Shown here: piece by piece, positions 1 through 64,000 of the stretch | Numbering within the stretch: the first letter of the stretch is position 1 | How the letters are laid out: the number at the start of each line of letters is the position of its first letter | Origin: Geobacter sp. FeAm09 | GTDB taxonomy: Bacteria; Desulfobacterota; Desulfuromonadia; Geobacterales; Pseudopelobacteraceae | DNA length: 64,000 nucleotides | Direction of reading: 5' to 3' | NCBI RefSeq assembly: GCF_008330225.1 | Contig: NZ_CP042466.1 | Span: 1 to 64,000, forward strand | The notes under the pieces: model-generated | The model's database searches: none | What the model was told of the DNA's origin: nothing | Seen by the model: the letters and a program-made list of their open reading frames with translations, nothing else | Made by a program: the position numbers and the translations under genes

Positions 1-406
1 TGAAGAAGGCCCTGGCGCTGGACCCGTCCGACGGCCATGCCGCTTATGAATACGGCGAGGCGCTCTACATCCTGGGGCGCTACGATCAGGCGGCCGAGGT
101 CTGGGCCGAGGCGCTGGCCGGCCTGGCGGAGGGTGAGCGGGCGCGCCTTGAGACGCGCATCGCCGCAGTTCTGGCCGGCAAGGTCCCGCTGGTCCCCCCT
201 GGATTATCTGACGCCCTGTCGGTGGCATTGGGGAGCGCCAGGCCGGGCGCAACGATGAGGCCGCCGCCATCATCGAAGATGTGCTGGCAGACCCTTTCTT
301 TGCCGAGCAGTTCCCCATGGGCGAGGTCTATTACCTGCTGGGCACCTGTTACCAGGAGATGGGCATGGAGAACGAAGCGGCAGAGGCATTCAGGAGGAGC
401 GCATAA
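1..406 (+). pseudogene. TPR-repeat protein, C-terminal part, frameshifted
   Basis: The reading frame enters from the left edge and shows typical tetratricopeptide helices (ALALDPSDGHAAYEYGEAL, then LGRYDQAAEVWAEAL). It leaves its frame near 230-233, where four Gs are read; one more G would give ALGERQAGRNDEAAA and restore the frame to the stop at 404-406. TPR repeats bind proteins; the partner is unknown. The shift is probably a read error, since the neighbouring genes are hit in the same way. The next small gene starts directly after this stop. Confidence 0.6.
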
Positions 407-526
407 ATGTTGTTCGGGTTCAGTGTCGCCGATTGGATTTTCATAGGATTCATCCTGGTCGTCATCTTTGTCTGCGTGGTCCTGAGCGACATGCGGCGGA
501 GCAATAAGCGGGACAAGGCCGCATAA
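407..526 (+). CDS. 39-aa single-pass membrane protein
   Basis: The ATG directly follows the stop of the TPR gene, and AGGAGG at 391-396 lies a suitable distance upstream. The product is one hydrophobic helix (WIFIGFILVVIFVCVVL) followed by a basic tail rich in R and K. No family is recognised. Tight spacing suggests co-transcription with the genes on both sides. It is short, so it could be missed by automatic calling. Confidence 0.5.
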   Translation: MLFGFSVADWIFIGFILVVIFVCVVLSDMRRSNKRDKAA

Positions 527-546
527 CGGCATTTGCCGAGGTGCCC

Positions 547-997
547 ATGGAAGAGATCGACAACGACGGCGAAGAGCGGCGGCCCCTGGGCATTGTCCTG
601 CTGGGGGGACTGTACCTGTTCTTCTTCATGCTGACCGTATCCACCTTCGGCCATCCTTTTCCGCTGCTGGGGACGATCTACCAGGGCGCGTAGCGGAAGC
701 GCTGGTGTTCGCGGACAGCCTGATCAGCCTCTATCTCTTCCTGGGCCTGATGAAGCGGCAGACCCTGACCTGGTACCTGCTGATCGGTTACAATGCTTTC
801 GAAGTGGTGAATACGCTGATCAATCTGATAGGAATTTCCGCGGAGAACTGGAAAAAGCGCTCGGCCAACCGGTCGATGTGCGCGGATTGGCGGCTGACAA
901 CCTGTCGGTCATGGTGGCCATACTGTTGCTGACGGCCTTTATTTACAAGCATCGCGGGTATTTCACCAACCGGTCCAAGTATCTGCTGACCCGGTAG
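547..997 (+). pseudogene. Multi-pass membrane protein, frameshifted
   Basis: Three frames together give one membrane protein of about 150 residues. An acidic N-terminus (MEEIDNDGEERRPLG) and a helix (IVLLGGLYLFFFMLTV) come first, then SLISLYLFLGLMKRQTLTWY, then MVAILLLTAFIYKHRGYF and a basic end. The first shift lies near 690, where one more G would turn the in-frame TAG into GAVAEAL. The second lies near 840-855. No specific family is recognised. Position after the TPR gene and before an ABC ATPase suggests one operon. Confidence 0.5.
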
Positions 998-1035
998 GCA
1001 CGTATACTGCATTTAAATTTTTTCGAGAGTCCTCC

Positions 1036-1788
1036 ATGTCCGTGCACGGCATTGCCGTTCGAATTGAAAAGCTGAATAAATCCTTTGGCGGCAATCATGT
1101 CCTCAAGGATATCGATCTCGATATCGCGCCGGGAGAGACCTTTTCCATCATCGGTCCCTCCGGCACCGGCAAGAGCATCCTGCTGAGGCACATTATCCGC
1201 CTGGAAACGCCCGATAGCGGCCAGATCTACTTTAACGGCCAGCCGGTGTTCGACAATGGCCGCCCGCTGCCCCAAACGTTCCGCAGCAGCATGGTGTTCC
1301 AGTCGTCGGCCCTGTTCAACTCACTGACCGTTGCCGAGAACGTGGGACTCTGGCGCGGGAGCACCGCATCTGCCCCGAGGCGCGCATCCGCGAGCTTATT
1401 ACGGAGAAGCTCGCCATCGTCGGGCTGGAAGGTACGGAAGGGCTGAACACCTCGGAATTGTCGGGCGGTATGCGGAAGCGGGTCGCCATTGCCCGCTCCC
1501 TGGCGATGGAGCCGGACCTGGTTCTCTACGATGAACCGACCGCCGAACTGGACCCGGTCACCACTGACGAGCTGGCGGAGACGATTCTCTCCCTGAAAAA
1601 AGACCGGCAATACGACGATCATCGTCACCCATGACCTGAACTTTGCCCTGTACCTGTCCGACCGCATCGCCATGATGCACCGGGGCGAGATCATCGAAAT
1701 CGGCGTGCCGGACCAGATACGGAACAGCGCCAATCCGATCGTGCAGCGCTTCATCCGCACCACCACCAAGGGGATTCAGGGGGGCTGA
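1036..1788 (+). pseudogene. ABC transporter ATP-binding protein (MlaF-like), frameshifted
   Basis: The pieces add up to a complete ABC ATPase of about 250 residues. Visible are Walker A GPSGTGKS, the Q-loop region (MVFQSSALF), signature LSGGMRKRVAIAR, Walker B LVLYDEPTAELDP and the H-loop (IIVTHD). The order and the signature most resemble MlaF, the ATPase of the phospholipid transporter, but no MlaE or MlaD is in the window. Frames change near 1350 and at the A6 run at 1596-1601, where removing one A restores KKTGNTTIIVTHD. The protein would be cytoplasmic and bound to a membrane permease. Confidence 0.65.
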
Positions 1789-1818
1789 TTGCAGTCCGGA
1801 AGCGTGAAGGAGACCGCG

Positions 1819-2828
1819 ATGAACAAACGTTGGCAGAGCTGTTGTGTTTGCGGGCATCGTCCCGGGCGCCCTGGTCCTCGTGTCGCTGCTGGCCGCCGGG
1901 TGCGCCGGGATGAAGCAGTCCCATCCGCTCCTGCCGGTCGCCGAGTACGAGAAGATGATCGTCGGCCGCCTGGATGCCGACTACGTGGGGACGGACAACT
2001 GCGTGGCCAAGTGCCACAAGCATGACAAGATCACCAGCGATTTCAAGCGGAGCGTGCACGGCGAGCAGATCAAGCCTGAAACCGGGTTGCCGCTGGTCAA
2101 CTGCGAATCGTGTCACGGGCCGGGGAGCCTGGCCATCGCCAATATTGAGGAAACCAAGCGCTTCACGGCGAAAAAGGGGACAAATGCGACGTCTCCACCC
2201 TGCTCGATCTGAAAAAACTCCCCCCCCAGGCCAATCCCTGATCTGCCTGAAATGCCACTCCGCCGCCTCGACCCCGGCCCTGGCCCACTGGCATTCCAGC
2301 CCCCATGCCCTGAACGATTTGAGCTGTTTTTCCTGCCACCAGTTGCATGAGGGGCCCCAGCAGAAGGTGAGCCACGACAAGATGGCCGAACTCTGCTATG
2401 GCTGCCACCCCGACGTCAAGGCCCAGTTCAGCCTGTTTTCCCCACCCGGTGCGGGAAAAGAAGATGGGAGCTTCGACTGCCATGATCCCACGGTTCAATG
2501 CAGCCCAAGCTGTTGAAGGGGAGCACGCAGCGCGACCTCTGCACCCGCTGCCACATGGAGAAGAGCGGCCCGTTCGTCTACGAGCACGGGGATGTTCACC
2601 GAGACCTGCACCAATTGCCACGTGCCCCACGGTTCGGTCAATCGCCGGCTGCTCTCGGCGGCCATGCCGTTCCTCTGCCTGCAGTGCCACAATCCGGGGC
2701 ACCGCAGCGTCATGAACAGCGACTCATCCATGAAATCGCTTTTTTCCAACCGGTGTACCGACTGCCATTCATCTGTCCATGGTTTCCGATACCCCGATAA
2801 CCGCGGGTACGGAACATTGAGGAAGTGA
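1819..2828 (+). pseudogene. Decaheme c-type cytochrome lipoprotein (MtrA/DmsE family), frameshifted
   Basis: Joining the frames gives about 330 residues with a lipoprotein signal (LLAAGC) and ten haem sites in order: CVAKCH, CESCH, CLKCH, CFSCH, CYGCH, SFDCH, CTRCH, CTNCH, CLQCH, CTDCH. Family members carry electrons through an outer-membrane porin to extracellular acceptors. At least six one-base shifts occur, among others near 1840, at G4 2176-2179, around C8 2220-2227, near 2450, near 2490 and near 2595. The first motif has three residues between the cysteines, and the sixth lacks its first cysteine as read. The porin gene follows four bases downstream. Confidence 0.75.
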
Positions 2829-2831
2829 GCC

Positions 2832-4921
2832 ATGTCGAGCCGTTCTCGCCAAACAATGCTGTTTGCTCCGCTGGTCGTCTGTTCTGGCCTGATGTTGCTG
2901 ACGCTGCCGGCCCTTGCCTCCGACGGCGCCGCGCCCGACGTCGGGGTGGAAAATCATGAGGCCCAGGCGGAGTCGGAAACCGAGGCCTATCGTTTCGCCA
3001 CCTCCAGGCGGGATACCAGTTCCTCACCCCCGATGGCCCAGGCGCGGCGGCGGCCCCCTACACGCGTCTGAAATCCGGCCTGGCGGGTGGGTTCTCCGCG
3101 GCACGCTCGACTCCTGCCTCAAGTTGTCGGGGGAGGGCCTCATACTCCACGAGGACGATTATCGCGCCAACCTGTTTCTCGACTATGGCGGCTACTACCG
3201 TCTGCACCTGGAAACCGAGGCCTTCTGGCACAACCTGCTGACGGAGCAGCTTCCCCGGTCAGCCACCGGCCAGTATGCGACAACCCAGTCGCCCGCCCCG
3301 GCGGACGGCTATGGCATGCGTATCGGCATCTCCCAGGTGGAAAACCGCATCAAGCTGGGCAACAACCCCGTCCACATCAACCTGGGATACTGGGAGCTGA
3401 GCCGCCGGGGGACCGATCAGCTCCGTTTCGCCGACTACTATTTCAGCGATCCGCAAACAGGATCGTCTCCATCAACCGGCAGGTCAACCAGGTCACGCGG
3501 GAGGGGAGTGCGGGGGCCGACGCCCACCTGGGATTCTTCGACGTCGCCTACGGGTTCCGCATCAGGGAGTTCTCGAACCAGGCCCCGGACACCCGCTACC
3601 CTTTGCCGTAACCGGCAACGGGGCGCTCGTGCCGGGCACCCAGGCGACCAACGTCGTTTCCGACAGCCGGGTGACGTCCCACACGGTCAGGGTTTATACC
3701 GACATGAGCGGCGGTCTGGTGGGGACGGCCGCCTATGTCCTGACCCAGCGGGAAAACGATGCCGACCGCGGCGATGCGCGCCCCTCGTCCAAACCTACCC
3801 AGACGCTCCATTCGGTGGCGGGAGACCTGACCTATACGCCGTTCAAGGAGCTGTCCCTCGCCCTGAAATACCGGCGGCAGGAGAGCCAGCGGGAGACGCC
3901 CGCGACGATTTCATCCTCCTATTCCCAGATTCCGTCCACGACCACGCTGCCCGGCGTCTATACCTCCACGTCGGGGGTTCTGCTGGTGCGGCCCGGCATC
4001 GACACGACCAAGGATACCTTCACCCTTTCCGGCATGTACCGTCCCAGCCAACAGGTGACGTACCGCCTGGAGTACCGTGCCGTCCTGGAGTCCCGTGACA
4101 ACGTGCCCAACAGCGACCTCTCGCCCGGCGACCCGGCGGCGATCCACAACGAATACCGCCAGACCCATACCGGCCTGGCCAACGTCGCCTGGCGACCGTT
4201 GCCGGGGTTCAAGATGAACGCCACCTACACCTACAAGACGGCGGATAATCCGGAATGGAAGACCTCCGCATCGGAAAGCCACAAGGGGGAGCTGTTTGCC
4301 ACCTATGCGAAAAGCGGCGTCTGGGGGGGTACCGCCAGCTTCATCACCACGTTTGAGCAGAGCGAAAGCTCTGCCTCCACCGTCGCCCCGGCCCCGGTCG
4401 CCAGCTATACCCTCCCCGGGAGAACCGCTCCTATTCGGCCAATGCGAGCCTGTGGTTCACCCCTGTGGAGCGCCTGACCATCACCGCCAACTATTCGTAC
4501 CTGGAGACGGTGACGGACCAGTCCATGCTGTTTTCCAATATCATTGTGGACCCGGACCCGCTCGTGGCGACCACCTACCGGTCCACGGCGCATGTGTACG
4601 GCATCGATGCCGTCTATGCCGTGGCGGAGCCGCTGGACCTCTCCTTCGGCATTCAGCAGGTGCGTTCGGCGGCGCGGTTCGATGTCCCGGTCAGGGTGTT
4701 TACCCTCGCAAACGTGACGGGCAGTTTCGATACCAGCGGCATCACCAGCCTCACCCGGCTGGACACGGTGGAAACCGGCGTAACGGCCCGGGCCCGACTG
4801 GCGCATCAGCAAGCATGTGGGTTGTTCGATGAACTATAGTTTCCGGAATTACAATTCCGGCGATGCTCTCTACGACGGCTCGGTCCACACGACCATGGTG
4901 TCGTTGACTTCACGGTGGTAG
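2832..4921 (+). pseudogene. MtrB/PioB-family outer-membrane beta-barrel, frameshifted
   Basis: The product begins with a signal peptide (MLLTLPALA then SDGAA) and continues as alternating polar/aromatic strands such as MNATYTYKTADN and LTITANYSYLETV. It ends in an aromatic residue (SLTSRW), as outer-membrane barrels do. Its place right after the decaheme cytochrome matches MtrAB/PioAB conduits, in which the barrel sheathes the cytochrome. Frame changes are needed near 3000, 3090, 3460, 3610, 4420 and 4795. Expected length is about 690 residues. Confidence 0.7.
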
Positions 4922-4929
4922 CGGAAGGT

Positions 4930-5880
4930 ATGCGCCGAAGAATCCTCTCCATAACGCTGATGGTCCTTTTCCTGTCGTGCTGGTGCTGGCCTTCGGATTG
5001 CCGCGCCGCCGGCAAGGTCATCGCCGCCATCATGAGCAGCGACCAGCCCCGCTATCGCGAGGCGCACCAGGCGTTCATCAAATCCCTGGCCGCTTTGGGC
5101 TATACCTCTGCCAATGTGGAGATCATCCTGCAAGTGCCGAACCCCGATCCGCTCTCCTGGTCCAATACGATCAGGAAATTCAACGCCTACCGTCCCGATT
5201 TGATCGTGGCCTACGGGGCTCCGGCGGCATTCGTGGCCATGAGGGAGTCGGACGGGATCCCGGTGGTGTCCGTGGATGTCTTTGTCTCGGACGGACCGCA
5301 TCGGGGCATGTGCGGCGTCAGTTCGCGGGTGCCGTTGGTCACGCTGATAAAGACCCTGAAGGACAGCCGTGAGCACATCAAACCGTACCGGCGGGTCGGG
5401 GTCGTTTACAATTCCCGTGAAAGCGGCTCGCAGAGGCAGCTTGAGGAAATCAGGAAATTCGCGCCCCAGTACGACATGGTGGTGGCGGAGGCAAACGTTG
5501 CCTCGTCCGCTGCCCTGGACTCGGCGCTCCCCTCCCTGCTCGACCATTCCGATGTCATCTTCGCCACGGAGAGCGGCGTCGTTTCCCGGCAGTTCGCCAA
5601 GATCGTCGCCCGCGCCCGGGCCCGCAACATCCCGGTGCTCTCCACCATGCCCGGCGCCGCCGAACGGGGCGCACTCATCTCCCTTGAGATCCATCCCGAA
5701 GAGCAGGGGCACCTGGCGGCCGACATCGCCACCCGCATCCTGGAGGGCGCCCGGCAGAGCCATCTCTCCCTGATCTCACCCCGCCGTATCGAGCTGGTCA
5801 TCAACATGCGCGCTGCCCAGGAGCTTGGGATCAACCTCCCCTTCACGGTCTTGAGCAATGCCACGCGCGTCATCAAGTAG
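4930..5880 (+). CDS. ABC transporter substrate-binding protein (PF04392-like)
   Basis: Intact 316-aa protein. The ATG at 4930 was chosen because it begins a signal peptide (MRRRILSITLMVLFLSCWCW, cleavage likely after CRAAG). Two alpha/beta domains follow, with motifs of the ABC_sub_bind family: VIAAIMSSDQPRYREA near the start, FNAYRPDLIVAYGAPAAF in the middle, and ISPRRIELVINMRAAQELG near the end. Such proteins bind small solutes in the periplasm. No permease is adjacent. It follows the porin gene by 8 bp and may belong to the electron-transfer operon; the ligand is unknown. Confidence 0.75.
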   Translation: MRRRILSITLMVLFLSCWCWPSDCRAAGKVIAAIMSSDQPRYREAHQAFIKSLAALGYTSANVEIILQVPNPDPLSWSNTIRKFNAYRPDLIVAYGAPAAFVAMRESDGIPVVSVDVFVSDGPHRGMCGVSSRVPLVTLIKTLKDSREHIKPYRRVGVVYNSRESGSQRQLEEIRKFAPQYDMVVAEANVASSAALDSALPSLLDHSDVIFATESGVVSRQFAKIVARARARNIPVLSTMPGAAERGALISLEIHPEEQGHLAADIATRILEGARQSHLSLISPRRIELVINMRAAQELGINLPFTVLSNATRVIK

Positions 5881-5944
5881 CGTCCTGCGGGCCCCGTATT
5901 TTTTTGCTTCATGGGCGCGGTAAAATCGACTATATTGTACTACT

Positions 5945-6331
5945 ATGGGTAGAATATTATTGATCGACGACGACCAGGCCTTTACCGAATTCCTGGCCGG
6001 GTACATACATGACGCCTATCCCCTGTTGCGGGTTGATATCTGCAACAGCCCGGTAACGGCCTTGAACTCCATCAGGGCCGGCGGATACGACCTGTTGCTC
6101 ATCGACCTGGAAATGCCGGCCATGGATGGTTTGAAGCTGCTTTCGTTCGCGACCCAGGCGGGGATGGACAAAAACCGGGTGGTGATCCTCTCCGGCCGGG
6201 ATGCCGACTTTCTCCACGACCTCTGTCCCATGGGCACCTGCCTGGCGGTGCTCAACAAGTTCGAGGCCCGGCAGAAAACGGTGCTGGACATGATCTTCAG
6301 CTCTCTCAGCAAAAAAACCGCCGGGCGGTAG
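5945..6331 (+). CDS. Single-domain response regulator
   Basis: A 128-aa receiver domain with nothing else attached. It shows the acidic pocket DDD (8-10), phospho-acceptor D54 in LLLIDLEMPAMDG, and the conserved lysine in LNKFE. It lacks an output domain, so it would act by protein-protein contact or phosphotransfer in the cytoplasm. The cognate kinase is not in the window. It sits between the substrate-binding protein and an OmpA lipoprotein on the same strand. Confidence 0.85.
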   Translation: MGRILLIDDDQAFTEFLAGYIHDAYPLLRVDICNSPVTALNSIRAGGYDLLLIDLEMPAMDGLKLLSFATQAGMDKNRVVILSGRDADFLHDLCPMGTCLAVLNKFEARQKTVLDMIFSSLSKKTAGR

Positions 6332-6494
6332 CGCCGGCAGTCCCTGCATACCCCCGCTCCCAGAGCGGTTCCCCATGAAAAACCTCATTGCAAAACCTGC
6401 CGAGAAGTATAAAATCGAAGCCAGGGTACCGCCCGAAGCCCGAACGGATGGGCCGGTGCCGTGTGCCTGCCGAGAAACCCCAAGGAGGTCGCGT

Positions 6495-7346
6495 ATGCTG
6501 AAACGAGTCATATATCTGGCAGTGGCAGGTCTGATGGTCCTGGTGTTCACGGGCTGTGTTTCCCAGGGGACGTATCAATTGAAGGAAAACGAAGCCAAGG
6601 GATTGGCGGGGGAGCTTGGCGACCTGAAGCAGAAATACGGGCAGTTGAGTTCCGACAACAACGCGTTGAAGGCCGAGTTCGACAAGCTGAAGACCGAGGC
6701 CGCCGGGCTTGAGAAGGACCGGCAGGCGCTCACCAAGGACAGGAATGAACTGGAGCAGGTGCTCAAAGCCAAATCAGACACCCTTTCCAGGAATATCAGC
6801 GACCTGCGCCAGAAGATAACCGATCTGGAAGGGGAGAACGGGCGGCTCAAGGGTGAGATCGCCAGCCTCCAGAAGGCCAAGGAGGAGAAGGTCAAGGAGG
6901 TCAGCAGCACGTACGAGCATCTGCTGGAGAACATGAAGAGCGAGATCGCCCAGGGACAGGTGACCATTTCGGAATTGAAGGGGAAACTGACCGTCAACAT
7001 GGAGGCCGCCATCCTGTTCGATTCCGGCAAGGCCGATGTCAAACCGGACGGCGTCACCATCCTGCTCAAGATGATCCCGACCCTGAAAGAGGTCAAGGAC
7101 AAGTCGATCCGCATCGAGGGGCACACCGACAACGTGCCGATCAGGTCGGCCCAGTTCCCCTCCAACTGGGAGCTTTCCGCGGCCCGTGCCATCAACGTGG
7201 CCAAATATCTCCAGCAGCAGGGGCTCGACCCGGCGAATCTCTCCGCTGCGGCCTTTTCCGAATATAGGCCGGTGGCCGACAACGACACCAGGGAAGGGCG
7301 CGCCAAGAACCGCCGCATCGAGATCACTCTGGTGGCCAAGGACTGA
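6495..7346 (+). CDS. OmpA-family peptidoglycan-binding lipoprotein with coiled coil
   Basis: The ATG at 6495 has AAGGAGG upstream and starts a lipoprotein signal (VLVFTGC). Residues about 35-165 are a long charged coiled coil. The last 110 residues are an OmpA-like domain (FDSGKADVKPDG, IEGHTDNVPI, NRRIEITL) that binds diaminopimelate in peptidoglycan. The 283-aa product would be anchored in a membrane and reach the cell wall. An earlier in-frame ATG at 6375 exists but lacks a ribosome site. The stop overlaps the next start by one base. Confidence 0.85.
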   Translation: MLKRVIYLAVAGLMVLVFTGCVSQGTYQLKENEAKGLAGELGDLKQKYGQLSSDNNALKAEFDKLKTEAAGLEKDRQALTKDRNELEQVLKAKSDTLSRNISDLRQKITDLEGENGRLKGEIASLQKAKEEKVKEVSSTYEHLLENMKSEIAQGQVTISELKGKLTVNMEAAILFDSGKADVKPDGVTILLKMIPTLKEVKDKSIRIEGHTDNVPIRSAQFPSNWELSAARAINVAKYLQQQGLDPANLSAAAFSEYRPVADNDTREGRAKNRRIEITLVAKD

Positions 7347-8197
7347 TGGGCAAGAAGCAGCGCCACGAAAAGCCGGCAGCGGCCGCTCAGTTTCGCGCCA
7401 GCCATTTTGCTGCCCTGAAAGGGGTGGCTCTCGCCCCGAAGGAGGAGCCGGCTCCGGCTGCGCCCCCTCCCCAGCCGCCCCGCCGCGAAACGCAGCCGGT
7501 GGAGGATGACGACCTGTTTCTGCGGGCCATGGCCGATGTCAAGGTTGTGCGCACCCGCGGAGGGGGCCCCAAGGCCGGAACGGAGCGTGAACGACCGGCT
7601 CCGGGCGGCCCGGCCGAGGATGGGGAGGCTGAACTGTTCCGGCGCGCCATGTCCGGCGTGAAAGCGTTGTCCGTACCTCCGGAGGGCGCGGCAAAGGCCG
7701 GGACGGCTCCGCCTGGTGCCCGCGCGCAGGCCCCGTTGCCATCTCCTCCCCCCCCGGACGGCGACCGTGAATCCGCGGAACTGTTTCTGCAGGAGATCGG
7801 GCGCTTGAAGCTGGAAACGAAATTCGCCGATGCGCTGCCGGCCGATGACGAGTTGAAACCGCTTTCGGGCAATCGCCTGCGCCAGGTGAAGCAGGGGATC
7901 ATCGCCGTCACCCACCAACTCGACCTGCACGGATTGACGCGGGAGGAGGCCCTGGCGGCGTTGCCCCGTTTTTTGAACACGGCACGCCACAAGGGGCAGA
8001 AAGCGGCCCTGGTCATTACCGGCAAGGGGAACAACTCGCCGGGCGAGCCGGTGCTCCAGCAGGCGGTCGCATCCTGGCTGCGGGACGCCGGGCGCGGGAT
8101 GGTGCTGGAATTTGCGCCGGCCCCGCGGGAGATGGGCGGAAGCGGTGCCTTTATCGTCTTTCTCCGCCCCCTGGCGGAAGCTCCCGCCGGTGCCTGA
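7346..8197 (+). CDS. Smr-domain protein
   Basis: 283 aa. The C-terminal third is a Smr domain (LDLHGLTREEAL, ALVITGKGN, FIVFLRP), a nuclease or nucleic-acid-binding fold found in MutS2 and in stand-alone proteins. The N-terminal two thirds are proline/alanine-rich linker with three related short motifs, DDLFLRAMADVK, AELFRRAMSGVK and AELFLQEIGRLK. The start codon overlaps the OmpA stop, indicating translational coupling. A hairpin terminator follows. Confidence 0.8.
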   Translation: MGKKQRHEKPAAAAQFRASHFAALKGVALAPKEEPAPAAPPPQPPRRETQPVEDDDLFLRAMADVKVVRTRGGGPKAGTERERPAPGGPAEDGEAELFRRAMSGVKALSVPPEGAAKAGTAPPGARAQAPLPSPPPPDGDRESAELFLQEIGRLKLETKFADALPADDELKPLSGNRLRQVKQGIIAVTHQLDLHGLTREEALAALPRFLNTARHKGQKAALVITGKGNNSPGEPVLQQAVASWLRDAGRGMVLEFAPAPREMGGSGAFIVFLRPLAEAPAGA

Positions 8198-8228
8198 CCC
8201 GGCGCTGCCGGCAACAGTCCGCACATGC

Positions 8229-8267
8229 GAAGAGGGGTGCTTTCCGGCACCCCTCTTCATTTTTTTC
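8229..8267 (+). terminator. Rho-independent terminator after Smr gene
   Basis: A perfect 12-bp stem, 8229-8240 with 8247-8258, is followed by a run of Ts at 8260-8266. It lies between the rightward Smr gene and the convergent kinase-like gene. Confidence 0.85.
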
Positions 8268-8295
8268 GCCCCCCGTATCCTCCGGCGGGGTGGCG

Positions 8296-8997
8296 CTACA
8301 GGGCCGTCACATACTCCGCAATGGTGCGGGCCATGGTGTCCACACTGTTCTTGTCGTTGTTGAGCACCAGGTGGTAAAAGCCCAGGTCGCGGGCATCCCG
8401 GTCCAGAAAGTCGCGGATGAAGTTGTCCCGCTGCTTCTGCTGTTTGGCGATGATTTTTTCGGCCTCTTCGGCCTCAACCCCCATCCGGTGCGCTATGGAG
8501 CGCACCTTGAACCCCGGTGAGGCGAACAGGCGGAAATGGAAGCAGTTTTTCAGGGGCTGGGTGACAATCGAGCTGCCCCGGCCCACGATGATCACGTTGC
8601 CCTGTTCCGCCAGGGAAAGCACATGGCGGCACAGTACCCGGAAATGGTCCTTCTCGCTTTTCCAGCGTGAAGAGAACGTGGCCAGGATCTCGTCCAGGAA
8701 ACGGCTCTTCTCTCCCAGGCTGTTCAGCACGTTGGCGGACAGGTGGTGGTCCTGGGCGACCTCGTCGAGCAGCCCTTTGTCCAGCAACACCCACGGTTCG
8801 CCGTGCTTCTTCTCCATGATCTCCCGCAGGCGTTCCGCCATGGGGTATGCCTCGCAGCCGAACTCCCGTGAGATGGTGATGGTCTGCCGCTTTTTGTGTT
8901 TGGCGGGGGATGATGCCTCCATGTCACGCTTGCGGTTGAACTCCAGCAAGGAGCCGAGCCTCATTTCCACGGACGGTATCAAGAGTTTTTCCGGCAT
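8296..8997 (-). CDS. Cytidylate kinase-like family protein
   Basis: 233-aa protein resembling the cytidylate-kinase-like family (PF13189). It has ITISREFGCEAYPMAERL near residue 40, where the P-loop region of the family lies, then VIIVGRGSSIV, FRLFASPGFKVRSIAHRMG and a YHLVLNNDK motif. The substrate is not known; the classical Walker A lysine is not evident. A GGAGG site lies just before the ATG at 8997. It is transcribed against the Smr gene. Confidence 0.8.
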   Translation of the reverse strand: MPEKLLIPSVEMRLGSLLEFNRKRDMEASSPAKHKKRQTITISREFGCEAYPMAERLREIMEKKHGEPWVLLDKGLLDEVAQDHHLSANVLNSLGEKSRFLDEILATFSSRWKSEKDHFRVLCRHVLSLAEQGNVIIVGRGSSIVTQPLKNCFHFRLFASPGFKVRSIAHRMGVEAEEAEKIIAKQQKQRDNFIRDFLDRDARDLGFYHLVLNNDKNSVDTMARTIAEYVTAL

Positions 8998-9176
8998 GGC
9001 GACCTCCGTAGCCTCGAAATGGTCTGTCTGGCATCAACTGTAGCACGCGGGCGGCGATCCGCAAGTGCGGCGCTGATTGGTGCGACGGCGCCATTGACAC
9101 GGGCGGTGCGGCGCGGTATACGGATAGGCATTCCCTCGAGGCCACCGCCAGCCATCAGCCAAGGAGCTATCTTGCC

Positions 9177-9467
9177 ATGATCACCCATATCGTTTTTTTC
9201 AAGCTGTCCGACGCGAGCCCTGAAAGTCTTGCGGTTACCCGGGAAAAACTGCTCAGCATGCAGGGTAACGTCCCCCAACTGCGCCACCTGGAGGCCGGCA
9301 TCGATGTCATCCGCTCCGAACGCTCCTATGACATCGCCCTGGTGACGAAGTTCGACTCCCTGGACGACCTCGAGGCCTACCAGATCCACCCCTACCATGC
9401 CGGAGAGGTGCTCCCCCATATGAGGTCGGTATGCTCCTCCATCGTCGCCGTCGATTACCGGGACTGA
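9177..9467 (+). CDS. Dabb-family stress-responsive A/B barrel protein
   Basis: 96-aa single-domain protein with the Dabb pattern: MITHIVFFKLSD at the start, ALVTKFDSLDDLEAYQIHP, and HMRSVCSSIVAVDY at the end. These dimeric ferredoxin-like barrels occur as stand-alone proteins of mostly unknown function. AAGGAG lies upstream of the ATG. It appears to be a one-gene unit. Confidence 0.85.
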   Translation: MITHIVFFKLSDASPESLAVTREKLLSMQGNVPQLRHLEAGIDVIRSERSYDIALVTKFDSLDDLEAYQIHPYHAGEVLPHMRSVCSSIVAVDYRD

Positions 9468-9555
9468 CCGGCTTCAAACCGCCCGGACCTGCGCGCCGCG
9501 CCGGGATGGGCGGCTTTTCGTGCGGCGGTGATCCCCAAACTGTATACATTTTGAC

Positions 9556-9584
9556 TTGACTAAACATGTTTGCACGCGTAAAAT
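9556..9584 (+). promoter_or_regulatory. Sigma-70-type promoter of the CoA-transferase gene
   Basis: TTGACT at 9556-9561 and TAAAAT at 9579-9584 are 17 bp apart. A second overlapping TTGACT begins at 9551. It predicts a leader of roughly 135 nt before the ATG at 9728. Confidence 0.6.
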
Positions 9585-9727
9585 CCAGTTCTATTCACAC
9601 TGCTTCTCGTTTGACCGTACAATATTCTGTAATTGCTGATTATTTGCTGACATGGTGTAGTTCTGCTCGCAAGGGTGCCGGAATAGTTTTGAGGCTGTAG
9701 ACACTAAATGCAAACAGGAGGTAGAAA

Positions 9728-11323
9728 ATGTCGGAGTATGGTACATTACAGGATCGCGTACGTCACAAATCGCTTCTGAGCAAGGTCATGACAGCCGAAG
9801 AGACCATCCAGTTCTTCAAGCCGGGGATGAACCTGGGGTGGTCCGGCTTTACCCCCGCCGGCTACCCGAAGGTGGTCCCGATTGCGCTGGCTGACCATGT
9901 GGAGAAGAACAACCTCCAGGGGAAATGGAAATTCAACCTGTTCATCGGCGCTTCGGTAGGGGCTGAAACCGAGGACCGCTGGGCTTCTCTCGACATGATC
10001 GACCGCCGCTGGCCGTATCAGACCGGTAAGAACATCGCCGCCGGCATCAACGAGGGACGCATCCGCATGGGCGACAAGCACCTCTCCCTGTTCGCCCAGG
10101 ACCTGGGGTACGGTTTCTACACCAAGGACACCGAAACCGGCAAGCTCGACCTGGCCATCATCGAGGTTTCGGCCATCACCGAGGACGGGGGCTTGGTCCC
10201 CACCTCCTCCTGCGGCGTCATTCCGGAGATCCTGATGATCTGCGACAAGATCATCATCGAGGTCAACACCGGCGAGCCGTCGTTCGAGGGGATCCACGAC
10301 CTGGTTTCCTGCGGCACTCCGCCGAATCGCCAGGTGTTGAACATCACCAAGGCCGGCTCCCGCATCGGCTCCACGTCGATCCCCTGCGACCCGAAGAAGA
10401 TCGTGGCCGTGGTGGAATCGAAACTCCGCGACCAGGGGCGCGCCTTCGCCGAGCAGGACGACACGTCCGAAGCCATCGCCAGCCATATCATCGATTTCTT
10501 CACCCATGAAGTCAAGATGGGGCGCCTGCCGGACAACCTGCTGCCGATCCAGTCGGGGGTCGGTTCCATCGCCAACGCCGTAATCGGCGGCCTGGCCAAG
10601 GGGCCGTTCTACAACCTGTCCGTCTATACCGAGGTGCTCCAGGATACCATGCTCGACCTGTTCGATTCGGGCAAGCTGGACCACGCCTCCTCTTGCTCGC
10701 TCTCCCTTTCGGCGACACCCGGCTTCCCCAAGTTCTTCGAGAACATGGACAAGTATTTCGACAAGATCACCCTGCGGCCGCTCTCCATCTCCAACGCCCC
10801 GGAGCCGATCCGGCGCCTGGGGGTCATCGCCATGAACACCCCGGTGGAGATCGATATCTACGCCCACGCCAACTCGACCCTGGTCGGCGGCACCCGCATG
10901 ATCAACGGCCTGGGCGGCTCCGGCGACTTCCTGCGCAACGGCTTCCTCAAGATGATGCATACCCCGTCGAGCCGTCCGAGCAAAACCGACCCGACCGGCA
11001 TCTCCTGCGTGGTGCCCCACTGCTCCCACATCGACCACACCGAGCACGACCTGGACTGCGTCATCACCGAGCAGGGGTTGGCCGACCTGCGCGGCCTCTG
11101 CCCGCGGGACCGGGCCAAGGTCATCATCGACAAGTGCGCCCATCCGGACTACAAGCCGATCCTCACCGAGTACTTCGAAATGGCCAAGGCCGACTGCCTC
11201 AGGCGCAAGGTCGGGCATGAGCCCCAGTTGTGGGACCGTGCCTTCAAGATGCATCTCAACCTGGAGAAGAACGGCACCATGAAGATCAAGAACTGGGACG
11301 TGAAGGTGGACCTCTGCGAATAG
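9728..11323 (+). CDS. Succinyl-CoA:acetate CoA-transferase (acetyl-CoA hydrolase family)
   Basis: Intact 531-aa class I CoA-transferase. Key stretches are NLGWSGFTPAGYPK, the loop SGVGSIANAVIGGL, the expected catalytic glutamate in YTEVLQD (E302), and GGSGDFLRNGF near the end. In Geobacter such enzymes move CoA from succinyl-CoA to acetate, activating acetate while completing the TCA cycle. Substrate choice is inferred from the presumed host. AGGAGG precedes the ATG, a strong promoter lies 150 bp upstream and a terminator follows. Confidence 0.85.
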   Translation: MSEYGTLQDRVRHKSLLSKVMTAEETIQFFKPGMNLGWSGFTPAGYPKVVPIALADHVEKNNLQGKWKFNLFIGASVGAETEDRWASLDMIDRRWPYQTGKNIAAGINEGRIRMGDKHLSLFAQDLGYGFYTKDTETGKLDLAIIEVSAITEDGGLVPTSSCGVIPEILMICDKIIIEVNTGEPSFEGIHDLVSCGTPPNRQVLNITKAGSRIGSTSIPCDPKKIVAVVESKLRDQGRAFAEQDDTSEAIASHIIDFFTHEVKMGRLPDNLLPIQSGVGSIANAVIGGLAKGPFYNLSVYTEVLQDTMLDLFDSGKLDHASSCSLSLSATPGFPKFFENMDKYFDKITLRPLSISNAPEPIRRLGVIAMNTPVEIDIYAHANSTLVGGTRMINGLGGSGDFLRNGFLKMMHTPSSRPSKTDPTGISCVVPHCSHIDHTEHDLDCVITEQGLADLRGLCPRDRAKVIIDKCAHPDYKPILTEYFEMAKADCLRRKVGHEPQLWDRAFKMHLNLEKNGTMKIKNWDVKVDLCE

Positions 11324-11348
11324 CGGCGTCACCCATTCCCGCAAACGA

Positions 11349-11377
11349 CCCCGCCGGCACAGCCGGCGGGGTTTTTT
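11349..11377 (+). terminator. Terminator after CoA-transferase
   Basis: A 10-bp GC-rich stem, 11349-11358 with 11362-11371, has a very short loop and is followed by six Ts. Confidence 0.85.
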
Positions 11378-11491
11378 CATGCTACCCCGCCCATATACTG
11401 CTTGAACTTGTCCCGCACTTATGCTTTAAATAACACGATTTACCTGCCTGTCACCACCATGAGAATCAATTTCACTCCCGGGGCGGTAGCG

Positions 11492-12196
11492 ATGGCTGAT
11501 ACGATAAGCGGTTTCCAAGGCGCCGTGGTGGGTCTTTCCCTTACGGACGTCATCCAGCTCAAGGGACACAACAAGTATACCGGCGGCATCACGATCGAAT
11601 ACGGTGAGCAAAAAGGGGCCATCTATTTCGCCGACGGCGAGATCATCCATGCCGAACTGGGGCCGGAGATCGGCGAGGAGGCCATCTACCGGATTATCAA
11701 GTGGCCGGGCGGCATCTTCAATATCCACCCCGAAATGACCTCCAACGTCTGCACGATCCACTACCGCACCGATTACCTGCTGCTCGAAGCCCTGCGCCGC
11801 ATGGATGAAGAAAACGCCGGAGCGCCCGGATCAGGCGGCGAATCGGCCCCGGCAGTGGCCCCGCGGCGGACCATGAGCAAGGTCGCGGCGCGGCTCCAGG
11901 ACATTGAGGCGGTCACGTACGCGGTGCTGCTGGACAAAGCAGGCAACCCGCTCCAGGATAACAGCATCGAAGCCGTGGCCCTGGCCGCCAAGGGACTCTT
12001 CCTGGCCACCACCGGCAACCGTTTCGGTGAGCTTCTGGGGCTGGGAGAGATCAAGGCGGCGGCCGTGCAGACGAAGCAGTATCACCTGCTGATGTACGAC
12101 TCCAAACAACATTATCTCAGCATCGCCGTCAAACCGGAAGCCAACCTGGAGAGTGTGGAGAGAGAGATCAGGGCGGTATTGATCCCCGGCAAGTAG
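11492..12196 (+). CDS. DUF4388 and roadblock/LC7-like protein
   Basis: The start at 11492 (MADTISGFQGAVVGLSLTDV) places the DUF4388 motif at the N-terminus; longer in-frame starts at 11402 and 11459 lack clear ribosome sites. Residues 5-110 are the DUF4388 region (GAIYFADGEIIHAELG, IKWPGGIFNIHP). The last 110 residues look like a roadblock/LC7 fold (AVLLDKAGNPLQDNSIEAVA). Such proteins often act as scaffolds or small-GTPase regulators in motility or polarity. The downstream gene is a second roadblock-like protein 12 bp away. Confidence 0.7.
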   Translation: MADTISGFQGAVVGLSLTDVIQLKGHNKYTGGITIEYGEQKGAIYFADGEIIHAELGPEIGEEAIYRIIKWPGGIFNIHPEMTSNVCTIHYRTDYLLLEALRRMDEENAGAPGSGGESAPAVAPRRTMSKVAARLQDIEAVTYAVLLDKAGNPLQDNSIEAVALAAKGLFLATTGNRFGELLGLGEIKAAAVQTKQYHLLMYDSKQHYLSIAVKPEANLESVEREIRAVLIPGK

Positions 12197-12208
12197 GAGA
12201 TTGGCACC

Positions 12209-12904
12209 ATGCAGGATATCTTGCAGCATATCAACAGTGTCGAGGGGGTTATCGGCAGCGCCGTTTTCGGCGGCAGGGGCGAGGTCCTCGCCCACGCCTT
12301 TCCCTCGCTGATCGATGCTGAATCCCTCAAAAAAACGGCGGCCCTGTCGCTGGAGTGCACCTACGGGCTGCAGATCGAACAGAACCTCGATATCCTGGAC
12401 CTGCGCTACGCCGATGGCCGCATCCTGGTGAAGGCCTTTCCCGGGGCCATGCTCTGCCTTCTGTGCGCCAAGAATATCAATCTCCAGGTTCTGTTCATCA
12501 CCCTCAACCTGGCGGTCAAGAAACTGGAATCGCTTCTGCCCAAGCAGGGCGAGCCCACGGCGGCGGTGCGGCAGACCGACGCCCCGGCTGACCAGGGAGG
12601 GGCGGCCGCCGCCCTGAGGCTGCGCATCAGCCACCTTGCGAACAAGGAGGCCAGCAGCAGCTTCGATTCGTTCGGCATGGTCGCCATCAGTCAGCCCACC
12701 TCCAAGTATATCGGCGATTTCTACAAGGCGCCGTTCAAAAAGCTCAGGCTGGTCAACGAGGCTGCGGGCACGAGCGGGACATTCCCGGTCATGGTCATGA
12801 ACGACATGGGGCAGCAGTACGACGGCACGATCATCGTCGGACCGGGGATCGAAAAGAAGCTCAAGGTGAGCGACGGGGACAAGATCGAGGTGGCGCTCGG
12901 CTGA
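12209..12904 (+). CDS. Roadblock/LC7-like protein
   Basis: 231 aa. The N-terminal 115 residues have roadblock/LC7 features (GVIGSAVFGGRGEVLAHAFP, LVKAFPGAMLCLLCA). The rest is a linker and an uncharacterised C-terminal domain (FPVMVMNDMGQQYDGTIIVG). Roadblock proteins usually pair with a Ras-like GTPase such as MglA, but none is nearby. It is co-transcribed with the DUF4388 gene and ends in a terminator. Confidence 0.6.
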   Translation: MQDILQHINSVEGVIGSAVFGGRGEVLAHAFPSLIDAESLKKTAALSLECTYGLQIEQNLDILDLRYADGRILVKAFPGAMLCLLCAKNINLQVLFITLNLAVKKLESLLPKQGEPTAAVRQTDAPADQGGAAAALRLRISHLANKEASSSFDSFGMVAISQPTSKYIGDFYKAPFKKLRLVNEAAGTSGTFPVMVMNDMGQQYDGTIIVGPGIEKKLKVSDGDKIEVALG

Positions 12905-12930
12905 CGCCGGCAGGCAGCAGTGAAACGTAA

Positions 12931-12961
12931 CGGGGGGCGGGATTCCGCCTCCCGTTTTTTT
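12931..12961 (+). terminator. Terminator after roadblock genes
   Basis: A 10-bp GC-rich stem, 12931-12940 with 12945-12954 and one G-T pair, is followed by seven Ts. Confidence 0.8.
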
Positions 12962-13033
12962 GTGGCCGGGCGGTGGCGTAACGAAGGGGCCGGGGCGGTA
13001 CGGTTGCAGGTGCCGTGAGCCGGATGGCAGGGG

Positions 13034-13933
13034 TTACCCCGGGTTCTTTGCCTTGGGATGCGCCTTGTCGTAGACCTCCATCAGGCGGTCGATGCCGACG
13101 TGAGTGTATTTCTGGGTGGTGGAGAGGGAGGCGTGGCCCAAAAGCTCCTGGATCGACCTGAGGTCGGCCCCCCCTTCCAGCATGTGGGTGGCGAAGGTGT
13201 GCCGCAGGGTATGGGGGGAGATACGCCTGAAGGCGGCCACCCGCAGGACGTGGGCATCGATGATGCGCGTCACGCTGCGGCGGTTGAGGCGTTGGCCGCG
13301 GGTATTGAGGAAGAGCGGGCCGGTTCCGGCCAGTTCCCCGCGCTGGGCCAGGTACTCCCGGACGGCCTGGGCGGCGCGGCTCCCCACCGGCACTATACGC
13401 TCCTTGCCCCCCTTGCCCAGCACCCGCACCATGCCGCCGGACAGATCGAGATCGCCAACGTTCAGGCCGGTCATTTCGGAAACGCGCAGCCCGCTGGAAT
13501 AGAGCAGCTCCAGGACTGCCCGGTCCCTGAGGGCGTACTTCTCGTCTGGCGAGGGGGCCTCCATGAGGGCGGTAGCCTGGTCGATGTCCAGGTGAAATGG
13601 CAGGCGTTGTTCCCTCTTGGGCGTGGCGGTCAACTCGGCCGGGTTTTTGTCGATCTCGCCCCGCCGCAGCAGGAAACGGAAAAAGGTCCGTATGGCGGCC
13701 AACTTCCGGCCGATGGAGCTTTTCATCGCCGTTTTGCCGAGCAGGGCCAGATAGCGCCGCAGCAAAAGATGGTCCATCTCCCCGGCCGAGACGTCATCGC
13801 CCCGCTCTTTGGCGACAAAGAGCGCCAACTGCTCCAGGTCGCGGCGATAGGCGGCCAGGGTGTGGGGCGAAACGTTGCGCTCCGTCTCCAGGTAGGCACA
13901 GAAGGCGGTTATCTGTTCGGCAAGACGTGCCAC
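13034..13933 (-). CDS. xerC: Tyrosine recombinase XerC
   Basis: 299-aa tyrosine recombinase of the usual XerC/D length. The N-terminal SAM-like DNA-binding domain ([19 protein letters not shown]) is followed by a catalytic domain with R in [36 protein letters not shown] and the nucleophile tyrosine in that last motif. It resolves chromosome dimers at dif. The start is a GTG at 13933 with a weak site. It is not next to the mobile element, so a housekeeping role is likely. XerD cannot be excluded from sequence alone. Confidence 0.8.
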
Positions 13934-13960
13934 GGTAAAAGCCTCAAAAGCGAAAATCGT

Positions 13961-14345
13961 TTCTCACAGAGCACACAGAGGCACAGAGAAAAGATTGGAA
14001 TATATTCGCCTCTATCTGTAATCGTTCGGTTTTATTTGTGTCTTTCGTATTTTTCGTGAATAACCGTTATTTAGATAGAGAGCCAGCGTTGTCCGGTTTA
14101 GTCTTTGCAATAGAGTTTAGACCCTGCTTTATCCCCTCACCCGGCCTTCGGCCACCCTCTCCCGACGGGAGAGGGGATGGTGAATATCCCTTCTCCCACC
14201 GGGAGAAGGTGCCCCGAAGGGGCGGATGAGGGGGCTTTTGACATGCTACGCAAACCTAACCGGACATTACGGATAGAGAGCCATTTTTTTGATGTTCTCC
14301 GTGCCTCTGTGAGCTCTAGCGAACGAAGTGAGCGAGTGAGCGAGT
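13961..14345. repeat. Nested palindromic intergenic repeat between xerC and a lipoprotein gene
   Basis: The 430 bp between the genes hold no ORF. An outer inverted repeat pairs 13977-13991 with 14294-14308 (14 of 15). Inside, a 12-bp direct repeat (gatagagagcca) occurs at 14074-14085 and 14272-14283. It brackets an 11-12 bp inverted repeat, 14090-14101 with 14256-14266. The centre (14135-14234) has four GC-rich hairpins, including ccctctcccgacgggagaggg. This looks like a REP/MITE-type dispersed element. The right flank has short gagcgagtgagc repeats. Confidence 0.7.
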
Positions 14346-14363
14346 GAGAGATGCCTTTGACTC

Positions 14364-14786
14364 TCATTCAAAAGGAGGTAGGCCGCTCTTCACCTTCCAG
14401 CTCTTCCGTTCGTTGATGTCGCGGTAGACCCAATCCTGCCGGTAGCTCTGGGTCTTGATACGGTTGGAGGGGAGGATGTAGTAGTCGAATTCGGCCACCA
14501 CCTCGCCGGTCCCCTTGTCCGGCAGGCATTCGGAAGTCAGGATGCGGAAATCGGTGATGGCGACCTCCCGCTTTTTGATGTCGGCGGCGGCTTTCACGAA
14601 CTCGTCGCGCAACTCGGGCACCATGTAGGCCATGCCGGCCCCCTCGATCTCATGCCAGCGCAGCAGCTTGTTGTAGGCCTTCATGCTCTTTTCGAACTCC
14701 TCGCGGATGGTCGAGTTCGGTGTGCTGCAGGCGGTTGTCATCAGGCAGCAGAGCAGGAGCAGCCCCGCCTTGAACGTTTGTATCAT
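14364..14786 (-). CDS. Small lipoprotein of unknown function
   Basis: 140-aa protein with a lipoprotein signal (LLLLCCLMTTAC). The mature part is a mixed alpha/beta domain (MKAYNKLLRWHEIEGAGMAY, VVAEFDYYILPSNRIKTQ) that I cannot assign to a named family. The ATG at 14786 overlaps the stop of the upstream methyltransferase gene as ATGA, so it is probably translationally coupled to it. Membrane location is inferred. Confidence 0.75.
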   Translation of the reverse strand: MIQTFKAGLLLLCCLMTTACSTPNSTIREEFEKSMKAYNKLLRWHEIEGAGMAYMVPELRDEFVKAAADIKKREVAITDFRILTSECLPDKGTGEVVAEFDYYILPSNRIKTQSYRQDWVYRDINERKSWKVKSGLPPFE

Positions 14787-16615
14787 CGCCGTTCCCCTTC
14801 CCGTGCGTGAATATAGTCGATCAACTCCAGGGCCAGTTCGCATTTTCCGAAGGGGGGGATCAGGTAGTAGCCTCCGGCGGCAGTGAAGGTGGCGTCGATG
14901 AACTCCTTGGCAATGGCCAGCCCCTCCCGGGCGCCGGCTTCCTTCTCCAGGCCCTTCATGCGGGCGCGGATCGCGTCCGGGACGCTGATGCCCGGCACCT
15001 CGTTGTGCAGATACTCGGCATTGCGTTCGCTTACCAGCGGCATGATCCCCGGCAGAAGCGGGATGCCGCAATCCCGGGTCTGTTCAAGGGCCTCCAGGAA
15101 CAGACCCGGGTCATAGACCGGCTGGGTCTGGGCAAAACGGGCGCCGTTGGCCGCTTTCTTGCGCAGCCGTTCGGCCTGGAGCGCCATGTTCTTCGTATTG
15201 GGATTGAAGGCCGCCCCGACGGTAAAGCCGGTCCCGCTGCCGATGGGGTTGCCGATGGCGTTCACGCCGCGGTTCATGTCGGTGAGGAGCTTGATCAGGG
15301 TGAAGGAGTGGAGATCGAAGACCGACGTGGCCCCGGCATGGTCCCCCATGGCGGCGGGATCGCCGGTCACCGCCAGGATCGTGTGCAACCCCAGCAGGCT
15401 GGCGCCCATCATGTCCGACTGCATGCCGATCAGGTTGCGGTCCCGGCCGGTGACGTGGATGATGACCTCGATGCCGACCTCGCGCTGGATGATGCTCCCC
15501 AGGGCGATGTTCCCCATGCGGGGGCGGGCCAGGGGATTCTCGGCCAGGTTGATGGCATCCACCCCGGCCTCCTTCAGGCGCCGGCTGCTCTCGATGATCC
15601 GGCGGCAGTCCATCCCCTTGGGCGGGTCGAGCTCTACGGTGATGACCTTGCGGCGCCCCCACGGATCCAGAAACGAAGCCCTGTGGGGCCGGGAGCCTTC
15701 CTGGACCCCAGCGGCGGCATGGGCAGACACGGGGGGGCGCGGAGAGGGCCGCCTGCCTGCCAGGGTGCGGGCGAGTGCGGCGATATGTTCCGGCGTGGTC
15801 CCGCAGCAGCCGCCGATCAGGCTGGCTCCGGCGGCGGCCATCTCTTCCGCCATGGCGGCGAAATAATCGGGGGTGGCGCGGTAGATGTAGCGCCCTTCAT
15901 GGTACTCGGGAAAGCCGCTGTTGGCATAGGCTGAGATCGGCTTGGCGGTCAGGGCCGCCAGGCGGCGCACCACCTTGACCAGTTCCAGCGGGCCGGCACC
16001 GCAGTTGGCGCCCAGCATATCGGCTCCGGCCGCTTCCACGGCGGCGCAGAACGCCTCCACCGTCGTGCCGTCGCCGCTGCGCCCCCCCTCCATGAAGGCC
16101 ATGGAGGCGCAGACCGGCAGGCCGGTCTCCCGGGCCGCCCGTACCGCTGCGACCAATTGCTCCAGCGAGCCAAAGGTCTCCAGCAGGAGCAGATCCACCC
16201 CCCCTTCGGCCAGAGCGATGCACTGTGCCCGGAAATGCCCTGCCATGACGTCGGGGGTCAACTCCTGTTCCTCGCCCTTCATGCGCACCAGGGGGCCCAC
16301 CGAACCGGCGACGAGTTTGTCGCCATTCCCGGCCGCCTCCCGGGCGATGCGCGCCCCGGCCCGGTTGATCTCGCCGACCTTGTGCCCCAGGCCGATGGCC
16401 GCCAGTTTGGTATGGTTGGCGCCGAAGGTGTTGGTCTCGATCACCTGGGCCCCGGCGGCGGCGTACTCGCGGGCCAGTTCCAGCACCAGGGCCGGACGCA
16501 CCAGGTTCAAGTGCTCGAAGTTGCTGTCGAGCCCGATCCCCCTGGCGTAAAGCATGGTGCCAACGGCCCCGTCTCCGGTAAGGATCTCTGTTGTGAGTCT
16601 GTCGAGAATAGTCAT
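14783..16615 (-). CDS. Bifunctional homocysteine S-methyltransferase / methylenetetrahydrofolate reductase
   Basis: 610 aa. Residues 1-285 are a homocysteine methyltransferase domain (GDGAVGTMLYARG) with the zinc cysteines in GANCG and GGCCGTTPEHI. Residues about 320-610 are a MetF-like reductase (TVELDPPKGMD, HVTGRDRNLIGMQSD, FAQTQPVYDP). Together they would make methyl-THF and methylate homocysteine for methionine synthesis; whether the methyl donor is methyl-THF is not visible. Fusions of this kind occur in several anaerobes. The short lipoprotein gene is coupled downstream. Confidence 0.85.
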   Translation of the reverse strand: MTILDRLTTEILTGDGAVGTMLYARGIGLDSNFEHLNLVRPALVLELAREYAAAGAQVIETNTFGANHTKLAAIGLGHKVGEINRAGARIAREAAGNGDKLVAGSVGPLVRMKGEEQELTPDVMAGHFRAQCIALAEGGVDLLLLETFGSLEQLVAAVRAARETGLPVCASMAFMEGGRSGDGTTVEAFCAAVEAAGADMLGANCGAGPLELVKVVRRLAALTAKPISAYANSGFPEYHEGRYIYRATPDYFAAMAEEMAAAGASLIGGCCGTTPEHIAALARTLAGRRPSPRPPVSAHAAAGVQEGSRPHRASFLDPWGRRKVITVELDPPKGMDCRRIIESSRRLKEAGVDAINLAENPLARPRMGNIALGSIIQREVGIEVIIHVTGRDRNLIGMQSDMMGASLLGLHTILAVTGDPAAMGDHAGATSVFDLHSFTLIKLLTDMNRGVNAIGNPIGSGTGFTVGAAFNPNTKNMALQAERLRKKAANGARFAQTQPVYDPGLFLEALEQTRDCGIPLLPGIMPLVSERNAEYLHNEVPGISVPDAIRARMKGLEKEAGAREGLAIAKEFIDATFTAAGGYYLIPPFGKCELALELIDYIHAREGERR

Positions 16616-16721
16616 GGGGTAACCACGTTCTTAGGAGCTGGCGTATCTGCTGTTGCCCGAATCCCCGAGATGGGGTATATAGAACATTCTCCTATTTTTG
16701 CTCCAGGATGGAATACTTACG

Positions 16722-17330
16722 ATGCATGCTCTTATTCAATGGCTTCTCCACACCATCGGCACCATGGGCTATCCCGGCATATTCCTGCTTATGGCCATGG
16801 AGAGTTCGGTGATCCCGGTGCCGAGCGAGTTGGTCATGCCGCCGGCCGGCTACCTGGCCTTCCAGGGAAAGATGAACCTGGCGGCCGCCATTGCGTGCGG
16901 TACCCTGGGAAGCCTCGTGGGGGCCTACGCCAACTATTTCGCCTCCCGCTACCTGGGGAGGCCGCTGATCATCAGGTATGGCAAATACGTCCTGATCCCG
17001 CCGGAGAAGTTTGAACGGGTGGAGCGTTTTTTCCTCCAGCACGGCGAGATCTCGACCTTCATCGGCCGGCTGCTGCCGGTGGTCCGCCATCTGATCTCCA
17101 TTCCGGCCGGCCTGTCCGGCATGGGGCACATCCGCTTCTCGCTCTACACCCTGGCAGGCGCCGGCCTCTGGTGCAGCATCCTGGCCGTCATCGGCTATGC
17201 CATCGGCGAGAACCAGCAGTTGATCATGCAGTACTCGCACAAGGCCCTCGCCTGGGTCATTGTGTTCAGCATTATTCTGGTTGCAGTCTATGTATGGCGC
17301 TATCGCCGGCGCAACGGTATTAAAGCGTAA
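16722..17330 (+). CDS. DedA-family membrane protein
   Basis: 202-aa inner-membrane protein with the VTT/DedA signature: YPGIFLLMAMESSVIPVPSE near the start, then GRLLPVVRHLISIPAGLSG with the conserved arginine, and several hydrophobic helices. DedA proteins flip or move phospholipids or undecaprenyl phosphate. The ATG at 16722 is preferred to a TTG at 16698 because it fits the family N-terminus. It is divergent from the methyltransferase gene and 40 bp upstream of pgeF. Confidence 0.85.
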   Translation: MHALIQWLLHTIGTMGYPGIFLLMAMESSVIPVPSELVMPPAGYLAFQGKMNLAAAIACGTLGSLVGAYANYFASRYLGRPLIIRYGKYVLIPPEKFERVERFFLQHGEISTFIGRLLPVVRHLISIPAGLSGMGHIRFSLYTLAGAGLWCSILAVIGYAIGENQQLIMQYSHKALAWVIVFSIILVAVYVWRYRRRNGIKA

Positions 17331-17370
17331 AGCCGGCGAGAAGGCAAAAGATTTTTCAGAAGGAGCACGC

Positions 17371-18171
17371 ATGCAGATCAAGCGCACGGGGCGCATCCAC
17401 TACGTTGCCGTCGATTTTGCCGGTTCACCCGGATCGGTTCAGGGGTTTACCACCCGCCACGAGGGGGTATCCCGTCCCCCCTACAATTCGCTCAACCTGG
17501 GGATGAACACCCAGGACCAACCGTTCAACGTCGAGGGTAACCGCAGCATCCTGACCCGCACGTTCGGCGTCAACCAGGAGGCCCTGGTCAGCGTGCGGCA
17601 GGTGCACGGCACCGATATCCTGGTAATCGACGAACCCAACGAGGATTACAGCCACTTCTTGAGCGTGGAGAGCGACGCCATCATCACCAATCAGCCCGGC
17701 GTCATGATCGGCATCTGCGTGGCCGACTGCGTGCCGATCCTCCTCTGCGATCCCCGCAACAGGGTTGTGGCTGCGGTCCATGCCGGCTGGCAGGGCACCG
17801 CGGCCAAACTGGTTGCCAAAACAGTGGCCGGGATGGGTTCGCTCTTCGGCAGCGATCCCAAAGAGTTGCAGGCCGCCATCGGCCCCAGCATCGGCAAATG
17901 CTGCTACGAGGTGGATGCTCCGGTCAGGCAGGCCTTTCTCCAGAACGGGATGCCCTGGAACTCCTTTGCCGAGGCCCGCGGCGAGGGCACGTGGCTGCTC
18001 GATATGGCCGCCGCCAACCGGGACCTGCTCCTGACCGCCGGCGTGCCGGCCGCCGGGATACAGGTCTCCGATATGTGCGTCTGCTGCCGGAAGGACCTGT
18101 TCTTCTCCTACCGCCGGGATAGTGGGGATACGGGCAGGCAGATGGGCTTCATTATGCTGACGCCGCCATAA
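17371..18171 (+). CDS. pgeF: Peptidoglycan editing factor PgeF / multicopper polyphenol oxidase family
   Basis: 266-aa single-domain protein of the YfiH family. Metal ligands are visible in VRQVHGT (His), CVADCVPIL (Cys) and VHAGWQGT (His). Family members remove misincorporated amino acids from peptidoglycan precursors and have been reported to show adenosine deaminase/phosphorylase activity. AAGGAG precedes the ATG at 17371; the longer frame upstream overlaps DedA and is not used. Confidence 0.85.
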   Translation: MQIKRTGRIHYVAVDFAGSPGSVQGFTTRHEGVSRPPYNSLNLGMNTQDQPFNVEGNRSILTRTFGVNQEALVSVRQVHGTDILVIDEPNEDYSHFLSVESDAIITNQPGVMIGICVADCVPILLCDPRNRVVAAVHAGWQGTAAKLVAKTVAGMGSLFGSDPKELQAAIGPSIGKCCYEVDAPVRQAFLQNGMPWNSFAEARGEGTWLLDMAAANRDLLLTAGVPAAGIQVSDMCVCCRKDLFFSYRRDSGDTGRQMGFIMLTPP

Positions 18172-18333
18172 CCGGGGCTTTCCTTGCCGCTCTGAACACC
18201 TCTTGACATAGTTGATACGTAAGCACCGCCGTTCTGGACTCGCTGACCCTGGTATCATCCGCATTCTGACGACGTATCCGCGAAGGCCCCGCTGCCGGAC
18301 GATTCCCGGGTACCATGGATTGAGAGGTGAGAT

Positions 18334-19389
18334 ATGCTTGCCAAAGTCCTCAGCAGCGCCCTGATCGGGATCGATGCCCTGCTTGTGGATGTGGAGGTGG
18401 ATCTGGCCCCCGGCCTGCCCGCCTTTGCCACGGTCGGCCTGCCCGACGGCGCCGTCAAGGAGAGCAAGGACCGGGTCAAGGCGGCCCTCAAGAACTCGGG
18501 CTACGATTTCCCGGCCCGGCGCATCACCGCCAATCTGGCGCCGGCCGACATCAAGAAGGAAGGGGCGGCCTTCGACCTCCCCATCTCCATCGGCATCCTG
18601 GCGGCGACCGGCGTGGTGAAGACGCCCCGCCTGCGGGAGTACCTGCTTTTGGGGGAGCTCTCCCTGGATGGCGGCCTCAAGGCGATCCGCGGCGCCCTTT
18701 CCATGGCGGTCGCCGCCAAGCGAGCCGGCCTGGCCGGCGTCATCCTGCCCGCGGAGAACGCGTCCGAAGCTGCGGTGGTGGAGGGAATCGACATCATTGC
18801 CGCCACCGCCCTTTCCCAGGTGGTGGAATTCCTCAATGGCCGTGACGGGATCGACCCCTTTGCGGTGGACCTCCAATCCCTCTTCACCAGCGGTTGCGAA
18901 TATGGCGAAGACTTCAGCGAGGTCAAGGGGCAGGAACACGCCAAGCGGGCCCTCGAAGTCGCCGCCAGCGGCGGACACAATATCCTCATGATCGGCCCTC
19001 CAGGGTCGGGCAAGACCATGCTGGCCCGCCGCATCCCCACCATTCTGCCGCGCATGTCGTTTGACGAGGCCATCGAGACCACCAAGATCTTCAGCGTCAG
19101 CGGCATGCTGGAGAGCGGCCGGGCGCTCCTGGCGGCCCGGCCGTTTCGTTCCCCGCACCATACCATCTCCGACGTCGGCCTGATCGGCGGCGGCACCACG
19201 CCCAAGCCGGGGGAGGTCTCCCTGGCCCACAACGGCGTCCTGTTTCTGGACGAGTTGCCCGAATTCAAAAAAAACGTCCTGGAGGTGCTGCGCCAGCCGC
19301 TGGAAGACGGCCGCGTCACCATCTCCCGCTCCCTTCTGACCCTGACCTATCCCTCCCGGGTAATGCTGGTCGCGGCCATGAACCCCTGA
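18334..19389 (+). pseudogene. comM: ComM/YifB Mg-chelatase-like ATPase, truncated by element insertion
   Basis: The N-terminal 351 residues match YifB/ComM: a LonB-like domain ([18 protein letters not shown]) and an AAA core with Walker A GPPGSGKT (221-228) and Walker [11 protein letters not shown] (D306). The frame ends at LVAAMNP, exactly before the family's CPCG zinc motif, because foreign DNA begins there. About 150 C-terminal residues are missing and should lie past the right end of the element. ComM helps branch migration during natural transformation. GAGGTGA precedes the ATG. Confidence 0.85.
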
Positions 19390-20869
19390 AGTTGTGTGAA
19401 CCTTTCTCTACTGACTCAAAGGAAGAGATATAGTAAAACACGAAGTGCAGTGAATCTTCGGAGACATCGATCCTCTCCACAAGTTCCTTCACAACCTGCC
19501 GACGAGCCTCATAACTGAGCGTATCCCAAAGTGTTGCCAGTGTTGTTGCCTTTTCAATTATGAATGTTTTACCTATTTCATTCGTTTTGATGAAATCCAT
19601 TTCTGCTTGAAGACGGGGGATTTCCAGAGACACATTCTCAATCCGTGCCTTCAGTGGTTCGTATCGGGTTTTGAAACCGCTTTGATCGATTGCTTCTTTA
19701 CTATACAAATCGACTAGAGCATCAATTTTTTTATTTACGCTCTTCTGCTCTTTTCTCAGGTGCTCCAATAGCTCGTGCTTGTCTTTAAGTTCCTTCTTTA
19801 AATCTTTATCAGGTCCAAGTTGATCTGGCGTAATAACGATTTGCTTTAAAGCAATTTTCAAATTATCTGCAATGACATCCTCATTTATTCTCATGCGGCA
19901 TTTTTTGCATGCATAGCGTGGAATTTTCATGGCAGGATACGGGGCAACGTAGAGCTTTGTGCCGCATCGACACTTCAAGATCCCGGAAAAGAGAAACCTG
20001 CCGACTTTTGGTATCGTCTTGGTGGATGAATAACGGCCTGCGGTCTCCTCAAATATCTTACTCACTGCGGTCCATTCTTCTTCAGATACAAGGGGCTGAA
20101 CGTTTACAAAAACCCAATCCTCTTCCGGCTTAAGTACCCAATTTCTCTTGTTGCCGAGGCTTTTGGCGTAATTAGCTCTGCGTAATCCCTTATAGATCGT
20201 GTCGGAAAGCAGACGTTTAAGGGCTGTAGGCTTAAATATCTTTTTGTTGCGAGAATAAAGCCCTTCTTCCTGAAGTCGATTGCACGTGGTTAGTAATTTG
20301 CCGGTTTCAAGAAAAATTTGGTATGCCCTTTTAACAACAGGCGATTCTTCGGGATTAGGGACTAATTGTTTTTCTACCCAATGATAACCAAAGGGGCCCT
20401 TCCCTCCTATATGTTTGCCAAGTTTGGCCCGGATGGGAATAGATGCTGCCACGCGAGCAGATATCTCTTCTCGTTCCCACTGGGCTAATGCGCTCGTCAG
20501 CGTATATAGGAGTCTGCCTGCGGGTGAGGATGTGTCGATATTTTCTTCGAGGCTGACTAGGTTGGCATCATACTTTTGAAAATAATCGGCAATTTCGAGT
20601 AACTGTCGGGTATTGCGGGCAAGCCGGGGGATTTTAGAGAATATCAGAGACTTTATTTTGCCGGAAGAGATGTCGGCGAGCATTCTTTGGGCTTCGCCAT
20701 GTTCCAAAACATCCTTGCCGGAGACCCCGGACAGGTCGTAGCGCTCAACAACGGTCCATCCTTTCAGTTCAGCATACATCCGCGCTCGAGCCTCATGATG
20801 CTCAGGCGATTCGCCCCTTGCTTGGTCCTCTGTTGAAACCCGTATCCAAATACCAACGTTCATAGTCAC
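19316..20869 (-). CDS. Large serine recombinase (element integrase)
   Basis: 517 aa. Residues 1-150 are the catalytic resolvase domain with nucleophile S12 in IRVSTEDQ and conserved arginines (IPRLARN). Then come a recombinase domain, a zinc ribbon (CRCG and CKKC) and a coiled coil, the layout of large serine integrases. It would catalyse attP x attB integration at comM. The GTG at 20869 has GGAGAG 10 nt upstream; an ATG two codons later is possible. The last 24 codons ([10 protein letters not shown]...) are read from the antisense strand of comM, so the present C-terminus is a host-element fusion. Confidence 0.85.
19375..19395. other. Left attachment junction (attL) in comM
   Basis: comM similarity ends at the codons for AAMNP (to about 19387) and the next bases read TGA. 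Intact genes continue TGCCC. The crossover of a serine recombinase would therefore lie within or next to aacccctg. The exact core dinucleotide cannot be fixed without the right junction. Confidence 0.65.
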
Positions 20870-21015
20870 AATTTAAAAGTCTCTCCGGTATCTTATATAA
20901 GGTGTCTTCATGGCTTGAAGTTCGGAATTAATCTCAAGTGATTGATATCTTAGTCTGTGTGTACAATGATCATGGCGCCACATACACGGCATACCACACA
21001 CAGGAGGAGAAGAAA

Positions 21016-21246
21016 TTGAATCAGTATCAGCAGTATAACGCCCTGAAAGATGCCCTGGCATTCCGAGTGATCAGGAGCAAGGTCGATAACCTTTTGGGGT
21101 ATATGCCACCGGCAAAACTACTTATCCTGTTATTGCACCTGATCAATCCAGGATATGTTCGGCCGATCCTCATAGGCATCCGGGACAATATCTCCGGAAT
21201 GTCTGACGAGGCGCTGGACAAGCTAATAGACGAGTTGTTGGATTAA
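21016..21246 (+). CDS. 76-aa helical protein of unknown function
   Basis: A TTG start at 21016 with AGGAGGA eight bases upstream is better than the earlier in-frame ATG at 20938. The product is helical with a hydrophobic middle (PPAKLLILLLHLINPGYV) and an acidic end. No family is recognised. It lies between the recombinase and the repressor-like gene and ends overlapping the repressor's 3' end by four bases, in the opposite direction. It could be an excisionase-like or anti-repressor factor, but nothing shows this. Confidence 0.55.
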   Translation: MNQYQQYNALKDALAFRVIRSKVDNLLGYMPPAKLLILLLHLINPGYVRPILIGIRDNISGMSDEALDKLIDELLD

Positions 21247-21803
21247 CCCTCTGCAGGGCCTTTTTTCAGGTGGGCAAGTTCGATTACCCCAAACAGGTCC
21301 TGGGCCAGATGATCTGGTGCTCCTGACGGGTTCCTGAACGGGATTTCACCAAGTTTCAACCATCGCATACGAATTCCATACTCGAACGCTACCGCCCGCG
21401 TAACCAGCCCTGGTACCGGGCGGCCTGCCCTGATCCTATCCAACTCAATCATATCCATCTCAATTTTCGCGCAAAACTCTTCATCGGTCAGGTCCAGCAG
21501 CGACGGTAATTGGAGAAACCGAATGCTCATCTCTGAGAGATCTTCTGGGGGGAGTGGAGTGAGGTTTTCTGGAGCCGCTTGCGTCGGTTGTCGGCGCTCC
21601 ATGTTACCCTCGCCAACAAGTAGCCATTTGAAATTAACAGAGTAAATTTTCTCTATGGCAAGGGCAGCCTCTGGCGTTAGTCGTTGCTTCCCCAGTTCGA
21701 TATCTTTGACTTTCGTCCACTTAAAGCCAAGAGATTCCCCGAGCTGGCCCTGCGTGAGGCTCAGCCCTTCTCGTACAATTTTAAGTCTCTCTCCAGGTGT
21801 CAT
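21243..21803 (-). CDS. CI-like helix-turn-helix repressor
   Basis: 186 aa. The N-terminal 65 residues are an XRE-type HTH (LTQGQLGESLGFKWTKVKDIE). A second, HTH-like region follows (DLTDEEFCAKIEMDMIELDRI). It lacks an obvious LexA-type peptidase Ser-Lys pair. It is divergent from a small Cro-like gene and three near-identical 16-bp sites lie around it, one inside its own coding sequence. It probably keeps the element quiescent. Confidence 0.75.
   Translation of the reverse strand: MTPGERLKIVREGLSLTQGQLGESLGFKWTKVKDIELGKQRLTPEAALAIEKIYSVNFKWLLVGEGNMERRQPTQAAPENLTPLPPEDLSEMSIRFLQLPSLLDLTDEEFCAKIEMDMIELDRIRAGRPVPGLVTRAVAFEYGIRMRWLKLGEIPFRNPSGAPDHLAQDLFGVIELAHLKKGPAEG
21639..21654. promoter_or_regulatory. 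Putative repressor operator O3 (inside repressor gene)
   Basis: agagtaaattttctct differs from the O1 site at 21816 by one base. It overlaps codons of the repressor gene about 150 bp downstream of its start. It may be a secondary site for cooperative binding. Confidence 0.45.
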
Positions 21804-21815
21804 AGAAGAATACCC

Positions 21816-21854
21816 AGAGTAAATTATCTCTTGACAGTAGAGATTATTTACTCT
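21816..21854. promoter_or_regulatory. Paired operators O1/O2 and early promoter
   Basis: agagtaaattatctct (21816-21831) and agagattatttactct (21839-21854) form an inverted pair with 15 of 16 matches and a 7-bp gap. TTGACA (21831-21836) lies between them, and a weak -10 (TATTGA) is at 21854-21859 with 17-bp spacing. Repressor bound here would block rightward transcription. Confidence 0.6.
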
Positions 21855-21915
21855 ATTGATTATGCATCATCATATATACGCACCTGCTTATTACCAGAAA
21901 ACCGGAGAAAACGGA

Positions 21916-22137
21916 ATGAAAGATGTTGATTTTGCCGCAACTCGCGATCGCTGTTCCGATCGCTGCATAAACGTAGCAAAACTCGCACGCAAGCACGGAA
22001 TCAATAAAAACACGATGACAAGATACCTGCACGGCAAATTGGACGGCACGCCGGGTCAGGGGGTGTATGGGCAGATTGAGAATGCCCTTGAGCATGAAGG
22101 ATTGCTGGTCCACCAGCGTAAAAGTAAAAACCATTAA
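21916..22137 (+). CDS. Small Cro-like DNA-binding protein
   Basis: 73 aa with a likely helix-turn-helix (INVAKLARKHGINKNTMTRYLHG). The ATG at 21916 has CGGAGA upstream; a longer in-frame ATG at 21856 lies inside the promoter region and is unlikely. Its divergent position opposite the repressor fits a Cro-type antagonist or a replication-control factor. No exact family is claimed. Confidence 0.6.
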   Translation: MKDVDFAATRDRCSDRCINVAKLARKHGINKNTMTRYLHGKLDGTPGQGVYGQIENALEHEGLLVHQRKSKNH

Positions 22138-22228
22138 CACATTGCCAATTCTATTGAAAGTCTCGTTTTGGGCTGAGTGTGTCGCCACCCCTGTAGAGAG
22201 TTAGATACGAGGCTAAAGGAGCGCTGTG

Positions 22229-22945
22229 ATGGAAAAGCACATGAAGATCATCCAAGAGATGCTCGAAGTCTGGAAAGATACGGCATACGTAGCTGAAAAC
22301 ATGCTGCCTTTTATTCCTGTGCAACTTTTCGACGGCATGGTCGAGCGGATGGTGAAGGAAGGCGTCCATGTAGATCAGGCAGCCACGCAACAGGCCCGCG
22401 CTTTGGCGCCGAACGTGATTGTAGTCATCGAGGTTGATGGCGACCTGGAATACCTCAAAATGGACAGCCTGGGGAATATTGAGCAAATCGGCTATGACCT
22501 GCCTAATTGCGACACCGTGCTGGTAGCGGCCGACAAAATTGACTTCATCTATGGTGATGGCCCCAACAGGATCACGAAAGAAGATCTAAAAACCCTTCGG
22601 CATGTTGTTCGGGAAGATAAGTGGTTATACGACTACGAAGATATTTATTGCCTCTTGGAGGAAAAAGAGACCGCCCGCAAAGCCCGCTATGATGAGCTGC
22701 GCACCGTCAACATCGACCTTCCTGACGAATTTCTCCTCCTCTGCGAACAGTACAACCTGACACCTGCTGTTGCCCTGCGGAGCTTTATCGGCGACGTGTG
22801 CGGCATCGTCAACTATGCCACTGATCCGCGGCAGGACGGGTACAACTCGGGCGGCAGCGACGAACGGGAGATGGCGCGAGGCTATTTCAATCGGTCGTGG
22901 TGGAGGCCGGAAGTCGAAGAGAAGCACGGAATCTCATATTTCTAG
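22229..22945 (+). CDS. Hypothetical protein, 238 aa
   Basis: The ATG at 22229 is preceded by AAAGGAG. The protein is acidic and mostly helical, with aromatic clusters (YFNRSWWRPEVEE at the end). A predicted strand region reads NVIVVIEVDGDLEYL. I recognise no family. It is the first larger gene of the early operon leading to the TrfA-like initiator and could belong to replication control. Confidence 0.65.
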   Translation: MEKHMKIIQEMLEVWKDTAYVAENMLPFIPVQLFDGMVERMVKEGVHVDQAATQQARALAPNVIVVIEVDGDLEYLKMDSLGNIEQIGYDLPNCDTVLVAADKIDFIYGDGPNRITKEDLKTLRHVVREDKWLYDYEDIYCLLEEKETARKARYDELRTVNIDLPDEFLLLCEQYNLTPAVALRSFIGDVCGIVNYATDPRQDGYNSGGSDEREMARGYFNRSWWRPEVEEKHGISYF

Positions 22946-22984
22946 CAAGCGGTCAAGATTATATGGATGTGGAGACATCTCCGA

Positions 22985-23137
22985 ATGAAAATTAGTTTCG
23001 AGTTCAAACAGCCGGATTCAGGTGCCGAAGCACGTTTAAGCCGCGTGATCGGCATCATCCGGCGCGATCTTGAAAAACAAGAAAAGAGGGCTGAGCCAGA
23101 TCCAGAAGCCCGGGAGACAGCAAATGCAGCAGCTTGA
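22985..23137 (+). CDS. 50-aa hypothetical protein
   Basis: Short frame starting MKISFEFKQPDSGAEARL and ending in an alanine-rich tail. Its 3' end overlaps the next gene by 14 bp in another frame, which suggests translational coupling. There is no strong ribosome site. No function can be assigned; it may be a real small gene of the replication operon. Confidence 0.4.
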   Translation: MKISFEFKQPDSGAEARLSRVIGIIRRDLEKQEKRAEPDPEARETANAAA

Positions 23138-23435
23138 TGTGGCTATCATCGAAGACTGGTTGTCCAAAAACACCATATTTTGCGAACGGCTCAACGGACG
23201 TTTCAGCGCAAAGCAATGCCCGCAACGCTCATATTCTTGCGAAGGGTGCCCTCGCGGGGTTGATTCAAAGAAAGCCAAGCTGCTGCAAAAGATGTCAAGG
23301 AATCGCCGCACACTCGCGGCATGGCCTAGTGAAGAGATCGACACCATGCCGCCTGAAATACTTGAACCAACCATGTCTGTGACAGTTCAATTGTTGAATG
23401 CACGGCTCCCAAAAATCAAGCGAGCGGCCGCGTGA
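23124..23435 (+). CDS. Small cysteine-cluster protein before trfA
   Basis: 103 aa from the ATG at 23124, which has GGGAGA upstream. Four cysteines lie in CERLNGRFSAKQCP and SYSCEGCPRG and could bind zinc. The rest is basic and helical. The stop overlaps the start of the initiator gene by four bases, so the two are probably translationally coupled. A role in replication control is inferred only from position. Confidence 0.55.
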   Translation: MQQLDVAIIEDWLSKNTIFCERLNGRFSAKQCPQRSYSCEGCPRGVDSKKAKLLQKMSRNRRTLAAWPSEEIDTMPPEILEPTMSVTVQLLNARLPKIKRAAA

Positions 23436-24295
23436 AAAAAAATCATTTACCGACGGCAATAACGCCAGAAGCTGTGCCCAAGTGGATCCAGGAGAAAGCG
23501 GAAGAAGCCCAACTGAAATTGCAATTGTTTCTGCCGTTTTGTGCTCCAGAGTTTCGCCAGATACCGAATGAGATCGTGAGATCAGCGCTATTCACGTGCC
23601 GAAACCGAAATACCCCACGAGAGAATTATAAAAAAAAGCCAGTCGTAGTTATAGGCGACGGCAACATCATCTACCAGGGTGAAGAGCTGAGGCAAGATGA
23701 CGAAGCCGTATGGATGCATCTCATATATTTGGCCCGCGAGGTTCAACTCGGCGAAGCCATACAGTTTGTTCCTCATGTCTTTTTGCATGATATCCGTTGG
23801 CCGACCAACGGATCTGGATATGACCGTTTGAGAACGTGTCTGGATCGTATGGCGGCAACAGGCCTAACCATAATCTCGTCACGGCTTGATGAAGGCGTGA
23901 ACGTGTCCCTGATTCGCAAAATCGAGTACTCGGCACAGTCTGAAGGGAAGGTAATCCCGTTGAGGGTCTGGCGGGTCTGGATCGAGCCAGAAATGAGGCT
24001 TCTTTTCGATTCGGAATACCTCACGTGCATCAGGTGGGAGATGTACCACGCTCTGAGGAGTGGGGTCGCAAAGAAATTGTTCCTGTATTGGTCCTCGCAC
24101 AAGGCACCGTTCCCGGTGAAAACGGACACCATGATGGAGCTCTGTAGCACCAGAACCAACCGTAGAGAATTTAGGCGGACATTGTCCGAAGCACTTGGAG
24201 AGCTTCAAGGTGTTGGGTTCTTGGCGTGTTGGAAAGTTTCCAGTGATTTATGGACGGTCAAGCGAGACAAAATCACCGATAAGTGTGGGTCATAA
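23432..24295 (+). CDS. trfA: TrfA-family plasmid replication initiator
   Basis: 287 aa. It has the TrfA core: LQLFLPFCAPEFRQIPNEIV, SALFTCRNRNTPRENYKKK, YQGEELRQDDEAVWMHLIYLAR, WPTNGSGYDRLRTCLDRM, VSLIRKIEY and WRVWIEPEMRLLF. TrfA proteins (RK2/IncP) bind iterons as monomers and open the origin for theta replication. A cluster of 18-bp iterons begins at the 3' end of the gene; one inverted iteron overlaps its stop codon, which suggests autoregulation or handcuffing at this site. Confidence 0.85.
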   Translation: MKKNHLPTAITPEAVPKWIQEKAEEAQLKLQLFLPFCAPEFRQIPNEIVRSALFTCRNRNTPRENYKKKPVVVIGDGNIIYQGEELRQDDEAVWMHLIYLAREVQLGEAIQFVPHVFLHDIRWPTNGSGYDRLRTCLDRMAATGLTIISSRLDEGVNVSLIRKIEYSAQSEGKVIPLRVWRVWIEPEMRLLFDSEYLTCIRWEMYHALRSGVAKKLFLYWSSHKAPFPVKTDTMMELCSTRTNRREFRRTLSEALGELQGVGFLACWKVSSDLWTVKRDKITDKCGS

Positions 24296-24745
24296 GTCGA
24301 ACACCAAGGCCGCACCACCAAAGGATTTTCAAGGAAATCAGCCATGACAATTTGCACTCGGAAATTCAACAACCGCAAGATGAATACGACGGGGAGCAAT
24401 TCGACTTATGACCCACGGGGAGTAAAAAATAACGCGCAATTTAACAATGTTGCATCACAAATTCGACTTATGACCCACGCCCATTCGACTTATGACCCAC
24501 GGCTTCGACTTATGACCCACGCGTGGCATCTGAATATTAGAGTAAATACAGTGAATTACAGAGTTATCAACATATGTATTTCCGATTCGACTTATGACCC
24601 ACGGAAGTTCGACTTATGACCCACGGAAGTTCGACCTATGACCCACGGGGGGGTAGCCAGTTTAAAATGATACTGACAAGTTATGAAGTTTTCCACAGGT
24701 GCTAACCGTTTTTTAACCGTCTTTTAACCTTTATAAAAAACACGC
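24286..24745. other. Iteron-type replication origin (oriV)
   Basis: Seven direct iterons of ttcgacttatgacccacg start at 24400, 24462, 24484, 24504, 24586, 24608 and 24630 (the last has one change). One inverted copy is at 24286-24301. Most are 20-22 bp apart, about two helical turns, as in RK2. DnaA-box-like sites are at 24564-24572 (ttatcaaca) and 24689-24697 (ttttccaca). An AT-rich stretch follows with three taaccnt-type repeats (about 24703-24735), the likely melting region. A GC alternating tract follows. Confidence 0.85.
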
Positions 24746-24794
24746 GCGCGCGTGCGAGCAACAAGGGTGCCTATGAGCACTGGAGATAGTAAGC

Positions 24795-25373
24795 ATGGAA
24801 CCGGAAGTGGCAATTAGATGGGTTCAAAAAAATAAGGTGATCGCTTCACATGCGAAGCGGCTAGAAGCCATTACCGCTTACGAGGCGGCAGACTACATGC
24901 AAAATGCCTTAATGGCTGCCCTTAAAGCGTATGTGCACTTTCCTGAAGTCTCGTCTGAGGATTTCAGGAGAACTTTTTGGAGCATCTTTCGTCAACACAA
25001 CTTTTCAGAGTCTATTCCAGTTACATTATGTACAAGCGATGAATCTATTCTAATTGATGTAAGGGATAACAAAAAACTTTCTCAAGTCGATTACTGCAAA
25101 ATAATTTTTTTGTGGGGAGCTCCAGCACTTTCAAAACAAGAGAAGAGAGCTTTGAAATTAGCCCTTGGGCTCGATCATGATGGGAAGCAATTGTCAGAGC
25201 GTGAAATTGCAGAAAAGCTAAGTATCAGTAAAACACGTGCACACCAACTGCTCGAAAATTCAATTAATAAAGTTATCACTCTTATTGAAGAAGGGGACCA
25301 CAAACTAATCCTAAAGACCGTATTTGAGGCAATAAACGACTCATTTGAACATTCTCAATTGAAAGGAAACTAA
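24795..25373 (+). CDS. Sigma-70 region-4-like regulator
   Basis: 192 aa. The C-terminal third reads like sigma region 4 (LSEREIAEKLSISKTRAHQLLENSINKVI), with a preceding loop ALSKQEKRALKLALGL. The N-terminal part is helical without a clear region 2. It could be a divergent sigma factor or a related DNA-binding protein. Its stop lies one base before the actin-like gene, so it may control or be co-expressed with the segregation cassette. Composition is AT-rich relative to the neighbours. Confidence 0.6.
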   Translation: MEPEVAIRWVQKNKVIASHAKRLEAITAYEAADYMQNALMAALKAYVHFPEVSSEDFRRTFWSIFRQHNFSESIPVTLCTSDESILIDVRDNKKLSQVDYCKIIFLWGAPALSKQEKRALKLALGLDHDGKQLSEREIAEKLSISKTRAHQLLENSINKVITLIEEGDHKLILKTVFEAINDSFEHSQLKGN

Positions 25374-25374
25374 A

Positions 25375-26301
25375 ATGAACCTGATCACAGACGTAGGCTT
25401 TGGAGACGTGAAATTCCTATCAGACGGCGTGCCCCAAAAATTCCCAACCATCATCATCCCGGAACCTATCAACGCCGGGGGGATTGACTTCGGTGAAAAC
25501 ATGGCCCAGGTCTACGAACACGGAGGCCTGCGCTACATCACCGGCAACGACGCAATAGAGGCAATCAAGGCCGGTGCCGAAGGCGGCAACATCCAACGGA
25601 ACACCACCTGGCTAGTCGGTCGTATGCCGATTCTGACCCGGCATGCGGCATATCTGGCCGGCGTTGAGGATCTGAAAGATGCCTCGTTGACCATCGGCCT
25701 GCCACTGGGCGATTTTCGTGCCCTGGAGGGGAGGGTCAAGGAGATCCTCCAGCCGCTATTTGCTGACGTAACCGTCTTGAGTCAGGGGGTCGGCATTCTG
25801 GCCGATCATGTGTCGCGCCATGAGCACCCGGGATCAGGGACGATTCTGGACATCGGCTTTGGAACGGCCATCGTCCTTACCTATCGGGACGGGAAGCCTA
25901 CGAAGGCGGGAACACAGCAGTACACAAGCAAGGGGCTCTCAGAGGCAGCCAAACGTCTCAAGAAGCGCATTCTCTCACTGACGGGTACCGACATACCCCT
26001 ACCCGAGGCGAACGCCTACATAGCCCAAGGAGGAAACATATTTCGCGGCAACGGAAAAGAGATCGATCTGGCTCCGCTAATCCACGAGGCCTTAGCCAGC
26101 TACACCGAGGAATTGGTGAACCTGCTCATGTCCAACCACGACACGTCGCTCAACCGTGAAAACACTATCATCCTAGCAGGCGGCGGAGCCTACCACGTTG
26201 AGCGGTACCTGAACGAGTCCTATGACGGCCAGATCATCGTGCCGCCCAGTCCCGAATATGCCAACGTCAGAGGCTACGGCTATCTGGTGAACGGAAGGTA
26301 A
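25375..26301 (+). CDS. ParM/Alp-like actin-type segregation ATPase
   Basis: 308 aa with actin-fold signatures: phosphate-1 loop DVGFGDVKF at residues 6-14, phosphate-2 loop ILDIGFGTAIVLTY, and adenosine motif IILAGGGAYHVERYL. Closest in character to ParM/StbA or archaeal-type actin-like plasmid proteins. Such proteins form filaments that push plasmid copies apart. The next gene is a short candidate adaptor. Placement right after an iteron origin supports a partition role. Confidence 0.8.
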   Translation: MNLITDVGFGDVKFLSDGVPQKFPTIIIPEPINAGGIDFGENMAQVYEHGGLRYITGNDAIEAIKAGAEGGNIQRNTTWLVGRMPILTRHAAYLAGVEDLKDASLTIGLPLGDFRALEGRVKEILQPLFADVTVLSQGVGILADHVSRHEHPGSGTILDIGFGTAIVLTYRDGKPTKAGTQQYTSKGLSEAAKRLKKRILSLTGTDIPLPEANAYIAQGGNIFRGNGKEIDLAPLIHEALASYTEELVNLLMSNHDTSLNRENTIILAGGGAYHVERYLNESYDGQIIVPPSPEYANVRGYGYLVNGR

Positions 26302-26306
26302 GCGCC

Positions 26307-26621
26307 ATGGCAAAAGTTACAGTCAAGGTCTCATTCGAACACACTGACCCTCTGTACCGGTTTCTCTCAACGTACGGCGAACGGTTTGGCCACGGCGGGG
26401 CTTCCGTCACGGCCCGGCTTATGCTCGACGCAGCATTCCAGTCGGCACCATCGCTCAACCCGTTCGAGAGATTCCCCGAACGGCGGCCTCAGCTGCCGCA
26501 ACCGGGGCAGGCGGCAGGCGAAACGATGGCAGACGACCGAGGGCCGGCACCGGAGGAAGTACCGGACTCGGGCCGGCAGGACTTGCTTGCGGCGATCAAG
26601 CAGTTCCAAACCGAGCTTTAG
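26307..26621 (+). CDS. Candidate ParR-type adaptor, 104 aa
   Basis: Starts 5 bp after the actin-like gene. The N-terminal half (VTVKVSFEHTDPLYRFL, then VTARLMLDAAFQS) is compatible with a ribbon-helix-helix DNA-binding fold; the C-terminal half is proline-rich and ends in an amphipathic helix (LLAAIKQFQTEL). ParR proteins have this layout and bind the centromere and ParM. The assignment rests on context and fold pattern, not on a clear motif match. Confidence 0.5.
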   Translation: MAKVTVKVSFEHTDPLYRFLSTYGERFGHGGASVTARLMLDAAFQSAPSLNPFERFPERRPQLPQPGQAAGETMADDRGPAPEEVPDSGRQDLLAAIKQFQTEL

Positions 26622-26784
26622 ACTGTCGGGCCTTGTTGAGCCTCGTTAAGTTTCAGGTAAGACCCGACGAGACTTATTAAGCCCCTTCGATGCCTAAAAG
26701 AGCTTGAACGAAGGCCCATAAAGCCCTGTCAAGCCTCAACAGGACTTGTGTCCGTAGGCCAAGTATACGAAACGAGCATATTTT
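26622..26784. other. Hairpin-rich spacer, possible centromere
   Basis: 163 bp without a gene downstream of the partition pair. It holds short inverted repeats (gtcggg with cccgac, ccttcg with cgaagg, cctgt with acagg) and repeated aagcc words. The same words recur at 32.40-32.55 kb before the relaxase. It could be a parC-like site or a terminator array. Confidence 0.35.
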
Positions 26785-27075
26785 ATGCAGAACTGTATCC
26801 AAGCCGAACTACGGAAAATCCGGCTCAATATCGGTTTCAGCATCCGGGAGATGGCCGCTGATTTAAACCTCCACCCGGCCACCTACCAGAAATACGAAGA
26901 TGGCTCTCGGACCTTGCCGGCGGAAGTTCTGAAAATGGCCTGTGAGTTGAAGCAAAAGGTTGACGAATTCATGGCCGGCATGCCGGCACGGATCGACGCC
27001 AGGATAGAAGAAGATTACCCACACGGGATACCAGGCAGGGGAGGATCGGATGTTCAGGAGATTGAGAAGCAATAA
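26785..27075 (+). CDS. XRE-family helix-turn-helix protein
   Basis: 96 aa. The first 65 residues are an HTH of the XRE type (LNIGFSIREMAADLNLHPATYQKYEDGS). The C-terminal tail is acidic. It follows the hairpin spacer and may regulate the accessory operon that starts here. Its end overlaps the next gene by 26 bp. Confidence 0.7.
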   Translation: MQNCIQAELRKIRLNIGFSIREMAADLNLHPATYQKYEDGSRTLPAEVLKMACELKQKVDEFMAGMPARIDARIEEDYPHGIPGRGGSDVQEIEKQ

Positions 27076-27319
27076 AGGATCGGTAGGCGGTGCGCTGATC
27101 GTAATTCTCGCTGCGGCGGGATGTTGGTACGCCTACAGGAGCTGGAAGGCGGGAAACTTGTCCAACGACCTCTCCGCCATGCTGACGGATTGCCAGCGGA
27201 TCACCGGCCAAGTGACCATGACCGCAACCGACCGGACTGTGCTTGACCAGGCGTATGCCACCATCGCCCAGATCGCGGCGAAGTACCGAATCTCGACACC
27301 AACAACGCCAACACCATAG
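27050..27319 (+). CDS. Small membrane-anchored protein, 89 aa
   Basis: Begins MFRRLRSNKG, then one hydrophobic helix (GGALIVILAAAGCWYAYRSW), then a helical exported or periplasmic segment and a TP-rich tail. No family is recognised. It overlaps the HTH gene by 26 bp and is followed by an AGGAGG site for the next small frame. Confidence 0.55.
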   Translation: MFRRLRSNKGSVGGALIVILAAAGCWYAYRSWKAGNLSNDLSAMLTDCQRITGQVTMTATDRTVLDQAYATIAQIAAKYRISTPTTPTP

Positions 27320-27328
27320 GAGGCCCAC

Positions 27329-27505
27329 ATGGCGACTGCAATTGACCATGAAACAATCGTTTTCTCCCTTTTCTTGCTGTTTGCCGAAATCGGCGTCGGC
27401 CGCAGTCTACGCCTGCGGAGGCCTCAACAACTGGCGCATGGTCGCCTACTGGACGGCCGCGTCGGTCCTCACCTACTCGGTGACATGGTGACGGCATGTG
27501 CGTGA
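27329..27505 (+). CDS. Possible small membrane protein, 58 aa
   Basis: AGGAGG at 27318-27323 is well placed for this ATG. The first 24 residues contain a hydrophobic helix (TIVFSLFLLFAEIGVG). The remainder looks unnatural (R/L/G-rich), whereas another frame over the same bases gives a plausible second helix (NNWRMVAYWTAASVLTYSV). Either two overlapping frames or a one-base shift near 27395 is possible. Treat the product as uncertain. Confidence 0.3.
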   Translation: MATAIDHETIVFSLFLLFAEIGVGRSLRLRRPQQLAHGRLLDGRVGPHLLGDMVTACA

Positions 27506-27717
27506 CCATGACTTGTAAATGCGGCCATGCTGCCGACCTAGACGAATTCTGCCGGACTCCTATAGGTGGTGACTTGCCACCGGGTTACTTCCAATGTCCG
27601 GGGTGTGGTTATGCCTTTCGGCGGGTGGAGAGCGAGCACCGGCTTCTACGAGCGGGTGACGAAGCGATGATTATCCCCGGCAAGGTGGATCTGGTACCAA
27701 CGGAACGGAGACTATGA
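27496..27717 (+). CDS. Zinc-ribbon protein, 73 aa
   Basis: Starts MCVTMTCKCGHAADLDEFC and has a second pair in FQCPGCGYAFRR, giving a four-cysteine zinc ribbon. The rest is a short beta-rich tail. The stop overlaps the start of the transglycosylase gene as ATGA. No partner is known; small zinc ribbons of this kind are common in phages and conjugative elements. Confidence 0.6.
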   Translation: MCVTMTCKCGHAADLDEFCRTPIGGDLPPGYFQCPGCGYAFRRVESEHRLLRAGDEAMIIPGKVDLVPTERRL

Positions 27718-28250
27718 AAGCACAAGGCATCATCATAGCGGCAATGCTGGTGATCCCGGCCTTCTCCCACGCCTTCTGCTTCGAGGAAGCGGGCCGGGAA
27801 TACGATATTTCCCCGCTCCTCCTCTGGAGCATCGCGAAGAATGAAAGCGGGTTCAACCCAAAAGCGGTTGGTCGGAACGCTAATGGCACCTTCGATTATG
27901 GTGTGATGCAGATCAACTCCTCCTGGGCAGCCACATTGGGGCCTGCCCGCTGGAACGCCCTCGCGGATCCCTGCACCAACGTCCGCACCGGCGCCTGGAT
28001 ACTGAGGCAGTGCATCGACCAGTACGGATATGACTGGCGTGCTGTTGGTTGCTACAACTCCCGGACGCCTGCCAAGCGGGATCGTTACGCCGCGAAGATT
28101 GAGCGAATTGTCCGAGACGTCCGCAAATATGTCCGGCCAGTGCAACCAGTGGCAGATTTGCCACAACCGAAAAATGGAACAGCGGCTGCCGAAAAGCCCT
28201 GGGAGCTGGTGTTCGGCAAAACCGACGAAACCGAACGGGTAGTACAGTGA
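27714..28250 (+). CDS. VirB1-like lytic transglycosylase
   Basis: 178 aa. A signal peptide (AAMLVIPAFSHA) precedes an SLT domain with catalytic E44 in IAKNESGFNP, then GVMQINSSW and VGCYNS. Such enzymes open peptidoglycan to let the secretion channel through. It lies far from the mating-pair operon, in the early accessory operon, overlapping the zinc-ribbon gene by 4 bp. The C-terminal tail is a disordered linker. Confidence 0.85.
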   Translation: MKAQGIIIAAMLVIPAFSHAFCFEEAGREYDISPLLLWSIAKNESGFNPKAVGRNANGTFDYGVMQINSSWAATLGPARWNALADPCTNVRTGAWILRQCIDQYGYDWRAVGCYNSRTPAKRDRYAAKIERIVRDVRKYVRPVQPVADLPQPKNGTAAAEKPWELVFGKTDETERVVQ

Positions 28251-28274
28251 TGGCAAAGCAATGTGAGGTGGACA

Positions 28275-28994
28275 ATGAGCAAACAGAAGATCATCGAGCG
28301 TATCAAGAAGTTGCTGAAGCTGGCCAACAGTAGCAACGAACACGAAGCGGCTGCGGCAGCAGCAGCAGCTAAAGCCCAGGAACTCCTTTCTCAATATAAC
28401 CTTGACGAGTCCCTGCTCTCTGAAGGAGGTGAGGATTCCAAAGCAGCCGGCATGGCCAGTGTCAAAACTCTTATACGTCTGCCGTCATGGGGATACACGC
28501 TTGCCTCAGCGGTCGCGGCAGCTTTCGATTGTGATTATTACCACTGTAGCGGAACGGGCGACATCTGTTTTATTGGCGTGGATCTCGACCATGAAATTGC
28601 GAGCTTCACCTTTGAATATCTGTTCAAGACCATCAGAAGCCTCTCCACCTCGTTTATGCGTAAAAGCCAGCAGCGTAGGTTGACGCCAAAGGGGCAGATA
28701 AGGGTCAGGCGATCCTACTGTCAGGGATGCACTGAGGTCGTGTGCCGGGAACTCCAGGAGCAGGGTATGAGAACCCCCGTCACCACGAAAGCGTTGGTGC
28801 CTGTCAAGAAGGCACTGATCGCTGCGGAGATGGAAAAGATCGGCATCACGACGTTTGATCTCAAAACAGAATCCCTTAGCCAGCGGGCATACTGGACCGG
28901 TCGACGCGATGGCGCAAACATCGACTGCGGCCGTAAAGGGCTCCAGGGCAGCAACAAGCCATACTCCATGATTGGAGGTGGCCATGCCCAGTAA
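28275..28994 (+). CDS. DUF2786-domain protein
   Basis: 239 aa. The N-terminus matches DUF2786 (IIERIKKLLKLANSSNEHEA, followed by an alanine-rich helix and LLSQYNLDES). The middle has a His/Cys-containing domain (DYYHCSGTGDICFIGVDLD), and the C-terminus ends GGGHAQ. Function of the family is unknown; members are frequent in phages and plasmids. The ATG at 28275 has GAGGTGG upstream. It overlaps the next gene by 11 bp. Confidence 0.75.
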   Translation: MSKQKIIERIKKLLKLANSSNEHEAAAAAAAAKAQELLSQYNLDESLLSEGGEDSKAAGMASVKTLIRLPSWGYTLASAVAAAFDCDYYHCSGTGDICFIGVDLDHEIASFTFEYLFKTIRSLSTSFMRKSQQRRLTPKGQIRVRRSYCQGCTEVVCRELQEQGMRTPVTTKALVPVKKALIAAEMEKIGITTFDLKTESLSQRAYWTGRRDGANIDCGRKGLQGSNKPYSMIGGGHAQ

Positions 28995-29649
28995 CTTTAG
29001 TGTTTATAGGCAGTTCCTTGGATGTTCGGAGAGTGAGATGAATGAATTTCTTGGCCCACCTGCGATGGAATGGCTGTATAGGCAAAACCGCCAACTTATT
29101 TACGAGATAGACGGAAACCCAGTCACATTCACGTTAGACAACGGCCGGGTCAATGAAATAGGCCAGCTTGCGGAACGCAGGTTTCATCGTCGGCTTGAGC
29201 CAACTGAAACAACCCGAGTGATTATCAGAACTGATAACTCGATATTTGAGGGGGTAATTGATGATGTCTCGGAGCGTAGCATTGCGATAACTATAACAAA
29301 CGTGCTTGATTCTCCAGAAGAACAAGTAAAGGTTACAATTTGTACTCAACTACGTACTTCTCAGTTAGTAAAGAAGTGCATCGTCCTGGAAGGCAAAATC
29401 CATTCACGTAGAAACTCTGCCAGCCAAAAAAAGATAATTATAATATTCACCCAAAAGGGAACGCATTCGCACCAGATACTTCGAGAGTTCATTAACTATC
29501 ATTTGGCTGTTTTGTCTTTGAAAGGGCACATCGCTCTGCCCAACTCGGCCACATCAGGCCAGACCACAATTAAAAGTGATTGGTGTGGATACTGCCCTGA
29601 CCAGTTATGCGAAAAAACGACAAATTTCCATTTTAGCAAGGAGTTCTAA
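28984..29649 (+). CDS. Hypothetical protein with possible PilZ-like domain
   Basis: 221 aa from the ATG at 28984 (GGAGGTGG upstream). The region RVIIRTDNSIFEGVIDDVSERSI plus VKVTICTQL and IVLEGKIHSRR resembles the layout of a PilZ beta-barrel, but no full RxxxR...DxSxxG signature is present. A CPDQLCE pair lies near the end. Composition is clearly AT-richer than the upstream genes, suggesting a separate origin. Function unknown. Confidence 0.5.
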   Translation: MPSNFSVYRQFLGCSESEMNEFLGPPAMEWLYRQNRQLIYEIDGNPVTFTLDNGRVNEIGQLAERRFHRRLEPTETTRVIIRTDNSIFEGVIDDVSERSIAITITNVLDSPEEQVKVTICTQLRTSQLVKKCIVLEGKIHSRRNSASQKKIIIIFTQKGTHSHQILREFINYHLAVLSLKGHIALPNSATSGQTTIKSDWCGYCPDQLCEKTTNFHFSKEF

Positions 29650-30282
29650 ATGTCAAATAACCTCATAATCGGCGGTCCCCGTACAGGCAAAACATCTCTT
29701 CTCAGAAAATACTTCCTGGAAAATTATGACGGCGGGCCGTGCATCATCTTCATGAGAGAAGCTGAGGGCTCAACACTAAAGACATGCCTTATTGGTGACG
29801 GGCTTTCGGAAACAGATTTTCTGCACCTGCGAACAAGCGACATGATGAATTTCTCTATTCCCAAAGTAATTCCCCCAATCGTTTTTCTAACCGTCAGCGG
29901 TGAATTTAACGGCGAACTCAGCCAAAGCTTTAAGGATATGGTAGTTGCCCTTGTAAAAAAAATGCCTATAAGCACAGAAATTTACCTGGATGATGCGGGA
30001 TATTGGGGGGAGGATGTGCGGCTATTTGCTGATTGCAACTTGACCGCAATCTATCAGTCAATGAATCAGCTTTCCCAAATAATTGTTGAACACGAAAAAT
30101 TCGTTGACACCTTCCAGTTCATAACATTTTTCGCAAATAACGACACAAAAACACACGAGCTGGCCCGACGCTGCATGTTCAAAAAGGAGTTACCTGTTAC
30201 GGCTGATATAGGACACGTTATCCGAAATTTGCCTAGACACTGCTTACTCCTTGCCGGCCCACCTTCGCAAATCGAGCTATAG
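29650..30282 (+). CDS. P-loop ATPase of unknown role, 210 aa
   Basis: Begins with a Walker A motif (NLIIGGPRTGKTSLLRKY, G8-T15). A Walker B-like segment EIYLDDAGYWGED lies near residue 115, and a sensor-like AIYQSMNQLSQII follows. The size and motif order resemble small additional-strand ATPases related to FtsK/HerA or VirD4 fragments, but it is not a full coupling protein. It starts right after AAGGAG at the end of the previous gene. Confidence 0.55.
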   Translation: MSNNLIIGGPRTGKTSLLRKYFLENYDGGPCIIFMREAEGSTLKTCLIGDGLSETDFLHLRTSDMMNFSIPKVIPPIVFLTVSGEFNGELSQSFKDMVVALVKKMPISTEIYLDDAGYWGEDVRLFADCNLTAIYQSMNQLSQIIVEHEKFVDTFQFITFFANNDTKTHELARRCMFKKELPVTADIGHVIRNLPRHCLLLAGPPSQIEL

Positions 30283-30283
30283 A

Positions 30284-30658
30284 ATGGCAACTTTACAGCC
30301 CAAAGCCCTGCCCGGCACCACCTACGAAATGCCAACCGCATGCGGCCCGATCTACGTCACGATTCTTCGCGATGCTGATACCGGTCGTCTTCATGGGCTC
30401 AAACTCCGCTTCGGCAAGAGTGGCGGCTGCGGTGCCGCCTTTGCCGACGGCATGGCCAGCGTTGTCAGTTCTGCTCTACAGGCTGGCATGGAGCCCTCCC
30501 TGATCTCCAGGGATCTTGGTGGCATAAATTGCCATCTGGGGAATAACACCTGCATGCACGCCGTCGCATGCGCATTCGCTGAAGAGTTGGGGATTCCACC
30601 AGAAGACAACAGCCCTTCGGGTGTACCGATTATTGAGGATTCATATTATGGAGAATAA
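30284..30658 (+). CDS. TSCPD-domain protein
   Basis: 124 aa from the ATG at 30284. It has the pattern of the TSCPD domain found at the end of B12-dependent ribonucleotide reductases (YVTILRD, LKLRFGKSGGCGAAFADGMA, LGGINCHLGNNTCMHAVACA) with three or more conserved cysteines. As a stand-alone protein its function is unknown; it is likely to bind a metal. It overlaps the radical SAM gene by 11 bp, so the two may work together. Confidence 0.65.
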   Translation: MATLQPKALPGTTYEMPTACGPIYVTILRDADTGRLHGLKLRFGKSGGCGAAFADGMASVVSSALQAGMEPSLISRDLGGINCHLGNNTCMHAVACAFAEELGIPPEDNSPSGVPIIEDSYYGE

Positions 30659-31529
30659 GACGGCTTCCGCTTTTGACAAATACCGTGGCGGCCACGGGAC
30701 CAAAGAATGGGCCGAAGAAACCTACAGCATCGGTACAGGGTGCGCCCACGGCTGCCTGTATTGTTCCGTCAGAAGTAGGCAAATGAGGCTGAAACGTATC
30801 GGCTCGCGTGAAGAATGGTTGGCGGAGAAGATAAGACTGAAAGCCACCGGAATCAAAGCTCTGCGAACTGGAGTGATCATGTTCCCCTCGTCCCACGATA
30901 TCTCACCACACTACCTCGATCATTCCATCGAGGCACTGCGGCAGACGTTGGCCGCTGGCAACAAGGTGCTGATCGTCTCAAAACCACATATTGAGTGCAT
31001 CAGGACCCTGATCGGTCAACTTGTGCGATATAGGCACCAGATACTGTTCCGCTTCACCATCGGCGCTCTAGATGAAGACCTTGTCAGGTTATGGGAACCC
31101 TATGCGCCGCCCCCGGAAGAGAGGCTGGCGGCATTGGAGTACGCCTATGCAGCCGGTTTCAACACATCAGTCTCGATTGAACCCATGCTGGCAGGCGTGC
31201 AAGAGACACTAAAGGTAGTCGATGCGGTCTCCCGGTCTGTCTCGGAGACCATCTGGATCGGAAAAATGAACAGGATTCGCGAACGGGTTGATGGCATGAA
31301 CAAGCTGGAAGTCGCCCGGGCCGTGGAGCTCCTCATGGAACAGCAGACGGACGGCGATATTCTCGAACTCACCACGCTTCTCCAAGACAACCCCCAGATT
31401 CGCTGGAAGGACTCCATCAAGAAGGTGTTGGCCAAGCACAGAAAAAAGCACCCGGCTCAAGAGCTTCTGCATAGCTGTATGGAGGGGATTCGTAGGCTAT
31501 GGTCGCCCCTGGGAAAAGACGGTTTTTAG
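30648..31529 (+). CDS. Radical SAM protein (SPL-like)
   Basis: 293 aa. The iron-sulfur motif GCAHGCLYCS (C32, C36, C39) follows a basic N-terminus. The barrel continues with TGVIMFPSSHDISPHYL, VLIVSKPHIE, RFTIGALDEDLVRLWEP and VSIEPMLAG, as in spore-photoproduct-lyase-like radical SAM proteins that phages and mobile elements carry. It would cleave SAM to make a 5'-deoxyadenosyl radical. The substrate is unknown; the TSCPD protein is the most likely partner. Confidence 0.8.
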   Translation: MENKTASAFDKYRGGHGTKEWAEETYSIGTGCAHGCLYCSVRSRQMRLKRIGSREEWLAEKIRLKATGIKALRTGVIMFPSSHDISPHYLDHSIEALRQTLAAGNKVLIVSKPHIECIRTLIGQLVRYRHQILFRFTIGALDEDLVRLWEPYAPPPEERLAALEYAYAAGFNTSVSIEPMLAGVQETLKVVDAVSRSVSETIWIGKMNRIRERVDGMNKLEVARAVELLMEQQTDGDILELTTLLQDNPQIRWKDSIKKVLAKHRKKHPAQELLHSCMEGIRRLWSPLGKDGF

Positions 31530-31669
31530 GACACGATTACATCGAGGTCGAGACGAGGGGAGAGATACCCCGCGTTACAACATAGCAGGCCGGGCAACAG
31601 GGCCGAGACAGTCAAAGACAGTAACGCTTCGCTCTGTCCATTCGTTTCACTCATAAACGCGGACAAAAA

Positions 31670-32095
31670 TCAGATGACATCAACCACAAGCTTCTTTCCG
31701 AAAATCGCCAACGCTGTCTCGATCTGCTCGATCCGGCTCTTGTGCCGCAGAGACAGAAGTCGGTCCACCAGAGTGGGAGCCAGGTTCAACATACGTGCGA
31801 GATCCGCTTTCTTTTTGCCAGCGTCCAACATGGTGTTGTGCAGGATCACTTTGCCGGCAGCTACGACCGGCAGCACAACAACAGGGCGTCCATTGGCCGG
31901 AGACGGATATGGAATACGTTGCCGATCGTCCATATACGATTCCAGCATGGTTTCGAGAGCGTCCTGTGCCCAAACGAGAGCCTCGGTTTCATCATCTCCC
32001 TCGGTGATCGCCTCGGGAATGTCGGGAAAAGTAACCACAAACCCGCCTTCTTCAGCAGGTTCGAGATGTACGGGATATGCCAACACGCTTATCAC
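31670..32095 (-). CDS. hicB: HicB-family antitoxin
   Basis: 141 aa. An N-terminal HicB fold (YPVHLEPAEEGGFVVTFPDI, GDDETEALVWAQDALE) binds the toxin. A C-terminal HTH (KKADLARMLNLAPTLVDRLL) binds the operator. It lies 4 bp downstream of the hicA-like gene on the same strand, the usual order. It would neutralise HicA and repress the pair. Confidence 0.85.
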   Translation of the reverse strand: MISVLAYPVHLEPAEEGGFVVTFPDIPEAITEGDDETEALVWAQDALETMLESYMDDRQRIPYPSPANGRPVVVLPVVAAGKVILHNTMLDAGKKKADLARMLNLAPTLVDRLLSLRHKSRIEQIETALAIFGKKLVVDVI

Positions 32096-32099
32096 CTCC

Positions 32100-32288
32100 T
32101 TATTTCAGGCCGAGTTGCTTTTTGACACCCTCAACCAAGCCCTTTTTCAACTCTCTGCCATGTCCATGCATCGGCAGTTCGCTCTTGCGGTCGCCGAGTT
32201 TCACGATCAGATGGCCGCCACCGCCCTTCTTTGCCTCGAAGGTGCATCCTTGTTTCTCCAACCATCTTTTCATTTCGGCGCTGTTCAT
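32100..32288 (-). CDS. hicA: HicA-family mRNA interferase toxin
   Basis: 62 aa with the HicA double-stranded-RNA-binding-like fold: MNSAEMKRWLEKQGC, KKGGGGHLIVKLGDR with the catalytic histidine in GGHL, and LPMHGHGRELKKGLVEGV. HicA cleaves mRNA until bound by HicB. There is no Shine-Dalgarno before the ATG at 32288, and the predicted transcript starts at or next to it. The pair likely helps maintain the element. Confidence 0.85.
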   Translation of the reverse strand: MNSAEMKRWLEKQGCTFEAKKGGGGHLIVKLGDRKSELPMHGHGRELKKGLVEGVKKQLGLK

Positions 32289-32294
32289 GAACTA

Positions 32295-32323
32295 AATATA
32301 AACAAATATGTTTATAAAGTCAA
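32295..32323 (-). promoter_or_regulatory. hicAB promoter with overlapping operator
   Basis: On the minus strand TTGACT (32323-32318) and TATATT (32300-32295) are 17 bp apart. An inverted repeat, tataaac (32297-32303) and gtttata (32310-32316), covers the spacer and part of the -10, so bound HicB would exclude RNA polymerase. Confidence 0.65.
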
Positions 32324-32345
32324 TAAAAAAATAAACATAAATGTA

Positions 32346-32922
32346 TATTTTTTGCGGCCACTTTGTTGGCCCGTCGAGGCTTGGCAGGCATTGAACCCGT
32401 TTTTACATACCTCAAGACAGGTCTTTACAAGCCCCTTTAAGCTCCGACACGGCTTAAAGGGGCTTGTTGGGGCTTGCGAGGTCTCCCGAAAGGCCCCGTC
32501 AGGGCTTATCGGGACTTAAGAATCCCCGTAAAGGCCCGTCAGGGCTTTACGGGAAAAGATGTTTTTGGGGATCCATGGTGTGCGGACAGCGTCCGCATCG
32601 TCCACAAGTCCATAGGCCATCGGGCCGTAAGCGAAAGACTAGCTTTCGCGGGCCGATGAGGCTGTGGACCCTGTGGACGAAAGAGCAGTTGGTTACATTC
32701 AGACCTGTCCACATTGTTGGTAACTCCAGCGCACGAAGGAACCGCAGGCGAGTTATCAACATTGTGGGCAGGTCGTCCGGCACCCGAAGGGGCGACGACT
32801 CGCGGCGGTTTGCGAGCCGTCGGGCGTAGCCTGCCGTAGTGGGGACCCGCCGGAGGCGGGTTCGTTTTTCGGAACCGGTCGCGGAGCGACCCCGCGCGAA
32901 TTTTTTACCCAGGGGGAATTAC
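32346..32922. other. Structured non-coding region before the relaxase, candidate oriT
   Basis: 577 bp without a credible gene. It holds a perfect 14-bp inverted repeat (32429-32442 with 32452-32465), a 9-bp one (32525-32533 with 32545-32553), a gcggac/gtccgc hairpin at 32582-32596, the 79-bp repeat copy C, a 9-of-10 stem near 32794-32821 and GC hairpins up to 32900. Origins of transfer of MobF systems usually lie beside the relaxase gene and carry such repeats. The nick site is not identified. Confidence 0.5.
32600..32678 (-). repeat. 79-bp self-complementary repeat, copy C
   Basis: On the minus strand it begins GTCCACAGGGTCCACAG and ends ATGGACTTGTGGAC. The two ends pair with each other; an inner CGAAAG/CTTTCG stem closes the loop. 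It matches copies A (36491) and B (36701) over the full length, with changes mainly in the loop half. It is flanked by a gcggac hairpin in place of the attccctgc hairpin of the other copies. Confidence 0.75.
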
Positions 32923-35784
32923 TTGAAACCCATGAAGATTACGGCTGGCAAGGCGGCCGAATACTATTACCAGGCCGACCCCGTGTTCGGCGACGGTGCC
33001 CAGGGTAATGGCGTCTGGCTAGGCGGCGGAGCCGAGGCCCTGGGCCTTGCCGGCACAGTGGACCTGGAGCAGTTTACCAATCTGCTCTACGGTATGAGTC
33101 CAGACGGCACCGACCGACTCGTCGGCAAGCCAGCCGACCACCACAAGAACGCCGCCACGGACATCATTCTTGACTTTCCAAAGTCCATGTCGCTGATCGC
33201 GCTCTATGACCCGAAGTTCCGTGAGGGGCTCAAAGAAGCGTTGCGGGAGACGGCACAGCACGTGGACCGCCACATCTACGGCCGTCAGACCAGAGACGGC
33301 GAAACTGAGCTGGTCAAGGGCAAGGGCGTTATGGCGCTCTACTTCCACAGCACTAGCCGCGCCAACGACGTCCACATGCACGGTCATCTGGTCAACCTAA
33401 ACATGGTTCAGCGGCCAGATGGCAGTTGGTCAACGTTGGAGAATCGACCGTTGTTCGTGGCTCAGAAGGAGAATCAGCAAGAATTGTACAGCCGCGTTGC
33501 GGTCTTGGCTCGTGAGTGTGGCTATGGGATAGAGCTCTCCCGCAACAAGGGTGGCATGATTGTTCCGGAGATCGCCGGAGTCTCCCGGGAGGTGATTGAG
33601 CAGTTTAGCAAGCGGTGGTCTGACATCAAGGAAGCGGACAAGTTGGCCTCTGTGCTGGCCCAGAAACTACCAGGACTGAACGAAAAGGACATCAACGAGC
33701 TCGTGCAGCTCCACACCAAGGCTGAGAAGAACCTTGCCGTCACTGAAGATGAAATGGTCAAGGGCCACACCATGCAGTTAAGGGCCATGGGGACCTCCCC
33801 CGAGCAGTTGCTCATCACTGCCAAGGAACTCGGTTCCACTCAGAAGTTATCTGGAATGACCGCCCGTGACTACATCAAAACGGCCACAACGGACCTCGTG
33901 GAACATGAATCCGTTGTTAGTGGCTCAAAAATCGTTTCTGAGGCGGTCAAGATATCGGTAGGGGAAATGACCAGGCCTGAACTTGAAGCGGCTTTCCAAG
34001 AGGCACGAATGGCCGGAGAATTCGTCAACTACGGTAAGGACCGGTTCTCCACACCCGAAATGCAGCACATGGAAGTTATGGTTGCCGAAACTGCGGTACG
34101 CGGGCGGGAGGCCTTCACTCCGCTCATGTCGCCGGAGGCTGCCCGGGCGGCGGTGGAGGACTTCGAGGCGGCCCGGGGGATCAAGGCCACGGACGGCCAG
34201 ACCCGGTCCATTGAGTATGTTCTGACCGGGAGTGGAAGGTTGATGTTGATCCAAGGGGACGCCGGCGCCGGGAAGTCCACGGCCTTCGCAGCGATATTCG
34301 CATCCCTGAAGGATCGGGAAGATGTGACGGCCCGGGGTTTCGGCTTCCAGGGTAAGGCCGCCGCCGAGTTACAGCGCAGCTCCGGGCTGTCGAGCCAAAC
34401 CATAGATTCCTTCCTGCTTTCCAAGCCGACCGAAGATACCGGCCGGCAGCTCTGGGTTGTGGACGAGGCCTCCATGGTTGGTAGCCGTCACTTGCACGGC
34501 ATGATGGAGCGGGCACTTCAGGAAAACGCCCAGATCGTGCTTGTAGGTGACGGCAAGCAAATAGCGGCTATTGCCGCCGGCAAATTGTTCCTGGACTTAC
34601 AGGAGCATGGGCTGGTGGAGAGCTCGCGTATGGAGGAAATACAGCGGCAGAAGACCGGCTACACCAAGGAGATCGCAGCGCATTTGAAGAACCATGACGT
34701 AGGCGCCGCCTTCTCGGTCTTGGACCGCGAAGGCAACATCTACGAGATAAAGGATAGGGAGGAGCGAATTCAGTTCGCAGCCGAGCGGTACGTGGCGGCC
34801 GGCAAGGACGCACTGATTATGACCGTCACCAACCGTGACCGGAAAGACCTGATCGAGGCAATCCGCGCCATGGAGAAGGCATGTGGAAGAATCGGAGAAG
34901 AGGATCACGTCTTCAACGTCCGGACGCCGGTTAATCTCATTGGCATCGACAAGAGGCTAGCAGCCTCGTACGAGCCGGGCAACATGGTATTCCTGCGGGA
35001 TGACGTTGCAGGCCTGCGGCGAGGGAGCGAGGCGCAGATCATCGAGCGTGACACTGGCAGCAACACGATCAGGGTAAGGGATGTGGGCGGCCGGGAGCAC
35101 GACATCGACCTGCGTCGGCATGGAGGAGACCTGTCGCAGTTTGAGGAAAAAGCGACACCGTTCAGCATTGGCGAAAAGGTCATGTGGACCAAGAATGACA
35201 ACAGCGAATATGGGAAGAATAACAGCCTGAAAAATAGCGTCGCCGGGCATCTTCAAGTGTTTAATGATGACGGGACATCACAGATTCTGACTGAACATGG
35301 CAATCTGGTCAAGATTCAAATGGAAGGTGCCTACATTACCAATGGCCAGGGGGCCACCATCGACAAGGCCCAGGGGGTAACCGCAGAGTTCTGCATCACA
35401 ATGATGCCGTCCGACGCGCCGGCAGAGCTGCTGTCTGAAAATAAAAACTACGTGGCCATGACACGCATGACCCACGAGCTGGAACTGATAACGGACTCAA
35501 AAGAAGACCTGCTGGAGATGGTCGATGATCCGCAAATCAAGACATCCACACTGGAGCACATGTCACAGCGGATTGCAGAACTCAAGGAGAGCGCGGAACA
35601 GTCCCTGGCCGACCAGAGGGAAGAACTAGAGCACCTGACCGATCAAGAGACATCAGCGAACCGGCAGATCGACCGACAACTGCTCCTGGAGCAGGAGTTG
35701 AATATTACTGATGCAGTCGAGAAAGAACATGAGCCTGTTCATGATCATGATCACGGTCATGATGACATGGAAGTAGGCCTATAA
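32923..35784 (+). CDS. traI: MobF-family conjugative relaxase/helicase (TraI/TrwC-like)
   Basis: 953 aa. The TTG at 32923 has AGGGGGA six bases upstream; an ATG at 32932 is the alternative. The relaxase domain shows the tyrosine cluster YYY (14-16) and the metal-binding motif HMHGHLVNLN. A RecD-like helicase follows, with Walker A GDAGAGKST (about 445-453) and Walker B LWVVDEASMV, and a UvrD-C-like end (QGATIDKAQGVTAE, NYVAMTRMTHE). The C-terminus is acidic and His-rich. It nicks oriT, stays bound to the 5' end and unwinds the transferred strand. Confidence 0.9.
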   Translation: MKPMKITAGKAAEYYYQADPVFGDGAQGNGVWLGGGAEALGLAGTVDLEQFTNLLYGMSPDGTDRLVGKPADHHKNAATDIILDFPKSMSLIALYDPKFREGLKEALRETAQHVDRHIYGRQTRDGETELVKGKGVMALYFHSTSRANDVHMHGHLVNLNMVQRPDGSWSTLENRPLFVAQKENQQELYSRVAVLARECGYGIELSRNKGGMIVPEIAGVSREVIEQFSKRWSDIKEADKLASVLAQKLPGLNEKDINELVQLHTKAEKNLAVTEDEMVKGHTMQLRAMGTSPEQLLITAKELGSTQKLSGMTARDYIKTATTDLVEHESVVSGSKIVSEAVKISVGEMTRPELEAAFQEARMAGEFVNYGKDRFSTPEMQHMEVMVAETAVRGREAFTPLMSPEAARAAVEDFEAARGIKATDGQTRSIEYVLTGSGRLMLIQGDAGAGKSTAFAAIFASLKDREDVTARGFGFQGKAAAELQRSSGLSSQTIDSFLLSKPTEDTGRQLWVVDEASMVGSRHLHGMMERALQENAQIVLVGDGKQIAAIAAGKLFLDLQEHGLVESSRMEEIQRQKTGYTKEIAAHLKNHDVGAAFSVLDREGNIYEIKDREERIQFAAERYVAAGKDALIMTVTNRDRKDLIEAIRAMEKACGRIGEEDHVFNVRTPVNLIGIDKRLAASYEPGNMVFLRDDVAGLRRGSEAQIIERDTGSNTIRVRDVGGREHDIDLRRHGGDLSQFEEKATPFSIGEKVMWTKNDNSEYGKNNSLKNSVAGHLQVFNDDGTSQILTEHGNLVKIQMEGAYITNGQGATIDKAQGVTAEFCITMMPSDAPAELLSENKNYVAMTRMTHELELITDSKEDLLEMVDDPQIKTSTLEHMSQRIAELKESAEQSLADQREELEHLTDQETSANRQIDRQLLLEQELNITDAVEKEHEPVHDHDHGHDDMEVGL

Positions 35785-35803
35785 CAACCTGGAGGAAAAG
35801 ACC

Positions 35804-36037
35804 ATGGCAAAGCAGAAACCAACGGCTGATGAAATGTTGAAGCGGGCACAAGCGATGCTCAAGAAGGCGTCGGCTGCCAAGAAGGAGGAAGAGAGGGCAA
35901 AACTGGTCAGGCTAGGCCAGCTCTTGACGGATTGTCTGAATGAGAAAATTACCGTGGAGCAGATGCTGACCGAAGCAAACGAAGTCGCAAGGCTTACGGG
36001 TGCAGGTGCAGTCAAAGGTGCAGTGAATGAAACCTGA
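35804..36037 (+). CDS. 77-aa helical protein after the relaxase
   Basis: Begins MAKQKPTADEMLKRAQAMLKK and continues as one charged helix (AKKEEERAKLVRLGQLLTDCL) with a short tail. GGAGG precedes the ATG. No family is recognised; basic coiled-coil proteins in this place can be relaxosome accessory factors. It overlaps the next small gene by 11 bp. Confidence 0.55.
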   Translation: MAKQKPTADEMLKRAQAMLKKASAAKKEEERAKLVRLGQLLTDCLNEKITVEQMLTEANEVARLTGAGAVKGAVNET

Positions 36038-36257
36038 AAACGACGCCTGTGAACGGATCAAGGGCATGCTTGCGAAGATCGAGCAAGGAACGATCGAGCC
36101 GTATGAAGGATTCAGAAACATCCGCTGGCACGCCGACTTGTACATGGTGTGGGCAGATATGACCGGACCGGCTCCCCGGCCTGTGGTTGAGGAGCCGGGG
36201 AATGCTGATGCAGGTCAGGCTGAATTTGCCGATGTCAGGCTCCACGTGGAGAGGTAA
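36027..36257 (+). CDS. 76-aa hypothetical protein
   Basis: Starts MKPENDACERIKGMLAKIEQG, contains FRNIRWHADLYMVWADM and ends in a proline/acid-rich tail. It overlaps the previous gene by 11 bp, indicating coupling. No known family. The gene is followed by about 930 bp without coding capacity. Confidence 0.5.
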   Translation: MKPENDACERIKGMLAKIEQGTIEPYEGFRNIRWHADLYMVWADMTGPAPRPVVEEPGNADAGQAEFADVRLHVER

Positions 36258-36490
36258 TCGATGGCTGAATTATCTGCTCCACAACTGGCATATGGGCGTT
36301 CCCCCTTCGGGGCCGTTCTGGCGGTCTGCGACCCAAGCCTCGCATGCCCCCGCGAGTCTTGGCCCTGCGGGCGCCGGCCACTGAACGCAAAACCTCTATC
36401 GAGCGTAAGCCCACGGCCCAAAGCGGCAGGCCGCGAACTTACGCTCGAAGCTTCACTCCCTCCAGTCGCAAAGCTAACCCAAAATCTCTC

Positions 36491-36569
36491 GTCCACAGGG
36501 TCCACAGCCTCATCGGTCCACGAAATCCGGTCTTTCGCTTACGGCCCGATGGCCTATGGACTTGTGGAC
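36491..36569 (+). repeat. 79-bp self-complementary repeat, copy A
   Basis: Begins GTCCACAGGGTCCACAG, ends ATGGACTTGTGGAC. It is followed by a 10-bp hairpin (attccctgca) with an A-rich loop and then ggaagtca and aatcaacacc. The same downstream order follows copy B exactly 210 bp later. Confidence 0.75.
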
Positions 36570-36700
36570 GATCATTCCCTGCAAAAAAAATGCAGGGAAT
36601 GGAAGTCAAAATCAACACCGAATAACCTGACAAAATTGTCGATGTTTGTAGGTTCACATTATTCAAGCTGCATTGTTGACGATGTTGAAAACCGCTTGTC

Positions 36701-36779
36701 GTCCACAGGGTCCACAGCCTCATCGGTCTGCGAAAGCTGGCCTTTCGCTTACAGACCGATGGCCTATGGACTTGTGGAC
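36701..36779 (+). repeat. 79-bp self-complementary repeat, copy B
   Basis: Identical to copy A in both arms. The inner segment differs, but still pairs: CGGTCTG with CAGACCG and CGAAAG with CTTTCG. It is followed by an attccctgc/gcagggaat hairpin. Confidence 0.75.
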
Positions 36780-37190
36780 GATCATTCCCTGCAAAATACC
36801 GCAGGGAATGGAAGTCATAATCAACACCCGAACACCCGAGTTGCGTTGCTTTTTGCTCTACGTTCCAAAGGGGAATTTATTCCCCTTTGGAACCCTTCCG
36901 ACATCTGTGACAGCAGCATCAAAAATCAACACCTCAAAACCGAAATTCAAAGGCAGGAAAGTGGTCATTCTGACGATGAAAAACAGACAACGGGAAACAT
37001 GGCACCCCACGCAAGCTCGCGCATGCCATGTAAGGCAAAAATCTGCACCAACACATCAAAATCATTAAATAAATGTTGGCTGCCACGTTTTGAGGGCGTC
37101 GGCGGCCAAATGGCAGCCGATTGTTTTTAACAGTTTGAAATATCAAGTAATTTGTCGGCTGCCGTTTGGCCGCCAATTTCAGGGGGAAAC

Positions 37191-37508
37191 ATGACCAAAG
37201 CAAATCGAATTGTGGTGCGGTTGGATGATGAGACTGATCGGTTGCTGTCAGCATTCGCCGGACGGCGAAAAACGAATCGTGCAGACGCCGTGAGAGAAGC
37301 CATAAAAATGGCGGCCAGCGATGCGGGTCCACAGAGGGTCGCGGACCATCTCGAAGAGATTGTTCGGCGATTGGCAGACATGCCAGCGATAGCGAAAAAC
37401 ATGCTGTCACTTTCGGCCCAAATGGGCGACATGGCAGAGGCGAACAACGCCAATACGGATCGCATTGCTGGCATCCTGAAAATACTCCTCGAAAGGACAA
37501 AGCAATGA
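37191..37508 (+). CDS. Ribbon-helix-helix protein, likely relaxosome accessory
   Basis: 105 aa. The N-terminus (RIVVRLDDETDRLLSAFAGR, then RADAVREAIKM) fits a ribbon-helix-helix DNA-binding domain. The rest is a coiled coil (RVADHLEEIVRRLADMP). GGGGGA precedes the ATG at 37191. It is upstream of the coupling protein and could bind oriT or the adjacent repeats, like MobC or TraM-type factors. Its stop overlaps the next start as ATGA. Confidence 0.65.
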   Translation: MTKANRIVVRLDDETDRLLSAFAGRRKTNRADAVREAIKMAASDAGPQRVADHLEEIVRRLADMPAIAKNMLSLSAQMGDMAEANNANTDRIAGILKILLERTKQ

Positions 37509-38053
37509 GCGATGAATTGGAAAAGCTTTTTAAAGAGAACCAAGCGAAAGCCGAGGCGAAACCGGGTGAAAACGAACCGGAGGAAATGGAGCGTTTGCGG
37601 CTCGAAGTGCTTGCTGCGGTTGCTAAAACAAAGGAGGTGTGCACGGCGGGAGAAGCGGCGTTGAGTGACGCCTATACCAAGCTCGAAACTTTTGCGACGA
37701 ACAAGATCCCGCGGCTGATCCAGACGAATGTGGAGGCGGTGACTCAAGTTGAAATAAAGGCAGCGGTGGAAGGGATTATGCGGCCATTGAGCGAGGGGAT
37801 CATTGGCACGGTCCGTGACGTGGAAGTTTGTCGCTCACGCCTCCGGGGGCTGTCCTGGAACTGGCGGCTGTTTGTTGGCCCGGTGGCCATGGGGTTGGTC
37901 ACAGTAATTGTCGGCGGGTGCCTGGTCTTTTTCGGAGTACTTGGCGATCTGCGGCGGTATGCAAATTGGGGCCGAAAGGTGGAAGAAAAGATCGACACCT
38001 ATAGTCCTAAAACGCGAGAGGTTCTGTTTCAGGATTTCGGCGGCAGACCATAA
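37505..38053 (+). CDS. Membrane protein with coiled coil, 182 aa
   Basis: An acidic helical N-terminus (LEKLFKENQAKAEAKPGENE) and coiled coil precede one or two hydrophobic segments (FVGPVAMGLVTVIVGGCLVFFGV), then a basic end. Layout recalls MobB/TraJ-like partners that sit between RHH and coupling proteins, but there is no recognised domain. It is coupled to the RHH gene and 15 bp upstream of the coupling protein. Confidence 0.6.
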   Translation: MSDELEKLFKENQAKAEAKPGENEPEEMERLRLEVLAAVAKTKEVCTAGEAALSDAYTKLETFATNKIPRLIQTNVEAVTQVEIKAAVEGIMRPLSEGIIGTVRDVEVCRSRLRGLSWNWRLFVGPVAMGLVTVIVGGCLVFFGVLGDLRRYANWGRKVEEKIDTYSPKTREVLFQDFGGRP

Positions 38054-38068
38054 CAGGGAGGAGGAAAG

Positions 38069-39946
38069 ATGGCTCGATATGGAAACGACAATGTGATAGA
38101 CGGCACCCTGTCACAGACCACCCGGATGCGGATGCGGTGGCAGGGGTTCAAGATCCGGCTGATTGTGTCTCTCTCAGTCGGAATTATGGCCGGAGCCGGC
38201 GCAATCTTTTTGAAGCCGCCGCGGCCAGTTCCGATTCAGGAACTGGGACCGGAGGCGCATGTAGGTTTCATAGACCAAGTGCAATGGAAACTGGCCGAGC
38301 ATAATGTTCCGAAGGTCCAATTTCCCCGCATACTTCATATCGTGGCCGACCTGCCGGAACAGTATAGGGAAGCGGGGCTGTTGTTGGTAATTGCTGCGGT
38401 AAAAAAATACTGGATGCAGTTCATGTGGTATCTGGGTGCCGGACTGAGTGCCGGGGTCATCACGTACTGGATGATGGTGCGGAGCTCTCATAAGGAAATG
38501 AGGTCTCGTACTGAGGATCAATATGTGCGTGGGTCGAGGCTTGTCAGCGTTGATAGGCTGACCAAGGAAACTAGACGGGAGGGTTCCAGACTCCAACTGG
38601 CAGGGGGCTGGGTGCCACAAAGTCACGAACTTTCTCCGTGGTCATTTGTGGGGAGACCTCGGATTGGTAAAACCGTTGCACTTAAATCACTGCTCGATCA
38701 GGTGATGGACATCGGTGCGAGGATAATTTTTGACTCAAAGGGGGATATGATCGTCAGCCATTACCGTCCCGGGGATTTAATCTTCGCGCCAGCAGTCGAT
38801 CAACGGTCACTCACGTGGACTATCTTCAACGACATCACATCGGTTTCGCAGATCGCAAGCATCGCCGCGGCGCTGATCCCGGAAGGGACCGGAAACAACA
38901 AAATGTGGGCGGTGGGTGCGCGAGAGGTCCTGGAAGGACTCATACTTCATGCATTCTACAAAGGAAAAAAGACGAATAGGGAGTTGTGGAATCTCTGCTG
39001 CCTCGACCCGGAACGAATGCACGGAATCCTTAGCGAGACTCCGGGGGCGGAACGGGCGGCCGGCATGCTGGCCAACCCGAAATCGAATACGGCATATTCG
39101 TTCTATGTCTCGCTGATTGCGTTCCTCAAACCTATTCAGTTGCTGGCCAAGATGGACGGCCCGTTTAGCGTCAACGCCTGGCTCAATTCCGATCCTGCAA
39201 ACAGCATTTTCATCGTGGCGACGCCCGAGCATCAGGAGGCGCTCAAGCCGGTCATGAGCCTGTTCCTCTCAATGATGATCAATTCGCATCTATCGATGCC
39301 GGACGATCTGGACCGGAGGATCTGGTACTTTCTGGACGAACTCACAATTCTGCCGAAGATCGAGAAGCTCATCGACGCCATCAACTTTGGGCCAAGCAAG
39401 GGGCTCATCTGTATCCTTGGATTTCAGGCGCTGCAGCTACTCGATGAAATTTACGGCCAACGGAACAGGGAGACTCTCTGGTCAGCGGTCGGCACCCATG
39501 TGATGTTCTCGGTTGGAGAACGGGCCACCCAGATGAAGATATGCGAGGCGATCGGTGAGATGGAGGTCCTGGAGCATCGGAGCACCATGTCGATCGGAAT
39601 CACCGATAGCCGCGACGGTGCGTCGGCCATGGAGCAACTCACCAAGCGGGTCCTGGTCATGCCAGACGAGATCAAGGATCTGCCAAAGTTGACAGCGTAT
39701 CTGAAAATCCTGGGATTTCCCGCTGCGAAGCTCAAATTCACCTACAAGCCATATAAGAAGGTCGCAGAGGGACTGGTGCCCGACCCAGGCTTCAGCATAG
39801 ACGAGTTTATCCGCGAGTTGGTGGCCCTGAAACGCCGGGCTGGGACAGTGGAACAGGAAGTGTCCAACGAATTGGAGCGGACCAGGGAGCGCGCGGCCGA
39901 GGAACAGCAGGCTATGGAATCTGGAGGAGAGGTATCTGAATGGTAG
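38069..39946 (+). CDS. traD: Type IV coupling protein (TraD/VirD4 family)
   Basis: 625 aa. Two N-terminal transmembrane regions (RLIVSLSVGIMAGAGAIFL and FMWYLGAGLSAGVITYWMM) precede the ATPase with Walker A GRPRIGKT (195-202), Walker B IWYFLDELTILPK and a conserved GLICILGFQALQLLDEIYG. It links the relaxosome to the secretion channel and pumps DNA. The C-terminus is acidic. GGAGG lies before the ATG. Confidence 0.9.
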   Translation: MARYGNDNVIDGTLSQTTRMRMRWQGFKIRLIVSLSVGIMAGAGAIFLKPPRPVPIQELGPEAHVGFIDQVQWKLAEHNVPKVQFPRILHIVADLPEQYREAGLLLVIAAVKKYWMQFMWYLGAGLSAGVITYWMMVRSSHKEMRSRTEDQYVRGSRLVSVDRLTKETRREGSRLQLAGGWVPQSHELSPWSFVGRPRIGKTVALKSLLDQVMDIGARIIFDSKGDMIVSHYRPGDLIFAPAVDQRSLTWTIFNDITSVSQIASIAAALIPEGTGNNKMWAVGAREVLEGLILHAFYKGKKTNRELWNLCCLDPERMHGILSETPGAERAAGMLANPKSNTAYSFYVSLIAFLKPIQLLAKMDGPFSVNAWLNSDPANSIFIVATPEHQEALKPVMSLFLSMMINSHLSMPDDLDRRIWYFLDELTILPKIEKLIDAINFGPSKGLICILGFQALQLLDEIYGQRNRETLWSAVGTHVMFSVGERATQMKICEAIGEMEVLEHRSTMSIGITDSRDGASAMEQLTKRVLVMPDEIKDLPKLTAYLKILGFPAAKLKFTYKPYKKVAEGLVPDPGFSIDEFIRELVALKRRAGTVEQEVSNELERTRERAAEEQQAMESGGEVSEW

Positions 39947-40083
39947 AGCGTTCCGAGGGCGGCAATATGAGGAGGCAGCTGAGAAACTGCTCGGTGAGAA
40001 TCACCTGGATGCTTGGCGCTGGAATGCGGCTGAAGCCATGCCAGCAGTACCTGGAAAACAAAATATCGACAAGGAGGCAGCAC

Positions 40084-40980
40084 ATGAATAGATCATACCG
40101 TCTGATAGTGATCGGATCGTTGTTAATGGCAGCTCTTACCGGAGGATGCGGCGGTGGTGGAGGAAATACTCCTCAAGCGACGCCGGCAACCCCCGGTACA
40201 CCGGTGACGTCGCCGGTGGCGAGGGCGAGCGATTTCACTGGGAGCTGGTCGGGAACGTACTCGACGGGCGCTGGTGTGGGCACGCCGGTCACTTTCTCCC
40301 TCGTTGGTATTAATGCGGCAAATACCGTGACCGGCAACGTCTATTCGGCAAACCTTTCGGGCACTTTCACCGGCGTGCTGGATGAAAGCGGCAATGTCTC
40401 CGGTGTTGTGGCGAACATGATCGACGGGCAATCTTGGACCCTACAACTGGGGATCCTCGGCAATGTGTTGAGCATCGTCAAGATGACTTATGGTGCTGCT
40501 TCGCTGGGGGCAGGATCGTGCACGGCCACTCCGGCGTTGACCGTGAACATGGCGGGTTCGTGGAAGGGCACCATGATGCAGAAGAACACAACAACAGGCC
40601 TCCCCATTGTCGGGACGACCCAGGACGTAAATGTCGAACTTGCTTATGATGGGTCGGGAGGATTCATTGGGGCAATCGTGAGTGATAAGGGGCTTGCGGC
40701 AAGGGTGAAGTTTGTTGCCCTGGCGGGATACTGGGCGTGCTATATTGACCAGGCGTCATCATGGGGTACATACATCCCTGCACCGCAGACCGGAACCATT
40801 CTCACGGAGGGTATGATAGTCTCCACAGCGTCGATGCAGCAGTCGTTTGCGGACAACGCCGCAGCACCAACAGGCATGGCCTCAATTGTGCTGTCCGATT
40901 CATACCCCACTGGAACCTATGCACCCAACGGCTCAGAATATATCGGGTACATTGAATTTTTGATGACATTGACGAGGTAA
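40084..40980 (+). CDS. Cargo lipoprotein with two related domains
   Basis: 298 aa from the ATG at 40084, which has AAGGAGG upstream. A lipoprotein signal (LLMAALTGGC) precedes a PT-rich linker. Two halves then start alike (FTGSWSGTYSTGAG and MAGSWKGTMMQKNTTTG) and are beta-rich. No named family. The ORF could be extended upstream to 39940, overlapping traD, but that part has no signal peptide logic. It lies outside the transfer core and is probably surface cargo. Confidence 0.65.
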   Translation: MNRSYRLIVIGSLLMAALTGGCGGGGGNTPQATPATPGTPVTSPVARASDFTGSWSGTYSTGAGVGTPVTFSLVGINAANTVTGNVYSANLSGTFTGVLDESGNVSGVVANMIDGQSWTLQLGILGNVLSIVKMTYGAASLGAGSCTATPALTVNMAGSWKGTMMQKNTTTGLPIVGTTQDVNVELAYDGSGGFIGAIVSDKGLAARVKFVALAGYWACYIDQASSWGTYIPAPQTGTILTEGMIVSTASMQQSFADNAAAPTGMASIVLSDSYPTGTYAPNGSEYIGYIEFLMTLTR

Positions 40981-40993
40981 TACAATATGCACA

Positions 40994-41505
40994 GTCAACT
41001 ACCCCGCGCAGGAGTCCCCTTACGTAAGGTGGGGGAGGAAGCGCGGCAATAAAGAATCACGCTTTGCCAGAGATGTAAACCACTGCATAAGCAAAAGCAT
41101 CGTGGCCAGAGCGCAAGGCACCGGCAAGGGAATCGCGTTGGAAGACCTGACGCACATCCGCAGCCGGATAACGGCTAGACGCTCCCAGCGGGCCACGTTG
41201 CACAGCTGGTCGTTTGGGCAACTCAGGGCATTCATTATGTACAAGGCAGAGGTTTTGGGGATACCAGTCTCCTTGGTGGACCCAAGAAACACGAGCCGGG
41301 AATGTCCTACTTGTGGCCATACGGCCAAAGAGAACAGAAAAAGCCAATCCAAGTTCTTATGCACGTCCTGCGGACATGCTGGTGTCGCAGACGTGATCGC
41401 GGCGGGCAACATTGCCCGTCGGGCCGAAGTCAGCCGGCCAAACGTAGCGAAGGCGGCTTAAAGCCTTTAGTTACAAGCCCCGTTGCTTGCGGCGGGGTCG
41501 TTGAC
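40994..41505. mobile_element. IS200/IS605-like remnant with inverted flanks
   Basis: GTCAACTACCCCGC at 40994-41007 and its near-complement at 41492-41505 enclose the tnpB remnant. The right side also has a ccccg/cgggg hairpin after the stop codon, as at the 3' end of IS605-type elements where the guide RNA is made. Confidence 0.55.
41021..41461 (+). pseudogene. TnpB (IS200/IS605-type) remnant, 5' truncated
   Basis: The frame runs RWGRKRGNKESRFARDVNH, then GIALEDLTHIRSR (second RuvC acid), LHSWSFGQLRAFIMYKA, a zinc finger (CPTCGH and CTSCGH) and ADVIAAGNIARRA (third RuvC acid). The N-terminal half with the first catalytic Asp is absent and no TnpA is nearby. So it is a dead copy of an RNA-guided nuclease gene. 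Confidence 0.8.
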
Positions 41506-41553
41506 GCCGAGTAAGATCCTCTGCGACAACATAAATAGTCACCGGAGGTCCTC

Positions 41554-42074
41554 ATGAGACTCGCAATCCTCATAGTAACCTTGCTCATCCCCACTGCGGC
41601 CATAGCTGTACCCGTCCCGATCACTGGGACGGCTGAAGTGTATTTCTCCCCCGGGGTGGTGCCGCTGAGGCGGTAGTGGCGGAGATCAATCACGCCCGGC
41701 AGGAGATACTTTTGCAGGCCTACAGCTTCACCTCGAAGCCGATCGCCAAGGCGCTCCTGGATGCCAAGAAGCGTGGCGTGAGGGTAGAGGTGGTTCTCGA
41801 TAAGAGTAACGCGACTGCTAAATACAGCGCTGCGACCTTCCTGGCCAATACCGGCTTCCCGGTACTGATCGACGCTGAACACGCCATCGCCCACAACAAG
41901 GTCATAATCATTGACCGGGCAGTGCTGATCACCGGCAGCTTCAATTTCACCGCCGCCGCCGAGGATAAGAACGCCGAGAACCTGCTTGTCCTGAAAGGGG
42001 ACAGAATTCTCGTAGAAAAGTACATCAAAAATTTCAACGTGCACAAGGCCCATTCCAAGCCGTTCATGAGGTAA
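41554..42074 (+). pseudogene. Phospholipase-D-like (Nuc-type) protein, frameshifted
   Basis: Starts with a signal peptide (MRLAILIVTLLIPTAAIAVP). After ...EVYFSPG the frame breaks near 41655-41662 in a C/G run; one extra base gives GGAAEAVVAEINHARQEIL. The rest (about 140 residues) has one HKD motif (HNKVIIIDRAVLITGSFN), as in the dimeric exported nuclease Nuc. Such nucleases occur on conjugative plasmids. GGAGG precedes the ATG. Inactive if the shift is real. Confidence 0.7.
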
Positions 42075-42262
42075 TGTTTTCATAGACCCCACCACGCTTC
42101 CTCCCCTGACTTGTGTCGGGGAGGAAGCGTAATAAGTGACTAAACCTGCTTTGCCTTTATGGCATACTGCTAGCTATTAAATTGTAGACATTTCTCACAT
42201 TAATGGCTTAGAGTTTTTTCCTTGTGGCAGCACCATTGAGGTCAATATGCCGAGGACGATAC

Positions 42263-42391
42263 ATGTCATTCATCGAATACAACAAGCCGTTTAAATGCAA
42301 CGCAGATCTTATTGCCCATCTTCGCGACAAAGGGCTCTCAGTTGCTTCAGAACCGGAAGCGTTGGACGTCCTGCAGAAGATTACCTACTAG
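42263..42391 (+). pseudogene. N-terminal fragment of an Abi-family protein
   Basis: 42 codons starting MSFIEYNKPFKCNADLIAHL and reading LRDKGLSVASEPEALDVLQK before a stop. This is the beginning of Abi_2 (AbiD/F) abortive-infection proteins, which are normally about 300 aa. The rest of the gene is missing. Confidence 0.55.
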
Positions 42392-42629
42392 GGGTCCCCA
42401 CAGAAAACGTAAGCTGGTCGACTTTGTTTCAGGCTTGAGCTATGAACAATCTATGGATATTGTTGCCATCATGTATTCTGGGCGTGGTGACGGCACGTTT
42501 TCAGAAATGCGAGAGTATGTCGACAACTTTAGCCATGAACAGTGCATGAATGTAATCCATGGCAAATTTGGCCGATTAGCTGAATACTTGAAAAGAGGCC
42601 TTGCCAGGTTGAATACCTCAGGGAGCTAA
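42390..42629 (+). pseudogene. C-terminal fragment of a DUF3775-like protein
   Basis: About 79 codons reading KLVDFVSGLSYEQSMDIVA, IMYSGRGDGTFSEM and GRLAEYLKRGLARL, similar to DUF3775 proteins. There is no proper start, and the frame begins exactly where the Abi fragment ends, pointing to a deletion junction between two unrelated genes. Confidence 0.45.
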
Positions 42630-42760
42630 TGCTGACGGGTTATCAAGGAGTTGGGCAAATTGAATATAATGATCGATATACGATCCCTTTAAAAATATTG
42701 GTCGAGGTGCGGCAAACTCTGACGTTCAGACCGTGGATGGTGTCAAAGGAGGATAATTAA

Positions 42761-43693
42761 TTGTCGTTTTCTTCAAGCAGTTCAAAAGATCCCTACGTAT
42801 ACCGCTACGACGGTTTCGAAAGTCTTTGGAAGCAAAGATCAAATGACAAGGTATTGCGTGGTAGACGCAGTACAGGGGATGAATCATACCGTCATGATCA
42901 GGTAAGGGAGGCCCACAGCTCTATTGCAGAGGGTAGTGCTGTCTTCCGGCTTTCGTTTTGGTTAAATCTGGAAATTGCCAAAAGCCAAGTAAATTACCTG
43001 CATCGGCAGGGTTCTGTAATTCAGCGCATCAAAGCAGATCATCCCGTATTAGGGCACTTTCAACGTGGAGAAGACCAGCATCTCCCCGGCAAAGCAGATC
43101 TCTACTGGGCTACAATGGCTATTAATGAAGAAAACCCAGACTGGTCCCCAATTGGAATACCACATGACGATATCGAGGTACTGCTACCGGATAATACCTG
43201 GCTACCTATGGGGCAGGCAGGGGGATTCCGGGACACAGAACCGGGATGGGAGATTTTCTCTGATGGAGGAAAGAACCTCCTCCAGATCAAGCAGGGACAA
43301 AGTAATGATGGGGATTGTTGGGTATTTATCCGCCAACGTTCTGGGTTAGGGGGCTCTGCCTATAATGACTCAACGATGTTGACTTCCCCGATTGAAACTT
43401 TTGTGAAGGCGCATGCGTTGCTACCGGATAGATGCCGTTGGGGGTATGCTTTGGAAATGCCGGATTGCGTGCTAGCATTTGAGTTTTTTCCTCGATTCAT
43501 GCAGCGCAAGCGTGCTTGTTTAGCCGGCATCGCAGACCGTTTGTTTAAAATAGACCGTGGGTGGGAGGTTAAGGTTGGGGGCGACTTCACAAGCCTGGAT
43601 CAGGCTACTACCTCAAATCTCTATAGCGGGTTAGGGTGTGCCCATTTGTTGATACGCGGCGGCAACTGGACCTGTTTTCCCGATGCGAAATAA
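42761..43693 (+). CDS. Hypothetical cargo protein, 310 aa
   Basis: A TTG start with AAAGGAGG seven bases upstream. A serine-rich start is followed by a soluble domain with many tryptophans (YRYDGFESLWKQRSND, DLYWATMAINEENPDWS, GGFRDTEPGWEIFSDGG, FIRQRSGLGGSAYND). It has no signal peptide, membrane segment or recognised motif. It lies directly before higBA, in a zone of fragments. It may be a defence or effector protein, but no evidence supports a specific role. Confidence 0.6.
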   Translation: MSFSSSSSKDPYVYRYDGFESLWKQRSNDKVLRGRRSTGDESYRHDQVREAHSSIAEGSAVFRLSFWLNLEIAKSQVNYLHRQGSVIQRIKADHPVLGHFQRGEDQHLPGKADLYWATMAINEENPDWSPIGIPHDDIEVLLPDNTWLPMGQAGGFRDTEPGWEIFSDGGKNLLQIKQGQSNDGDCWVFIRQRSGLGGSAYNDSTMLTSPIETFVKAHALLPDRCRWGYALEMPDCVLAFEFFPRFMQRKRACLAGIADRLFKIDRGWEVKVGGDFTSLDQATTSNLYSGLGCAHLLIRGGNWTCFPDAK

Positions 43694-43762
43694 TTGAAAT
43701 TGTCAGCGGACCAACAGCCATTGGCATAGTATTAAACCAAGGTAAAGATATGCATTTTATGT

Positions 43763-43791
43763 TTGACGTAAAGCATAATATAAAGTAGACT
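43763..43791 (+). promoter_or_regulatory. Putative higBA promoter
   Basis: TTGACG (43763-43768) and TAGACT (43786-43791) are 17 bp apart. The predicted start of transcription is at or next to the higB ATG at 43798. Confidence 0.4.
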
Positions 43792-43797
43792 ACAACC

Positions 43798-44076
43798 ATG
43801 ATTCGTTCATTCGCGTGCAAGCATACCGAAAAAATATACAACGGTGAACGGATACCGCGTTTTCAGGCTTTTGCCCAACAGGCTGAGAAAAGGCTCCAAA
43901 TACTTGACAGTGCCACCTGCATTGAAGACTTGATGAATCTTCCGAGTAATCGTTTCGAGGCATTGAGTGGAGATCGAAAGGGGCAGCAGAGCATTCGGAT
44001 TAATCAGCAGTGGCGCTTATGCTTCGAGTGGCGCGAGGATGGACCGTACGACGTCGAAATTGTTGATTACCACTGA
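43798..44076 (+). CDS. higB: HigB-family toxin
   Basis: 92 aa of the RelE/HigB mRNA-interferase fold: MIRSFACKHTEKIYNGERIP, MNLPSNRFEALSGDRKGQQS, and IRINQQWRLCFEWREDGPYD near the end with conserved R and W. The toxin-first order with higA downstream is typical. It would cleave mRNA on the ribosome unless bound by HigA. Confidence 0.9.
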   Translation: MIRSFACKHTEKIYNGERIPRFQAFAQQAEKRLQILDSATCIEDLMNLPSNRFEALSGDRKGQQSIRINQQWRLCFEWREDGPYDVEIVDYH

Positions 44077-44092
44077 AAGAAGGAATGGTTTT

Positions 44093-44389
44093 ATGAATGC
44101 TATGCGCCCCATACACCCCGGGGAGGTTCTGAAAGACGAGCTTATCGAGATCGGGATGAGCGCCAATGTTTTTGCAAGATTATTGTGTGTGCCCACCAAC
44201 CGGATCACGGCCATACTGAATGGCGAACGGTCTGTCACTGCCGACACAGCGCTTCGGCTCTCTCGATTTTTCGGGACGACCCCTGAATTCTGGCTGAACC
44301 TCCAGACTGCTTACGATCTTAAGGTTGCGAAGCAGACATCTGGTGAAAAGATTGAACTTGATATTACCCCAATGAAACAGGCGGCATAA
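44093..44389 (+). CDS. higA: HigA-family antitoxin
   Basis: 98 aa from the ATG at 44093 (AAGGAATGG upstream), 16 bp after higB. It contains the HigA XRE domain: RPIHPGEVLKDELIEIGMSA, RITAILNGERSVTADTALRL, and FFGTTPEFWLNLQTAYDL. It neutralises HigB and represses the pair. The stop overlaps the next small start by one base. Confidence 0.9.
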   Translation: MNAMRPIHPGEVLKDELIEIGMSANVFARLLCVPTNRITAILNGERSVTADTALRLSRFFGTTPEFWLNLQTAYDLKVAKQTSGEKIELDITPMKQAA

Positions 44390-44520
44390 TGCAGATGGAC
44401 GAATTCTTCGTTGAGTTGAATAAAATAGTCCAGGAGTGGGAGTCCGGAACCCGTGACGCCGAGCGTGCCATGGAGATCATCTCGGGCCTATTACGGGAGG
44501 TGGACAGTGCTCAAAGATAA
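44389..44520 (+). CDS. 43-aa helical protein between higA and a lipoprotein
   Basis: The ATG overlaps the higA stop by one base and the stop overlaps the lipoprotein start region, so the frame is embedded in an operon. The sequence (MQMDEFFVELNKIVQEWESG) is helical and acidic. No family known; coding is supported by the tight overlaps only. Confidence 0.4.
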   Translation: MQMDEFFVELNKIVQEWESGTRDAERAMEIISGLLREVDSAQR

Positions 44521-45202
44521 GATTGTGGTCAGTGGCTTGATGATCGTCGTGGTGATGATGCTGGGAGGGTGCGGCAGCAGTTTCAAGAACGTCAATTCAG
44601 TCTGCATCGAAGGGCCAACTGCCTCCTCAATCTCTGCACCCCGGAGGGTCGGGGTCTTGGTCGTGGGAAGCAAAACTAAAAAATCGACAAAAATTGCAGA
44701 ACGTCATCTGGTTGGCGCTCTCAGAGATTCAGGCCTGAATGCCCATGCTGTCGAACAATCCAGCGCAGTAGGGGCTTTTTTAATGAATTATGGCGCGCTT
44801 GGTCGTTCAACGGCTGAGGGTATAAATTCTCCCTGTACGGCAAATCTGGGCAATCTCAATAAGATTTTCGAGGACGAAGGAATAGATACCCTTATCGCCT
44901 ACGATGGCACAGAAGAAGGAGAAGCTACGGTTTTTGGCACGCTGGTTGGCTTTGCAGATGCTGCGGCAAATGTTGGTTTATCAGCAGCGACGAGAACCGT
45001 AATACCCCGTTCAACTCCAGCAAAACAGACCTATAACGCAGTAACAGTTAATCACATATCGATCATCACCCCAGACGGCAAAATATCACGCTATGTAAGC
45101 GGTGTGCTCCCCCGCCAGAATGAACGGCTTTATGAATCGGAGCGAGTCGAAATCGCAAAGCAATTGTCAGAAATTATCATAAGTAAAGAACCGGCAAAAT
45201 AG
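44507..45202 (+). CDS. Lipoprotein of unknown function
   Basis: 231 aa from a GTG at 44507 (GGGAGGTGG upstream). A lipoprotein signal (VVVMMLGGC) precedes an alpha/beta domain (RRVGVLVVGSKTKKSTKIAE, DTLIAYDGTEEGEATVFG). It overlaps the small upstream gene by 14 bp. It may be an exclusion or surface protein of the element, but nothing shows it directly. Confidence 0.65.
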   Translation: MLKDKIVVSGLMIVVVMMLGGCGSSFKNVNSVCIEGPTASSISAPRRVGVLVVGSKTKKSTKIAERHLVGALRDSGLNAHAVEQSSAVGAFLMNYGALGRSTAEGINSPCTANLGNLNKIFEDEGIDTLIAYDGTEEGEATVFGTLVGFADAAANVGLSAATRTVIPRSTPAKQTYNAVTVNHISIITPDGKISRYVSGVLPRQNERLYESERVEIAKQLSEIIISKEPAK

Positions 45203-45223
45203 TGGGATATCGAGGATAGGGAG

Positions 45224-45580
45224 ATGAATAAAACAAATAGGGCTGAACCCGTCAGAGGGAAATTGCATTCTTCCTTGATCGCTGTGTCGGTATTGTTACA
45301 GGCCAGCCTAGCCCCGGGGGTGATAGTCGGGCTCGCCTTCAGGTGCTCGCTCTACACATTTATTGTCTGCCTCGCGGTGATTTCCCCGCTAGTGCTAATG
45401 GCACTCTGCGGGTGGGCCACACATAGGCGATTGTACCGAGGCGCACGAAGTGGAATGCCGATTTGGCCGTTATTGAAGTATGCAGTGCAGTCGGATGAGT
45501 ACCGGCAGTTTCCATCATCTGATCCGTGGTTTGATTGGCTGATAAACTACAACCAATACTATCGTCATCGCGATGAGTGA
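45224..45580 (+). CDS. Small integral membrane protein, 118 aa
   Basis: Two hydrophobic helices (LIAVSVLLQASLAPGVIVGL and LYTFIVCLAVISPLVLMAL) with a basic loop and a cytoplasmic tail rich in aromatic residues. Follows the lipoprotein gene by 21 bp and precedes a terminator. A small membrane protein beside a lipoprotein would fit entry exclusion; this is inference. Confidence 0.6.
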   Translation: MNKTNRAEPVRGKLHSSLIAVSVLLQASLAPGVIVGLAFRCSLYTFIVCLAVISPLVLMALCGWATHRRLYRGARSGMPIWPLLKYAVQSDEYRQFPSSDPWFDWLINYNQYYRHRDE

Positions 45581-45601
45581 AATTCCCAATCAATGAGAAG
45601 T

Positions 45602-45637
45602 GAGAAAGGGCCCACCGTATTAGGTTGGCCCTTTCTC
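45602..45637. terminator. Terminator between convergent cargo and tra operons
   Basis: A perfect 11-bp stem, 45602-45612 with 45627-45637, is followed on the plus strand by a T-rich stretch. It lies five bases from the traG stop and could serve both strands. Confidence 0.75.
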
Positions 45638-45641
45638 GTTA

Positions 45642-48600
45642 TTATTTTGGTGTGAATTTTCCAGACCCTGGTCTGCTGATGCTCGGTCTGTTCCCCGGTC
45701 GTACAGAACTCGATGCCGGTCGGGGCATTGTCCTGCCGTGCGGCACCTGGGATGTTCTACTCTGGTTTTGAAGAATCCTCACTGTTTTCTGATTTGCCTG
45801 ATGCGTTTTTACTTGGTGAGCTCGGGCGGCCTCCTCCGCCGCTCTGGTCTCTTTTTGCACAACTTCTTTGTTGGCTGCAGCTCGTCCTTCTTTCCCAGGT
45901 TTGCCAATTACGGTTTCTGGATCTCGCAATGCCCTTGAAAGGTTTTTAACATCGTTCAGGGTCTGCCCAGTCTCATGTAACGCCCCCTGCCCAATCGCGA
46001 TGGTCGTTGCTAGCGTTCCAGGATTTATGTTGCCGTCCTGGCCAAAACCAGCGCCTTGCGCCGCTGAACCGGCGAGATTCTGTTTCGACTCCACCCTGTT
46101 TCCGAATGTGCTGGTGTTGCTTTGATCCAACTTGACGCCGCCACTTCCCTTGACATCCACGTCGGGTTGGCCGGATGTACCACGAGAACTAACAATTGCG
46201 GCACCATGTTCGTTGTTGCGCACGAATTCCTGTTCCGTGATTTCGGTAGTTTTGCCGGCAACCAGATTGCCATTGGTGTCCGCCTTGCCGGATACCTGTG
46301 CATAATGGAGGCGCCCGTCTTTGTCCATCTGGTACGCAAGGACGGACTGATTGATGCCGTTCTCGACGGTGCCGCCGATGAGCTTGCCATCTTTACCGTA
46401 GTAAAGATCACCTTTAACCTCCATTTCCTTTCCACCTATCTGCATCATATAGGTGCCATGCTTGGCAGTCTGGTTGAAGTTCTGGTTATCATACCCGGTC
46501 TTGATGAAGGTGCCGGCAGTTTCCCGGAGTCCTTTGTCCACCGTGGTCACATCACGGTTGATCTTCTCAAAATCATGGCCCGACCGTTTTGAGTCGAGAT
46601 TGTAATGCTCCGACTTCCCGCCGCCGGTCGTATGGGCCATGGTGATCGAACCTGTCGATGCGTCGTAGCCGAACCGTACAGCATCGCCTGCTTTGGAGTG
46701 GAAATCCTTATGCCCGGCGGCATGCATTTGTGCGTTGAGAGCATTTGACTCAGCCCGGGTGAGTATGCGTTCCTGGGAGCCATTCTTTTGGGCGTAGGAG
46801 TCGGCCAACGCCTTGTAATCTCCAGAGGCAATAGCTGAGCCAAGGGCTGCAGAAGCGGCCTCGAAGTTTTTGAACTTCTCGATGCTGTCAATGTTCGAAT
46901 GTGCCCCCATGAAAGCGGTTGCCTGACGGGGGTCCATGCCAGTTGCTTGCTGTGTGTGCTGCCAAGTGTCCATCCGGCCGGCGTCGGACAAGATGCCGGC
47001 ACGCCCCATCTCCTGCAGGTCCTGGTCACTGACCTGCCCGTTTTGGATGGCCTTGAGCATCCCTACATCCTTCATCTTGTCGATGGCGGCCCTATTGCCG
47101 GCAAACTCACGTAATCCCATGCCGGCAGCGTTTGCCGCCTTCATCACGGCATCACGTTCACCCTGAGCGAGATTTTGAGTACCTTCAAGGAACTTCGCGT
47201 AACTTTCACGATCTCCGCCAAAGGCCTTAGCCGTCGCTTCACCGGATGCATTGTTGAAATCCGCGAGAACCTTGTACGCCTCTGTTTCTGTCTTAAGGCC
47301 CAAAGCCTGCTGTATTCTCTGGGCCTGTTGGTGGGCACTGACTCCTTGAGCGTTATCCTGCAGTGTGCGGACGGCCGCATTCTCGTACGCTTGCCTTGTT
47401 GACTGGTTATCAACAGCGCCGGCCTCTCTCATGGCATTATTGGCTCCAAGTCTGGCCGCCTGATCGGAGGTCAAGTTCGCCCCATGGCTGAAACGGGTGC
47501 TTGCATCCACGGTTGACGCTTGGTGGGTTGAAGCCTGGAGGCCTCCAGGGGTTCCGCCGCCAGCAGCCTTAGCCCCCAAAGCGTCGCCCGTTGCACCGGA
47601 TATTCGCGCCTCGGCCGCCTCGGCGTAATTGCTCATACCGTGGACGCCAGATGCCAGCGAGGCGACCATTGCGGCCCGTTGGCCAACCGCTTCCTGGTTG
47701 CGCATATCGGCCCGGCCCGGGTCTCTTAAATCGTGGTCGGTCTGTTCGTTTTTGGAGGCGGTGTGCATCTGCAGCCGGGCCAATCCTTGGTCAGTGAAAT
47801 GAAACAGGGTTCCGGAGATGATGGTTGCAAAAGTGGAAATACTGGCCCGGGCAATGCCCAGGTTACTGAGCATACTGCCAATTTTCGTGTTGAGGGCCAG
47901 GGCTGTGGAACCGCCGATGCCACTGTTGTTGAAGGCGGATGCCATGGCGGACTGATAGAACGTTGCCCAGATTCTGAATGCGATCACGTCGAGTCCGCGC
48001 ATGATCATGACAAAGAAAAGGAAGCCAAAGAGCAGGGCAAATACCTTGCGCCACATGCAGGTAGCCATGACCAGGCTAATGAAGGGGATGATCATGATCA
48101 CGTACGCCAAGTAGATGTTGATCATCTGTGGATTGGTGATGCCGGCGGACACGCCGGAGTTTATGTTGCCCTGTTGCAGTTGCGTTATGAGCTGCACGGA
48201 TTCTGCGTTGCCGGACGCCAAGGCGTACGATGTGATGTTGGCCACGGTCTGCTGGGAGATGAACGACATGGGATCTATTCCCACTCCCAGGGTGTTGTTG
48301 AGTGTGGTCTGGATGAGGCTCTGGCATTGCATCTGGTCGGAGAAACCCGACCCTCCGCAGGCGTTGAGCGCTGCGGCGGAGGCGTTGGCCGGGTTGGTAT
48401 AATATGACTGAATGGCAGTATATGCCTGTTGGCATGATATGGGGTTGTTCTGGTAATCGGCCGTGAAGACGGCCGGGTTGGCTGCCTTACCCAGCGTATC
48501 GAGAATCGTGACCCCGCAGCCGGGCTCCATGACGTTGTCAATGGTTGTAGTGGTGCCGGGCTTCAGAAGCTCGAACGTCAGGCAGTCCTGGACGTAGTTT

Positions 48601-49112
48601 TGAATGTACCGGGCGTAATTGGCATCGCTGATGAAAGAACTGGCCGTAGTGGCGAGGAGTTGCGGGGCTACCGTCCCCCCGGAGGTCTGGTACTGCATGG
48701 GAGGCATGGCGCCGCAGGCGGTCGTGGTGCCCTGGCCGGTGCTATCAGATATGTTGACCTCAATCTGTTCTATCAGGTTCGCTGTCTCGGCAATCAGTAC
48801 AACGGCCAGTGGCAGATCTGCCACAACAACATCCTGGTTGTAGACCGGATCGAAGATCTCCATCGAGACTTTAGGCACGAATAACCCAAGATACAGGACC
48901 ATGCCGATCAACGTCAGGTAGAACCAGGTCAGAGGATTGGCGCCTTCGAACATGACTTTGAGGTATCCGACGGCGGCGCCGGCCATTATCCCCAGGATGA
49001 CGAAGGCGGTTATTGCACCTTTGTGATCGGCGGAGCCGAATATTGCGGCGCAGTTCTGAAAGGCTGCGGAAACGGACTGAAACCCGCCGTAAGTGTAATA
49101 GGTGAACATCAA
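45642..49112 (-). CDS. traG: TraG-like mating-pair stabilisation protein
   Basis: 1156 aa. The N-terminal 450 residues carry several transmembrane helices (AFVILGIMAGAAVGYLKVMF, FYLTLIGMVLYLGLFVP, VIMIIPFISLVMATCMW, ALLFGFLFFVMIM) typical of F TraG. The rest is a long, low-complexity, Ala/Gly/Gln-rich helical periplasmic part. In F, TraG works in pilus assembly and, through its C-terminus, in mating-pair stabilisation and exclusion. It is the last gene of the leftward operon. Confidence 0.85.
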   Translation of the reverse strand: MMFTYYTYGGFQSVSAAFQNCAAIFGSADHKGAITAFVILGIMAGAAVGYLKVMFEGANPLTWFYLTLIGMVLYLGLFVPKVSMEIFDPVYNQDVVVADLPLAVVLIAETANLIEQIEVNISDSTGQGTTTACGAMPPMQYQTSGGTVAPQLLATTASSFISDANYARYIQNYVQDCLTFELLKPGTTTTIDNVMEPGCGVTILDTLGKAANPAVFTADYQNNPISCQQAYTAIQSYYTNPANASAAALNACGGSGFSDQMQCQSLIQTTLNNTLGVGIDPMSFISQQTVANITSYALASGNAESVQLITQLQQGNINSGVSAGITNPQMINIYLAYVIMIIPFISLVMATCMWRKVFALLFGFLFFVMIMRGLDVIAFRIWATFYQSAMASAFNNSGIGGSTALALNTKIGSMLSNLGIARASISTFATIISGTLFHFTDQGLARLQMHTASKNEQTDHDLRDPGRADMRNQEAVGQRAAMVASLASGVHGMSNYAEAAEARISGATGDALGAKAAGGGTPGGLQASTHQASTVDASTRFSHGANLTSDQAARLGANNAMREAGAVDNQSTRQAYENAAVRTLQDNAQGVSAHQQAQRIQQALGLKTETEAYKVLADFNNASGEATAKAFGGDRESYAKFLEGTQNLAQGERDAVMKAANAAGMGLREFAGNRAAIDKMKDVGMLKAIQNGQVSDQDLQEMGRAGILSDAGRMDTWQHTQQATGMDPRQATAFMGAHSNIDSIEKFKNFEAASAALGSAIASGDYKALADSYAQKNGSQERILTRAESNALNAQMHAAGHKDFHSKAGDAVRFGYDASTGSITMAHTTGGGKSEHYNLDSKRSGHDFEKINRDVTTVDKGLRETAGTFIKTGYDNQNFNQTAKHGTYMMQIGGKEMEVKGDLYYGKDGKLIGGTVENGINQSVLAYQMDKDGRLHYAQVSGKADTNGNLVAGKTTEITEQEFVRNNEHGAAIVSSRGTSGQPDVDVKGSGGVKLDQSNTSTFGNRVESKQNLAGSAAQGAGFGQDGNINPGTLATTIAIGQGALHETGQTLNDVKNLSRALRDPETVIGKPGKEGRAAANKEVVQKETRAAEEAARAHQVKTHQANQKTVRILQNQSRTSQVPHGRTMPRPASSSVRPGNRPSISRPGSGKFTPK

Positions 49113-49118
49113 GGCCTC

Positions 49119-50606
49119 CTAGCTGTTGATCCCCAGTTTCTGCTTCATGCGGGCGGCGACCGATGGACTGAAATGCTGCTGGAGCTTGGCGTTGAGGATG
49201 CCGTTGATTTCCTGCAGTTGGTCGCCCACGGTTTTGACGAGTTGAAAGTCATTCATCTGTTTTTGTAGGCTGGCGATAATCTTTTCCTGAAGGTGCTTTG
49301 CGTTGTCTTCCAGTTTCTGGATGCTGGCCTTGCTCATCTGTGAAGTCACCGAGAGCTTGCACATGGTCCCGGAAGCACCCGAGGTGTCGGTCGAGTTGCG
49401 GGCCACGTCCTCCAGGGAAAAGAGTACCTGGTCAAACCTCGTGATGGCATCGTTGACCGCCACGGCCATCCATTCCGTGGCTGCCAGCTTGGCGAGAGTC
49501 GGCAGCATGTTGTCCTGGTTGCCGGACAGAATGGCCATCCGCAGTCCGTAGAGCACGGGCAACGGCATGCTGGACAGAAATTGCGTATCATCAGGTGACA
49601 GCTGACTGCCGGCAGTCATGGCGCTCATGATGCTGGCCAGCTTCGTTGACATGTAGTTCTGCAAATTACCGTTGACGTCCGTCGCCTGGGAACACTTCAT
49701 GTTGATGTCCCTTACCTCGAAAGTGCCGGCCGTCAGGAAGTCCAGGTCGGCGTTCTTGTTGTTGGGGCAGGCGTCCAGAGGAAATACTTGTATTCCGCCG
49801 TTGGAGATGGTGAGCATGTCGCCTATGAACCCTCTCAGAAAGCCCTGGTACGTGTCGGGCAGGCCGATGGTGTTCCCGATGACCTGGATAGCGCTTCGCG
49901 GGTAATTGTTCGCATCGGAGGGGAACAGGCCGGCTAGAATCGGGTCGGTGCAGCCGGATGTGCTCGGAATGTTGCTTGACGGTTTGCCGCTCTGGGTGTT
50001 GAACCAGCTATCCATTTCGGAAAGGGTTTTGACTGCTGGGATACTCTGCTTCAGGGTGGCATACGAATCGGTCAGGGCCATGTCCACTCCGCTGGAAATG
50101 TCACCCATCTGCATACTTGTCGCAATATCCTCGGCGGAATTCCTGACAGTGGTTACTAGGCCCTTAGCGGCAGTGCAGTCGTCCATGGACATTTTGTTAA
50201 GAGCGTTGGACAGATTCTCGCCGGCGTGACCCAGGTTGAGGATCTTGGACGATAACGTGTCGAAAGCAATCTCGAACGCGATGTATGCGCTGTTCTGGAT
50301 GACGTTCTGGATCTTCTTGACAAGCATCTCCGGTTTCAAAAAAGCCAGATTGCCACCATAGAAATCGATACTTCCACACCCTGCGGAAACATGGGGAGGG
50401 GTGGCAGTGACGAGCTGGTTGTTCTCAGAGACGGGCCAGTGGCCCGAAAACGAACCACCGAACAGCATGCCTCGTTTCTGGCCGTTGTAGTAGTTGGCGC
50501 TGCCGGAAGTTTTGCTTGATATCCAGTCATCGAGAAATCCGCCGGCAAAAGCGGTGTTCGAAACCAGTACGAAACTGACGATGATGAGCGGTTTTATGCG
50601 TCGCAC
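49119..50606 (-). CDS. traH: TraH conjugative pilus assembly protein
   Basis: 495 aa from the GTG at 50606 with AGGAGG seven bases upstream; a longer frame starting at 50648 is less likely. A signal peptide (LIIVSFVLVSNTAFA) precedes the TraH pattern: SANYYNGQKRGMLFGGSFS, VSAGCGSIDFYGGNLAFL, and ending in a coiled coil (IQKLEDNAKHLQEKI). TraH forms part of the outer-membrane/periplasm pilus complex. It overlaps the upstream gene by 13 bp. Confidence 0.9.
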   Translation of the reverse strand: MRRIKPLIIVSFVLVSNTAFAGGFLDDWISSKTSGSANYYNGQKRGMLFGGSFSGHWPVSENNQLVTATPPHVSAGCGSIDFYGGNLAFLKPEMLVKKIQNVIQNSAYIAFEIAFDTLSSKILNLGHAGENLSNALNKMSMDDCTAAKGLVTTVRNSAEDIATSMQMGDISSGVDMALTDSYATLKQSIPAVKTLSEMDSWFNTQSGKPSSNIPSTSGCTDPILAGLFPSDANNYPRSAIQVIGNTIGLPDTYQGFLRGFIGDMLTISNGGIQVFPLDACPNNKNADLDFLTAGTFEVRDINMKCSQATDVNGNLQNYMSTKLASIMSAMTAGSQLSPDDTQFLSSMPLPVLYGLRMAILSGNQDNMLPTLAKLAATEWMAVAVNDAITRFDQVLFSLEDVARNSTDTSGASGTMCKLSVTSQMSKASIQKLEDNAKHLQEKIIASLQKQMNDFQLVKTVGDQLQEINGILNAKLQQHFSPSVAARMKQKLGINS

Positions 50607-51301
50607 TGTTTCCTCCTTTTGGGGAATCCGGCCCATATCTTCCACCAAGGCCTTTTGAGATCCCGGGTATATGATTGGAGATCTTCATGGTTGAGTTCGA
50701 AGGTTCGGCTTTTTGAATCAATGACCTTGGCGGTCAGGGTGAAGCTGTCCTGTCGCCAATCTGCAGCGTCGTTCCGATCTATCATCTTTCTGACCACGGA
50801 TATGTGCAGAGGCTGTCCAATGCTCTCCGCAGTGGTTCTGAGTTCGTCGCACGCCGCCTTGAAAGCCCAGTCGATGCGATAGTCATCCATTCTGATTCCG
50901 TGCAAGGTGGTGAGCCCTTGCGTAAAGAAGTGGAACTGGGCGATGCAGGTCCTGTGGTTGCCCTCCGCTCCGATGTAGATGTCGCCGCCGTCGATGGAGA
51001 CGTAGTGCATGTACGGTTCCTTTGGACCGGTTGCCAGGTAATATCCCGGGTTATTCCTGAACATCGGCAGGTTGGACATCATCCGGCGGCCGTTGTGCAG
51101 CAGGTTGAGCCAGGTGCCGCCGGCATAGTCGGTGTGCCTGGTACCTACTACCTTGAAAACGTTCACCGAGGCGCATCCGTGGCTTTGTTCCTGAATGACG
51201 TATGGTTCAAGTTCGTGAAAGTTCAGGTCATGCCACGACAGCAAATGTTTATGGGCGAATGGCGGAGCGGACGGCAGCCCGAAATAGTCGAGTGGATCCA
51301 C
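50594..51301 (-). CDS. Hypothetical protein in tra operon, 235 aa
   Basis: No signal peptide is visible. A central motif (GGDIYIGAEGNHRTCIAQF) resembles ParB/Srx-like proteins, in which GxHR-type motifs bind nucleotide. The start is MDPLDYFGLPSAPPFAHKH. It lies between traF and traH, and overlaps traH. A cytoplasmic ParB-fold protein here is unexpected; the match is only to a short motif, so the assignment is tentative. Confidence 0.5.
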   Translation of the reverse strand: MDPLDYFGLPSAPPFAHKHLLSWHDLNFHELEPYVIQEQSHGCASVNVFKVVGTRHTDYAGGTWLNLLHNGRRMMSNLPMFRNNPGYYLATGPKEPYMHYVSIDGGDIYIGAEGNHRTCIAQFHFFTQGLTTLHGIRMDDYRIDWAFKAACDELRTTAESIGQPLHISVVRKMIDRNDAADWRQDSFTLTAKVIDSKSRTFELNHEDLQSYTRDLKRPWWKIWAGFPKRRKQCDA

Positions 51302-51303
51302 AG

Positions 51304-52220
51304 TTACCTCCTTGTCGGTTGATTTCTGTTGAGCGGTGCCAGTGGGTCGTAGGCGCCGCCTCGTTCGTATTCGCGCATTCCATACTGTTCCGGTGCGATC
51401 TGGCCCTCCATGAGCCGGACTGTGGAGAATACCCGGTAGTCGAGTTCCTCCAGGGAGACCACCCCATACGATATAGGCTGGTACCCACTGTTGCCCTTTT
51501 GCACCAGGATCAATGTGGGGGTAATGGTGACATTGAATTGAGCAGCGAGGTCAGGACGTTTTGTGATGTCGATGCCCTTGATCTCGATGTTCCGAGAAGC
51601 GTGATATGTGCGGAGGACGCCTTCCTGGGCTTGGCAGTACTGGCAGTTCGGCCGGTAGAAGTAAATCAGACCATACTCGCTACGGGCGGCAGCGAGCTTT
51701 TGACTCATCTCGGCGAGGCGAACCTCCTTGATTGCTTCCTGGCCAGGCGGATTAATTGAGGCGTCGTGCTCCATGGACACGTCGGGGTATGTGTTCACGA
51801 CCTTTTGTTGGACTTTAGCGAATGCATCCGCTTTGCGGCGGCCAAGGTCAATCATCCGATAAAAGTCGTGGACGTGAGACTCCTTGAGTGTCCTGACCGA
51901 CTGGTCCTTAAATGCGTCGAGCAGGTCGCTGAATTCCTTCGGTTTCATGTCCCAGAGCTGCTGCGGCGTAAAGTCTCCGAATTTGAGCTCCTTGCGGTTT
52001 TCCCATTCGTATTTTTTGGGTTCGTCCGGCTTTTTTTCCGGAGCCGCGGTTTCAGGCTTTTTCGCGGGCTCCTCTTTTCCTTGAGCTTTTCATACCAATA
52101 GTAGCCGTGAGTGCCCGCTTCATTGTCCTCATCGGGATAAAAACCGCTGGAATGCGCGGTGCCGCATGCGAAAGTAAGGATGAGGGCTGTTGCCATGCCC
52201 CTGTTTATAAAATCGCCCAT
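51304..52220 (-). pseudogene. traF: TraF, thioredoxin-like conjugation protein, frameshifted
   Basis: The start at 52220 gives a signal peptide (MATALILTFACGTAHSSG) and the typical GYYWYEKLKEK. The frame then breaks in the A run near 52075-52080; one more A restores EEPAKKPETAAPEKK and leads to EWENRKELKFGDFTPQQLW and the rest. The C-terminal domain is thioredoxin-like with CQYC in YRPNCQYCQ. TraF is a periplasmic assembly factor. Total length would be about 305 aa. From an internal ATG at 51948 only 214 aa without a signal peptide would be made. Confidence 0.8.
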
Positions 52221-52753
52221 GCTACCCCCGTAATCCGGTCCCGGCTTATGAAGCCGTAGACTCGTGAGTCGTAACTCCGTGCATCGTCACCGATGACGAA
52301 TATCATCCCGGCCGGTATCCGGCCATTGAAGCAGAAAGGCGTGATCGGTTTGCCGGCGACCTCGCGTTTGGCCACGGCAAGGTATCGACCGTCGCAATAG
52401 TAGTAGCCGTTGGCGTCCACCGAGAGGTTTTCCCCTGGAGAACAACCGACGCGCTTGAGTAGGCCAATAGTATTCGCCGGCTCAGAAGTTTGGTGTCCAA
52501 AGAGGCTGGTGATGAATTCCCGGATAGACGCGACTTTGCCTATAACCATCGGCACTTTTTGGTCAAAGGTCACGTAATCGCCGGTGGATATGACCCGGTG
52601 ATGCTCTGTGTCAGGCGTCCACCAAAATACCAGCGACTCCAGGGACCGTGTCAGGGGAATCCTTAGATGGCAGAGGACGTAGACCTCCACCACAAGGACG
52701 GCAGCGATAAGCAGCCAGCGTCTACTGTGCGGGATTTTTTTTATGGCTTCCAA
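52205..52753 (-). CDS. S26-family signal peptidase (TraF/TrhF type)
   Basis: 182 aa from a TTG at 52753; no better start exists. One membrane helix (WLLIAAVLVVEVYVLCHL) is followed by a catalytic serine candidate S37 in LTRSLESLVFWW, the lysine in LLKRVGCSPGE, and the closing motif VIGDDARSYDSRVYGFI. Related proteins process or cyclise pilins or mature other transfer proteins. It overlaps trbI by 32 bp and traF by 16 bp. Confidence 0.8.
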   Translation of the reverse strand: MEAIKKIPHSRRWLLIAAVLVVEVYVLCHLRIPLTRSLESLVFWWTPDTEHHRVISTGDYVTFDQKVPMVIGKVASIREFITSLFGHQTSEPANTIGLLKRVGCSPGENLSVDANGYYYCDGRYLAVAKREVAGKPITPFCFNGRIPAGMIFVIGDDARSYDSRVYGFISRDRITGVAWAIL

Positions 52754-53072
52754 TGATGGCGTCTCCCATTATTACGATGTAATTCGACGGTAGGCTGTCG
52801 GCTAGGTTTGTGGCGGCCTGCATTTCCTGCTCGCTTACGGCCGCGGCCTGTTGTGGGGTTATCTGTCCGGCCGCTGCGAACTTCTTGATTTCAACCAACT
52901 TGTCGGGCACGTCGGAAATCACGATCTTCGTTGCAAAATAACGGTCGTAGGTCACGAGCGCCGCGAGAGTGGTAAAGAAACACCAGGCTGCTACCGTCAG
53001 GTACATTCTGGTCGTGGTTACGTACGTCGGCTGAAAGACGGCGGGGTGAATTTGTTCCTGTTCAGAGGACAT
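52722..53072 (-). CDS. trbI: TrbI-like F-type transfer protein
   Basis: 116 aa with one N-terminal membrane helix (MYLTVAAWCFFTTLAALV) and a periplasmic domain (LVEIKKFAAAGQITPQQAAA, YIVIMGDAIIG) that resembles F TrbI, which affects pilus retraction. Position just before the S26 peptidase fits. The similarity is moderate. GGAGAAG precedes the ATG. Confidence 0.6.
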   Translation of the reverse strand: MSSEQEQIHPAVFQPTYVTTTRMYLTVAAWCFFTTLAALVTYDRYFATKIVISDVPDKLVEIKKFAAAGQITPQQAAAVSEQEMQAATNLADSLPSNYIVIMGDAIIGSHKKNPAQ

Positions 53073-53373
53073 CGACTTCTCCTTCGTTCTCTGGCAATAT
53101 TGCCAGGTTCATGGGCAGGACCTGAGCGGCTACGGCAAAGGCGTCGGCCTCCTTCGGGCCGTCTCCGAGGGCTGCATAGAAAATTTCTTCCGGGTTCGGT
53201 TCGGTTACTCCCTTTTCCGCGAGGCTCTGCAGCGTCTGCTGCCTGAGCTGGTCGTAGTGGGCGGCCTGAGCTTTACGGTCCTGTTCCGCTGCAGGGCAAG
53301 GGATACCGCATTTGTGGCCCAGGATGATCCGGCCCTTGTGGCGGCCGCAGAACATCAAATTTTCTCTGGGCAT
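53062..53373 (-). CDS. Hypothetical protein, 103 aa
   Basis: Begins MPRENLMFCGRHKGRIILGH and contains several cysteines and histidines in the first 30 residues (FCGRH, HKCGIPC), a possible metal site. A helical remainder ends in an acidic tail. GGAGGA precedes the ATG. It overlaps its neighbours on both sides by 11 and 19 bp. No family recognised. Confidence 0.5.
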   Translation of the reverse strand: MPRENLMFCGRHKGRIILGHKCGIPCPAAEQDRKAQAAHYDQLRQQTLQSLAEKGVTEPNPEEIFYAALGDGPKEADAFAVAAQVLPMNLAILPENEGEVDVL

Positions 53374-53684
53374 AAGTCCTCCTTCTCCAGTATTTTTTTA
53401 ACTGCATCGTGGGCCTTGAAAAACTCCTCGGCCTGGGTAGTGGAAACGGTCAGGTGAAGATTTTGACTGAGGCAGAGCGTTTGAGTGCTGTCATGGCTTA
53501 GCCGGGCCTTGCTGCCGGTACGTGCTAGGCTCATGAATCTTAGGTGATCGAGGATGACCGTCAATGGCGGTTCTGTCAGCAACTCCAGATCGCACCTGAA
53601 TGGTCCGGGAGACGCGACGGCGTACATGACAAACCAACTCCCCTCCTCGATGGCCGCTCTTATGTCCTGTTGCCGCTTCATCAC
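53355..53684 (-). CDS. Hypothetical protein, 109 aa
   Basis: Starts MMKRQQDIRAAIEEGSWF and holds a predicted beta-rich core (LEPPLTV-like strand followed by HLRFMSLARTG) and a C-terminal coiled coil (AEEFFKAHDAVKKILEKE). It is coupled to the VKOR-DsbA gene by an ATGA overlap. Function unknown. Confidence 0.5.
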   Translation of the reverse strand: MMKRQQDIRAAIEEGSWFVMYAVASPGPFRCDLELLTEPPLTVILDHLRFMSLARTGSKARLSHDSTQTLCLSQNLHLTVSTTQAEEFFKAHDAVKKILEKEDLCPEKI

Positions 53685-54769
53685 TTGCTTTGAAGCCGTT
53701 TGATGGTCGTAAGGACAATGCCTGCGCCGATATTCTCGATGCCGGAAAGGGTACGGCGCTCCCCTGTCACCCGGTTGCGTATCACGACTGCGGGCGTCAT
53801 GGTGACGCCGTTCGCCCTGAGAAATGCTGTCGTGCTGTTGGTGAGTCCAGTGATGTCGGCGTAGTCAGCCATGCGCAGGGTGAGGCCGGCCTTCGTGAAG
53901 GCGCTCCGGACCTGCTCCTCGGTGGGGCGTTTCGTCGTGGCGGCCAGTCCCAGGAGAATTTTTCTGCCGGCGAGGTAATGAGGTTTGTCATTAAGCAACA
54001 GACTGGTGTGAAATGGCACGAAATTGAGGCTTTCCAGATGGACAGGATCATCAATGAATGTGTACCGAGCGACCTTGCCGACTTCCGGTAGCATGGCCTC
54101 AATTGTCGGTTCGATTTTACGGCAGTAATCGCAGAACCAGTCGGTGACAAAATAGACTTCCACCGTCGATGATTGGGGGCCGGCGAGCCATACGTCCTGC
54201 CGGATGGTGCTGATAGCTGCGACGTGATCGGCTGGGGCAGAGATGCCGGCAATGGCAAAGGTGAGGCTGCTGAACCCGATGCAGATCATGACAATCGCGT
54301 AACGTCCAACTCGCATGACACGTTTCCAGGACGGGGCCGGGTCCTGACCAATCCGGGAGAGGACTTCGCCGAGGCGGACGGCCGCCGCCAGGATCACGGT
54401 CGCTGCTATGACCATGCAGGTAGGGCAGTAATGGCCAATTATGTGCTTCTGTATGTAGATGAAGAGGATTTCTGCACCGACGGCGCCGGCGAGTTGGACG
54501 TCGAAGATGAAACGAAAGCCCCCATTGCCGTTGTTGCGGAAGAAACTTGCCGCGATGGCTATGATGAAAAACGGGATTCCCACGGTGGAGAAGTGCAGAC
54601 CGAACAGGCTGTATTTCTCGGCGTCGCTGCAGCCTCCGGAACAGATGCCAAAGGCGGCCAGAATGCTGCCGACCAAAGCAATGGCGAGAAATAGCCATAG
54701 GACATAGCTGAAGAACCGGTCTGCCCGGGTGCCGCCGGCGAGGTTGAAGATAAAATCAAGCATACGCAT
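53681..54769 (-). CDS. VKOR-DsbA fusion, disulfide-forming enzyme
   Basis: 362 aa. The ATG at 54769 has AAGGAGG upstream; longer frames are antisense artefacts. Residues 20-170 are a VKOR domain with four to five helices and cysteine pairs C43/C47 and C115/C118 (YCPTCM). Residues 200-360 are a DsbA/DsbC-like thioredoxin fold with C213/C216 (WFCDYCRK) and a cis-Pro-type TPAVVIRN. Such fusions oxidise exported proteins and pass electrons to quinone. Substrates here are likely to be the Cys-rich TraN, TraU and TraH. Confidence 0.85.
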   Translation of the reverse strand: MRMLDFIFNLAGGTRADRFFSYVLWLFLAIALVGSILAAFGICSGGCSDAEKYSLFGLHFSTVGIPFFIIAIAASFFRNNGNGGFRFIFDVQLAGAVGAEILFIYIQKHIIGHYCPTCMVIAATVILAAAVRLGEVLSRIGQDPAPSWKRVMRVGRYAIVMICIGFSSLTFAIAGISAPADHVAAISTIRQDVWLAGPQSSTVEVYFVTDWFCDYCRKIEPTIEAMLPEVGKVARYTFIDDPVHLESLNFVPFHTSLLLNDKPHYLAGRKILLGLAATTKRPTEEQVRSAFTKAGLTLRMADYADITGLTNSTTAFLRANGVTMTPAVVIRNRVTGERRTLSGIENIGAGIVLTTIKRLQSK

Positions 54770-55373
54770 AGGAATCCTCCTTGATGGCCTTATGTTTGCG
54801 AAACGCTGACAAATAGTTGATGACAGCCTTACAGACAATCTCCGAGCTACCATTGAAGAGCCCTTCCAGGTCCTGCTCCATTTGCGACAGGATGAATCTG
54901 TCGTCCGCAATGCTCCGACGATATGGCCGGTCTTCCAGGAGAGCGGATAGAGTATCGGCGATCCGTACCACCTTGGTAAGCGGTGCGAGTTCGCTGGCAC
55001 GAAGTCCATGGGGGTAGCCCGTGCCGGCAGCGTTCTCGTGGTGATGGACCACGACCTCCGCATACCGTTCCAAACTGGTGTTCTTCACGAATTGAAGACC
55101 CCACGAAGTGTGCAGGCGCATGGTTTCCATCTCTCGATCCGTTAGGACCGACGGTTTGTTCAGGATGGACTCGGATACGAACAATTTCCCGATGTCGTGT
55201 AGCAGGCCGGCGGTGTAGGCATCTTCGGGCGAACAGGCAGGATCGTTGCCGCTGTCCAGAAGATTGCGAACAATCATTGACGATATCTCCGCGGTCTGGA
55301 GTGAGTGATCGCGCAATGCTACGCTTTTGGCGTACATGACATTGAGAAGGACGGTTTTCAGGTTGTGGTCCAT
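54756..55373 (-). CDS. HD-GYP-type phosphohydrolase domain protein
   Basis: 205 aa from the ATG at 55373. It keeps HD in GLLHDIGKLF (H59/D60), HTSWG, the HHE triplet (111-113), GTGYPHGL (117-124) and RIADTLSALLEDRPYR, the order seen in HD-GYP enzymes that break down cyclic di-GMP. The usual D before GxGYP is A. No sensor domain is attached. It is in the middle of the transfer operon, overlapping the VKOR-DsbA gene by 14 bp. Confidence 0.8.
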   Translation of the reverse strand: MDHNLKTVLLNVMYAKSVALRDHSLQTAEISSMIVRNLLDSGNDPACSPEDAYTAGLLHDIGKLFVSESILNKPSVLTDREMETMRLHTSWGLQFVKNTSLERYAEVVVHHHENAAGTGYPHGLRASELAPLTKVVRIADTLSALLEDRPYRRSIADDRFILSQMEQDLEGLFNGSSEIVCKAVINYLSAFRKHKAIKEDSYAYA

Positions 55374-55380
55374 GGATACC

Positions 55381-56199
55381 TCAGCGCCCCAGGTAGTGTG
55401 ACATGGCGGCGAGTGTGGGGGATTTGGTGGTGTCTGCCGTCCGCCCGAACAGGTACGAAAGGGCGGCGTCGCCATAGATCATCGTCCAGGACGACGGGGA
55501 AGGTACCGGCACGTTTTCTGGGCTCCCCTCGCTCACATCCGGATCGACCGGGTGCACACCGCGGACATAGACCAGCGCAGGAACACTGGCAGGACGGAAA
55601 CGGCGGTAAAGATTAGGATCAATGTCTATCTGAGTGCTGAATGTCGCACAATTAGCACCGCTGCACCCCAGGTCTTTCAGTCGAATTTGCATGAAGAACT
55701 CCATAGTTTTTGTGCCGTCCTGGATGCCGTCAACAAATCCGCGCACGACCATTACGACTCGGGGATCGCGCAGCCGGTCAATGCCCCGGGCATAGTTCCG
55801 CAGAGTCGATAGCGGCATCGAGGAGGATATGAACAGGTAGATACGTTCGTCTGCAGCGAGGTGCGGAATCTGGCCGGCGACGGTTGGCTGGGAGTCCGCA
55901 TAGTAGGCGCCCGGCCGGTTGGCCGAGCCGCCGCCGAACATTTCGCGTTGGAGACGGTTGTGCTCTTTTTGGACCCGGTCCTGAAACGCCTTCGAGTTGA
56001 CCGTGTCTATGACCTGTTTGGCTGTGGAGGTCTGGGACAAGCCGCTGGTTACGCTTTCCGGGAGTCGCTGCACATCCGTGTAGTATTGGGCGGAATTCGC
56101 CCGGGCATTATCGATGGCCTCTTGGGCAGTGCCGGCGAGGACCGGGCTGGCAAGAGCGAAAAAGGCCGCAGTTATGGCTGTCGTGGTGCGCATGATCAT
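55381..56199 (-). CDS. trbC: TrbC, type-F conjugation protein
   Basis: 272 aa. A signal peptide (ITAAFFALASPVLAG) precedes a helical region and a thioredoxin-like domain without the active cysteines: ERIYLFISSSMPLSTLRNYA, VVMVVRGFVDG, IDPNLYRRFRPASVPALVY. These are hallmarks of TrbC_Ftype, a periplasmic pilus assembly protein. It overlaps traU by four bases. Confidence 0.85.
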   Translation of the reverse strand: MIMRTTTAITAAFFALASPVLAGTAQEAIDNARANSAQYYTDVQRLPESVTSGLSQTSTAKQVIDTVNSKAFQDRVQKEHNRLQREMFGGGSANRPGAYYADSQPTVAGQIPHLAADERIYLFISSSMPLSTLRNYARGIDRLRDPRVVMVVRGFVDGIQDGTKTMEFFMQIRLKDLGCSGANCATFSTQIDIDPNLYRRFRPASVPALVYVRGVHPVDPDVSEGSPENVPVPSPSSWTMIYGDAALSYLFGRTADTTKSPTLAAMSHYLGR

Positions 56200-57188
56200 T
56201 GTCCACCGTAGATTTTCTGACAGCAGCGTTTCTTCTGGAACAGGACGTACAGGAAATTTTTGTCATTGTACGTCGGTGCTCGACCGGAGCCCCAGATCAG
56301 TTCCGATTCCCCGGCCCAGAACGGTGTGGAGCTTTTGACCGGTTTGGCCAACTGGAAGCGCCATTGAGAACTCTTCCAGACCGGCACGATCTGGCCCGAG
56401 CAGCCCTGGGAGTCAACTAGGTAATCCTCAACTGTGCCGAATTGGGTATTGGTGTAGATCTGCCGCGCCGCGATCTGGGCCGAGGCGGTCAGGTTGTGCG
56501 GCGAGTTGCTGTTGCCGGACAATGGGTAGATGTTGTCCCAGCCGCACCAGAACAGTGAGTCGTAGGCCGCCGGGAAAAAGTTGCCCGGTACCTGGGCGAT
56601 GGCGTTCTTGGCGCCGCAGGCGATATCCGCGACCGGGTTGGCGACGAGGAATACCTTTGGGTCCTTCAGCATTGCCAGCCAGTCCTCAGTCCAGGAGGGG
56701 TCTATTTCGGACAGGTAGGTCATCTGCAGGGGGACTTGCTGGATGCACGACAGCCCCGTGAGCATGCCGAGCAATTGAATGGCGTTGAAGGGCCACCAGT
56801 GGACCTGTTTGAAGGTATGAGGAGTGGCCACGCTTTTGTCGTTGGTCCCCTGGTGCGATCCGTTGTCGTTACCGACGGTCGTGCCTACCACGGTGGAGCA
56901 GTACGGATCGTCCACCACCTCCACCAGGTAGGCCACGTCCCAAAAGCCTATCTGAGTGCCGATGAATGTGCCCGACGACGTGGTGCAGGTGCAGATCGGG
57001 TTGACAGTTCCCGTGGCACCATCCGGGGCGTTGTTGTTGCTGGCCACGGCAACACCGCCTACCCGGATCGGGAACAGACCATTCCAGGCAATGTCCGTGA
57101 CTGGGTTGAAAACGGTACCGTTGCACGTGGCCATGGCCGGCACGGTGCAACTCATAACGAAGAGGCTAATGACGAGTGCTTTTAACAT
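56196..57188 (-). CDS. traU: TraU conjugal transfer protein
   Basis: 330 aa, exported (VISLFVMSCTVPAMA), Cys-rich. Family features are FNPVTDIAWNGLFPIRVGG, CTCTTSSGTFIGTQIGFW, SEIDPSWTEDWLAML, NPVADIACGAKNAI and FWCGWDNIYPLSG. In F, TraU contributes to DNA transfer and pilus assembly in the periplasm. It overlaps traW by 23 bp. Confidence 0.9.
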   Translation of the reverse strand: MLKALVISLFVMSCTVPAMATCNGTVFNPVTDIAWNGLFPIRVGGVAVASNNNAPDGATGTVNPICTCTTSSGTFIGTQIGFWDVAYLVEVVDDPYCSTVVGTTVGNDNGSHQGTNDKSVATPHTFKQVHWWPFNAIQLLGMLTGLSCIQQVPLQMTYLSEIDPSWTEDWLAMLKDPKVFLVANPVADIACGAKNAIAQVPGNFFPAAYDSLFWCGWDNIYPLSGNSNSPHNLTASAQIAARQIYTNTQFGTVEDYLVDSQGCSGQIVPVWKSSQWRFQLAKPVKSSTPFWAGESELIWGSGRAPTYNDKNFLYVLFQKKRCCQKIYGGQ

Positions 57189-57777
57189 CTATTTCCTCCA
57201 CATTCAGCGTTGCTCCGTTCTGACAGGCTACGGAGGGAACCCGCTCGACACCGAAAATTTCCAAGAGTTGTCGGTCGGCATAATAGACCGGACGTTTCAA
57301 GGCTTTCTCGGCCTTTTCGATGTCGCCATCGGTTAATAAAACCGGTGTGACGGGGTTAAGCGCCTGCTGAAACGATGCGAGCCATTTTTGTTGAGCTCGG
57401 TCATCAGCGTTGACGAATATTACGCAGGCGGGCATGGTGAACTGCTGGAGAGGGTTGAATACAAACCCACGCGGGTATTTGATCCGGCTCGGGTTCTGGG
57501 GATCAGGCACGTCCACATCAAGGGTGAAGGTCATGGTCACTTTGTGTACCCGGGCGGCTGTTGCGCGTGGAATCGCTGGCAGTTCAGGCCGGAAATGGCG
57601 CGCCTGTTCCTTTGCAGCCGCTAGGATATGTCTCCAATCCACCTTCCTGGCCCGCTCCACCACTTCCGTCAGGGCGTCTCGCTCTGCAAATTTGTAGGTT
57701 TGCCCCACAGTACCGATCACTTCGGCCATGGTGATCGCCGGCAGCAGTACGATAAAGATGATAAGCCGTCCGATCAT
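57166..57777 (-). CDS. traW: TraW conjugal transfer protein
   Basis: 203 aa with a signal peptide (FIVLLPAITMAEVIGTVG) and the TraW pattern: KFAERDALTEVVERARKVDW, VDVPDPQNPSRIKYPRGFVF, FVNADDRAQQKWL and KRPVYYADRQLLEIFGVERV. It works with TrbC in pilus assembly. It overlaps traN by four bases. Confidence 0.9.
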   Translation of the reverse strand: MIGRLIIFIVLLPAITMAEVIGTVGQTYKFAERDALTEVVERARKVDWRHILAAAKEQARHFRPELPAIPRATAARVHKVTMTFTLDVDVPDPQNPSRIKYPRGFVFNPLQQFTMPACVIFVNADDRAQQKWLASFQQALNPVTPVLLTDGDIEKAEKALKRPVYYADRQLLEIFGVERVPSVACQNGATLNVEEIDVKSTRH

Positions 57778-60700
57778 GGTACCGCCTTATACGCTGGTGA
57801 GCTCTGTATGCTCTGTGCCGCTGCCGAGCCCGTAGAATTGATGAACCCCTGGACCATGGGCGTGATTTTGCTCATGTTCTCGTTCAGGCTTTTTTCCCAT
57901 TCGGAGAGGTCCATTATGCTGAAGTTCAGGGCTTGAAACTCTTCAGGTGTGAATCCTCGGCAAATGGGGCTTTGCGCAGACCCCCACCCACTGCTGAAAC
58001 TTTGGAGTTGCGGCCGGCCCTGCTCGTGCATGATTCTGGCTAGTTGGGATTGGAAGCAGCATGAGGTCTGCTTGTTGACCATGCAAATCCCGAGCAGTCT
58101 TGAACTACAATAACTTCCTACGATGTGACACATGCCGTTATGCTGTTCGGTAGCCTCCTGAATTTCACTCGATTCACAACCACCAGATAATTTGTTTGGA
58201 TAGCAGCATTTGGTTTCGCTGTAGTTGCCAAGCATGCCCTGAGAGATGGCAGGAGAATACTGATCGGTAAGCGCCTGCAACTGTTGCAGGTATTGGTAAA
58301 ACGCCGGCGTGGAGGCTTGCTGCGCTGCAGCATCAAGAAATGTCCCTGACCCTTGCAATGCATCAGCCAGATTCGCAAACCCCTCAGATGTACCAACCGC
58401 AGGCGCAAACTGCGGATCAACTTGCAGGGAACCTGGACTAATATCAATGTTGGAGGCAATGGCATCGGAGTTGACCAAACCAGAACTTCCCAGATTATCC
58501 TTCAAATATGATCCGAGAGATGGGAGAGCCTGCCCAATTGCGCTGATACCCATGCTTATCAATGTCGAGCTTGCGTTGAATTGACCTGTCGCCGCATCAA
58601 TACAGGCATTAACTGCTGTATTTATGACAGTATTTACTATGGCTGTGGCTACAGTAGTACTGATGCCCGCCGAAACAGCCAGCGCAGCTCCAAGGGCAGC
58701 TCCAACACCAGTGGCTGCAAGCACAATCTGAGCTACCAGCTTCGCATATGAATTCAGCATCCCGTTGCGATCATAGAGCCGGCATCGCATGTCGTTACCG
58801 TTGAATAGATATATCTGGCCAAGACAATTACCGTTGGCATCATGAGCGCCATCATTGTTTTTGTCGTTCTGACCGGTGGGGGTGTCGGTCACAGAGGTCC
58901 AGCCAGCAGTGTTGGACTGGCAGTTGTTGGGTGAGCAATACTTGGCAGGTTGGCCACTGCTGGTGAGGGTTGTGTCACCTTGAACCTGGTAACAGGATGA
59001 CGTTCCCACAGGGCATGTAGCAATTTGACAGCCGTGCGTTACTGTCGAATAGACTCCAAGGTTACAAATCGGCACAGCCTCGCACTTTTCGACTGGGAGG
59101 CCGTTATAAGTCGTGCCGGATACGCAGGTGTGCTGAGTGTCAGAAATACATTTATTTATGCTAGTGGAATAGGCAATGGTGCTGGCCAATGAATATGCCG
59201 CGTCTTGAGGGCATGTGGGCGCTTGATAACATTTCTGCGCGGTCGAGTCCCATGTGTACGTCCCGCAATTCTTCGTTACAGTGGCCTCACATCGGTCTTT
59301 TGCAGCGACAAATGCCCCGTTTGCACAGATAGCCCCTGAATAACATATTGAGTTGGCCGCATCGTAGGTGTATGAACTGGCGCATGAGGTGGTAATGGCC
59401 AGCTCGCAACGGTCCTTTGAGGTGTTGAGGACAGATGAAATCGCGCACGTCGGAGCCTGGACGCACTGGCCGGACGTGGAGTCGTACGTCCAGCCACTAC
59501 CGCATGAGGGTGTCATGGAAGCCCAACAGACATCGTTGCCGCCGTCGAAATTTCCCCCTGTACATGTGGGGTTGGCCTGAACTAGCGTTGAGCAGGTTGA
59601 ACCAGACAGAGTGCCACCGGATGGGCAGGTGTAGGTTCCTCCATAACTGCCTGCGGCTGGGGCTATATATAGAGTAAAGTTTTGCGAAGTAAAAGGGCTG
59701 TAGAATACTATTGGTATTAGGCCAGGATATGCTACTTTAGAGACACATGCTGAACCAGCAGATATCCCGTGTGTATCGACTACTTCAATATATGAAGTAT
59801 AATTTGTGTAATCGTAAGCTGGATATGCAAATGAAAGAGGCCCTGTAGATCCAGGGAAGTTAGAACTACAACCGCATGCTGATGAAGGTGCATAACCTGC
59901 TAAAGTGAAAGCTGTAGAGTTGCCACTTTCATCTGGCCAACTTTGAGAGGCTGTACTGTAATAACCTGTACGCCCGAAAAAATTTGACGCATTGTAAACC
60001 GGTACATTATATGCGCATGAGCCTGACAAAGTTGCTGTATATGTAGATCCTGACTCGCATTTATTCGTAGTTGAATTATATGTCCCCGTTGGACATTCCG
60101 GCGCCTTTTCGCACCTATTCCGAGCGGCGACCCAGGAATAGCCGGTCGGGCAGCTTGGGGAATACGGCTGCATGCACTTATCATAGGTGGTGCTGTAGGT
60201 TCCACCAGTGGGGCACGCCGGGGCAATGTAACAGAGATTGGCGGTCGAATCATAGGTGAAGCCACTGGCGCAGTTCGTCGTTACCGTGAGCTCACAACGA
60301 TCCCGGGCGGCATTATATGTGCCACCACCCGAACAACTCACAGGGGCCGTGCAGACGTTGTTTGAGGAGTCGTAGGTGTACCCGGTGGGGCAATCGTTCT
60401 GCACAAGCTTTTCACAACGCTGGGTCGTTGCGTTGTAGGTTCCGCCGGCGCAGACCGGCGACGAAACACATTTGTCAATTGATGAGTCCCAGGTATAGCC
60501 AGACGGACATGTGACGGTGGGTGCCACCTGGCACATATCGCGAGAGGTGTTGAGTGTGCTTCCGGTGGGGCAGATAGGATTCTCAGTGCTTTCGTTGCAA
60601 ACGGCCTTGTCGAGTGGGCAAATTTCCTGTCCAGTAGTGGTCTGAACACACTGCACCAGGTTCGACTGAGTTTGATTTGTGCACCAGAGTTGCCCCTTAT

Positions 60701-61397
60701 CGCTGTCGGGGAGTGGTGTCACAACTGGTGTCGAAATGGCAGTATCCGGTTTTACACAATCAAGGGTCGTGTTGGGCCATTCCACGATGGCCGGCAAGGT
60801 GATCGGCGTGGGGCCGTGGTCGCCTTCGTCGGACCAGAAACCATCTGTGTTAATGGCACCCCAGTTCTCGCCGTAGCAGATGTGGCTGGGATTTGCGGCC
60901 ATTTCATCTGTAGTGCAGTACCCATCCGGCTGACCGGTTGCCCAGTTGCTGAAGGACGAGGTGCCATCCGGCCAGGAAAACCGGCTTGGAACAATCACTG
61001 ACGTTTGCCCGGGCATGCTCCAGTCTGGAATGTTGTTGGGATCTTCAATGCCGATCCAGGCCTTCTTAGAAGGATACGAGGACACCTGGGCCGTGCCGAA
61101 ACCGCTTGAGAAATTGCCGAAGATCGCGCTGTTCCGATTGGAACTGGTGATGACGGCGAGGCGGCCACCCTGGGTGGTGGCAAGCAATCTGGCAGCCGGC
61201 CACGTCATAGGTGCCTTCGTGATTGCAAAGGTGCTGACGCCGTCCGGAGCGAGGGCAAACTTGACGAAGGTCGTTTGGTCGCAGGTCGTGGACGCAGCGT
61301 TGGCCAACTCGGCAAAACCGCTCTGGGTGATTACGAGAATCCCGACGAGTACCGCCAGGAGGACCTGTGTAAGTGTTGTCTTTAGTTTGCTGAGCAT
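57774..61397 (-). CDS. traN: TraN-like mating-pair protein with C-type lectin domain and Cys-rich repeats
   Basis: 1207 aa. After a signal peptide (VITQSGFAELANA), residues 38-215 form a C-type-lectin fold: AWIGIEDPNNIPDWS, NWATGQPDGY, CYGENWGAINTDGFWSDEG. Then about a dozen modules of the type CPSGYTWDSSIDKCV follow. A hydrophobic stretch (LAQIVLAATGVGAALGAA-like) precedes the TraN C-terminus (KCCYPNKLSGGCESSE, CHIVGSYCSSRLLGICM, LARIMHEQGRPQL, CRGFTPEEFQALNFS). TraN is an outer-membrane adhesin for recipient binding. Confidence 0.85.
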   Translation of the reverse strand: MLSKLKTTLTQVLLAVLVGILVITQSGFAELANAASTTCDQTTFVKFALAPDGVSTFAITKAPMTWPAARLLATTQGGRLAVITSSNRNSAIFGNFSSGFGTAQVSSYPSKKAWIGIEDPNNIPDWSMPGQTSVIVPSRFSWPDGTSSFSNWATGQPDGYCTTDEMAANPSHICYGENWGAINTDGFWSDEGDHGPTPITLPAIVEWPNTTLDCVKPDTAISTPVVTPLPDSDKGQLWCTNQTQSNLVQCVQTTTGQEICPLDKAVCNESTENPICPTGSTLNTSRDMCQVAPTVTCPSGYTWDSSIDKCVSSPVCAGGTYNATTQRCEKLVQNDCPTGYTYDSSNNVCTAPVSCSGGGTYNAARDRCELTVTTNCASGFTYDSTANLCYIAPACPTGGTYSTTYDKCMQPYSPSCPTGYSWVAARNRCEKAPECPTGTYNSTTNKCESGSTYTATLSGSCAYNVPVYNASNFFGRTGYYSTASQSWPDESGNSTAFTLAGYAPSSACGCSSNFPGSTGPLSFAYPAYDYTNYTSYIEVVDTHGISAGSACVSKVAYPGLIPIVFYSPFTSQNFTLYIAPAAGSYGGTYTCPSGGTLSGSTCSTLVQANPTCTGGNFDGGNDVCWASMTPSCGSGWTYDSTSGQCVQAPTCAISSVLNTSKDRCELAITTSCASSYTYDAANSICYSGAICANGAFVAAKDRCEATVTKNCGTYTWDSTAQKCYQAPTCPQDAAYSLASTIAYSTSINKCISDTQHTCVSGTTYNGLPVEKCEAVPICNLGVYSTVTHGCQIATCPVGTSSCYQVQGDTTLTSSGQPAKYCSPNNCQSNTAGWTSVTDTPTGQNDKNNDGAHDANGNCLGQIYLFNGNDMRCRLYDRNGMLNSYAKLVAQIVLAATGVGAALGAALAVSAGISTTVATAIVNTVINTAVNACIDAATGQFNASSTLISMGISAIGQALPSLGSYLKDNLGSSGLVNSDAIASNIDISPGSLQVDPQFAPAVGTSEGFANLADALQGSGTFLDAAAQQASTPAFYQYLQQLQALTDQYSPAISQGMLGNYSETKCCYPNKLSGGCESSEIQEATEQHNGMCHIVGSYCSSRLLGICMVNKQTSCCFQSQLARIMHEQGRPQLQSFSSGWGSAQSPICRGFTPEEFQALNFSIMDLSEWEKSLNENMSKITPMVQGFINSTGSAAAQSIQSSPAYKAVP

Positions 61398-63424
61398 ATG
61401 GCATCCTGGGCCGCACTGCCGGCGGCGTTAAGTGCGCCGAGCGCGTTACTCATGTCCGCGCTGCAACCGCACTGAGTCACGATGACCTCACCCTTAGTGA
61501 CGTCGGCTGGGCAGGTGAACTTCCCGCTGCCGCTGTCGAGACAGTCCTTGTAGAGGAACTGGTATTGCGTCGCGGTTTTGGCTGAGGTGGTCTGGGTTGT
61601 CGATTGCGGCGTGTCCGTGTACAACACGCCGGTCTGGGTTATGGGGATTTTTGTTTCACACACCTGCGAACAGTCAGGCAGAGGAGATGCCGACGGCACA
61701 CCCATGGTGACGATAGTGCCTCCTTGGACAGGATCCGTGTAGCGCATGGATGAAGTAGTCGGCATGGCCGCGCTGTTCTCAATGATAGCCGCATTCGCGC
61801 TCGCCTTGCTGAAGTTGTAGGTCGTGGTGTTTTTGCAAAAATAGCTGCGGTTTTGGACGAACCAAGGTTTACAGACGGTAACTGCGGGGAGCGTCCCCAC
61901 GCCGGGAAGCGTTTTGCAGGATTGCCCCAACTGCTTGTTGTTCATCGGCAAACCGTTGACGACCACCGGCCGACCGTCCCAAACATCCTGCTGTAGCGTA
62001 CAGCTTGAATTGTTCTCGTATTGAGCGCAGCCGAGGTTGGACACATCCAGCTCCTGCTGAGTCACAAACTGGGCTGTGAAGGTCCATCCGAAAACGGGAT
62101 ATTGATAACCGGATGCGCCGCAAATGCCATTGATGCTGGCGCCCGCGATCTGTGTGCCGATGCCGACTCCGGGCGTCCACATGGGACTGATGGACAATCC
62201 GTTGCATCCGCCGGAGTTGGACCAACTCCCGACCAATGATACGGATTGAAGAGTGTAACCTCCGAGCATGGTGGAGGGCTGAAACGTGTAGGTTATATTG
62301 GGTTCGTGATAGCCCTTGTTATCCCAACTGGAGAACACAAAGGTGTTTTGGGCGGTTTCGGTGAATGTCCAGGTCAGGGTATGATCCACAGCAAAGTTCG
62401 TGGTGCCGCTTTGAGATTGCTGCAGCGTGACCGATGATAGTGACGGCTGCACCGAGTTGGTGCAGGTCACTGTGGTGCCGGCCTGGGTTGAAGCTGAGTT
62501 CATTACCGTGTTGTAGAGCGAGTTCGGAGCCGCCTTCTGGGCGGTCAGCGCATTCTGCGCAGCATTATTGAGCCCGGCCGAATCGGTGTAGTATGTCTGT
62601 GGGGTCTGGGTATCGGCCGCTGGCATTACCGGCATGGCCTCGACTTCACTGGTGGTCATGGTGGCTGTGTTGCTACCCTTAGCAAGATTTGTAGGTTTGT
62701 AGCCGTAGTATGTGAGCACCGCGGCGCCGGCGGCATTGCTCCCGGATGTGGCGCTGGTGATGGCCATGCCGGTGTTGGCCGACAGAAATGCTGTGATGAT
62801 CCCGCCGCCCACATCGGAGGCGATGTTGGCCTGTTCGAGCAGGGAGTTGTTGGCTCCGGTGCAGTAGTTGTTGAAACAGAAACAGCCTTTCAGACCGCCT
62901 ACGCTGCCGGCAGTCCCGGGTTGGCCGCCGCTGGCGGTCATGGCCGTTACCGCGCCGTCGGCACCGGCCGTCCAGGTGCGGTAGCGGCAGTTGGTGAAGT
63001 TGGGGCTGCACTGGATGTAGCCGTTCTGGCAGACGCCGGAAATTTTCTGGCCGCTCGGTCCATCGCCCGGCACGGGGAAGGTCTGGGCGTAACCGAGCGT
63101 GCCGCTACCGGTGAGATCCTGCTGCAGGATGATACTGATGTCTCCTGTTGCTGGATAAGGGGCCATGGTGACGAGAAGCAGTGGTGTGCCCGACGTCTGG
63201 AAGCCATTGGCGGTGAATGTGGTCTTGCCATCCTGGGTGGTGATCTGGCTGGCGTGCATGAGCGGGGTCACCAGATTGTTGGACAAGGCTTGTCCGGAAC
63301 CGGCATACGAACGCATGGCCGTACCGGCAGTTTTGGCCGCATCCTGCCCCTGCTGCACGTCCGTGGCACCGTGGGCGGTGGCCGCTAATACGAGACTAAG
63401 ACCTATATTTGCGCACCATCTCAT
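61382..63424 (-). CDS. Second TraN-like exported protein
   Basis: 680 aa, signal peptide (IGLSLVLAATAHGATD). The first third has features of TraN N-terminal regions (GVCQNGYIQCSPNFTNCRYR, LKGCFCFNNYCTG). The centre is a beta-rich domain (LTWTFTETAQNTFVFSSW) and the end carries cysteines (CSQVCETKI, TQCGCSADMSNALG). It lacks the conserved TraN C-terminus, which is in the next gene downstream. It overlaps traC by 29 bp and traN by 16 bp. Confidence 0.7.
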   Translation of the reverse strand: MRWCANIGLSLVLAATAHGATDVQQGQDAAKTAGTAMRSYAGSGQALSNNLVTPLMHASQITTQDGKTTFTANGFQTSGTPLLLVTMAPYPATGDISIILQQDLTGSGTLGYAQTFPVPGDGPSGQKISGVCQNGYIQCSPNFTNCRYRTWTAGADGAVTAMTASGGQPGTAGSVGGLKGCFCFNNYCTGANNSLLEQANIASDVGGGIITAFLSANTGMAITSATSGSNAAGAAVLTYYGYKPTNLAKGSNTATMTTSEVEAMPVMPAADTQTPQTYYTDSAGLNNAAQNALTAQKAAPNSLYNTVMNSASTQAGTTVTCTNSVQPSLSSVTLQQSQSGTTNFAVDHTLTWTFTETAQNTFVFSSWDNKGYHEPNITYTFQPSTMLGGYTLQSVSLVGSWSNSGGCNGLSISPMWTPGVGIGTQIAGASINGICGASGYQYPVFGWTFTAQFVTQQELDVSNLGCAQYENNSSCTLQQDVWDGRPVVVNGLPMNNKQLGQSCKTLPGVGTLPAVTVCKPWFVQNRSYFCKNTTTYNFSKASANAAIIENSAAMPTTSSMRYTDPVQGGTIVTMGVPSASPLPDCSQVCETKIPITQTGVLYTDTPQSTTQTTSAKTATQYQFLYKDCLDSGSGKFTCPADVTKGEVIVTQCGCSADMSNALGALNAAGSAAQDAICSAN

Positions 63425-64000
63425 TGATGGCCTCCGTCCAAGTCATGCCGTTTTTCACCATCGCCTCCATTTCGGCGTTCTCCCTGCCGTTCGAGGTGAA
63501 CAGGAAATAGTTGAAAGGGTTCTCGGCGATGCGGACCACACCAGATCCATAGGGCGTGTCCATGTACATCTCCGAGTATTTCGTACCGTTGCGCTGTAGG
63601 CCTTTCAGGAGCTCGATAGTGAACTCGTCGTAGTCGATCAGCTTTTCAGAGAGAGCCTTCTCAAAGTCGGGAGATTCCAGGTAGAATTTGTAATCGGCGT
63701 TGCCCCAGATGACGTCACCTACTGCGCCGATCTTGAGCTTATCGAGGATGCTCTGCAGGATTACCCAGAAGCCGCCCTCGTATTTACGCGCCCGGCGGAA
63801 TCCGCCACCGATGATGTCAACGAACATAGGGTTCTGGCCACGGCCGTAGAGAACTTTCCACGCTTCGTCAAATTTAACCAACCGAGGATTGGACCGGTCT
63901 GACAGGTACAGATCACGAGTCATGGCGTCCAGTACCACCAGCGTGAGCGTGTTGAACAGGTCCGGAATGTTCTGGAGGGTTTCCAGCTCGAAAACGACCA
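63396..64000 (-). CDS. traC: TraC/VirB4-family ATPase, C-terminal part
   Basis: The frame continues past the window edge; about 201 C-terminal residues are visible. Walker B and the following region read RLVKFDEAWKVLYG, then FRRARKYEGGFWVILQSILD, IWGNADYKFYLESPDFEKAL and ends MVRKYRS. These match TraC of F-type systems, the ATPase that energises pilus assembly. Being farthest right, it is the most upstream visible gene of the leftward operon. Confidence 0.9.
   Translation of the reverse strand, partial: VVFELETLQNIPDLFNTLTLVVLDAMTRDLYLSDRSNPRLVKFDEAWKVLYGRGQNPMFVDIIGGGFRRARKYEGGFWVILQSILDKLKIGAVGDVIWGNADYKFYLESPDFEKALSEKLIDYDEFTIELLKGLQRNGTKYSEMYMDTPYGSGVVRIAENPFNYFLFTSNGRENAEMEAMVKNGMTWTEAINEMVRKYRS

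Follow-up and report, generated by a model that had tools for sequence, protein, structure and literature searches.

The DNA studied here comprises positions 1-64,000 (forward strand) of the Geobacter sp. FeAm09 contig NZ_CP042466.1 (assembly GCF_008330225.1); this whole stretch of 64,000 nucleotides is referred to as the window. It carries a set of transfer genes, all on the plus strand: a TrwC-type relaxase gene (32839-35784; Pfam TrwC, E 9.7e-49), a ribbon-helix-helix (RHH) gene (37152-37508; Pfam RHH_1, E 1.4e-4) and a TrwB-type coupling protein gene (38069-39946; Pfam TrwB_AAD_bind, E 4.4e-79). Three 83-nt copies of a hairpin-forming repeat accompany these genes. Copy C (32598-32680, minus strand) lies inverted upstream of the relaxase gene, which separates it from copy A (36489-36571, plus strand) and copy B (36699-36781, plus strand); the RHH gene follows downstream of this array. 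A and B point the same way and C the opposite way, so that the repeat has no fixed orientation relative to genes in the window. The coordinates were rechecked, and all three copies sit where a sequence-only reading had put them, A and B on the plus strand and C on the minus strand; the 79 bp given there for each copy corresponds to the core, which the outer TC/GA bases extend to 83 nt. The 210-bp spacing between the starts of A and B, and the change of a C-G to a T-A stem pair in copy B, are likewise present in the sequence.

Each of the two plus-strand copies is trailed by a second hairpin and a short conserved string, as had been described. After A, the hairpin CATTCCCTGCA..TGCAGGGAATG (36573-36601, plus strand) is followed by AATCAACACC at 36610-36619; after B, CATTCCCTGC..GCAGGGAATG (36783-36810, plus strand) is followed by AATCAACACC at 36819-36828. 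A different hairpin trails C. The extra hairpin adjoining C (32702-32774, not assigned to a strand) has two facing DnaA-box-like sequences, CTG[T/C]CCACA and TTA[T/C]CAACA, with the same box position unpaired or wobble-paired; its DNA folds beat shuffled sequence on either strand (z -4.6 and -4.0), and it was the top match when the window was scanned for box hairpins.

The repeat folds better than shuffled sequence. As DNA, on either strand, the three copies gave z-scores from -3.6 to -10.0, the fold of the A plus strand being equalled by 1 of 200 shuffles and the other five copy and strand combinations by none of 200. RNA folding of A, B and C also surpassed the shuffles (z -3.9, -7.2 and -6.3, respectively). 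Among seven copies, three from the window and four from elsewhere, two-sided changes were found at 8 of 33 predicted pairs. We then aligned 15 representatives of the wider family described below over 23 arm pairs. Paired cells made up 85.5% of this alignment, as against 31.7-41.2% when the arms were slid; 40 cells stay paired with both sides changed (shuffled mean 15.1, sd 3.2), and the covariation score was 0.250 versus 0.097. None of 500 shuffles matched the observed paired fraction, two-sided changes or covariation score. As judged from this family alignment the hairpin is under selection, as the earlier reading had hinted from covariation.

Copies were found outside the transfer locus as well, whereas the sequence-only reading had listed a lack of further copies outside this element among its refuting observations. 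The FeAm09 genome holds nine matches to the repeat: A, B and C, one more full copy (D, at 3384382-3384462) and five fragments of 14-21 nt. Copy D adjoins the genome's second TrwC gene, whose relaxase is only 29% identical. The relative G021 has the three-copy layout with the same position and spacing as in the window, and the same second hairpin and AATCAACACC after A and B; over the aligned parts its relaxase shares 27% and its coupling protein 25% identity with those of the window. Copies in other genomes rule out a repeat private to FeAm09. Among weak DNA matches, G031 and G162 had no such hairpin and G108 was a tandem repeat; the weak covariance-model matches G005 and G014 were folded and then left out of all counts.

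The outer arms of the repeat define a much wider family. Besides 10 Microviridae contigs (and a weak inovirus-like match), they occur in Legionella IS3 elements and, among other elements, in transfer regions and in replication regions of the RepA_C type. Flanks and loops differ wholly between these families, and the pairing is retained. With the bulged two-arm pattern, 10 Microviridae were recovered among 22 viral stretches, while in a control search of viral contigs with a 15-mer of one arm only (at least 120 stretches; 79 new loci and L035 among the matches listed) the second arm was present at none of the 79. In microviruses L035, L036, L204 and L213 the hairpin lies 3' of the major capsid gene; it precedes the replication gene in L205-L209 and follows that gene in L210. 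A RepA_C gene stands upstream of the hairpin in all five such loci scanned (L037, L039, L198, L200 and L224), and in L060 the hairpin is upstream of the TrwB and TrwC genes. Direct database searches recovered little: the 460-bp array had no match among plasmids, the L060 hairpin matched 12 plasmid records at E 9, and phage searches returned only 7 records for copy A (E 3-9), one for the Legionella-type hairpin (E 8) and one for the microvirus hairpin (E 0.9). The Legionella-type hairpin matched 30 plasmid records, of which one was full-length (L. antarctica) and one was an arm of pXAC64, the rest looking like chance matches.

The family thus includes genomes with a single-stranded phase, namely the 10 Microviridae and the TrwC elements, yet the hairpin module is optional among both microviruses and TrwC loci. 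The box-hairpin scan found no hairpin in 11 other microviruses (10 of the best 24 of 3490 records, plus L202, which came from the weak E 0.9 phage match) or at 28 other TrwC loci (30 minus the two own loci, with about 1.5 kb of flank each, too little to reach an array that is as distant from the relaxase domain as A and B are); within the window the scan recovers C and 32702-32774 and misses A and B, so these zeros are lower bounds. Stricter settings lost known copies. An energy-based scan of the window named C, B and 37101-37174.

Each arm contains two boxes. Outside the window's lineage, 26 distinct hairpins were compared, and in 24 of them box 1 reads as a DnaA box (TTATCCACA or a variant); the set includes 8 close Legionellaceae-type relatives and hence does not amount to 26 independent cases. 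On the Y side, where the four bases 5' of CCACA were left free in all patterns, 24 of the 26 read TT[A/G/T]T; the resulting TT[A/G/T]TCCACA fits the DnaA-box consensus. CCACA ranked first in all 11 motif-chosen microviruses (the 10 plus L241) in the box-hairpin scan, a result partly due to construction, with the next k-mer reaching 3, and it turned up in none of the 11 other microviruses. The host dnaA region has TTATCCACA twice. Position 4 of the box is unpaired in 10 of the 15 representatives, and a one-base bulge separates the two box-like sites, which lie about one helical turn apart in the stem. Patterns with equal spacing retrieved 1 microvirus in 15 stretches at 8/8 (L241, a bulge-less relative) and 0 in 1 at 9/9. 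Since the search pattern fixes the spacing, the bulge is independently supported only by those copies that BLAST or the covariance model recovered. Two of these family marks are weak in the window's own copies: A, B and C read TCGTCCACA, which agrees with TTATCCACA at 7 of 9 positions and makes a weaker box, and their box position 4 is paired.

DnaB can be loaded at a single-stranded DNA hairpin that contains a DnaA box, as outlined in PMC6127211. A close known system is the ABC-primosome A site (Masai, Nomura and Arai 1990, via PMC6127211), which is a single-stranded hairpin with a DnaA box in its stem, as are most hairpins of the family, the window copies having the weaker box, and at which DnaA is followed by DnaB, DnaC and primase, the same readers that we propose here. 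The stability of the hairpin expected of such a site is seen in the folding z-scores of the window copies and in the covariation of the family. As far as the account in PMC6127211 goes, the A-site template has one DnaA box where the repeat stem has two, and the unpaired box position of most families, the one-base bulge and the paired inner stem-loop set the repeat family apart from it.

A further comparison is with the hairpins at RepA_C oriV regions (IncW R7K and pXAC64), where TTGTGGACAA..TTGCCCACAA pairs lie downstream of RepA with the same unpaired box position; their arm order, however, is reversed, the loop is at the other end, and the R7K hairpin is without a second box. Literature searches by arm strings and by topic gave no report of these oriV hairpins, the arm-string matches being unrelated by title. 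In R6K, a source of DnaA-dependent initiation, DnaA boxes are present and the paired-box hairpin was not found. The complementary-strand origins of phiX174 and G4 are hairpins in an intergenic region of a microvirus, and the family hairpin resembles them by place where it lies 3' of the major capsid gene (L035, L036, L204 and L213), but not in L205-L209 or L210.

From the observed hairpin with its covarying stem, the box sequence that recurs, the unpaired position confined to one site, and the places of the arms in single-stranded DNA phages, plasmid replication regions and transfer regions, we infer that the repeats are single-strand initiation hairpins which recruit DnaA and then DnaB, a reading to which we assign a probability of about one half. 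When the DNA of the element is single-stranded, either as the transferred strand in conjugation or as a template strand laid bare during replication, the repeat would fold back on itself; the folded stem would present two box-like sites, of which the outer one, in most family members, is a DnaA box; host DnaA would bind this stem and load DnaB, and primase would follow DnaB, so that the complementary strand is begun. The sequence-only reading had offered three guesses, and of these a single-strand initiation site fits best, since the same arms are shared with single-stranded DNA phages and plasmid replication regions. Against the DnaA-read hairpin, a conserved mismatch within the box would be unusual where DnaA is to bind, and a long single-stranded phase is not obvious for IS3 or IS66 elements; the weak marks of the window's own copies, the zeros of the scan in other microviruses and TrwC loci and the R6K result also count against it.

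The repeat could instead be a single-strand initiation site read by another host factor, such as a PriA-type primosome or primase alone, with the likeness to a DnaA box incidental. The same distribution over microviruses, replication regions and transfer regions would suit this, as would the weak box of the window's lineage, but 24 of the 26 distinct hairpins show TT[A/G/T]T ahead of CCACA although no pattern demanded it, just as DnaA boxes do, and we consider this explanation unlikely. Rather less probable is a passenger role, in which a small hairpin, itself mobile or REP-like, would pass from one mobile element to another and do nothing for the elements that carry it. One Legionella genome does abound in near-identical copies (22 of 43 stretches), which their flanks identify as copies of one element; these copies, however, travel within IS3 elements and not alone, pairing is kept between families whose flanks and loops have nothing in common, and G021 preserves the position and spacing of all three copies.

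A structured RNA, or an RNA-level signal in transfer operons, would account for the RNA folds and the covariation. Orientation relative to genes is nevertheless not kept, either in the window (A and B versus C) or in the 10 microviruses, where the X arm is on the coding strand in 3 and on the opposite strand in 7; Microviridae genes lie on the virion strand. Rfam covariance models had no match over the repeats, the only one being a below-threshold microRNA model at 37098-37177, outside them, and a scan of the duplex sequence found no terminator-like or promoter-like site in the repeats. None of eight terminator-like sites in 32300-37300 falls inside the three repeats, so an intrinsic terminator was rejected. 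The non-coding RNA proposed earlier is weakened by the orientations and the Rfam result, on which we rejected it as a candidate, and the chance that the signal acts as RNA appears small.

The earlier suggestion of a binding array for relaxosome or partition proteins has also lost ground as a full answer. A and B do precede the RHH and coupling-protein genes, and the L060 hairpin is placed likewise, as a site for the element's own relaxase or RHH protein might be, but the arms are also found in microviruses and IS3 elements and copy D adjoins a relaxase gene of only 29% identity; since phages and insertion sequences have the arms, a site specific to the relaxase or the RHH protein was rejected as a complete explanation, and we regard such a site as very improbable. 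An equally slight chance attaches to a Frpo-type promoter read by RNA polymerase: Frpo and ssi sites are, like the repeat, folded single-stranded DNA in transfer regions (Frpo in the leading region) of conjugative plasmids, read by the host before or while the second strand is made, as summarised in PMC11541004 and PMC7690428, but a scan of the duplex sequence found no -35/-10 pair in our repeats (one sigma-70-like site in 32300-37300, outside the repeats and below the shuffled mean of 2.1), and the repeats are present also in microviruses and IS elements.

To return to the DnaA-read initiation hairpin, such foldable signals probably mark where the host starts copying a single DNA strand. A bolder and rather doubtful extension is that one host-read priming hairpin, with tandem boxes, an unpaired position and a bulge, forms a portable module common to mobile DNA of otherwise unrelated kinds: single-stranded DNA phages, conjugative elements, the origins of theta plasmids and insertion sequences of the copy-out type. 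IS3 transposition proceeds by copy-out. If the module is indeed portable, the unpaired position would enable its reader to distinguish invading single-stranded DNA in folded form from duplex boxes of the host, and the IS3 hairpin would start second-strand synthesis of the copied-out intermediate. For few elements is it established how a transferred or viral single strand acquires its second strand; with a signature that combines sequence and structure, such start points could be predicted in uncultured phages and conjugative elements, and the IS3 copies would make a primosome-loading role in copy-out transposition directly testable.

The three repeat copies that the sequence-only reading had placed around the relaxase gene were all recovered at their positions in the window sequence, as hairpin copies A (36489-36571) and B (36699-36781) on the plus strand and copy C (32598-32680) on the minus strand. 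Copy C lies before the relaxase gene (TrwC domain) and copies A and B after it, followed downstream by a ribbon-helix-helix (RHH) gene and a TrwB-type coupling-protein gene. All three give a better DNA fold than their own shuffles on either strand (z -3.6 to -10.0), and copy C is adjoined by an extra hairpin with two facing DnaA-box-like sequences (32702-32774).

The host genome holds one additional copy (3384382-3384462), which follows a second TrwC relaxase gene at a distance of about 5 kb; the two relaxases share 29% identity. The surrounding stretch (3376000-3393000) has a second TrwC-bearing element, in which the gene for a phage-type integrase lies near one that reads like serine-tRNA ligase. 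A DNA match at E <=0.01 was obtained in 6 of the 196 genomes, the host included, and among these six full copies occur only in the host and in G021, a Desulfuromonadales MAG; G069 has both arms in the other order. The layout in G021 is that of the window: one copy, inverted, precedes the relaxase gene and two follow it, 210 bp apart, each with a second hairpin behind it. The three G021 hairpins share 79-94% identity with copy B. The coupling proteins are 25% identical over 499 alignment columns and the relaxases 27% over 387, the latter for the compared part only; the G021 gene is split over two contigs with a 35-nt overlap. The hairpins are better conserved than the surrounding proteins. Among 395 genomes of the phylum (a list without G021), the relaxed arm pattern was found in the host alone.

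Several other structures were observed in these regions. A long hairpin at 37101-37174 (20-bp arms, 95% complementary, DNA fold z -8.0), just upstream of the RHH gene's first start codon and overlapping it, is a candidate operator or oriT part; Rfam gave it a weak microRNA match, far below the family threshold. A second inverted repeat of 46 nt, 74% complementary (32790-32835 and 36320-36365), lies on either side of the relaxase gene, internal to the hairpin copies, and two similar GCAGGCTACGCCCGG stretches occur in G021 (near L021 3810 and 4310). The row of three GC-rich hairpins upstream of copy C (32433-32554) has counterparts at the same place in G021 (L022, about 3690-3820). A third, different hairpin, CCAAAGGGGAA..TTCCCCTTTGG (36867-36933), has a further occurrence of the sequence AAAATCAACACC some distance behind it, and the two together look like a degenerate third member of the A/B array. 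G021 also has an extra hairpin with the ends CCGTCCACAAGC..GCTTGTGGACGG before its two tandem copies (L021 4065-4147; 30 bits with model R1).

Searching genome_contigs with the arms CCACAGGGTCCA..TGGACTTGTGG returned 43 stretches: 32 labelled Legionellaceae (22 of them from one genome), two G021 contigs and nine others. In a Planctomycetota MAG (L060), TrwB and TrwC genes and a gene whose NikA-like match falls below the cut-off lie downstream of the hairpin, which is the place of A and B in the window. In L037 and L039 the hairpin stands about 260 bp behind a RepA_C gene. Gene listings of three Legionellaceae loci showed a transposase-like gene with the hairpin directly after it in two (L055, L059) and no such gene in the third (L041). 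By eye, this gene resembles the annotated IS3 transposase (rve domain) of a L. antarctica plasmid (L199); there the hairpin comes directly behind the transposase gene and between the inverted repeats of the IS3 element (2825-2839 and 4193-4207). IS66 genes follow the hairpin in L064 and an IS110 fragment adjoins it in L069; bounding inverted repeats were sought at both and not found. One neighbour protein scanned at each of L040, L043 and L079 was no mobile-element protein.

Both arms in the other order, which puts the loop at the other end, were found in pXAC64 (L198), two viral-collection contigs (L223, L224) and the G069 contig; R7K (IncW, L200) has the outer box pair only. In L198, L200 and L224 a RepA_C gene precedes the hairpin, and the pXAC64 stretch as query matched 83 plasmid records, of which 75 carry the type conjugative.

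In viral sequences the relaxed pattern gave 22 stretches, ten of which their capsid and replication proteins identify as Microviridae (Phage_F in L036, E 1.3e-160), with the hairpin intergenic in each; no microvirus protein was found in the other 12. An arm-only 15-mer control gave no microvirus among the 79 loci listed, and equal-spacing pattern controls gave them in 1/15 and 0/1 stretches. The covariance model also matched a stretch of G006 that encodes a phage integrase (E 2.2e-9); this stretch is putatively inovirus-like from its gene layout, and no Pfam family was hit by its putative replication protein. The module is optional: a box-hairpin scan, which itself misses two of the three window copies, found none in 11 other microviruses or 28 other TrwC loci. 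In a 46-kb viral contig (L237), each arm of a near-perfect hairpin (6629-6701) contains three GTCCACA-type boxes; the hairpin falls within a listed ORF frame.

The coding strand of Microviridae is the virion strand. In L036, L204 and L213, whose X arm lies on the coding strand, box position 4 is a C and the coding strand shows C.A; in the six whose X arm lies on the opposite strand (L035, L205-L209) it is an A and the coding strand shows T.T. Position 4 is paired in L210, and a coding-strand G.T wobble occurs in none of the ten. Since these represent about five related groups, the pattern is only a hint that the coding strand is the one that folds.

Across 23 arm pairs in 15 representatives, 85.5% of cells were paired, versus 77.0% in shuffled and 31.7-41.2% in slid controls; both sides had changed in 40 cells (15.1 shuffled), and the covariation score was 0.250 (0.097 shuffled). 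None of 500 shuffles reached any of these values. Little can be concluded from columns 10-21 and 30-40, which the search patterns set wholly or mostly; columns 1-9, 22-29 and 41-49 were free. Less striking were the pairs with both-side changes (9 versus 6.7; 22/500 shuffles reach this) and the pair types (22 versus 19.6; 95/500). Free column 8 (box position 3) varies yet is paired in 15/15, free column 9 (position 4) is unpaired in 10/15, and columns 1-3, 22 and 24 (stem end, second box) are unpaired in 5-8 of 15.

Outside the window's lineage, TT[A/G/T]T precedes CCACA on the Y side in 24 of 26 distinct hairpins, eight of which form one Legionellaceae-type group. Together these motifs match the DnaA-box consensus; TTATCCACA is present twice in the host dnaA region. 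The window copies have TCGT at the Y-side spot, and all three are paired at box position 4.

The hairpin, the boxes, the single-stranded-DNA phages and the replication and transfer regions, taken together, point to a site at which the copying of a single strand begins. We give a probability of about one half to a single-strand initiation site read by DnaA, and a smaller further share to an initiation site of the same kind read by another factor. The nearest described system is the A site, which PMC6127211 describes as a single-stranded-DNA hairpin with a DnaA box, where DnaA recruits DnaB and primase comes next. In R6K, DnaA boxes are present and a paired-box hairpin was sought and not found. 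Of all members of the family, those in IS3 elements are the most surprising; speculatively, they would be in keeping with synthesis of the second strand on a copied-out intermediate.
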